IMG/VR virus record: IMGVR_UViG_3300023180_004375
Coordinates: 1 to 22,972 of that record
Source: a virus
DNA length: 22,972 bases
Reading direction: 5' to 3' (one strand)
Part shown: in pieces, positions 1-22,972 of the stretch
Layout of the letters: each line of letters starts with the position of its first letter
How positions within the stretch are numbered: the first letter of the stretch is position 1
Position numbers and translations under genes: made by a program
The notes under the pieces: model-generated
Seen by the model: only the letters and a program-made list of their open reading frames with translations
What the model was told of the DNA's origin: nothing
Databases searched by the model: none

Positions 1-966
1 CAAGGTGGACTTTTAGAGTTTAGTGAAACATATAAACCATTCCATTATCCTTGGGCTGTTGAAATTACAACAAGACATGAAAAAGCTCATTGGATTGAAG
101 ATGAACTTGACTTGTCTGAAGATGTAGCTGATTGGAAAATGGGTAAGATGACAAAAATTGAAAAAGAATATGTTACTAATATTTTAAGGTTATTTACTCA
201 ATCAGATGTTGCTGTTGGTCAAAATTATTATGACCAATTTATTCCTAAATTTAAAAATAATGAAGTTCGTAATATGTTAGGTTCGTTTGCTGCTCGAGAA
301 GGTATTCACCAAAGAGCATATGCATTGTTAAATGAAACATTAGGTTTGCCTGATTCTGAATATCATGCATTCCTAGAATATTCTGAAATGGCAGATAAGA
401 TTGAATATATGCGTAAGGCAGATACAAATACTTTACGTGGTCTTGGGTTATCTCTTGCCAAATCTGTATTTAACGAAGGTGTTGCTTTATTTGCTTCTTT
501 TGTTATGTTACTTAACTTTCAGCGTTTCGGTAAAATGAAAGGTATGGGTAAAGTAGTTGAATGGAGTATTCGCGATGAATCAATGCATGTTGAAGGCAAC
601 TCTAAATTATTCAAAGCTTTTTGTAAAGAGCATGGCCGAGTTGTTGATAATGATTTCAAACGAGAAATCTATGAAATGTCAAAAGACATTGTAGATCTTG
701 AAGATAAGTTTATTGATCTTGCATACGAGATGGGAGAAATAGAAGGTCTGGAAAAATCCGAAGTAAAAGAATATATAAGATATATAACAGACAGAAGATT
801 ACTTCAGTTAGGCATGAAAACTAATTTCAAGGTAAAGGAAAATCCATTGCCTTGGTTAGAATGGGTTCTTAACGGAGCAGACCATACTAACTTCTTCGAA
901 AATCGTGTAACCGAATATGAAGTTGCTGGTCTTTCCGGAAAATGGGACGATGCCTACGCAGCATAG
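1..966 (+). CDS. nrdB: Ribonucleotide reductase class Ia small subunit (5' end outside window)
   Basis: Makes and holds the diferric-tyrosyl radical used by NrdA to reduce ribonucleotides to deoxyribonucleotides for phage DNA synthesis. The frame is open from base 1, and typical NrdB sequence (PWAV then AHWIEDELDLSEDV) lies upstream of the TTG at 112, so that TTG is not the start and the gene begins before the window. Seen: E-x2-H-x3-Y with Glu at 298-300, His at 307-309 and the radical Tyr at 319-321. The second metal-binding half has FNEG and RDESMH (571-588). The C-terminal tail (FFENRVTEY and on) resembles the NrdA-docking tail. All expected ligands and the radical Tyr are present, so a normal tyrosyl-radical class Ia enzyme is expected. 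hemA follows after 9 bases. The glutaredoxin at 4417 is a plausible electron donor. Confidence 0.95.
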   Translation, partial: QGGLLEFSETYKPFHYPWAVEITTRHEKAHWIEDELDLSEDVADWKMGKMTKIEKEYVTNILRLFTQSDVAVGQNYYDQFIPKFKNNEVRNMLGSFAAREGIHQRAYALLNETLGLPDSEYHAFLEYSEMADKIEYMRKADTNTLRGLGLSLAKSVFNEGVALFASFVMLLNFQRFGKMKGMGKVVEWSIRDESMHVEGNSKLFKAFCKEHGRVVDNDFKREIYEMSKDIVDLEDKFIDLAYEMGEIEGLEKSEVKEYIRYITDRRLLQLGMKTNFKVKENPLPWLEWVLNGADHTNFFENRVTEYEVAGLSGKWDDAYAA

Positions 967-975
967 GCGTAGAAA

Positions 976-2184
976 ATGATAGATAAAAAATACTTTCAAG
1001 ATGTAGTTGATAATCTTAAGGAAGAAGGCAAATACCGCGTCTTTAATGATATAGTTAGAGAACGTGGAAAATTTCCTAAAGCAACTTGGTATTCAAGATA
1101 TAGTCCAAAGGCAATTGTGAATTGGTGTTCCAATGATTATTTGTGCCAAGGACAAAATCAAGTTGTTATTGATGCAATGCAAACTGCATTGGATAAAACT
1201 GGAAGCGGAAGCGGAGGTACTCGTAATATAGGTGGTACCTCTCATTATCACGTTACACTTGAATCCGTTCTTGCCGATCTTCACAAAAAAGAATCTGGGC
1301 TTTTGTTTACTTCTGCTTATGTGGCAAACGAATGGACAATGATTGCCCTATCTCGTATTATTCCAAATATATGTTTTGTCTCCGATAATAAAAATCATGC
1401 ATCTATCATTATGGGAATTAAACATTCTCGAGCTGATAAGATTATTTGGGAACACAATAATATGGAAGAGCTAGAATTGGCATTACAAACATGTCAAATG
1501 GCTGGCCAAACACCATGTATTGTATTTGAAAGCGTCTATAGTATGGACGGTGATATTGCACCTATCAAGAAAATTTGTGACCTTGCGGATAAATATAACG
1601 CAATCACATATATTGATGAAGTTCATGCAGTTGGTTTATATGGAATAACAGGAGCAGGATATTGTGAAAAACTTGGACTCGCAGATAGAATCGACATCAT
1701 CAACGGAACATTGGGTAAAGCGTTTGGCTGCCAAGGTGGATATATCACCGGTGATGGAATTGTTCTTGATGCTATTCGTTCCGTTGCTTCTGGGTTTATA
1801 TTTACTACTAGCATATCTCCAGTAATGTGTGCAGGAGCAATTGCTTCTATTCGTTGGTTAAGAGAACACCACGAAGTTAGAGTAAAACATCAAGAAAGAG
1901 CAGATACTCTAAAAACGATGTTAATAGATAATAATATAGAAATACATGATAAAGCGTGTACTCATATATTACCTGTAATGGTAAGAGACGCAAAAACATG
2001 TAAGGCAATGTCTGATAGGTTATTAAACGATTATGGAATTTATATTCAACCAATTAATTATCCAACAGTCGATGTTGGTTCTGAACGGCTTAGAATTACA
2101 CCAACACCTTTACACACCAATGGTATGATGGAAGAATTAGTATTTGCTCTTAGAGAAACATTTAAACAAGAGTTGCAGTTATGA
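976..2184 (+). CDS. hemA: 5-aminolevulinate synthase (ALAS, Shemin pathway)
   Basis: PLP enzyme condensing glycine and succinyl-CoA to 5-aminolevulinate, the first committed step of heme and other tetrapyrrole synthesis in alphaproteobacteria. Its 402 residues match the length of bacterial ALAS. Seen: a glycine-rich stretch [17 protein letters not shown] near residue 75, [12 protein letters not shown] with the PLP aspartate, [12 protein letters not shown] with the Schiff-base Lys248, and the C-terminal [12 protein letters not shown] signature. The GTRN-x-x-GT-x-x-H and INYPTV motifs favour ALAS over the related KBL and BioF acyl transferases. It appears intact, with no frameshift. It starts 9 bases after nrdB, with a weak AGG-type ribosome site inside a small hairpin (954-972). 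Its last four bases overlap the start of the next gene. It is an auxiliary metabolic gene. The family is near certain; its benefit to the phage is inference. Confidence 0.95.
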
Positions 2185-3005
2185 AATGGTTAACACTATT
2201 CACTTCATTATCCCTCGCAGGTACGGCTGCATATTTTAGTATTATAGGACTGATGACAATATTCAGCGGTGCCGCTTTATCAATTGCTTTCATGGCAAGT
2301 ATATTAGAATTTGGTAAAGTTGTATCAGCTGCCTGGCTCCATTATGAATGGGATAGAATCAATAATTTAGTTCGAGCATATTTCACTACGGCAGTTTTGG
2401 TATTGATGCTAATTACATCAATGGGTATATTTGGTTTCCTTTCTAAAGCCCACATTGATAGTTCATTAACTTCAGATAGTTATTCACTCGAAGCAAGTAT
2501 TATTGATAAAAGATTGGAAGGTAAACAATTACAATTAGATAATTTAACAGGAAGATTAGAAAATCTGGATTATGTTCTTCAAACAAGTAAACCTGAAGAT
2601 CGTAATTATGTGAATAGAGTTCAGACCCAAGAGAGAAATGAAATCAATGAATCTATTGACATTTTGGTAGCTGATATTGTAAAATTAAACGAACAGAAAA
2701 TGCCTATTCAGAAACTTCAATTAGAACAAGAAGCTGAATTAGGTCCGGTAAAATATATCGCAGATATGATCTATGGAGAAGAAGCAAAATCGTATTATGA
2801 CAACGCAGTACGATGGGTTATTCTTACAATCATATTTGTGTTTGATCCTCTTGCGATTATGTTGTTGATAGTTTCAACCGCAGCATTTAAAAGAGATCGC
2901 GAACGTCCTGCGAAACCTTTGATTGACGAAAAACAAATAATGAACATGGAAGTCGAAGAGAAGCGTGGTGGACTTACTACAACATTAAATAGGAGACCGA
3001 TATAA
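2181..3005 (+). CDS. Membrane protein with central coiled coil, unknown function
   Basis: 274 residues. Three hydrophobic segments lie near the N-terminus (about 5-27, 30-53 and 65-87). A long charged, helical, probably coiled-coil domain follows (about 100-195, rich in E, L, Q, K and N). A fourth hydrophobic segment sits around 211-235 ([20 protein letters not shown]), followed by a basic and acidic cytoplasmic tail. The start ATGA overlaps the hemA stop, and its stop overlaps the next start (TAATG), so it is translationally coupled on both sides. I do not recognise a named family. The overall plan resembles membrane proteins I associate with marine T4-like phages. A role in the host inner membrane is likely; nothing here shows a specific activity. 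Confidence 0.85.
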
Positions 3006-3421
3006 TGAATATCAAAAAAGCGGCATGGATGGGATTAGGATTTTTAAGTTTGGGTGTTGCATACATTGGTGTAGTCATGCCTGGAATACCTTTTAGTATT
3101 CCTGCTGTATTTGCTGCTTATTGTTTCGCAAAGAGTTCAGATAGAATGCATACTTGGTTATACAATCATAAACTGTTTGGACCATTCCTTACAAACTGGG
3201 AACAGAAAAAAGTATTTCCACTTAAAGCAAAATATGCAATGGTGGGATTTATGACATTAGCATTAATTATCATGTGGTTCACTACCGGTAATATTAAAGC
3301 ATTATTATGGTCGGGTTCCTTTATGGCGTTTGGTGCATGGTGGGGTTGGCAATATCCATCAAGCCCAGAAGAATACGATCAACGAATTAAAGAAGGCAAG
3401 AAAATTGGTTTATTCAAATAG
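3005..3421 (+). CDS. DUF454 (YbaN-like) inner-membrane protein
   Basis: 138 residues matching the DUF454/YbaN family. The N-terminal pattern GFLSLGVAYIGVVMPGIP, then AAYCFAKSSDRMHTWLYNH and LFGPFLTNW, is the family signature. Hydrophobic segments are near residues 7-25, 28-42, 76-95 and 99-116, followed by a charged tail. The molecular function of DUF454 proteins is not established. Its start shares one base with the previous stop (TAATG), so hemA, the coiled-coil membrane protein and this gene read as one coupled unit. A link to tetrapyrrole or membrane physiology is suggested only by that arrangement. Confidence 0.88.
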   Translation: MNIKKAAWMGLGFLSLGVAYIGVVMPGIPFSIPAVFAAYCFAKSSDRMHTWLYNHKLFGPFLTNWEQKKVFPLKAKYAMVGFMTLALIIMWFTTGNIKALLWSGSFMAFGAWWGWQYPSSPEEYDQRIKEGKKIGLFK

Positions 3422-3554
3422 AATATATAAATTTATATGCAGTATTTGTGGAAAAGAATTTCAAACATTAACATATTTTAAAAATGAGAATGGATTCCAC
3501 AAAGAAGTATATTGTGGTCCTGAGTGTAGTTTAAAGGGACATCATAAAGATTAA
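3405..3554 (+). CDS. Small zinc-ribbon-like protein
   Basis: About 49 residues with two cysteine pairs, CSICGKEF and YCGPEC, spaced like a four-cysteine zinc ribbon or treble clef. The frame stays open further upstream to an ATG at 3330, but that would overlap the DUF454 gene by 92 bases. A TTG at 3405 has an AAGG 8 bases upstream and overlaps by only 17 bases, so I prefer it. It could bind nucleic acid or protein. No family is recognised. It ends 11 bases before the next gene, whose Shine-Dalgarno follows directly. Confidence 0.6.
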   Translation: MVYSNRIYKFICSICGKEFQTLTYFKNENGFHKEVYCGPECSLKGHHKD

Positions 3555-3565
3555 GGAGAAAAGTC

Positions 3566-3790
3566 ATGTCAGAAGAACATTTCAGAGAACCTGGGAAGTT
3601 GCCTGGTAAAATGACGCCCTATCAATTTTATCAAGCATTACATAAAATGCATTATGCTCATAAAATTGCTGATGAATTAGAAACCCTTGACCAGATTGAT
3701 GCAGTAGTAGATATGATGGATGAATATCCTGAAGCAGAATTTATAATTCAAAAAATATTAAGGAGATTATATAATGACAGACATTTTTGA
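3566..3790 (+). CDS. Hypothetical phage protein, 74 aa
   Basis: A strong ribosome site (AAGGAG, 3552-3557) precedes the ATG. The product is soluble, mildly acidic and mostly helical (YQFYQALHKMHYAHKIADELE and so on), with no motif I recognise. It overlaps the next gene by 17 bases, in the dense style of the neighbours. The strong ribosome site and the position between two conventional genes make it a real gene. Function unknown. Confidence 0.75.
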   Translation: MSEEHFREPGKLPGKMTPYQFYQALHKMHYAHKIADELETLDQIDAVVDMMDEYPEAEFIIQKILRRLYNDRHF

Positions 3791-3962
3791 AAGTCCTGAT
3801 AAAGGAAAAACTGTTTATAAGAGACCATTTGGTGCACCATATACAGAACGTGTTTTAGTAGAAACAAAAAAGCCAATTACAAATAATCGAGAAATCGAAA
3901 GTGCTACTGAATTTGAATCTGCTCGAAACAATAGTAAAACTTGGAGTATGGAGCAGGATTAA
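3774..3962 (+). CDS. Hypothetical phage protein, 62 aa
   Basis: ATG preceded by AAGGAG near 3760, inside the end of the previous gene. Hydrophilic, with many charged residues and several Pro, Thr and Asn (SPDKGKTVYKRPFGAPY), probably partly disordered. No recognised domain. The ribosome site and overlap favour a real gene. Function unknown. Confidence 0.65.
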   Translation: MTDIFESPDKGKTVYKRPFGAPYTERVLVETKKPITNNREIESATEFESARNNSKTWSMEQD

Positions 3963-3963
3963 T

Positions 3964-4068
3964 TTGATAATTGAATACGAAAGAAAAACATTTAAAAGAG
4001 ATTTAATTTTCGTCTGTTCAATAGGACTTAACATAGGATTCATTATTGGAATTCTTTATGTAATGTAG
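3964..4068 (+). CDS. Candidate 34-aa single-pass membrane microprotein
   Basis: A TTG-initiated frame directly after the previous stop encodes a charged N-terminus (IIEYERKTFKRD) followed by one hydrophobic helix (LIFVCSIGLNIGFIIGILYVM). The ribosome site is weak (an AGG near 3955). It fills a gap that would otherwise be empty, and its stop lies in the ribosome site of the next gene. The shape matches other tiny membrane proteins in this window (6186, 22846). The TTG start is uncertain. Confidence 0.45.
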   Translation: MIIEYERKTFKRDLIFVCSIGLNIGFIIGILYVM

Positions 4069-4078
4069 GAGATTTAAA

Positions 4079-4420
4079 ATGAAAAGTGAATATGTAGTAA
4101 TTGATACTGTCTCTATGTTTAGACAGAGATACGTTATTCCAAAAAGTGCAATGAAAGATTGGAATGAAGATGTTAAAAATGTAACTGACAAAATGGCAAA
4201 AGAATGGGGTTGTGATGCAGTTACTTGTGAAGAAGTTAAAGAGTTCAGTCAAAAGTGGTTAGGTGAAACAATCACTAATGTTGATCTCGTAGATACTGAA
4301 AAAGTTTTAAAGATTTTTGCTGAAGACAATCCTGAAATTATTAAAGAATGGAGTCAAGCAAAGCAATTAGATTTTATCAACAAATGGAAAGACGAATCTC
4401 CAAGACCATCCGATAAGTGA
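4079..4420 (+). CDS. Hypothetical phage protein, 113 aa
   Basis: ATG preceded by AGGAG (4067-4071). The N-terminus (YVVIDTVSMFRQRYVIP) looks like a beta hairpin. The rest is acidic and helical, with a WGCDAVTCEEVKEF segment and a Trp-rich C-terminus. Two cysteines seven residues apart are visible, but I see no classical metal site. The stop overlaps the GTG of the glutaredoxin gene (GTGA), indicating translational coupling. I do not recognise the family. Confidence 0.8.
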   Translation: MKSEYVVIDTVSMFRQRYVIPKSAMKDWNEDVKNVTDKMAKEWGCDAVTCEEVKEFSQKWLGETITNVDLVDTEKVLKIFAEDNPEIIKEWSQAKQLDFINKWKDESPRPSDK

Positions 4421-4674
4421 TCATCATATACGGAACAAGATCGTGTGCCTTTTGCGATAAAGCAAAAGCATATGCACGAAAGTGGTATGGAGAGTTTAAA
4501 TTCTTTGATGTTGGTATTACACAGTATAACAATTTTCTCTTAGAGAAAAACGTAAGTACCAATATATTGCCTCAAATTTTTGAAGATGATAGATATGTTG
4601 GAACATATTACGAATTTGTGAAGGAGACACAAATAAAAATAAGTGAAATAAGTGAAGAAGCAGGAACTAATTAA
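4417..4674 (+). CDS. Glutaredoxin-like thiol reductant
   Basis: 85 residues beginning at a GTG that overlaps the previous stop. IIIYGTRSCAFCDKAK gives the beta strand plus the C-x-x-C redox site (Cys10 and Cys13). Further on, the cis-proline motif ILPQIF and then DDRYVGTYYEF match the glutathione-binding half of glutaredoxins. Phage glutaredoxins (T4 NrdC type) reduce ribonucleotide reductase, so a role with the NrdB encoded upstream is likely. Cytoplasmic, no signal peptide. The acidic tail after residue 70 is overlapped by the next gene. Confidence 0.88.
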   Translation: MIIIYGTRSCAFCDKAKAYARKWYGEFKFFDVGITQYNNFLLEKNVSTNILPQIFEDDRYVGTYYEFVKETQIKISEISEEAGTN

Positions 4675-4903
4675 ATTAATAGAAGGTATTAATACCGAAG
4701 ATACAAACGGAGAAATAGAAGGAATCTTTTACGATCGTTTTGGAAGCAAATATATAACAGATAGTATTAGATTAGATATGGACGGAGGCCGTCTTATTAT
4801 GGTCCAACGAGGATCTGCTAATTATGATACTAATAAATCAAACTGGAAAAAGGAATTGGAGTTTATAAACAATGGCAGCAAAAAGCACCGCATATCAAAG
4901 TAA
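4652..4903 (+). CDS. Hypothetical phage protein, 83 aa
   Basis: GTG start overlapping the glutaredoxin gene by 23 bases, with no strong ribosome site, so the start is uncertain. The sequence predicts a short helix (KKQELIKLIEGI), then a beta-rich region (GIFYDRFGSKYITDSIRLDMDGGRLIMVQRG). No catalytic motif seen. It overlaps the following small basic protein by 32 bases. The open length and codon use fit the neighbours. Function unknown. Confidence 0.6.
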   Translation: MKKQELIKLIEGINTEDTNGEIEGIFYDRFGSKYITDSIRLDMDGGRLIMVQRGSANYDTNKSNWKKELEFINNGSKKHRISK

Positions 4904-5012
4904 GCATAACCCTATTAAAAAGGGTACATCTATTGGCAGACGACCTAAGTCCATGGCAACGATGAATAAATCAAGGAAAAGATCGTTTAAGAAATATCGT
5001 GGACAAGGGTAA
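4872..5012 (+). CDS. Small highly basic conserved phage protein, 46 aa
   Basis: ATG at 4872 inside the end of the previous gene, stop at 5010-5012. It is very rich in Lys and Arg (KKGTSIGRRPKSMATMNK and RKRSFKKYRGQG), with a composition like nucleic-acid-binding or ribosome-associated peptides. I recall similar short basic proteins in marine T4-like phages, but no function. It overlaps the next gene by 14 bases. It fills what would otherwise be a 95-base gap. Confidence 0.6.
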   Translation: MAAKSTAYQSKHNPIKKGTSIGRRPKSMATMNKSRKRSFKKYRGQG

Positions 5013-5592
5013 AAGAACAGCAGTTATATTAGGTAATGGTGAATCTCGTCTCGGGATTGATTACCGTCAAAAATATCCTGATGCATTTGTGTATGGATGT
5101 AACGGTGCATATAAAGAAAAACCTGACGCATTAGTTTGTGTTGATGTTTATATGCAGCATCTGATTTATAAGTCAGGATATTGTAAAGAAAATCTTTGTT
5201 ATTTTTCTGAATGGGAAACTCTTCCTGGTGACGAAGGTTACTTTTTAGCAAAACAACTAGGCAAGCAAATTATAGCCAATGATAGAGGCAATCGTAATCT
5301 TTGCGTTATTTCTGGTACACAAGATTATACTTACGTGACTTGGGTAGAAGATAAAGATATGGTTAAGCCTATGGAAGAAATGCAAATCAGCTCTGGTTCA
5401 AGAGCATTATTAAGAGCATGTGAATCAGGTTGGTTTAATAAAATTATTCTTTTAGGATTTGATGGAATGGGTGCAATGAATGTTTATCAACACCACGAAG
5501 GATACGAAAGATCAACTCCTCGAGAAGAATGGGTTGAAGAACGAGAAACAATTAAACAACAATTTCCAAATATAACATTTTATGATTTATAA
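4999..5592 (+). CDS. DUF115/sialyltransferase-like nucleotide-binding fold protein
   Basis: 197 residues from a GTG at 4999. The opening VILGNGESRLGIDYR and the following YGCNGAY, PDALVCVDVY and late IILLGFDGMG resemble the Rossmann-like core of DUF115/MAF-type proteins and GT42 sialyltransferases, where a GNGxS loop binds the sugar nucleotide and a GFD loop closes the fold. That is remote pattern matching, not a firm family call. A histidine pair (YQHHEGYE) near residue 165 could be catalytic or metal binding. With the two glycosyltransferases and the epimerase elsewhere in the window it may act on host or phage glycans. Cytoplasmic, no signal peptide. Confidence 0.7.
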   Translation: MDKGKRTAVILGNGESRLGIDYRQKYPDAFVYGCNGAYKEKPDALVCVDVYMQHLIYKSGYCKENLCYFSEWETLPGDEGYFLAKQLGKQIIANDRGNRNLCVISGTQDYTYVTWVEDKDMVKPMEEMQISSGSRALLRACESGWFNKIILLGFDGMGAMNVYQHHEGYERSTPREEWVEERETIKQQFPNITFYDL

Positions 5593-5674
5593 TCGTTTAG
5601 CATCAGCGGCATACGGAGAAGGAAGAAAGTACTTCAAGTGGTGGGTCCGTGTATGGTGCAACCGTAATAAATAA
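5582..5674 (+). CDS. Candidate 30-aa basic aromatic microprotein
   Basis: An ATG at 5582 overlaps the end of the previous gene and opens a 30-codon frame with a distinctive composition (YGEGRKYFKWWVRVWCNRNK: four aromatics in a basic context). No clear ribosome site is visible. It lies in the only gap between 5592 and the nuclease at 5720. The composition looks coding, but the length is too small to be sure. Function unknown. Confidence 0.35.
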   Translation: MIYNRLASAAYGEGRKYFKWWVRVWCNRNK

Positions 5675-5719
5675 ACATGAGTCATGGATTGAAAAGATGA
5701 CTAAAAAGGAAAATTAAAG

Positions 5720-6193
5720 ATGTATGAGTATAAAGCAAAATTATTAAAAGTAGTAGATGGAGATACTGTAGATATCGACATTGATTTGGGCTTTGGCGTT
5801 TGGCTTCGTAACGAGCGTGTTCGTATTATGGGAATTGATACACCAGAATCCAGAACCTCCGATAAAGTTGAAAAACTTTTTGGATTGGCTGCAAAGAAAA
5901 GATTAAAAGAATTATTAACAAAAGATATAGTTCTTAAAACATTTAAAGGTCGAGGCGGAGAAGATGCCAAAGGTAAATTTGGTAGAATCCTAGGTGACTT
6001 TAGTGTTTATTATCCATTAGAAGATAGATGGTGTATGGCTACAGAAATTATGATTAAAGAAGGTCATGCAGTACATTACACAGGTCAAGCCAAAGAAGAT
6101 GTTGCTGACGAACATTTAAAGAACAGAGAAAAACTATTGAATGAAGGTGTAGTCGACTCTAAAGCATATTACAAGTTATTGCCAAATGAATGA
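5720..6193 (+). CDS. Staphylococcal-nuclease-like (thermonuclease) enzyme
   Basis: 157 residues; the SNase OB-fold spans nearly the whole length. Seen: VVDGDTVDIDID (metal loop), VRIMGIDTPES with Arg35, Asp40 and Glu43, and KFGRILG with Arg89. These correspond to the catalytic Arg, Asp, Glu and second Arg of Ca2+-dependent staphylococcal nuclease. There is no signal peptide, so it acts inside the cell, plausibly degrading host DNA or RNA to feed nucleotide synthesis. The ribosome site is AAGG about 10 bases upstream. It overlaps a tiny membrane-protein gene at its 3' end. Confidence 0.92.
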   Translation: MYEYKAKLLKVVDGDTVDIDIDLGFGVWLRNERVRIMGIDTPESRTSDKVEKLFGLAAKKRLKELLTKDIVLKTFKGRGGEDAKGKFGRILGDFSVYYPLEDRWCMATEIMIKEGHAVHYTGQAKEDVADEHLKNREKLLNEGVVDSKAYYKLLPNE

Positions 6194-6284
6194 TTTATTT
6201 TTCTCATTGGGATTAATCATTGTTATATTGGTAGCATCTGGATATATTGCTGATAGACTTACTAAATACTTTGATGGAAAATAA
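6186..6284 (+). CDS. 32-aa single-pass membrane microprotein
   Basis: ATG at 6186 overlapping the nuclease gene by 8 bases, stop at 6282-6284. The sequence is a short polar N-terminus, one hydrophobic helix (LFFSLGLIIVILVASGYIA) and a charged tail (DRLTKYFDGK). This is the layout of a small inner-membrane protein with a cytoplasmic C-terminus. Its stop is directly followed by the bS21 promoter. Function unknown. Confidence 0.5.
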   Translation: MNDLFFSLGLIIVILVASGYIADRLTKYFDGK

Positions 6285-6297
6285 TTTAAGAAAACTA

Positions 6298-6326
6298 TTG
6301 ACATTTATTAACAACTATTGTATAAT
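6298..6326 (+). promoter_or_regulatory. Early-type sigma70 promoter for bS21
   Basis: Perfect TTGACA (6298-6303), 17-base spacer, perfect TATAAT (6321-6326), embedded in AAACTATTGACATT as in the sister promoters. The expected start site, about 7 bases downstream, is near 6333, three bases before the ATG at 6336. Confidence 0.85.
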
Positions 6327-6335
6327 ATACACTAT

Positions 6336-6620
6336 ATGAGATATAATAATGAATTCCGCGGTCAGTCAATCGACTTAAGACCGAAACCAAGACATCCTAA
6401 GGATAAAAGACCTCCAACACCAATGCCATTTGATGTTGGTCTGAGAAAGTTTAGAAAAGCTGTTGAAAAAGCAGGTACTCTGAAAGAACTCAGAAAACGT
6501 GAGTTTTATGAAAAGCCAACCGCAAAAAGAAAGCGGTTAAAAAACGAGGCAATCAAAAGACATCAGAAAAGAATGGCAATGGAAATGAAACCTTACAGAG
6601 GCAAAAAAAGTTTTAAATAA
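6336..6620 (+). CDS. rpsU: Phage-encoded small-subunit ribosomal protein bS21
   Basis: 94 residues: an N-terminal extension of about 30 ([15 protein letters not shown]) followed by a full bS21 domain. Seen: [17 protein letters not shown], then [16 protein letters not shown] and a basic helical C-terminus ending in [11 protein letters not shown], matching bacterial S21 (FDVALRRFKRSCEKAG, [14 protein letters not shown]). bS21 sits on the 30S platform near the anti-Shine-Dalgarno sequence and helps initiation. Phage copies can replace or supplement the host protein. An upstream in-frame TTG at 6318 precedes the -10 box and would not be in the transcript, so I start at the ATG at 6336. The predicted mRNA begins only about 3 bases before this ATG, making the gene leaderless with no Shine-Dalgarno. 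Confidence 0.93.
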
Positions 6621-6623
6621 CTA

Positions 6624-6652
6624 TTGACATTTACTGTTAACTGTTATATAAT
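6624..6652 (+). promoter_or_regulatory. Early-type sigma70 promoter for the structured RNA
   Basis: Perfect TTGACA (6624-6629), 17-base spacer, perfect TATAAT (6647-6652), with the shared AACTATTGACATT context. The expected start is at about G6659, which is the first base of a 9-bp closing helix of the RNA downstream. Confidence 0.85.
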
Positions 6653-6658
6653 TGTTTT

Positions 6659-6790
6659 GTTCAGTGGGAATAAACCATGACGGCGAGATCGTAAGATTTA
6701 GGACCCACGACGGCTACCGAGTCCGGGAGCAACTTTTGAACTACCGATATACTGAGTAGGAATCTAACGCCAAAGGACCGACCACTGAAC
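6659..6790 (+). ncRNA. Candidate structured RNA or riboswitch-like leader, family unknown
   Basis: A 160-base stretch with no convincing ORF and more G and C than its surroundings follows a perfect promoter. A perfect 9-bp helix closes it (6659-6667 with 6782-6790). Inside I can pair 6682-6685 with 6768-6771, 6694-6698 with 6761-6765, 6701-6704 with 6721-6724 (plus CGG/CCG 6711-6713/6717-6719), and 6741-6744 with 6756-6759. These helices nest into one multibranched fold. An alternative 5-bp helix (6664-6668 with 6704-6708) would break the closing helix, a switch-like feature. The RNA ends about 10 bases before the ribosome site of the gene at 6813, so it may be a cis-regulator of that gene or a free small RNA. 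I compared it by eye with glutamine, cobalamin, TPP, glycine and c-di-GMP riboswitches and found no match. Confidence 0.65.
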
Positions 6791-6806
6791 CTCTTTATTA
6801 AAGGTT
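6788..6806 (+). promoter_or_regulatory. Weak hairpin masking the ribosome site of gene 6813
   Basis: AACCT (6788-6792) can pair with AGGTT (6802-6806), and CTTT (6793-6796) can alternatively pair with AAAG (6800-6803). Either would cover the ribosome site AAAGG (6800-6804) of the gene starting at 6813. The left arm shares bases 6788-6790 with the closing helix of the upstream RNA, so the two structures compete. The stems are short, and this is a proposal only. Confidence 0.3.
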
Positions 6807-6812
6807 TATATT

Positions 6813-7232
6813 ATGGGTTTAGTTCGCGGAATGACAACGCTTAACACTCGTAAGCGTAAAGTAAAATTCACAAAAGCAAAAATGGCTCAATTTGAGTTAG
6901 ATTGGCGCAAGCATAATAAGTGGGCTAAATCTAACGGCCTACACGATTTCTGTTACGATACACTTCAAGAGTATATAAATTACTGTCACGGTAAAAATAA
7001 AATTAATCGTAACGAATTTAAACCTCGTCCTGTAGAAAAAACTTATCGTAGAGAAACACCATATTATCCAAGTCTTGATTTATCAACCGTAAGTGCAGGA
7101 AAAGGTACCTACAAAGAATCCCCTAAATATACTGGTACATTAATTAAAGGAATTGCTACAATGCATAAGAGCAATGCAGTTCCTGTAATCAATCAAAAAG
7201 AAGCTGAAGAAATATCAAGGATGGCAAGATAA
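6813..7232 (+). CDS. Conserved T4-like phage protein, 139 aa, unknown function
   Basis: Starts at the ATG 8 bases after AAAGG (6800-6804). Basic N-terminus (TLNTRKRKVKFTKAKMAQF), a helical segment (ELDWRKHNKWAKSNGLHDF) and a C-terminal block YTGTLIKGIATMHKSNAVPV followed by a short helix, which I recall as conserved in marine T4-like phages without a known role. No catalytic motif seen. It is the first gene after the structured RNA and shares its promoter, so it may be regulated by that RNA. It shares one base with the next gene (TAATG). Confidence 0.82.
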   Translation: MGLVRGMTTLNTRKRKVKFTKAKMAQFELDWRKHNKWAKSNGLHDFCYDTLQEYINYCHGKNKINRNEFKPRPVEKTYRRETPYYPSLDLSTVSAGKGTYKESPKYTGTLIKGIATMHKSNAVPVINQKEAEEISRMAR

Positions 7233-7447
7233 TGATCTATTTAGATTATAAATTTGAAATTAACGAAGAAGGTCTAAAGTTTAGTGATGTAGATGAACAT
7301 GGTAATGAATATGACCAATTAAAAATTAATAGAACTCCATTTAATGTTGGAGATACTTTTGTTTTAGAATTAGATGAAAATGATTGTTTGTTTTTTCGTA
7401 GGGTAGATCACCATCCTGAACTAACACAATTGGAATTAGACATATGA
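7232..7447 (+). CDS. Hypothetical phage protein, 71 aa
   Basis: Coupled to the previous gene by a TAATG overlap and to the next by ATGA. Acidic, predicted mostly beta strand (YLDYKFEINEEGLKFSDVDEHGNEY, then VGDTFVLELDENDCLFFRRV). It could be a small beta-barrel, but no family is recognised. The double coupling supports a real gene. Confidence 0.75.
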   Translation: MIYLDYKFEINEEGLKFSDVDEHGNEYDQLKINRTPFNVGDTFVLELDENDCLFFRRVDHHPELTQLELDI

Positions 7448-7704
7448 GCGGAAAAGGAAGTAAACAAAGACCTATTAACGATAGGAAAAAATTTGATTCT
7501 GAATGGGATAGAATATTTGGAAAAAATATACCATCACATGATGCAACTGAATTTTTTGAAACCTCACCTAGAGAAGATATCCCAGAAAGAGCAAATTGGT
7601 ACGGATTTGCCGATGAAGATACTTCTACCTCAAATGATTCTAAATATGCTCATCCCGCATACACAAGATATCCGTTTTTAAAGAACAAATTAGTTAAAGA
7701 ATAA
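7444..7704 (+). CDS. Hypothetical phage protein, 86 aa
   Basis: ATGA overlap with the gene before. The opening SGKGSKQRPINDRKKFDSEW, then DRIFGK, is a pattern I associate with short conserved phage proteins of unknown role. The rest is polar and likely disordered, ending in a basic tail. It is the last gene of the unit led by the structured RNA. The promoter of the DNA ligase follows after 5 bases. Confidence 0.75.
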   Translation: MSGKGSKQRPINDRKKFDSEWDRIFGKNIPSHDATEFFETSPREDIPERANWYGFADEDTSTSNDSKYAHPAYTRYPFLKNKLVKE

Positions 7705-7709
7705 AACTA

Positions 7710-7738
7710 TTGACATTTGGTTAATTCTTTGTTATAAT
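7710..7738 (+). promoter_or_regulatory. Early-type sigma70 promoter for DNA ligase
   Basis: Perfect TTGACA (7710-7715), 17-base spacer, perfect TATAAT (7733-7738) in the AAACTATTGACATT context. It is followed after 5 bases by TTTAAATT (7744-7751) and a short AGG-type ribosome site before the ATG at 7762. Confidence 0.85.
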
Positions 7739-7761
7739 AGTATTTTAAATTAGGTAATTAT

Positions 7762-9045
7762 ATGCAAGATCCTTGGAAAATAATACAAGAATTAGAATCA
7801 GACAACAGTCGTCTATTTAAAGAACAAGTAATTGCCAAATACATTTCAGAACCTATCTTTCGACATGGTCTAATAAAAGCATTAGATCCAATGGTAACAT
7901 TTGGTGTTAAAGAAGTTCCAATTAAAAAGGATCCTACAGGTGAAGGATTGAATTGGGATGATTTTGAAAAGCTTGCATTAGATTTAGAAGAACGTGTTCT
8001 TACAGGACATGCTGCTCGAGATGCTATTCTTGTTTCCATGGCCAAAGCAACACAAGAAGAATGGAACGATTGGTATCGCAGAATTTTAATCAAAGATCTA
8101 CGATGCGGTGTTAGTCATAAGACCGTTAATAATGTACAGAAAAATACTATTCCAGTATTTCAATGTATGCTTGCTCACAGCGGAGATAATAACCCAAAAA
8201 GAATTACAGGTAAATGTATTGTTGAATACAAGTATGACGGTGTAAGAGCAATTGTAATTGTTAAGAACGGCAATGCAACCATTTTTTCTAGAAATGGTAA
8301 AGTACTTTCAAACTTCCCACATATTGAAAAGGCATTTAGTAAAAAGATATTTGATGACTTAGTGTTTGATGGTGAAGTTATGTCTGAAGATTTTCAAACA
8401 TTAATGAAACAAGTACATCGTAAAGAAGGTGCACAAACCGAAGATGCATACTTTGCATTATTTGATTTTTTACCTATTGACGAATTCCAAACAGGAGGTG
8501 GAACATTACCTCTTGATAAAAGAAAGGCCTTAATCCGAGGATTTGAAAATTCTGGGTATTTTGATAATTGTGTCAGAGTACTCAAACATTATGTTGTTGA
8601 TTTAGATACTGATGAAGGAAAAACATCCTTTAAAAAAATTAATGATGAAGCAATTGAAAAAGGATACGAAGGTATTATGGTCAAACCTATTGATGGAGCT
8701 TACGAATGTAAGCGAAGTTATGGTTGGCTCAAAATGAAACCCTTTATTGAAGTTACATTAAAAGTTGTTGATATTGAAGAAGGAACTGGAAAAAATGAAG
8801 GAATCACCGGAGCGTTACTTTGTGAAGGCACCGACGAAGATAAATTTATCAGAGTTAGTGTTGGCACAGGTCTCAGCGATGATCTTAGGAATGATATTTG
8901 GAATAACTCTGACGCTGTACTTGGTCAGTTAGTTGAAATAAGAGCTGATGCTATTACAATCAGTCAAGACTCCGAAGATGTATATAGTTTAAGGTTTCCA
9001 AGGTTTAAAAGTTTTAGAGGTTTTGAACCAGGTGAAAAACTATGA
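7762..9045 (+). CDS. ATP-dependent DNA ligase
   Basis: Seals nicks by enzyme adenylation, AMP transfer to the 5' phosphate and phosphodiester formation. 427 residues: an N-terminal helical DNA-binding region, then the nucleotidyltransferase core with motif I EYKYDGVRA (adenylated Lys157), a motif III region (FDGEVMS), motif IV (EGIMVKP), motif V (WLKMKP, Lys324 and Lys326), and a C-terminal OB-fold with VSVGTGLSDDLR and RADAITISQD. All motifs are intact. Shorter than T4 gp30 but typical of T4-like marine phages. It acts in lagging-strand maturation, repair and recombination with the RNase H-type exonuclease at 13445. It has its own promoter, and its stop overlaps the next start by 4 bases. 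Confidence 0.95.
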   Translation: MQDPWKIIQELESDNSRLFKEQVIAKYISEPIFRHGLIKALDPMVTFGVKEVPIKKDPTGEGLNWDDFEKLALDLEERVLTGHAARDAILVSMAKATQEEWNDWYRRILIKDLRCGVSHKTVNNVQKNTIPVFQCMLAHSGDNNPKRITGKCIVEYKYDGVRAIVIVKNGNATIFSRNGKVLSNFPHIEKAFSKKIFDDLVFDGEVMSEDFQTLMKQVHRKEGAQTEDAYFALFDFLPIDEFQTGGGTLPLDKRKALIRGFENSGYFDNCVRVLKHYVVDLDTDEGKTSFKKINDEAIEKGYEGIMVKPIDGAYECKRSYGWLKMKPFIEVTLKVVDIEEGTGKNEGITGALLCEGTDEDKFIRVSVGTGLSDDLRNDIWNNSDAVLGQLVEIRADAITISQDSEDVYSLRFPRFKSFRGFEPGEKL

Positions 9046-9263
9046 ACCTTAGAGAAAAGATCAACAATATGTTAGATTCGCTACAGAAACAAATGGAAGA
9101 AAATTACCATTTGGAAAATCCTGAAGCAGTATATAATTTAACATTAAACATTTCAAAGTTTTGGAGTGTGTTGAGCGAAGAAGACCGAGATTATATTCAA
9201 TGTGCACAGTATGCCATTGAAGGTGAACACGGTTGGAATTTACATGATGGAGAAAATGAATGA
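9042..9263 (+). CDS. Hypothetical phage protein, 73 aa
   Basis: ATGA overlap with the ligase stop and with the next start. All-helical, acidic (REKINNMLDSLQKQMEEN), with a FWSVLSEEDRDYIQCAQYAI segment that resembles small conserved proteins of T4-like phages. No catalytic motif. It may be an accessory factor co-translated with the ligase; that is inference from coupling alone. Confidence 0.75.
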   Translation: MNLREKINNMLDSLQKQMEENYHLENPEAVYNLTLNISKFWSVLSEEDRDYIQCAQYAIEGEHGWNLHDGENE

Positions 9264-9532
9264 CGCAATATAAACAAGAAGTGCAAAGACAAAAGGATTT
9301 GCTAAAAGCAGAAGAATGGGCAAACGGTATTGAGTGTTTACATATTCATAGCCTTAATTCAATGTGGTATGATAATAGACCAGAAGATACCGCAGATGGT
9401 AAAATGGTTACTGACAAAACATTCAACAGTGGTCTTATTGAAAGAACATTAGCAGATGGCACAATTGTCTACTTCGGAAACAAATTACAAGGTGATGAGT
9501 TAATTTGGAAATATAACGCAATTCACGCATAG
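9260..9532 (+). CDS. Hypothetical phage protein, 90 aa
   Basis: ATGA overlap with the previous gene. A helical N-terminus (YKQEVQRQKDLLKAEEWANG) followed by a beta-rich region with repeated Gly and Asp (DGTIVYFGNKLQGDELIW). No recognised domain, no signal peptide. It is followed by the ribosome site of the secreted hydrolase. Confidence 0.72.
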   Translation: MTQYKQEVQRQKDLLKAEEWANGIECLHIHSLNSMWYDNRPEDTADGKMVTDKTFNSGLIERTLADGTIVYFGNKLQGDELIWKYNAIHA

Positions 9533-9541
9533 GAGAAAAAT

Positions 9542-10042
9542 ATGAAATATTTAGTATTTTTCTTTATGATGATCTCAGGACATGTCTTTTCATATGAAAG
9601 TCCTTATCTTTTAAGCGAAGATGAACATTGCATGGCAACAAATATTTACCATGAATCTAGGTCAGAAAATCTAGCAGGTAAATATGCAGTTGCTGATGTT
9701 GTATTAAATCGCGTAAACGATGCCAGATATCCTGGTACTATTTGTGAGGTAATATATCAGGGTAAACATAAACCGTCATGGAAGGACCCCAATGTTCTTG
9801 TACCTATAAGAAATCAATGTCAATTCAGTTGGTATTGTGATGGTTTATCCGATATACCTACTGAAGAAGACGCTTGGCATGATTCAGTATTTGTTGCTGT
9901 TCAGATTATTAAGTTTAATAAGTATCGTGGATTAACCGAAGGAGCAACTCATTATCATACGACTTGGGTAAATCCGCATTGGGCTTCAACACTACAACAA
10001 GTGGGACATATTGGGTCCCATATATTCTACCGAGCAGAATGA
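9542..10042 (+). CDS. SleB-like cell-wall hydrolase with signal peptide
   Basis: 166 residues. Residues 1-17 form a signal peptide (MKYLVFFFMMISGHVFS), so the enzyme is exported. The mature part matches the SleB/CwlJ hydrolase family (Hydrolase_2): IYHESRSENLAGKYAVADVV with the catalytic Glu38, then NRV, CQFSWYCDG, and the C-terminal THYHTTWVNPHW and IGSHIFYR. These enzymes cleave the glycan strands of peptidoglycan. A host-lysis role (a signal-exported endolysin) is likely. The ribosome site AGGAG (9532-9536) is strong. Confidence 0.9.
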   Translation: MKYLVFFFMMISGHVFSYESPYLLSEDEHCMATNIYHESRSENLAGKYAVADVVLNRVNDARYPGTICEVIYQGKHKPSWKDPNVLVPIRNQCQFSWYCDGLSDIPTEEDAWHDSVFVAVQIIKFNKYRGLTEGATHYHTTWVNPHWASTLQQVGHIGSHIFYRAE

Positions 10043-10079
10043 ATAAATAACTCTATAACTATTGATTATGGAGTATATT

Positions 10080-10649
10080 ATGAAATACGCTGGAGTTGAT
10101 TACAGCTTAAGTAGTCCAGCAATTTGTATTCATCAAGGTGAAACATGGAGTTACGATAACTGTACCTTTTATTATTATGTTAAGCAAAAGAAATTGCTAC
10201 AAGGAGAGAAAGGACAATATCGAGCAACCATGTATCCTGACAATTGGAAAAATGATCAGGAAAGATATGATATGCTTGGATCATGGTCGCAGGAAAAATG
10301 TTTCCAATGCGACTTTGTTGGTATTGAAGGATATGCCTTTGGTGCCGTAGGAAGAGTATTTCAAATTGCAGAGAATGCAGGTTTATTTAAACATAAACTA
10401 TATGAGAAAGGAATTCCATTTGATGTATATGCTCCAACAATGATTAAGAAGTTCGCAAGTGGAAAAGGAAACGCAAATAAGGAAACAATGATTGAAGCGT
10501 TTGAAAAAGAAGTTTCTATTGACATTCGCGAAAAATGTGGTATAATAAACAAATCATGGAATCCAATTACTGATATTGTAGATGCCTATTATATATGTAA
10601 GTTTGGATTCTATCAACAAAACGGTATAGCAAATGATAGTAATATTTAA
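10080..10649 (+). CDS. RuvC-like (RNase H fold) nuclease
   Basis: 190 residues from ATG 10080, chosen because GGAG (10070-10073) lies 6 bases upstream. An in-frame TTG at 10062 lacks a ribosome site. The metal-binding acids of the RNase H-like fold are visible: Asp7 in GVDYSLSSPA, Glu83 in GIEGYAF, and the Asp165/Asp168 pair in TDIVDAYYI. The pattern is that of RuvC-like Holliday-junction resolvases described in T4-like marine phages. It probably resolves recombination junctions before packaging. Its 3' part contains an early-type promoter (10519-10546). It overlaps the kinase gene by 17 bases. Confidence 0.8.
   Translation: MKYAGVDYSLSSPAICIHQGETWSYDNCTFYYYVKQKKLLQGEKGQYRATMYPDNWKNDQERYDMLGSWSQEKCFQCDFVGIEGYAFGAVGRVFQIAENAGLFKHKLYEKGIPFDVYAPTMIKKFASGKGNANKETMIEAFEKEVSIDIREKCGIINKSWNPITDIVDAYYICKFGFYQQNGIANDSNI
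10519..10546 (+). promoter_or_regulatory. Candidate intragenic promoter for dNMP kinase
   Basis: TTGACA (10519-10524), 16-base spacer, TATAAT (10541-10546), inside the RuvC-like gene. It has the shared CTATTGACATT context seen at the intergenic promoters. It would drive the kinase at 10633. Confidence 0.5.
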
Positions 10650-11316
10650 CGGTCCCCCAGCTTCAGGCAAAGATGAAGCAGCAAGTTTATTCAAAGAAGA
10701 ATTTGGGTTTGGTAACCTGTCTTTTAAATATCAGCTATTCAAAGAAACCATTGAACACTTTAAAGTTGACAAAGAATGGTTCATGGAAGGCTATAATGAT
10801 AGATCACAAAAAGAAAAGAAAGAATTTGCTTTAGGTGATAGATCAAGACGTGAAGCAATGATTCATGTTTCAGAAGATATTATTAAACCAAGAAACGGCA
10901 AATCATTCTTTGGTTGGAAAGTTTCTAAAGAAATTGAAGAAGGTAAACATTACGCAATTGCTGACGGCGGATTTATTGAAGAACTTGAGCCTATCATTGA
11001 AAAAGTCGGAAATGAAAATATAATCATTGTTCAATTAACAAGAGAAGGACATGATTATTCTACTGATAGCAGAAGATACTTCAACGGTAATCTTATTAAA
11101 GAAATTGCTATTGGTTTTGAAACTAAAATTGATAAAGCTTATGTACTTAAAGAAGATTTAAATATTAGAACTTATCGTGTACATAACAACGGTTCGGTAA
11201 GAAACTTCCAAAGAGCACTTACGGATATTTACAATGAACTTAATGAAGAGTTTAAACTTGATAGCACTAACAGACAAATTACAGAATCTACCGACACCGA
11301 ACATAATCAATCTTAA
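10633..11316 (+). CDS. Deoxynucleoside monophosphate kinase (T4 gp1-like)
   Basis: 227 residues. The P-loop GPPASGKDEA (residues 7-16) opens the protein, followed by a helical lid region with DRSRREAMIHVSEDIIKPRNG. The late part (IIIVQLTREGHDYSTDSRRY) carries the adenine-side strand and Arg-rich lid. This matches T4 gp1-type kinases, which convert dNMPs to dNDPs, including modified ones. With NrdB and glutaredoxin it completes a dNTP supply route. The C-terminal tail (about residues 205-227) is polar and read in the overlap with the next gene. Confidence 0.82.
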   Translation: MIVIFNGPPASGKDEAASLFKEEFGFGNLSFKYQLFKETIEHFKVDKEWFMEGYNDRSQKEKKEFALGDRSRREAMIHVSEDIIKPRNGKSFFGWKVSKEIEEGKHYAIADGGFIEELEPIIEKVGNENIIIVQLTREGHDYSTDSRRYFNGNLIKEIAIGFETKIDKAYVLKEDLNIRTYRVHNNGSVRNFQRALTDIYNELNEEFKLDSTNRQITESTDTEHNQS

Positions 11317-12067
11317 AGAATGTCAAGATCGTAGATCCTGGACAGAATCAGAATTTTTACGTCATGGTGTTGAAAAGATTAAAGTACATTCATATGATCG
11401 TTATGAGGAAGGCAAAAGTATTGCTTTCGTAGGTGATCCTAGTGTAGTTGATGCTACAACCAAAGGCGTTACTTCCTCACATTTACTTACCATTAAATGG
11501 TGGTATGAAAATACAGATGAAGAATATGGTTTATTCTTCGAAGACGATTTGGATTATGAAACGATTCAATATTGGAACTTTACATTAAAAGAATATATTG
11601 AAAGATGTAATCAGTGGGATTGGGGAGCATTACATATGTGTAATGTTTTTGAATATCCTTATGACTTTCAAAACGAATACATTCCGATGGTTCCTAGGAA
11701 AAGAGAACTGTGGGACCACGGTTTACAAGCATACGCACTGAAAAGAGAATATGCAAAAAAATTAGTAGAATATTATTTTGGAGAAGATCCAAGTAGAATC
11801 AATTATCGTATGCCGTTAGGTAGCCCGATAACAACAGAAAATAATATATTGCATGGATTTGGATTGGTTATAACCTTTCCTTTATTCAATCATAATGTCA
11901 CAGACTTTAGATCGAAGAATATATATTATTATAACGAACAAGCAAGTTCAGCTTTCTATTCGTATGAGTTCCTTGATGGATGGTGGGAAAAGAAAGGTCA
12001 ATGGTTATCACTTGATGGTATATTTGATAATGAACGAGAATCACATAAAATTTATGGAGAATTATAA
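11234..12067 (+). CDS. Glycosyltransferase, GT25/LPS-biosynthesis-like
   Basis: Up to 277 residues. The conserved part begins near NIINLKECQDRRSWTESEF, the INL-x-x-x-x-DR opening of GT25-like enzymes. It continues with YGLFFEDDLDYE, an acidic EDD triad that could bind the metal and sugar nucleotide, and DWGALHMCNV. The start is uncertain. The ATG at 11234 overlaps the kinase by 83 bases. An ATG at 11243 and a TTG at 11258 (behind AAGAG) are alternatives, and nothing conserved is lost with any of them. It likely transfers a sugar to host or virion glycans, or to DNA. The stop overlaps the next glycosyltransferase by one base (TAATG). Confidence 0.78.
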   Translation: MNLMKSLNLIALTDKLQNLPTPNIINLKECQDRRSWTESEFLRHGVEKIKVHSYDRYEEGKSIAFVGDPSVVDATTKGVTSSHLLTIKWWYENTDEEYGLFFEDDLDYETIQYWNFTLKEYIERCNQWDWGALHMCNVFEYPYDFQNEYIPMVPRKRELWDHGLQAYALKREYAKKLVEYYFGEDPSRINYRMPLGSPITTENNILHGFGLVITFPLFNHNVTDFRSKNIYYYNEQASSAFYSYEFLDGWWEKKGQWLSLDGIFDNERESHKIYGEL

Positions 12068-13029
12068 TGAGTTGTGTTTATAAAGGTGAAGTAATTAACT
12101 CAGAACAATCTGCCAATGCAAAAGGCGGAACTGAAATGATGAGACAACGCTTAATTGATAATATTGATAAAGAAGTACTTGAAAAGGTAGCAGTACATTT
12201 ATCAAGACCTAGAGAATTATATAATGATGTACCAAACATTCTTTGGTGTCATGATTTGGCAGAAGATCCGGAAAATCAAATCTTAAAAGATGGTGGCTGG
12301 AATAAGTTCCATCATTTTGTATTTGTATCTGCATGGCAAAGAGATCAATACGTTGTAAGATACGGAATTCCATATTCTAAATGTTCAGTTATTCATAATG
12401 CGGTTGAAAAGAAATATGACCCAAAAGAAAAAGATATGGAAACCATTCGTTTTGTATATCATACCACTCCGCATCGTGGATTGGAATTACTTGTTCCTGT
12501 ATTTGAAACATTAGCAAAAGAATTTGATAATATTCATCTTGATGTATTTTCAGGATTTGAAATTTATGGTTGGGAACAGCGTAACGAAGCATATAAAGAA
12601 TTGTTTAAAAGAATTGAAGACCATGATAAAATGACATATCATGGAGTTAAATCTAATGAAGAAGTTTTAGAAGCATTAGATAAGTCTCATATTTTCCTAT
12701 ATCCTAATATATGGAAAGAAACATCTTGTATTGCGTTGCTTGAAGCAATTAAATCACAAATGATTTGTATTCATCCTAATTACGGAGCATTACCAGAAAC
12801 TGCAGCAAATGCAACCATTATGTATGATTGGAACGAAGATATGAATCATCATGCAAATTATGCTTTTGCCATAACAAGACAAATATTAACTCAAATGAAA
12901 AATGATCCAAACTATTTTCATGGATTTACTTTTTCAGACAGGTTTAACTTGGCAAGAAATTCAATTGCCTCTTTCTCCACAATGTGGAACACTCTTTTAA
13001 GGAACATTGGAGATGCCTACCAAAAATAA
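12067..13029 (+). CDS. Glycosyltransferase, GT4 (group 1) family
   Basis: 320 residues with a GT-B fold. An N-terminal domain contains AKGGTEMM (the glycine-rich loop), then ILWCHDLAED and HHFVFVSAWQRDQYV. The C-terminal domain has CSVIHNAVEKKY, FVYHTTPHRGLELL and the late ETSCIALLEAI, which is the E-x7-E-type nucleotide-sugar site of GT4 enzymes. Shorter than most free-standing GT4 enzymes but complete. Coupled to the previous glycosyltransferase by TAATG, so the two likely build one glycan. No signal peptide or membrane segment. Confidence 0.88.
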   Translation: MSCVYKGEVINSEQSANAKGGTEMMRQRLIDNIDKEVLEKVAVHLSRPRELYNDVPNILWCHDLAEDPENQILKDGGWNKFHHFVFVSAWQRDQYVVRYGIPYSKCSVIHNAVEKKYDPKEKDMETIRFVYHTTPHRGLELLVPVFETLAKEFDNIHLDVFSGFEIYGWEQRNEAYKELFKRIEDHDKMTYHGVKSNEEVLEALDKSHIFLYPNIWKETSCIALLEAIKSQMICIHPNYGALPETAANATIMYDWNEDMNHHANYAFAITRQILTQMKNDPNYFHGFTFSDRFNLARNSIASFSTMWNTLLRNIGDAYQK

Positions 13030-13411
13030 GCCAGATAACTTATTACAATTTCCGGCTATACATTCTAATCCTCCAATCAATGAGGATCAAGTTCGTCAAA
13101 AAATTAAAGATTACAAAGATAGTTATTCTACCGAACTTGCAGAAATTATTTGGGAGAATGTATTAGGGGAGATGGCTCGAGCAGGTTGTGATTTTGATTC
13201 TGATATGGAAAAGTACTTTCCTAGTATGGTACTTATCTTTGAATCTATCAAATCATTACATTTACTCACAATGAATGAAAAACACCAATTACAAGAATAT
13301 GCCAATAGCAATGTTTTAATTATGGACAATACGGACCCAGGAGTATTTGCTGGTGGTATGATTAGAAAAAAATCTAAAGAAACTATTGACATTGACGAAG
13401 ATTTGGATTAA
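13013..13411 (+). CDS. Conserved phage protein, 132 aa, unknown function
   Basis: ATG at 13013 preceded by AAGGA (12999-13003) at 9 bases. A TTG two codons upstream is less likely. The sequence starts with a polar segment (NKPDNLLQFPAIHSNPP), then helices (ELAEIIWENVLGEMARAGC and MEKYFPSMVLIFESIKSLHL) and ends in an acidic tail (ETIDIDEDLD). I recall similar proteins next to the RNase H-type exonuclease in marine T4-like phages, without a function. The codons of the last residues double as a promoter (13386-13414). Confidence 0.78.
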   Translation: MPTKNKPDNLLQFPAIHSNPPINEDQVRQKIKDYKDSYSTELAEIIWENVLGEMARAGCDFDSDMEKYFPSMVLIFESIKSLHLLTMNEKHQLQEYANSNVLIMDNTDPGVFAGGMIRKKSKETIDIDEDLD

Positions 13412-13414
13412 AAT
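13386..13414 (+). promoter_or_regulatory. Candidate promoter for the RNase H-type exonuclease
   Basis: TTGACA (13386-13391), 17-base spacer, TAAAAT (13409-13414), in the shared AAACTATTGACATT context. It overlaps the end of the preceding gene and lies 30 bases before the exonuclease start. Confidence 0.6.
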
Positions 13415-13444
13415 ATACAAATTAATGTAAATTGGATATAAATT

Positions 13445-14302
13445 ATGATATTAGTTGACTATAACCAAGTTATGCTTGCGTCTTTGTTCGCAGGTATTGG
13501 TAATCACACAAATGTCGAACTTGATGAAAATCTTCTTCGTCATATGTTCTTAAACTCTATTAGATTCAATCGTAAAAAGTTTTCCGGTGAATACGGAGAA
13601 ATTGTTTTATGTTGCGATAATACTAATGTATGGAGAAAAGATTATTTTCCATACTATAAAGCAAATCGTAAAAAGAATCGAGATGAATCTGATATGGATT
13701 GGAACATGTTGTTTGATGTGATTCATGAAATACGCAGAGAGATCGAAGAATTCTTTCCGTATAAAGTAATGTACATTGACCGATGTGAGGCAGACGATGT
13801 TATTGCCGTATTGGTTGAAGAGTTTGGAACTGAATTAAATACAGGCGCAGAAAAAATTCTGATTCTTTCAGGAGATAAGGATTTTATTCAATTGCACAAA
13901 TATGCAAATGTTGACCAGTATAATCCAGTTTTAAAGAAATGGATTCGTCATGCGGATCCTAATAAATATTTACAGGAACATGTATTAAAAGGTGATGTTG
14001 GTGACGGTATTCCAAATATTCTTAGTGCTGATAATTGTCTTGCTATTGGTGACCGCCAAAAGCCAATGACAAAGAAAAGAATTGAAGTATTCACCAACAC
14101 TCCTGAAAACATGGACGAGGAAACAAGATTAAGGTTCAATCGTAATAAACAAATGATTGACCTATCTCAGATTCCTCAACAGTATAAAGATATTATACTG
14201 AATGAATTTAATACACAAGAAGTAATTGGTAGAGAACATCTTTTCAATTACTTCGTCAAGAAAAAATTGAAAAACTTGATTGGAGATTTACAGGATTTTT
14301 AA
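13445..14302 (+). CDS. 5'-3' exonuclease, T4 RNase H-like (FEN/PIN fold)
   Basis: 285 residues with the acidic metal site of the T4 RNase H/FEN-1 superfamily. Seen: MILVDYNQVM with Asp5, VLCCDNTNVWRKDYFPYYKA, ADDVIAVL in the YIDRCEADDV segment, ILILSGDKDFIQL, and KGDVGDGIPN (the H3TH entry). Lengths and motif order match T4 rnh (about 305 residues). The enzyme removes RNA primers and flaps on the lagging strand, working with the DNA ligase. The start lies at the end of TATAAATTATG (13436-13446), with only a weak GGA upstream. Confidence 0.93.
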   Translation: MILVDYNQVMLASLFAGIGNHTNVELDENLLRHMFLNSIRFNRKKFSGEYGEIVLCCDNTNVWRKDYFPYYKANRKKNRDESDMDWNMLFDVIHEIRREIEEFFPYKVMYIDRCEADDVIAVLVEEFGTELNTGAEKILILSGDKDFIQLHKYANVDQYNPVLKKWIRHADPNKYLQEHVLKGDVGDGIPNILSADNCLAIGDRQKPMTKKRIEVFTNTPENMDEETRLRFNRNKQMIDLSQIPQQYKDIILNEFNTQEVIGREHLFNYFVKKKLKNLIGDLQDF

Positions 14303-14303
14303 A

Positions 14304-14750
14304 ATGATTAGAGACTCAATCGCAGAAGTTCTAAACGCGGCTGCAAAAGAAAAAAGCGTTAACAGTAAAGTTGCTGTTCTACAAAAATTTACATCAATAC
14401 CATTAAAAGGTATTCTTCGTTTGATTTATGATGAAGACATTGAATTTATGGTACCTGATAGTAAACCACCTTATAAAGAAAATAACTTGATTGACCTAGA
14501 CACAATGTTGTATAGAGAAGCAAGACGTTTAAGAATTTTCTTCAAAGGCGGTGGTTATGACAACCTAAATCAAATTAGAAGGGAAGCATTGTTCATTCAA
14601 TTGCTTGAAGACCTCGATCCGGCTGATGCAAAAATTTTATCAGAAAATATGATTTCGCATACTCCGGTAAAAGGCATTACAAGAAAGACAGTTGAAGCTG
14701 CTTTTCCTGATTTATTTGATACACCCTTACCTGCTCTTGGATTCAAATAA
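14304..14750 (+). CDS. DUF6433-like conserved T4-like phage protein
   Basis: 148 residues from ATG 14304, preceded by ACAGGA about 8 bases away; an in-frame TTG at 14280 is not supported. The sequence (IAEVLNAAAKEKSV, then KGILRLIYDEDIEFMVPD, LYREARRLRIFFKGGGYDNL, REALFIQLLEDLDPADAKIL, and late KGITRKTVEAAFPDLF) matches the pattern I know as DUF6433, commonly found next to the RNase H gene in marine T4-like phages. No function is known. A link to replication is suggested by the neighbourhood. Confidence 0.8.
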   Translation: MIRDSIAEVLNAAAKEKSVNSKVAVLQKFTSIPLKGILRLIYDEDIEFMVPDSKPPYKENNLIDLDTMLYREARRLRIFFKGGGYDNLNQIRREALFIQLLEDLDPADAKILSENMISHTPVKGITRKTVEAAFPDLFDTPLPALGFK

Positions 14751-14762
14751 GGAAAACAAAAT

Positions 14763-14906
14763 ATGTCAAAGCGCAAATGGGAAAGCGCTGATTCCGAATG
14801 GGATGATTACAAAAAGATAGATCGCAAACGGGATAGACGAAAAAAGCAAACTAGAGAGAATAAAAGAAGGCAACGGCTTTCAGAAAAAAAGACTTTTCTT
14901 TCATAA
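14763..14906 (+). CDS. Small highly charged basic protein, 47 aa
   Basis: ATG at 14763, 12 bases after the previous stop, with an AAGGA ribosome site (14749-14753). It starts with a short acidic and aromatic part (SKRKWESADSEWDDYKK) and continues with a long Lys/Arg-rich helix (DRKRDRRKKQTRENKRRQRL). It could bind nucleic acid. Its final codons lie in the TTTCATAAA upstream half-site of the next promoter. No family recognised. Confidence 0.6.
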   Translation: MSKRKWESADSEWDDYKKIDRKRDRRKKQTRENKRRQRLSEKKTFLS

Positions 14907-14912
14907 AAACTA

Positions 14913-14941
14913 TTGACATTTCTGATTATTTGTGTTATAAT
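14913..14941 (+). promoter_or_regulatory. Early-type sigma70 promoter for the HAD gene
   Basis: Perfect TTGACA (14913-14918), 17-base spacer, perfect TATAAT (14936-14941). Preceded by TTTCATAAAAACTA. The predicted start is near 14948, just before the ATG at 14952. Confidence 0.85.
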
Positions 14942-14951
14942 ATAATCTGAA

Positions 14952-15557
14952 ATGGAAAAAGAAATGAAAAAAATGGAAAAATACAGAGCCGATAAATTGA
15001 TATTGGTTGACTGTGACGGTGTTCTCCTTGACTGGAAATATGCCTTTTATAGCTGGATGGCTGAAAAAGGTTATAAAATGTATGTTCACGGAGAATACGA
15101 AGTTGCTGATACCTTTAATATTACAAAAGCTGAAGCAAAAGCTTTAATTAGACAGTTTAACGAATCCGCAAGAATTGGATTCTTACCTGGTCTACGAGAT
15201 GCAATTAAATATGTTAAAAAGCTACATGATGAAGGATTTGTCTTTCATTGTATTACTTCTTTAAGTACTGACCATTTTGCTGGTAAGATGAGAGAACATA
15301 ATCTCGAAACTTTATTTGGAAAAGGTGTATTTGAGAAGGTAGTTTGCCTTGACTGCGGAGCTGATAAGGATATTGGATTAGCTCCTTACAAGGATAGTGG
15401 TTGTGTTTGGGTTGAAGATAAACCTGAAAATGCAATATGCGGACTCAATCTCGGACTCAGACCTTATTTAATTGCTCATGATTTCAACGATAATTTCAAC
15501 CATCCTGACATACCAAAAGTTAGGTTATGGAAGGAAATTTACGAAGAAATTGTATAA
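14952..15557 (+). CDS. HAD-superfamily phosphatase, nucleotidase-like
   Basis: Up to 201 residues. Motif I is LILVDCDGVLLDW (nucleophile Asp20 and Asp22). Motif II is near FHCITSLS. The late CVWVEDKPENAICGLNLG supplies the acidic motif. The pattern resembles HAD 5'-nucleotidases and related phage phosphatases, so dNMP or other phosphomonoester hydrolysis is plausible, but the substrate is unknown. Three in-frame ATGs compete: 14952, 14964 and 14973. The first lies only 10 bases after the -10 box, making a near-leaderless mRNA. The second has a GGAAAAAG-like ribosome site. Confidence 0.82.
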   Translation: MEKEMKKMEKYRADKLILVDCDGVLLDWKYAFYSWMAEKGYKMYVHGEYEVADTFNITKAEAKALIRQFNESARIGFLPGLRDAIKYVKKLHDEGFVFHCITSLSTDHFAGKMREHNLETLFGKGVFEKVVCLDCGADKDIGLAPYKDSGCVWVEDKPENAICGLNLGLRPYLIAHDFNDNFNHPDIPKVRLWKEIYEEIV

Positions 15558-15560
15558 ATA
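15553..15560 (+). promoter_or_regulatory. Candidate T4-type late promoter
   Basis: Exact match to the T4 late promoter box TATAAATA, overlapping the stop of the HAD gene and lying 29 bases before the FmdB-like gene. Recognition would need a gp55-type late sigma factor, which is not in this window. Confidence 0.45.
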
Positions 15561-15589
15561 CAATTATGCATATTGAGATTGGATACTAA

Positions 15590-15835
15590 ATGCCAACATA
15601 CGAATTTGAAGATACCAAATCTGGTGAAATCTTCGAGAAGTTTCTAAAGATCTCGGAGAAAGAAGTTTACCTTCAAGAAAACCCCCATATTCAACAAAGA
15701 ATTACCGGTGCGTCAGCATTGATTGATAGCGCACGGCTTGGTCGCATGAAACCTGACCAAGGTTTTCGTGATTTACTTTCGTCTATGAAAAATAATAAAT
15801 CATACACAGGAAACAAAATCAACGATTGGAAGTAA
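15590..15835 (+). CDS. FmdB-like phage protein lacking the zinc cysteines
   Basis: 81 residues. The opening PTYEFEDTKSGEIFEKFLKI and the EKEVYLQENPHIQQ segment match phage proteins annotated as FmdB-family regulators, whose cellular relatives carry a CxxC zinc ribbon. No cysteine is present here, so the zinc site is lost. Function unknown. Start chosen at the ATG behind GGATACTAA; the ribosome site is weak. A TATAAATA box lies 29 bases upstream, so late expression is possible. The stop lies in a small hairpin (15829-15851). Confidence 0.72.
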   Translation: MPTYEFEDTKSGEIFEKFLKISEKEVYLQENPHIQQRITGASALIDSARLGRMKPDQGFRDLLSSMKNNKSYTGNKINDWK

Positions 15836-15879
15836 CATATAAGTTACCTTCAGAGTGTTGATTGCTAAGGAGGTTATAT

Positions 15880-16650
15880 ATGTCAAGACAACAGCGTCGT
15901 TCATCACCAAAGGAGAGAAGGTTATTGAAGAGGAAACAAAAAGGAACTTTAGATGCAAAGTTCTCAATGAAAAATATTTCCCCAATGACAACAACTCAAG
16001 AGGATATGTTTGATAGCTATCGTAATGGATATAATATTGCTGCCATCGGAACGGCAGGCACAGGAAAAACAATGTGTGCGTTATATCTTGGTTTAAGTGA
16101 TATTTTAAACGATGATGATTATGACCAAGTTATTATTGTTCGTTCCGCGGTACAAACTCGGGAACAAGGCTTTATGCCAGGTACCCAGGCTCAAAAAGAA
16201 GCCGTATATTCAGTACCTTATGCTGATATAGTAAACAACTTATTTGGCAGAGGAGATGCTTGGGAAATACTCAAACAAAAGCATTCTGTCAAATTTATGA
16301 CATCGTCGTTCGTTCGCGGACTTACATTTGATAATTCCATTATTATTGTAGACGAATGTCAAAGTATGACCTATCATGAACTTGATAGTATCATAACAAG
16401 AGTTGGTGAAACATCAAGAATCATATTCTGTGGTGATACTGCGCAAGATGATCTTGCCACTTCAAGAAACAGAAACGATATTTCTGGACTTGGAGATTTT
16501 ATTAATGTATTAAAAAGAATGGATCACTCCTTCAAGATAATTCAATTTGGAATTGAAGATATTGTAAGAAGTGGTTTAGTTAAAGAATATATTATAGCAA
16601 AGGAGAGAAACACAATATTTAGTAGGCCTCAGTTAGCAATGACAGCCTAA
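15880..16650 (+). CDS. phoH: PhoH-like P-loop ATPase
   Basis: 257 residues from ATG 15880, chosen for the near-perfect AGGAGG (15868-15873). An in-frame TTG at 15862 lies before that site. A basic N-terminus (RRSSPKERRLLKRKQKG) precedes the ATPase domain: Walker A GTAGTGKT (57-64), the PhoH segment VIIVRSAVQTREQGFMPGT, Walker B SIIIVDECQSMT and the sensor-like IIFCGDTAQDD. PhoH proteins are common in marine phages and are related to RNA/DNA helicase-nuclease ATPases; the phage role is not settled. It is followed by a stable UUCG hairpin. Confidence 0.93.
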   Translation: MSRQQRRSSPKERRLLKRKQKGTLDAKFSMKNISPMTTTQEDMFDSYRNGYNIAAIGTAGTGKTMCALYLGLSDILNDDDYDQVIIVRSAVQTREQGFMPGTQAQKEAVYSVPYADIVNNLFGRGDAWEILKQKHSVKFMTSSFVRGLTFDNSIIIVDECQSMTYHELDSIITRVGETSRIIFCGDTAQDDLATSRNRNDISGLGDFINVLKRMDHSFKIIQFGIEDIVRSGLVKEYIIAKERNTIFSRPQLAMTA

Positions 16651-16657
16651 CAATCTC

Positions 16658-16675
16658 GGGGACCTTCGGGTCCCC
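16658..16675 (+). terminator. GGGGACC-UUCG-GGTCCCC hairpin after phoH
   Basis: A perfect 7-bp GC-rich stem with a C(UUCG)G tetraloop, 8 bases after the phoH stop. No U-run follows, so it is either a weak terminator or an mRNA-stabilising or processing hairpin, as seen between T4 genes. Confidence 0.6.
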
Positions 16676-16694
16676 AATTCTCAAGGATTAGATT

Positions 16695-17387
16695 ATGAAA
16701 CTATTTGAACACAATTCAGACGCACCTGTCTTAGAACAACTAACAAGATCCAACGTAGATGGTAAGCGTATTTACCAAACTCCTTCCGGTGAAGGATATC
16801 CTTCGGTCACAACAGTTTTAGGTATTCTTGGAAAAGAAGATCTAATGGCATGGAGACGACGAGTTGGTGAAGAAGAAGCAAATCGTATCTCTACTCAAGC
16901 CGCAAGACGTGGTACTGCTGTTCATAAACTTTGTGAAGAATATTTAAATAATAATCCCGACTATTCTAAAAAGCATATGCCTGCGAATATTCAAATGTTT
17001 AATACGATGAAACCTATACTTGATGAAAAAATAAATAATATTTGGTACCAAGAGTGTTTCTTGTATTCTAACGAATTACAAACCGCAGGCCAGGTCGATT
17101 GTATTTGTGAATGGAATGGTGAACTTGCGGTTGTTGATTTTAAGACGTCAAGAAAACTCAAAAAAGAAGAATGGATACTAAACTATTATATGCAGGTTTC
17201 TTTTTATGCAAAAGCATTCGAAGAAATGACTGGTACTCAAATAAACAAAGGAATAGTATTCATTGGTGTAGATAATGAAGATCCACAGGTGTTTGAGTTT
17301 AATCCTAATGATTATATTGAACATTTTAAAGCGGTAAGAGAAACATATAAAGAACTATATGAAAAAGATAAGGTACATAATTTCTGA
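16695..17387 (+). CDS. PD-(D/E)XK nuclease, Cas4/RecB-like
   Basis: 230 residues. Seen: GYPSVTTVLGILGK at the N-terminus, RRGTAVHKLCEEYL (the conserved GxxxH helix, His as metal ligand), GQVDCICEWNGELAVVDFKT with Asp135, Asp148 and Lys150 forming the D-x-K catalytic core, and NYYMQVSFYAKAF, the QxxxY motif. This is the Cas4/RecB-type exonuclease layout, without the iron-sulfur cysteine cluster of true Cas4. Probably a DNA exonuclease in recombination or host DNA breakdown. The ribosome site AAGGA is at 16683-16687. It overlaps the next gene by 29 bases. Confidence 0.88.
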   Translation: MKLFEHNSDAPVLEQLTRSNVDGKRIYQTPSGEGYPSVTTVLGILGKEDLMAWRRRVGEEEANRISTQAARRGTAVHKLCEEYLNNNPDYSKKHMPANIQMFNTMKPILDEKINNIWYQECFLYSNELQTAGQVDCICEWNGELAVVDFKTSRKLKKEEWILNYYMQVSFYAKAFEEMTGTQINKGIVFIGVDNEDPQVFEFNPNDYIEHFKAVRETYKELYEKDKVHNF

Positions 17388-17706
17388 CGATCATATGGGT
17401 GTATTCCTAGGTACATATAATGGATATGATTTAGGAATGGAAGATGACAGTAGAATTTATGCTTGCTTTGCTGCCAACAATCCTTTTGGTTTAACCACAG
17501 CCTGTTCTTTTAAAACTGAAAGAGCAGCTTACCATTTTATTAGAGATATGTTTCCACCGAAAAAACATGGTATGTTAAAAACATTCGCGGTCGAAACAGA
17601 GAGCGAATTTCCAACCGTTGTAGAAATGATTAAGTCAGGTCATGCAGATATTACATTTGACATGATTGACAGTTTGATGCCAGCTGGAAGTACTACTATT
17701 CATTAA
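17359..17706 (+). CDS. Hypothetical phage protein, 115 aa
   Basis: ATG at 17359 inside the end of the nuclease gene, without a clear ribosome site. A beta-rich N-terminal part (RYIISDDHMGVFLGTYNGYDLG) is followed by FAANNPFGLTTACSFKTERA and a helical end. The pattern suggests a compact globular protein. I recognise no domain. A TATAAATA box and an early promoter follow immediately. Confidence 0.75.
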   Translation: MKKIRYIISDDHMGVFLGTYNGYDLGMEDDSRIYACFAANNPFGLTTACSFKTERAAYHFIRDMFPPKKHGMLKTFAVETESEFPTVVEMIKSGHADITFDMIDSLMPAGSTTIH

Positions 17707-17714
17707 TATAAATA
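17707..17714 (+). promoter_or_regulatory. Candidate T4-type late promoter next to an early promoter
   Basis: Exact TATAAATA directly upstream of the TTGACA at 17719. With the early promoter it would let the HD-hydrolase gene be read in both phases. No direct evidence of use. Confidence 0.4.
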
Positions 17715-17718
17715 TCTA

Positions 17719-17747
17719 TTGACATTACGATAAAGATAGATTATAAT
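17719..17747 (+). promoter_or_regulatory. Early-type sigma70 promoter for the HD hydrolase
   Basis: Perfect TTGACA (17719-17724), 17-base spacer, perfect TATAAT (17742-17747). The ATG lies 9 bases after the -10 box, so the transcript would be leaderless. Confidence 0.85.
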
Positions 17748-17756
17748 ACAACTAAT

Positions 17757-18290
17757 ATGTTAATTTCAGATAAAAGATTAGTTCAAGAAGCGTTAATGTT
17801 GTGCATCAAAGCACACGATGGTCAGAGACGGAAATATACCGGAGAGCCATACGCAACCCATCCTATTGGAGTTTCAAAGATAATTGAATCTGTTGACCAT
17901 ACACCTGAGATGGTTGCAGCTGCTTTATTGCATGATGTTGTTGAAGATACACACGTAACGTTTAGAGAAATCAAAGATACCTTTGGTTCTGTTGTTGCAG
18001 AGTATGTTCATTATTGCACTAACGTTTCAGAGCAATCTGACGGCAATCGTAAATTCCGTAAAAAGATGGATGCCGACCATTTCGCATTAGGACCTGCTGA
18101 AAGTCAAACGATTAAGGTTGCTGATTTGATTCATAACAGTCAAACCATTATACCTCATGACCAAAAATTCTTTCATAAAGCTTACAAATACGAAAAGCAA
18201 TATATGATGGATGTTTTAACCAAAGCAGATCCTGTCCTCAAAGGTCAAGCGCAGTCGATGCTTGACGAAGCATGGAATCCGGCCAAATAA
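17757..18290 (+). CDS. HD-domain hydrolase, SpoT/MESH1-like (possible ppGpp hydrolase)
   Basis: 177 residues, a single HD domain as in MESH1 and small alarmone hydrolases. Seen: AHDGQRRKYTGEPYATHP with His35, AAALLHDVVEDT with the His59-Asp60 pair, and QTIKVADLIHNSQTI with Asp123. This is the four-ligand Mn2+ site of SpoT-type hydrolases, and the spacing is that of MESH1. The Arg/Lys-rich loop (RRKYTGEPY) contacts the nucleotide in that family. The likely reaction is removal of the 3' pyrophosphate of (p)ppGpp, which would blunt the host stringent response; another nucleotide substrate is possible. There is no synthetase, TGS or ACT domain. The gene starts 9 bases after the -10 box with no Shine-Dalgarno. 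Confidence 0.88.
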   Translation: MLISDKRLVQEALMLCIKAHDGQRRKYTGEPYATHPIGVSKIIESVDHTPEMVAAALLHDVVEDTHVTFREIKDTFGSVVAEYVHYCTNVSEQSDGNRKFRKKMDADHFALGPAESQTIKVADLIHNSQTIIPHDQKFFHKAYKYEKQYMMDVLTKADPVLKGQAQSMLDEAWNPAK

Positions 18291-18306
18291 CACGGCCGGA
18301 TCTCCA
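18273..18306 (+). terminator. Hairpin at the end of the HD gene
   Basis: ATCCGGCC (18277-18284) pairs perfectly with GGCCGGAT (18294-18301). TGGA/TCCA extends the stem past one bulged C. The stop codon is in the 9-base loop. Only a loose T-rich stretch follows, so termination may be partial. Confidence 0.6.
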
Positions 18307-18360
18307 TATTCTTTCCAGTTCTATCCATATAACGAAAATTTCTGAAAAAAAGTGATTTAT

Positions 18361-18392
18361 TTTCATAAAAACTATTGACATTCTTTATGAAA
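18361..18392 (+). promoter_or_regulatory. Inverted repeat centred on the -35 box (operator-like)
   Basis: TTTCATAAA (18361-18369) and TTTATGAAA (18384-18392) form a perfect 9-bp dyad separated by 14 bases. Its axis falls on the start of TTGACA. The same dyad with the same spacing recurs at 22067-22100. Confidence 0.55.
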
Positions 18393-18403
18393 GCGGTTAT
18401 AAT
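18375..18403 (+). promoter_or_regulatory. Early-type sigma70 promoter for gene 18435
   Basis: Perfect TTGACA (18375-18380), 17-base spacer, perfect TATAAT (18398-18403), followed after 5 bases by TATAAATT (18409-18416) and an AAAAGG ribosome site. Confidence 0.88.
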
Positions 18404-18434
18404 AGTTGTATAAATTATGGAAAAGGTGGAAAAT

Positions 18435-18719
18435 ATGAAATCAGTAAAAATTTTTGAAAAAGGTCCAAAATTCGTTTTTGACAGATGTTTGGAAGCTGCT
18501 GAATGGATTTGTGGAGATTGGCCTGAAGACGAAGGCTTCGGTTCTTCTGATAGAGCTGCTGTTTACAGATCTGCTCTTAGAGATGTAATCGGTGCTGAAA
18601 ATGCTAATAATCATTTTGAAGGAAAACTTGAATTAAATCCTACTGAACTTGAACTGTTCAAGATGGGAGTTTACAACGCAATTTCTGATGTATTCGCAAA
18701 GGAGAGAAACTATGCTTAA
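18435..18719 (+). CDS. Hypothetical early phage protein, 94 aa
   Basis: Start set at ATG 18435, because AAAAGGTGG (18421-18429) is placed correctly for it. An in-frame ATG at 18417 would come before that ribosome site. The product is helical and acidic (RCLEAAEWICGDWPEDEGFG, then LRDVIGAENANNHFEGKLEL). No family recognised. The promoter with the strong leader points to early high expression, as for host-takeover genes. It overlaps the next gene by 8 bases. Confidence 0.75.
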   Translation: MKSVKIFEKGPKFVFDRCLEAAEWICGDWPEDEGFGSSDRAAVYRSALRDVIGAENANNHFEGKLELNPTELELFKMGVYNAISDVFAKERNYA

Positions 18720-19101
18720 TAACTTTATCGTAAAACAGGTGAAAATTCCAACCTCAGAAAAGGAATATCCAAATCTATACGGCTGGGGTGGCGCAACTGA
18801 AAAGTCACCAGCCTGGAAAGCCAAAATGGACGGAATGCACTTCAGTCAAGATGATGATTTTCAAATTGAAAACTTTGCTTACTATCAAGATGTCTTCGAT
18901 GTTCAAGCAGAAAGTCTTGACCATGTATTTCATCTAACGAATATGTGGAATGATCCTGATGCAGTGGCAATGATTCAAACTGGTCATTCTACTTCTGTAG
19001 GTGATATCATTGTTGATAAATCTAACGGTGATCATTACATCGTTTGTGATTTTGGTTTCAAACTTTTAGGAATTACAGGAGTTCTTCCAAATGTCGCTTA
19101 A
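18712..19101 (+). CDS. Hypothetical phage protein, 129 aa
   Basis: ATG at 18712 preceded by AAAGGAG (18700-18706). The frame is open upstream to 18649, but that part is just the previous gene read in another frame. Features: YGWGGATEKSPAW, an acidic middle, FHLTNMWNDPDAVAM, and a C-terminal beta-rich half (STSVGDIIVDKSNGDHYIVCDFGF). The latter looks like a small barrel of the kind found in short phage and plasmid proteins. No catalytic motif; function unknown. It overlaps the next gene by 11 bases. Confidence 0.78.
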   Translation: MLNNFIVKQVKIPTSEKEYPNLYGWGGATEKSPAWKAKMDGMHFSQDDDFQIENFAYYQDVFDVQAESLDHVFHLTNMWNDPDAVAMIQTGHSTSVGDIIVDKSNGDHYIVCDFGFKLLGITGVLPNVA

Positions 19102-19249
19102 TGAATATTTTGAATTTTTAGATGCACTTCGAGAGTCAGGAACTATTAATATGTTCGGTGCTCCTCGAGTTCTTCAAGACGAGTTTGGTCTGAGTAAAGG
19201 AGAATCTTTTGAGATCTTCAAAGCATGGACCGAAAAATTTAATTCTTAA
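19091..19249 (+). CDS. Small hypothetical protein, 52 aa
   Basis: ATG at 19091 inside the end of the previous gene, stop at 19247-19249. The sequence (LNEYFEFLDALRESGTINMF, then GAPRVLQDEFGLSKGESFEIFKAWTEKF) is a compact helical bundle. The RESG-x-x-NMFGA motif recurs in small proteins of phages and plasmids that I recall, without a function. It fills the otherwise empty gap before the DUF932 promoter. Confidence 0.65.
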   Translation: MSLNEYFEFLDALRESGTINMFGAPRVLQDEFGLSKGESFEIFKAWTEKFNS

Positions 19250-19261
19250 TGAAAAAAACTA

Positions 19262-19290
19262 TTGACATTCATTATGAATTGGTATATAAT
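19262..19290 (+). promoter_or_regulatory. Early-type sigma70 promoter for the DUF932 gene
   Basis: Perfect TTGACA (19262-19267), 17-base spacer, perfect TATAAT (19285-19290), then TTTAAATT (19296-19303) and AAAAGGAG. Only the downstream half-site (ATTATGAAT) of the -35 dyad remains. Confidence 0.87.
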
Positions 19291-19323
19291 TGTATTTTAA
19301 ATTTTGTGGAAAAGGAGTAAATT

Positions 19324-20280
19324 ATGGCACATGAAATTGAAATGGTAAACGGTGTAGCTGCAATGGCTTACCGTGAAAGCAAAGGATTGCCTTGGCATGG
19401 TCTTGGTGTTCCTGTATCGGATGATATGACTCCGATTGAAATGATGAAAGCTGCTAATCTTGATTGGACAGTTTCTAAGAAAAAGTCATTTGTTGAAATC
19501 AACGGTGAAAAGGTTGAGACTGGACAAGAGGCTTTGGTTCGAGATACTGACGGCAAGATTCTGACTAATGTTTCTGGTAATTGGAAACCATGTCAGAACC
19601 TAGAAGCTTTTGAGTTCTTTACTGACTTTGTATCAAACGGTGATATGGTCATGGACACAGCAGGTAGTCTAAAAGACGGTCAAATGGTCTTTGCTGCTGC
19701 TGATGTTAAAGACGGATTCACTCTGTTTGGTGGAGATGAAGTAAAAGGATATCTTTTGTTCAGTAATCCTCATGTTTATGGAAAATCCATTGATGTGAAG
19801 TTTGTTATGACTCGAGTGGTATGTAATAATACTCTGTCTATGGCATTGACTGAACGAGGTCAACCTGCGGTTCGTCTATCGCATCGAAATGAGTTCGATC
19901 CTGAACTTGTTAAGCAATTACTTGGTATTTCACATACTAGGATTGAGCAATTCAAAGAAGCTGCTGAGTTCCTTGGTTCCAAGCGTTATACAGATGTTGC
20001 TTTCCAAAAGTTCCTCGGTCAAGTATTTGGTGTTTCTAACCAAAAAGACAAAGAACTTTCTCGAACTGCAGAACGTGCATTGGAGATCGTTGATACTCAA
20101 CCAGGTGCAAATTTTGCTCCAGGAACATGGTGGAATGCATACAATGCAGTAACCTATATGACTGACCATGAAATGGGAAGGTCTGCTGATACAAGAGCTG
20201 CGGCTGCTTGGTTCGGACATAACGCAAAAAGAAAGCTTGATGCTCTCAACATTGCGGTTGAAATGGCGGAGGCTGCGTAA
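19324..20280 (+). CDS. DUF932 phage/plasmid-like protein
   Basis: 318 residues with the DUF932 (TIGR03299) layout. The start MAHEIEMVNGVAAMAYRESK, then GLPWHGLGVPV, is the family opening. It continues with WTVSKKKSF, VSGNWKPCQNLEAFEFF, VVCNNTLSMAL and RLSHRNEF, and ends with NAYNAVTYMTDHEMG and RSADTRAAAAWFG. The function is unknown; members occur in phages and plasmids and are thought to be DNA-associated. It has its own strong promoter, an AAAAGGAG ribosome site and a strong terminator that overlaps its stop, so it is a single-gene unit with expected high expression. Confidence 0.92.
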   Translation: MAHEIEMVNGVAAMAYRESKGLPWHGLGVPVSDDMTPIEMMKAANLDWTVSKKKSFVEINGEKVETGQEALVRDTDGKILTNVSGNWKPCQNLEAFEFFTDFVSNGDMVMDTAGSLKDGQMVFAAADVKDGFTLFGGDEVKGYLLFSNPHVYGKSIDVKFVMTRVVCNNTLSMALTERGQPAVRLSHRNEFDPELVKQLLGISHTRIEQFKEAAEFLGSKRYTDVAFQKFLGQVFGVSNQKDKELSRTAERALEIVDTQPGANFAPGTWWNAYNAVTYMTDHEMGRSADTRAAAAWFGHNAKRKLDALNIAVEMAEAA

Positions 20281-20295
20281 GCACCTCCGTTTTTT
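20267..20295 (+). terminator. Rho-independent terminator after the DUF932 gene
   Basis: CGGAGG (20267-20272) pairs with CCTCCG (20284-20289). An inner TGC/GCA stem closes on a GTAA (GNRA) loop that contains the stop codon, and six T follow (20290-20295). This is the clearest intrinsic terminator in the window. Confidence 0.9.
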
Positions 20296-20319
20296 ATTAA
20301 TTTATTTTCATAAAAACTA

Positions 20320-20348
20320 TTGACATTCATAAAGAATTGTATTATAAT
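20320..20348 (+). promoter_or_regulatory. Early-type sigma70 promoter for gene 20379
   Basis: Perfect TTGACA (20320-20325), 17-base spacer, perfect TATAAT (20343-20348), preceded by TTTCATAAA (20306-20314) and followed by TATAAATT (20354-20361) and an AAAAGGA ribosome site. Confidence 0.88.
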
Positions 20349-20378
20349 AGTATTATAAATTAAGGAAAAGGATATATT

Positions 20379-20714
20379 ATGATTAAATTTGACGCTAACG
20401 GAAAACAGAGAACTGAAGCTTATATCACCACACTTGACACTCAGTGTTCAGGAGATATGCTTCAACTTCAGATGTTAAGGAATATGGTAAAACAGTTCAA
20501 TTCTGAACTTAAACATGCCGGAGCCAAAAATAGGTGGGGTAGAGATCTCAGATATAGAATCTCTGTCAAAGGTAGAAAGCCAATCAATAAAGTTAAACAT
20601 CCAAGAACTGGTCAACTCAGGGGTTATACATACCACGGAGATGTAATCGGTGGCTTGGCTAATGCAGGAGCATATGATGTTTATATGCACCAAGTAGATA
20701 GGTACTATTCTTAA
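20379..20714 (+). CDS. Hypothetical early phage protein, 111 aa, basic
   Basis: AAAAGGA lies about 10 bases before the ATG. The product is basic, with a helical middle (MLQLQMLRNMVKQFNSELKH) and a Lys/Arg-rich stretch (NRWGRDLRYRISVKGRKP, then INKVKHPRTGQLRGYTYHG) that could touch nucleic acid. No recognised domain. Short unit between a terminator and several tiny genes. Confidence 0.78.
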   Translation: MIKFDANGKQRTEAYITTLDTQCSGDMLQLQMLRNMVKQFNSELKHAGAKNRWGRDLRYRISVKGRKPINKVKHPRTGQLRGYTYHGDVIGGLANAGAYDVYMHQVDRYYS

Positions 20715-20719
20715 TTCTT

Positions 20720-20794
20720 ATGGGCATAAATAAAATTAATTGGTTATTTGGCTGGATGGATATCAGCTTCTTACAAGAAAAAGGAATATTATGA
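20720..20794 (+). CDS. Possible 24-aa ORF
   Basis: ATG at 20720 with a stop that overlaps the next start as ATGA, the coupling style used throughout. No ribosome site is visible, and the peptide (INKINWLFGWMDISFLQEKG) has no recognisable features. It is the only candidate in the 76-base gap. Confidence 0.25.
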   Translation: MGINKINWLFGWMDISFLQEKGIL

Positions 20795-20919
20795 AAATAA
20801 AAATAGAAATAGAAGTTGACACCGTTAGGGACGCGGCAGAACTTCAAGAGCTATTAGAATTGGCTCAAAGAGTTAAAGATAAGTATGAGGAATGGGAGGA
20901 TGGTTACGAAGATGATTAA
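20791..20919 (+). CDS. Small acidic protein, 42 aa
   Basis: ATG preceded by AAAAAGGA (20778-20785). Highly charged helix (KIKIEIEVDTVRDAAELQEL, then LELAQRVKDKYEEWEDGYEDD), probably a short coiled coil that binds another protein. It overlaps the next small gene by 8 bases. Function unknown. Confidence 0.6.
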   Translation: MKIKIEIEVDTVRDAAELQELLELAQRVKDKYEEWEDGYEDD

Positions 20920-21058
20920 AGACCTAGTAGAAGTATTTGCTAAAATGTCAGATACTGATTTAAAAGAATTTGCACAACTTGCTGTTGAAAATGGATGTGC
21001 AACTCAACTTGAATTCTTCTTACATACCGCACAATTATCTTTTGAGGAGGAAGAATAA
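20912..21058 (+). CDS. Small acidic helical protein, 48 aa
   Basis: ATG at 20912 within the end of the previous gene, stop TAATG shared with the epimerase start. The product is acidic (IKDLVEVFAKMSDTDLKEFA, QLAVENGCATQLEFFLHTAQ), ending in four Glu. Its last codons contain the GAGGAGG ribosome site of the epimerase. Function unknown. Confidence 0.6.
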   Translation: MIKDLVEVFAKMSDTDLKEFAQLAVENGCATQLEFFLHTAQLSFEEEE

Positions 21059-22059
21059 TGAAAATCTTAATTACAGGTGGCACAGGATTTGTAGGTACTA
21101 ATCTACTTCCAATGCTTAATGCAAACGGTCATGAAGTTGTCTTAGTCGATAATCTTGCACAATCAGTATATGTTGATGAATTCCATTCTTCAGCAAAATT
21201 CTACGAGTCCGATATTCGAGATGTTTATGATACCACTAACATTATGCGTATTGAAAAGCCTGATGCTGTATTTCATTTTGGTGGATTAGTATCCATTTAT
21301 GATTGTCATAAAGATCCAGTTCAAGCAGCAGAAAACAATATCATTGGTTCTATCAATGTATTTAATGCCGCTTTGGCATGTGGATGTGAAAGAGTTATCT
21401 TTTCCGAAACTTCTGCAGTTTATGAAAATGTTGAACTGCCTGAAACTGGTTACGAAGAAACACAATCAGATCCTACAACATTCTATGCAGCCACGAAAGC
21501 GTCGGTTGCTTTAATCGCAGATAGTTATGCTAGGACAAGAGGATTAAAATATACTGCTTTAAGGTATTTTAATATCGCAGGTCCTATTCAGGATTATAAG
21601 AGAACAGTACCTCCTCTATTTGCTGGTGTTGCTCTTCGTCTGCTTGGTGGTAATAATCCAATCATATTTGGAGACGGTACACGTAGGAGAGATTTTATTC
21701 ATGTCGATGATGTAAATAATTTCCACCTTCAGTGTTTAACTGACGATAGAACTATTGGACAAACTTATAATCTTGGATTAGGAACATCTTATTCCTTATT
21801 TGAGATCGCAGAGATTATCCATGATTATTTGGAAATTGATAGACCATTAGAGTACGACATGTTGCCTGAGATTAACGGTGAAGCTCATACCATATATTCC
21901 AATATTGATAAAGCTAAAGTCCTTGGTTGGGTCCCTCAGAAGACGATAAACGACGCTATTTACGATACCATTGATTATCTCAAATTGGAGATTGAAAAAG
22001 GGAATGTAGATCCTAACGAATTCATGAAAAACATTGATACAAATTCGGTGAAAATTTAG
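21058..22059 (+). CDS. NAD-dependent sugar-nucleotide epimerase, GalE-like extended SDR
   Basis: 333 residues. GGTGFVG (7-13) is the NAD-binding Rossmann loop. HFGGLVSI takes the place of the usual HLAA strand. The catalytic pair is Tyr143-x3-Lys147 in FYAATKAS, with the Ser/Thr (ETSAVY) upstream. ALRYFNIAGP and RRDFIHVDDV are typical of UDP-glucose 4-epimerase-like and related dTDP-sugar enzymes. The substrate cannot be told from this. It likely supplies an activated sugar for the phage glycosyltransferases. The GAGGAGG ribosome site is strong and it is coupled to the gene before. The stop is directly followed by the next promoter. Confidence 0.9.
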   Translation: MKILITGGTGFVGTNLLPMLNANGHEVVLVDNLAQSVYVDEFHSSAKFYESDIRDVYDTTNIMRIEKPDAVFHFGGLVSIYDCHKDPVQAAENNIIGSINVFNAALACGCERVIFSETSAVYENVELPETGYEETQSDPTTFYAATKASVALIADSYARTRGLKYTALRYFNIAGPIQDYKRTVPPLFAGVALRLLGGNNPIIFGDGTRRRDFIHVDDVNNFHLQCLTDDRTIGQTYNLGLGTSYSLFEIAEIIHDYLEIDRPLEYDMLPEINGEAHTIYSNIDKAKVLGWVPQKTINDAIYDTIDYLKLEIEKGNVDPNEFMKNIDTNSVKI

Positions 22060-22066
22060 TGAAATA

Positions 22067-22100
22067 ATTTCATAAAAACTATTGACATTCTTTATGAAAT
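22067..22100 (+). promoter_or_regulatory. Second inverted repeat centred on a -35 box
   Basis: ATTTCATAAA (22067-22076) and TTTATGAAAT (22091-22100) form a perfect 10-bp dyad, 14 bases apart, around TTGACA. Same arms, spacing and axis as at 18361-18392. Confidence 0.55.
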
Positions 22101-22110
22101 AGAATATAAT
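22082..22110 (+). promoter_or_regulatory. Early-type sigma70 promoter for gene 22140
   Basis: Perfect TTGACA (22082-22087), 17-base spacer, perfect TATAAT (22105-22110), then TATAAATT (22116-22123) and the GGAAAAGGAAGG ribosome site. Confidence 0.88.
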
Positions 22111-22139
22111 TGTTTTATAAATTGGAAAAGGAAGGAATT

Positions 22140-22637
22140 ATGAAAATCGTTATTCAAACTCAATACTGCGAAAACTACGCTTGGAATGAGGACGGTACCT
22201 TAGGTACTGGTCCTGATGCTTATTGGAAGTTCAAGGGTGGTAGTACTTACATTGTTGAGGGTGTAACTGCTAAGCAAGCACAATCTTCATCTTTTTGGGA
22301 TCAGCTTGAAGTTCTTGTCAGTTATTATAACGACGCTTCCCAGGAGTATGTCCTTGATATGAAAGTCATCGATGATGTTGACTTCAAACTTGAAGATCAC
22401 ATTCAAGAGTGGGAAACTCCTATCTATATTATTCAAACCGAATATGGATTCATTGCTCAAAAAAGAACTATGAATGGTGAGTTCGGTTATATGAGGTCAG
22501 AGATTAAGTCTAAATTTGAATCTTGGACTATGCTTCCAAGGCAAGAGAGAAAAGATTACTCTTCTTCCTTCACTATGAATAATGATCTTATTCTATCTTA
22601 TGATGAACTTGAAACTTATTTGAAGGAGGCGGCATAA
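22140..22637 (+). CDS. Hypothetical early phage protein, 165 aa
   Basis: Start at ATG 22140, behind AAAAGGAAGG. The in-frame ATG-like extension to 22110 would start inside the promoter. The protein opens with VIQTQYCENYAWNEDGTLGT and KFKGGSTYIVEG, a compact alpha/beta pattern. A helical SSFWDQLEVLVSYYN, a beta-rich middle and a polar C-terminus follow. No recognised catalytic motif. It has the strong early-promoter leader. It shares one base with the next gene (TAATG). Confidence 0.78.
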   Translation: MKIVIQTQYCENYAWNEDGTLGTGPDAYWKFKGGSTYIVEGVTAKQAQSSSFWDQLEVLVSYYNDASQEYVLDMKVIDDVDFKLEDHIQEWETPIYIIQTEYGFIAQKRTMNGEFGYMRSEIKSKFESWTMLPRQERKDYSSSFTMNNDLILSYDELETYLKEAA

Positions 22638-22846
22638 TGAATAAAGACAATTTATATACTGCAATTTCTTTTGGAATTGTGACTGTGATGTTTGGTGGTC
22701 TTATCTGGGCAATGGCTTTTTCAGATATGCCTGATGTTCATATTAGTTATTCAACAAAGGAATGTGTTGCTGTAATTAATTACGGTGATACAGAATATAC
22801 TTGTGATAACTATCCTAAAAAATATAATCATATCTGGGTGCAATAA
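22637..22846 (+). CDS. Small membrane protein, 69 aa
   Basis: TAATG overlap with the previous gene and GGAGG upstream (22624-22628). One transmembrane helix (residues about 7-29, AISFGIVTVMFGGLIWAMAF) is followed by a soluble part with two cysteines (KECVAV and EYTCDNY), which could form a disulphide if periplasmic. No family recognised. It is followed by another tiny membrane gene. Confidence 0.7.
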   Translation: MNKDNLYTAISFGIVTVMFGGLIWAMAFSDMPDVHISYSTKECVAVINYGDTEYTCDNYPKKYNHIWVQ

Positions 22847-22972
22847 TGGAAAATTTAATAGCTTATTTAATTCTTGGTTTTATGTTACTATTGACATATA
22901 TTGGATTTCACATGGCTTGTGAAAAAGATGCAGGAAAATACATTCCTTTGCTTTGGGAAAAAGGCGGAGCTT
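22846..22972 (+). CDS. Small membrane protein, C-terminus outside window
   Basis: ATG sharing one base with the previous stop (TAATG). The first 42 codons encode one hydrophobic helix (LIAYLILGFMLLLTYIGFHM) and then a charged part (CEKDAGKYIPLLWEKGGA). The frame is still open at the end of the window. Function unknown. Confidence 0.55.
   Translation, partial: MENLIAYLILGFMLLLTYIGFHMACEKDAGKYIPLLWEKGGA

Follow-up and report, generated by a model that had tools for sequence, protein, structure and literature searches.

What is encoded between the ribosomal protein gene and the gene beginning at position 6813 in the IMG/VR virus record IMGVR_UViG_3300023180_004375, and upon what does it act? 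The record is 22,972 bases long and was analysed over its whole length, here called the window. A preliminary description of this DNA proposed that an unclassified structured RNA starts at a strong promoter in this interval and may control the gene that follows (gene 6813), and it left open whether the RNA is a riboswitch or a free regulatory RNA. Here, we present a comparative analysis of the locus (Table 1). We find that the existence of the RNA is borne out, in that it matches no Rfam family, undergoes compensatory base changes among its homologues and contains no conserved reading frame. Furthermore, the arrangement of its relatives bears directly on the question of whether gene 6813 is its target.

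Table 1. Features of the RNA locus and the adjoining genes in the window
Feature	Position	Strand	Remarks
Promoter of the bS21 gene	6298..6326	+	12/12 match; mRNA predicted to be leaderless, with the ATG at 6336
Phage ribosomal protein bS21 gene, upstream of the RNA	6336..6620	+	PF01165, E 3e-16; phrog_21469, E 8e-21
σ70-type promoter of the RNA, TTGACA-N17-TATAAT	6624..6652	+	12/12 match
Whole conserved structured RNA	6659..6790	+	covariance model 159.9 bits, E 7e-42 (model built from a set that includes this RNA itself)
P1 5' arm, beginning at the predicted transcription start	6659..6667	+	pairs with 6782-6790
P2 5' arm, GGCG	6682..6685	+	pairs with CGCC 6768-6771 in 29/29 sequences
Hairpin P2.1 (AGAUC-GUAA-GAUUU), GNRA-type tetraloop	6686..6699	+	pair 6690-6695 is GC, CG or UA among homologues
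P3: CCC 6704-6706/GGG 6725-6727 and CGG 6711-6713/CCG 6717-6719	6704..6727	+	predicted from the RNAalifold consensus
P5 pseudoknot 5' arm, GUCC	6721..6724	+	both-sided changes at 3/4 pairs; 100% of cells paired
P4 hairpin: CUAC 6741-6744/GUAG 6756-6759, plus 6745-6746/6753-6754	6741..6759	+	covariation
P2 3' arm, CGCC	6768..6771	+	pairs with GGCG 6682-6685
P5 pseudoknot 3' arm, GGAC	6775..6778	+	pairs with GUCC 6721-6724
P1 3' arm	6782..6790	+	pairs with 6659-6667
Pyrimidine/U-rich run, CUCUUUAUUA, weak in the window	6791..6800	+	directly past P1
Downstream gene (gene 6813), phrog_27048	6813..7232	+	protein search for relatives

A search with the protein encoded by gene 6813 led to 21 loci, most of which carry the RNA directly ahead of the gene. 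Scans for patterns taken from conserved parts of the RNA, together with profile searches, added further relatives and brought the number of distinct local contexts to 37, all on IMG/VR viral contigs. Conservation is stronger in the RNA than in the genes that flank it. Compared with the window, it is 93%, 98% and 94% identical at the loci L118, L145 and L015, where the bS21 gene is 72%, 75% and 64% identical and gene 6813 is 71%, 76% and 68% identical, respectively. Large contigs (89-156 kb) bear one copy of the RNA each. A candidate second copy within the window, the next-best match to the model (13 bits, E 0.05), lies within a predicted gene, in AT-rich sequence, and was judged to be a chance match. 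In other collections, BLAST against 50,697 phage records left the RNA itself unmatched, and for the wider region the matches in these records were confined to promoter-like AT-rich stretches of Staphylococcus phages. A pattern scan of GTDB genome contigs yielded only chance pattern matches, none of which scored as the RNA. The covariance model had no match in 385 whole genomes from a single bacterial class, taken around a locus titled Phaeobacter, a result to which we attach little weight, and it had no significant match in the whole genomes of Melnitz and HTVC008M, the only hit being at chance level (E 2.8).

The folded RNA spans approximately 130-190 nt in these phages. It is approximately 132 nt long in the window, and sequence lengths of 128, 131, 132, 133 and 136 nt occur among its relatives. 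Because these lengths differ by non-multiples of three, the relatives share no reading frame. Additionally, the AUG at 6676 is missing in two of them (L339 and L349). A coding explanation was rejected on these two grounds, and no conserved open reading frame spans the region.

The fold was assessed in 29 distinct sequences aligned to the covariance model, with P1, P2, P2.1, P4 and P5 taken together as the structure. Across these helices, 99.2% of cells are paired. Compensatory changes affecting both sides of a pair were present at 13 pairs and in 100 cells, compared with 8.2 pairs and 28.9 cells in shuffles; none of 500 shuffles attained the observed counts, and the pairing signal collapsed when the partners were slid by 1-3 columns. 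The compensatory changes that the preliminary description had proposed to look for in homologues are therefore present. The perfect 9-bp closing helix that it had drawn, P1, is likewise upheld, with both-sided changes at five of its nine pairs and 100% of cells paired, the latter figure being obtained after realignment to the model, which leans towards the structure; in a MAFFT alignment (A1), where some rows had the P1 5' arm out of place, pairing reached 80% of P1 cells. P4 and P5 were 100% paired already in alignment A1, and P4 undergoes both-sided changes at all four of its outer pairs. The pseudoknot P5 lies outside the covariance model used for realignment, one of its pairs is found as all four Watson-Crick types (G-C, C-G, U-A and A-U), and in an earlier unguided alignment it gave the top mutual information among all column pairs. 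Given this covariation, there is good support for the long-range pairing P5 itself. P2 is invariant in all 29 sequences, which is consistent with pairing and carries no covariation signal, and because P2 never varies, the pseudoknot topology, in which P2 crosses P5, rests on an invariant helix. The pairs of P3 are nearly invariant and its loop varies in length.

The peripheral parts of the RNA are more plastic. In many members P2.1 is a short hairpin with a GUAA, GCAA or GAAA loop, and in others it is a longer hairpin whose sequence is nearly fixed. The window and L003 (4793-4978) have flanking genes that are 98-100% identical, yet the forms of their P2.1 and P4 hairpins differ, suggesting that peripheral RNA modules have been exchanged between phages. 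Approximately 57 alignment columns of the RNA are invariant, and the invariant segments that are mostly unpaired are GACGGCGAGA, GGACCCACGACGG, GGAGCAAC and ACGCCAA. Folded as a single sequence, the RNA of the window retains P1 in its minimum-energy structure, with a z of -1.40 relative to shuffled sequences; since this energy is unremarkable, the proof of structure is comparative. The comparison shows a conserved, structured, non-coding RNA whose fold comprises P1, P2.1, P4 and the pseudoknot.

Not all of the pairings drawn in the preliminary description survive this comparison. Of the inner helices, those corresponding to P2.1 and to the outer part of P4 are supported by the homologues, a hairpin at approximately 6713-6730 is not, and P5 had been overlooked. 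The hairpin at 6713-6730, which belongs to the minimum-energy structure, has no compensatory change and is paired in 87.9% of cells; P3 and P5 are preferred in its place, with RNAalifold pairing CCC with GGG and CGG with CCG. An alternative helix, 6664-6668 with 6704-6708, had been proposed to act as a switch. This GUGGG/CCCAC helix, which excludes both P1 and P3, can pair in 99.3% of cells and has zero both-sided changes, so that its role as a switch is not sustained, and the complementarity may just as well be kept invariant on other grounds.

The relatives of the RNA reside in three kinds of gene neighbourhood, and the RNA is usually located immediately behind a phage bS21 gene. In class A, to which the window belongs, the order is bS21 gene, promoter, RNA and gene 6813, and the bS21 gene adjoins the RNA in all five class A records searched. 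In class B (L346, L349, L364 and L366, and probably L166), the promoter and the RNA are followed by a gene, unrelated to gene 6813, for a membrane-protein-like product of approximately 70 aa; class B phages have other genes in common with class A at approximately 60% identity. Very short frames, for example AUG-AAU-UGA or AUG-ACU-UGA, are located between the RNA and the next gene in class B (L349 823-954 and L364 2181-2346, with the bases that follow). In class C (L296, L299, L307 and L324), the promoter is followed by a rearranged relative of the RNA, scoring 34.6 bits, and by a gene that we label ParB-like by eye only, its match to phrog_1583 being weak. In the class C RNA (L296 8922-9120; fold z = -4.2), the 5' arm of P1 has its pairing partner inside the RNA, and the 3' domain is closed by a stem of its own, 11 bp long. 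A search for a bS21 gene found none in the contigs of classes B and C, which include contigs of 100 kb and 108 kb and are possibly incomplete; bS21 was accordingly rejected as a universal companion of the RNA.

Class A itself is not uniform. At L015 and L022 there is no promoter between the bS21 gene and the RNA, and at L113 and L158 there is none ahead of the RNA and a 12/12 promoter lies instead between the RNA and gene 6813; in both cases the RNA is apparently co-transcribed with the bS21 gene. Relatives of gene 6813 at L017-L020 stand without such an RNA ahead of them. Thus, the RNA and gene 6813 are separable both ways, because the RNA precedes other genes and relatives of gene 6813 occur without it. 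In most class A members gene 6813 begins 22-27 nt past the RNA with no other promoter, an arrangement that is also a leader-like layout. Control of gene 6813, as the preliminary description had envisaged it, is nevertheless not supported as a conserved function, in view of the unrelated downstream genes, the promoter placement in L113 and L158 and the RNA-less relatives at L017-L020. A leader position before genes of common function, by which riboswitches are recognised, was not found among the three classes, whose downstream genes are unrelated. The RNA family is kept in three phage groups with differing gene neighbourhoods, under stronger selection than the nearby genes.

The ends of the RNA are marked by its promoter and by P1. 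The perfect promoter reported earlier was confirmed, and its predicted start is G6659, approximately 7 nt past the -10 hexamer. A 12/12 promoter with a 17-nt spacer precedes the RNA in nearly all homologues, and in classes A and B it is the RNA's own promoter, with its predicted start at the RNA 5' end, except in L015/L022, L113/L158 and L166. P1 is 8-11 bp long in class A, whereas most class B members have 16-18 bp (8 to 18 bp overall), and in both classes its outer end lies 4-9 nt past the -10 hexamer, that is, at the predicted start, in nearly all copies that have a promoter. A 2-nt spacing at L010 results from a mis-picked second TATAAT; L166 genuinely departs from the pattern, since its 5' tail is longer and its RNA begins further from the promoter. 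Perfect TTGACATTT...TATAAT promoters with 17-nt spacers occur four times in the 23 kb of the window (at 6298, 6624, 7710 and 14913), against a chance expectation of 0.01, and one of the four carries the RNA. In the promoter of the bS21 gene, the -10 hexamer ends 9 nt ahead of the ATG, and in those class A loci where the bS21 region is retained the distance from predicted start to ATG is similarly short (approximately 0-5 nt); the bS21 mRNA of class A is predicted from these distances to be leaderless. Elsewhere in the window, a PLP enzyme similar to 5-aminolevulinate synthase or 2-amino-3-ketobutyrate CoA ligase (PF00155) is encoded at 976-2184; its best phage-collection matches are approximately 34% identical.

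At the 3' end, the stretch right after P1 contains a mean of 5.7 T of 9 in classes A and B, and the next two stretches contain 3.4 and 4.0. This U-run is found in most members of both classes and is absent in L113/L158 and in class C. A classical local terminator was not found past P1 in the window, and P1, were it to serve as the terminator stem, would enclose approximately 115 nt, which is unusual. P1 varies in length, yet it always reaches the start and has U residues behind it, as is expected of a small-RNA gene whose product has its two ends paired. The interval from P1 to the AUG, folded in 19 distinct sequences, is less stable than shuffled sequence (mean z +0.97), and there is no conservation of the hairpin that had been thought to cover the gene 6813 ribosome site. 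The U-rich, unfolded stretch leaves this site open, and masking of the ribosome site is therefore not the mechanism.

These observations lead us to give roughly even odds (a probability of about 0.5) to the reading that the locus encodes a discrete small RNA, transcribed from a consensus promoter and acting in trans, with read-through into the next gene. The geometry of the locus strongly suggests that the σ70 promoter starts the RNA at the first base of P1, and, because transcription would begin there, the RNA 5' end would be sealed in a helix. It also strongly suggests that P1 plus the following U-run can end the transcript, and the product would be a discrete RNA of approximately 135-190 nt, with some transcripts continuing into the next gene. 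Within this RNA, GUCC in the P3 region pairs with GGAC just upstream of the P1 3' arm to form the pseudoknot. In trans, the RNA would most likely use its many invariant, mostly unpaired bases to bind a protein of the host or the phage, or else the translation machinery. Switching of gene 6813 is disfavoured relative to such trans action, and the free regulatory RNA offered as an option in the preliminary description is a better fit than a riboswitch for this gene. A more specific form of the trans-acting RNA, in which it makes up a ribonucleoprotein or ribosome-modifying pair with phage bS21 translated from a leaderless mRNA, binding bS21 or bS21-bearing ribosomes and redirecting host translation, is in our estimate distinctly unlikely.

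A cis-acting 5' leader, that is, a riboswitch or attenuator whose core senses a metabolite or protein and controls whichever gene follows by a choice between P1 plus the U-run (stop) and an open form with the GUGGG-CCCAC pairing, is possible, although we hold it doubtful. The RNA begins at the transcription start, lies a short distance from the next gene in most class A members and has a U-run behind P1; the GUGGG/CCCAC complementarity is almost always kept, the number of invariant columns is like that of ligand-binding RNAs, and a glutamine riboswitch is present in one phage with a similar ecology (PMC9004378). However, the three unrelated downstream genes have no evident shared pathway, and a leader would have to accommodate both the promoter that sits past the RNA in L113/L158 and the relatives of gene 6813 that do without the RNA. 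Furthermore, the alternative helix lacks covariation, and the ribosome site lacks a structured expression platform. It is unlikely, in turn, that the RNA is a partner or regulator of phage bS21, either as a mimic of the 16S region to which bS21 binds or as a 3'-UTR feedback element of the bS21 gene, a proposal that is a special case overlapping the preferred reading. The position of the RNA directly behind the bS21 gene in the class A records searched, the apparent co-transcription in L015/L022 and L113/L158 and the predicted leaderless bS21 mRNA are all consistent with it, as is one known case of bS21 binding a non-rRNA (PMC12054373). The lack of a bS21 gene in the class B and C contigs, incomplete as these may be, argues against it; the RNA has no conserved CCUCC-like element, and the Shine-Dalgarno-like GUAGG of P4 is not conserved, since the P4 arms vary by compensation.

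Two other mechanisms draw on the complexity of the fold. Promoter-proximal processive antitermination, in which the nascent RNA would bind RNA polymerase so that later terminators are passed, as with HK022 put or EAR elements, would account for an element that stands at the very start of transcripts ahead of different genes and is tolerated inside a transcript behind bS21. We consider it improbable in view of the single copy per genome, though other perfect promoters are present without the element, of the U-run right behind it, which suggests stopping rather than passing, and of the lack of an Rfam match to known elements. Hammerhead ribozymes occur in phages, and a pseudoknot, many invariant bases and peripheral hairpins with GNRA loops would suit a ribozyme that cleaves itself and thereby trims a phage transcript at its 5' or 3' end. 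This explanation seems to us very improbable: no ribozyme family was matched, and 5' trimming would be unnecessary because the RNA 5' end is already the predicted transcription start.

A search of Rfam 15 (4227 families, among them riboswitches, ribozymes, tmRNA, 6S and phage RNAs) gave no match at the gathering threshold over the window, and in 6600-6860 nothing appeared even when hits up to E = 5 were admitted, in agreement with the earlier finding by eye of no common riboswitch class; ARAGORN detected no tRNA or tmRNA, and a literature search found no description of this RNA. The family appears to be new relative to Rfam, and it is possibly identical with a published motif outside Rfam, such as Ocean-VI, which is listed without an Rfam number (PMC2864571). 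This newness concerns the RNA family only, and the mechanism may still turn out to be a familiar one. A conserved RNA of this sort points to an RNA-based step in the takeover of hosts by marine phages. The alignment, the covariance model and the promoter-to-U-run boundaries make it directly testable, and the predicted leaderless bS21 gene next door is a first concrete candidate partner. If it exists, the RNA-bS21 pair would be a trans-acting RNA class without known counterpart.

Several known systems resemble the phage RNA in part. The put RNAs of phage HK022 are structured RNAs that occupy the very beginning of an early phage transcript and so share with it a structured RNA at a transcript start; the phage RNA differs in being single copy, longer and pseudoknotted, with a U-run behind it, and no homology was detected. 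The L17 downstream element (RF01708) is a structured RNA that immediately follows a ribosomal protein gene (PMC2864571). The phage RNA also sits behind a ribosomal protein gene, but it has no Rfam match, usually has its own promoter and is found also away from any detected ribosomal protein gene. The manA and wcaG motifs are structured RNAs mainly from marine metagenomes and T4-like phages (PMC2864571), and are thus comparable as conserved structured RNAs of marine phages; unlike the phage RNA, which they do not match, they occur in potential 5' UTRs of metabolic genes. Phage Melnitz, a marine myophage, carries a glutamine riboswitch (the glnA motif) (PMC9004378). It offers a further instance of a structured RNA in a marine myophage and encodes a distant relative of gene 6813, whereas the glnA motif is a separate RNA and Melnitz contains no significant match to our model. 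Finally, the OLE RNA is a highly structured bacterial non-coding RNA of approximately 600 nt, to which bS21 binds through a Shine-Dalgarno/anti-Shine-Dalgarno-like helix (PMC12054373). The phage RNA is shorter, has no covariance match and lacks a conserved helix of this type; the likeness is that both are structured non-coding RNAs, and that bS21 is a partner of the OLE RNA and the phage RNA gene adjoins the gene for bS21.

Follow-up and report, generated by a model that had tools for sequence, protein, structure and literature searches.

The window analysed here, 22,972 nt corresponding to positions 1 to 22,972 of IMG/VR virus record IMGVR_UViG_3300023180_004375, carries on its plus strand a gene for a 177 aa protein with a single HD domain (17757–18290, ATG start), recognised by Pfam, PHROG, alignment and predicted fold and referred to below as SAH, for small alarmone hydrolase. 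Upstream of it on the same strand lie genes for a PhoH-like ATPase (15862–16650; Pfam and PHROG), a PD-(D/E)XK exonuclease (16695–17387; PHROG_298) and a 115-aa protein (17359–17706) without a family match in Pfam or PHROG. Among the best 80 of 134 related SAH loci these three were found in 78, 80 and 80, respectively, the last always 5' of SAH. SAH is immediately preceded by a sigma70-type promoter with both hexamers perfect (TTGACA-17-TATAAT, 17719–17747, plus strand). Further upstream is a gene for ribosomal protein bS21 (6318–6620, plus strand), already proposed in the initial annotation and confirmed here by TIGR00030 (53.2 bits against 28.95) and Pfam PF01165. Rfam gave no match at the gathering threshold, and no tRNA was found.

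The SAH protein matches Pfam HD_4 with 56.8 bits (cut-off 27.2, E 2.9e-15) and PHROG_990, 'metal-dependent phosphohydrolase', with an E-value of 4.2e-32, the latter profile being longer than SAH (374 positions, of which 153–303 are matched). Its Pfam matches are to HD only, with none to a C-terminal regulatory domain. Solved SAH and RSH chains are also matched by sequence (best E 4.4e-19), namely Lmo0812, SpoT/Rel, MESH1 and other SAHs. The initial annotation had read the protein as a single-domain SpoT/MESH1-type HD hydrolase with His35, His59-Asp60 and Asp123 and no synthetase domain, and this description holds: H35, H59, D60 and D123 occur at exactly those positions, accompanied by the further residues of the set, R25-K26, E63-D64 (the 'ED' of HDxxED) and N127, and PF04607 (RelA_SpoT synthetase) has no match in the window or in any of six long related contigs (including ones of 156 kb and 137 kb, and possibly fragments), each of which has one HD_4 match. 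Conservation was assessed over 81 proteins, i.e., that of the window and those of the best 80 of 134 related viral loci, which reduce to 50 distinct sequences. Throughout these 50, R24, R25, K26, H35, H59, D60, E63, D64 and D123 are invariant, N127 is kept in 49, and residue 130 is either T (26) or S (24). Seven relatives were tried for dN/dS and two of other length left out; against the five of equal length the values were 0.05–0.08, and the gene is therefore under purifying selection.

An AlphaFold2 model of SAH, built from a 36-row alignment of the phage family, had a mean pLDDT of 94.3 and a pTM of 0.90, and in a Foldseek search with this model human and fly MESH1 and bacterial SAHs ranked first. 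Comparison of the predicted structure with MESH1 had been suggested as a check at the outset, and VIA-align gave a Z of 23.9 and an rmsd of 1.9 Å over 169 aligned residues for human MESH1 (9chy_B). The MESH1 (HDDC3) proteins of human and Drosophila thus have the same fold as the SAH model (Z 22.9–23.9) and are found by sequence search too, although sequence identity is only 25–26%. The P. aeruginosa SAH followed with a Z of 22.4. General HD proteins ranged from Z 12.6 down, and the HD nucleotidases YfbR, OxsA and phage DatZ reached 7.3–7.7, against 22–24 for SAHs. Judged by its residues and predicted fold, the window protein is a small alarmone hydrolase.

Phage SAHs are already known and frequent, and from its matches the window enzyme is an ordinary one for large phages. 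Relatives occur in 252 of 50,697 named-phage records (E 1e-5 or better), all below 60% identity, and IMG/VR has 134 stretches that encode one, the best 80 of these at 65–100% identity. A Pseudomonas phage SAH of uncertain preference is discussed in PMC12846349. One record of this kind deserves a remark: in Agrobacterium phage OLIVR5 (L217:1318–2004) the (p)ppGpp enzyme is annotated on the minus strand, at a position shifted from that of the plus-strand match, and the annotation in the record may be misplaced. The nearest functionally studied relative found by sequence is PaSpo of Salmonella phage SSU5, which is likewise phage-borne with a single HD domain and shows 41.6% identity across 82% of the query. 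Both contain a block extending from (D)GNR via an ADL..N stretch to Y..EK; GNR is present in 13/13 aligned phage rows, in none of six long RSH and in none of three other cellular SAHs. PaSpo differs in being longer (213 aa as annotated) and from another phage, and in having a published activity, on toxSAS-modified tRNA.

The HD domain of the bifunctional RelA/SpoT/Rel enzymes is also homologous to SAH (32–42% identity over the matched part), but SAH lacks their synthetase and regulatory domains and sits on a separate branch of the tree. In this tree (32 rows; L232, L236 and L247 were left out) a branch with support 86/86, found in 88% of bootstrap trees, separates the phage SAHs, including PaSpo, and two bacterial sequences, L229 and L230, from eight long RSH and three further short cellular SAHs. 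Support for this branch is moderate and the branching order within the phage group has no resolution, so that the window SAH can be grouped, with moderate support, with the PaSpo-like phage SAHs and apart from the long RSH.

A recent acquisition of SAH from a host was considered and is unsupported, the cellular relatives being 32–42% identical (80 loci kept of at least 583 relatives) and mostly in long frames: 75 of the 80 exceed 400 aa, three are short and two are cut. The sequences L229 and L230 came from 289 genomes sampled from the class to which a Kordiimonadales genome belongs, a class that was chosen because the window carries a gene for 5-aminolevulinate synthase; phages with such a gene may infect further classes too, according to PMC11480375. 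SAH matched in 267 of the 289 genomes, and these two were outliers. L229 scored 155 bits with a 190-aa frame, and L230 scored 124 bits within a 548-aa open frame that has a plausible internal start, while the next best score was 85 bits. The DGNR block is present in L229 and takes a varied form in L230. The initial annotation had assumed a marine, nutrient-starved host, and this part could not be sustained, since none of the searches gave a host or a habitat. Compared as a whole with the 50,697 phage records (a collection that may omit very near records), the window had no near match. By exonuclease, the closest named phages among the matches listed are T4-like cyanophages and Phage C48C1 (42–46%), the latter having no SAH match in a search run without a positive control. 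A DUF932 protein of the window (19324–20280) is about 51% identical to its closest named counterparts, in Sinorhizobium phiM12-type phages and the Methylophilales Melnitz phages.

The position of SAH in the genome is strongly conserved. In the best 80 of 134 loci the 115-aa gene is directly 5' of SAH or, in 18 of them, separated from it by a gap of at least 200 nt. Nine stretches were chosen for inspection, and eight have an extra ORF of about 239 aa between the two genes (e.g., L005:5242–5958, L006:3655–4371, L029:5240–5956), which by its look we take to be methyltransferase-like; in the ninth, L028, a non-corresponding stretch was read. Since the 80 loci had been picked by SAH, the scan was repeated with the exonuclease as query, giving 63 loci. 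In 41 of these the sequence continues for 950 nt or more past the exonuclease, and SAH is present in all 41. With the limit lowered to 900 nt it is present in 41 of 42, the exception (L202) ending inside the inserted ORF. As the two scans have many contigs in common and reach close relatives only, the second is independent by query and not by contigs.

The promoter of SAH is unusually close to its start codon. Only 9 nt separate the end of the -10 box from the ATG, and since transcription usually starts about 7 nt past this box, a leaderless mRNA, or one with just a few nucleotides of leader, is predicted. There is no Shine-Dalgarno (SD) match in the 15 nt before the ATG, but this is not special to SAH, because a match is lacking at 14 of the 35 start sites that were examined across the window. 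Nine exact TTGACA-N17-TATAAT sites (TTGACATT-N15-TATAAT) were found on the plus strand of the window, beginning at 6298, 6624, 7710, 14913, 17719, 18375, 19262, 20320 and 22082, and a tenth, with an N16 spacer, lies inside a RuvC-like gene on the same strand; the minus strand of the window has no exact site. The number is far above the chance expectation of 0.03 exact sites per Markov sequence (plus strand), and the nine sites are probably early promoters read by the host polymerase. The next perfect promoter 3' of SAH (18375–18403, plus strand) provides a contrast: the first ATG is 13 nt past its -10 box, and a second (18435), 31 nt past it, is preceded by the SD-like AGGTG. A candidate late promoter, TATAAATA, at 17707 was dropped, there being two such sites in the window against 3.26 expected by chance.

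The SAH promoter is widely retained among relatives. In 44 distinct upstream regions from the best 80 of 134 loci, it is exact in 23, has at most one mismatch in 32 and at most two in 36, and in a control with one shuffled sequence per region the corresponding counts were none with at most one mismatch and two with at most two. It is absent or poor (at least three mismatches) in L034, L042, L043, L045, L046, L065, L070, L072–L079 and L081. In the relatives (best 80 of 134 loci) the SAH ATG mostly follows the -10 box at 6–9 nt, with longer distances of 24 and 27 nt in L050 and L056.

When the survey of start sites was widened to 241 distinct promoters (at most one mismatch) from 81 sources, the first ATGs formed two main humps, at distances of 6–13 nt and of about 25–37 nt. 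For SAH the distance is 11 nt or less in 28 of 30 distinct promoters. Such short distances were never seen for DUF932 (0/13), g21 (0/23), g23 (0/11) or exonuclease 107 (0/33), and the other cases belonged to bS21 (1/1), phrog_420 (13/42), g18 (4/6), g19 (1/26) and unlabelled genes (3/41), the three unlabelled ones having a later ATG preceded by an SD-like stretch. Among the long-leader genes of the window, an SD-like match is present for ligase, g18 (at its second ATG), DUF932 and g21, but not for exonuclease 107. On these distances, the phage mRNAs apparently fall into two classes, one of them leaderless. Within the window, bS21 (6298–6336), phrog_420 (14913–14952) and SAH (17719–17757) all start 9–10 nt past a perfect -10 box, and the other genes behind the same type of promoter have leaders of about 23–33 nt, most with an SD-like match.

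The layout of bS21 resembles that of SAH, in that its likely start, ATG 6336, is 9 nt past the -10 box of the promoter at 6298–6326. Upstream sequences were taken from 76 of 80 bS21 loci (four with little upstream sequence were left out) and from 80 loci of phrog_420, skipping regions shorter than 130 nt and repeats. The 54 distinct bS21 regions include 44 with a promoter of at most one mismatch, and the distance to the ATG is 7–9 nt in six of these, all from the closest relatives, 11 nt in one and 23–36 nt in 36, from more distant phages and in many cases with GGAG ahead of the ATG; one has no assigned distance. The phrog_420 start is 10 nt from the promoter in 11 of 25 distinct cases, and a leaderless reading of this gene is doubtful because a second in-frame ATG follows 12 nt further on.

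The reading favoured here, to which we give a probability of about 0.52, is that SAH is a Mn-dependent, PaSpo-like phage enzyme made early from a leaderless mRNA, and that it cleaves (p)ppGpp and so lifts a block on initiation. The host RNA polymerase would transcribe the gene early, into a leaderless mRNA, starting from the gene's own consensus promoter, and the product would be a Mn-dependent, single-domain 3'-pyrophosphohydrolase that removes the 3' pyrophosphate of (p)ppGpp, and probably also that of related 3'-pyrophosphorylated substrates. Loss of (p)ppGpp would then release a starved or stressed host from the block on growth and on translation initiation, allowing other phage genes to be made. 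Metal, substrate, timing, leaderless transcript and host effect are all matters that we infer. With SAH present in all testable loci, a target common to nearly all hosts is a better fit than a sporadic defence, and the synthetase domain does occur in 266 of the 289 class genomes, although this is an argument and not a proof. That the phage shuts down the stringent response had been put forward in the initial annotation; the enzyme class on which this idea was built stands, and the shutdown itself is now the leading option among several, given that the substrates of SAHs vary.

A possible but clearly less probable role is counter-defence, in which SAH would reverse the products of toxSAS enzymes of the CapRel type, so that abortive infection fails, either by taking the pyrophosphate off the CCA end of tRNA or through hydrolysis of (p)ppApp. 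The relationship with PaSpo, on the same side of the tree branch, speaks for this. PaSpo is reported to remove the tRNA modification installed by FaRel2 (PMC11559606), and PMC9712102 describes its co-expression for the purification of CapRel-SJ46, because it neutralises toxSAS. The SAHs of phages SSU5 and PVP-SE1 also rescued FaRel toxicity, as PMC7644958 relates of Jimmy et al. 2020. Against it, the gene is a constant of the 41 testable loci, yet a second synthetase-domain match was read from the table for only 11 of the 289 class genomes (PF04607 may miss divergent toxSAS), one such domain being present in 266 of them. PADLOC, in addition, had no match for SAH or for three of the four scanned neighbours, the fourth, the exonuclease, giving matches of Cas4, Cas1 and DruK type.

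It is unlikely, though conceivable from what is known of the family, that the main substrate is another one, such as (p)ppApp, NADPH or an unrecognised 3'- or 2'-phosphorylated nucleotide of the infected cell. Characterised SAHs do differ: in the account of PMC7644958, RelSeq is confined to (p)ppGpp and SAHMex to (p)ppApp, and Mesh1 hydrolyses both. XccSAH is promiscuous and also acts on NADPH, with an activity about 40-fold below that of Mesh1 (PMC9765508). The folds closest to the SAH model include structures of human MESH1 with NADPH and with PAPS. Cyanophage MazG, once implicated in lowering (p)ppGpp, offers a precedent for a wrong assignment, as it is reported neither to bind nor to hydrolyse (p)ppGpp (PMC6850273). 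With known SAHs varying in this way, and the MazG guess refuted by assay, a claim of (p)ppGpp as substrate is not decidable by sequence alone, and the residues for base specificity proposed in PMC7644958 are called unsettled by its authors. SAH retains the residues of (p)ppGpp hydrolases (R-K, H, HD, ED, D, N), which argues against a different main substrate, though they would be expected in other SAHs too, and no positive sign of such a substrate was seen. A catalytically dead HD protein kept for binding, e.g., as an alarmone sponge, is very improbable in view of the invariant catalytic residues, the near-invariant N127 and the high-confidence predicted enzyme fold.

If the favoured reading of SAH as a (p)ppGpp hydrolase is followed, the short leader acquires a possible meaning. 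According to a review (PMC9031893), leaderless mRNAs are for the most part initiated directly by 70S ribosomes, and (p)ppGpp inhibits canonical translation and may activate leaderless translation. A leaderless hydrolase mRNA could thus be favoured in the very state that the hydrolase removes. More speculatively, and we hold this with little confidence, the SAH mRNA would escape or even profit from the (p)ppGpp block, and SAH, among the first phage proteins to appear in a starved host, would clear (p)ppGpp and open canonical initiation for the leadered early genes, with bS21, in the same layout, as part of the take-over. Among the leading papers listed on leaderless mRNA with phage, S21 or ppGpp, none dealt, judging by title and opening of the abstract, with a phage alarmone hydrolase in such a layout.

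Phage SAHs are widespread, mostly under the label 'phosphohydrolase' or the name of a host enzyme, and in the literature surveyed what they do during infection is unproven. What is new here is an SAH with a fixed place in the genome, a strong promoter and a start codon almost without a leader, which makes it directly testable whether phages disarm the stringent response and how the protein is made during a block on initiation.

Some other genes of the window may also be mentioned. A PHROG_461 protein (14280–14750) has a weak match to part of a phage DNA ligase family (E 1.7e-5), alongside a separate full-length ligase (7762–9045). The 5-aminolevulinate synthase (976–2184) matches TIGR01821 with 549 bits (cut-off 338.55), and Shemin-pathway genes of this kind in phages have already been published (PMC11480375).
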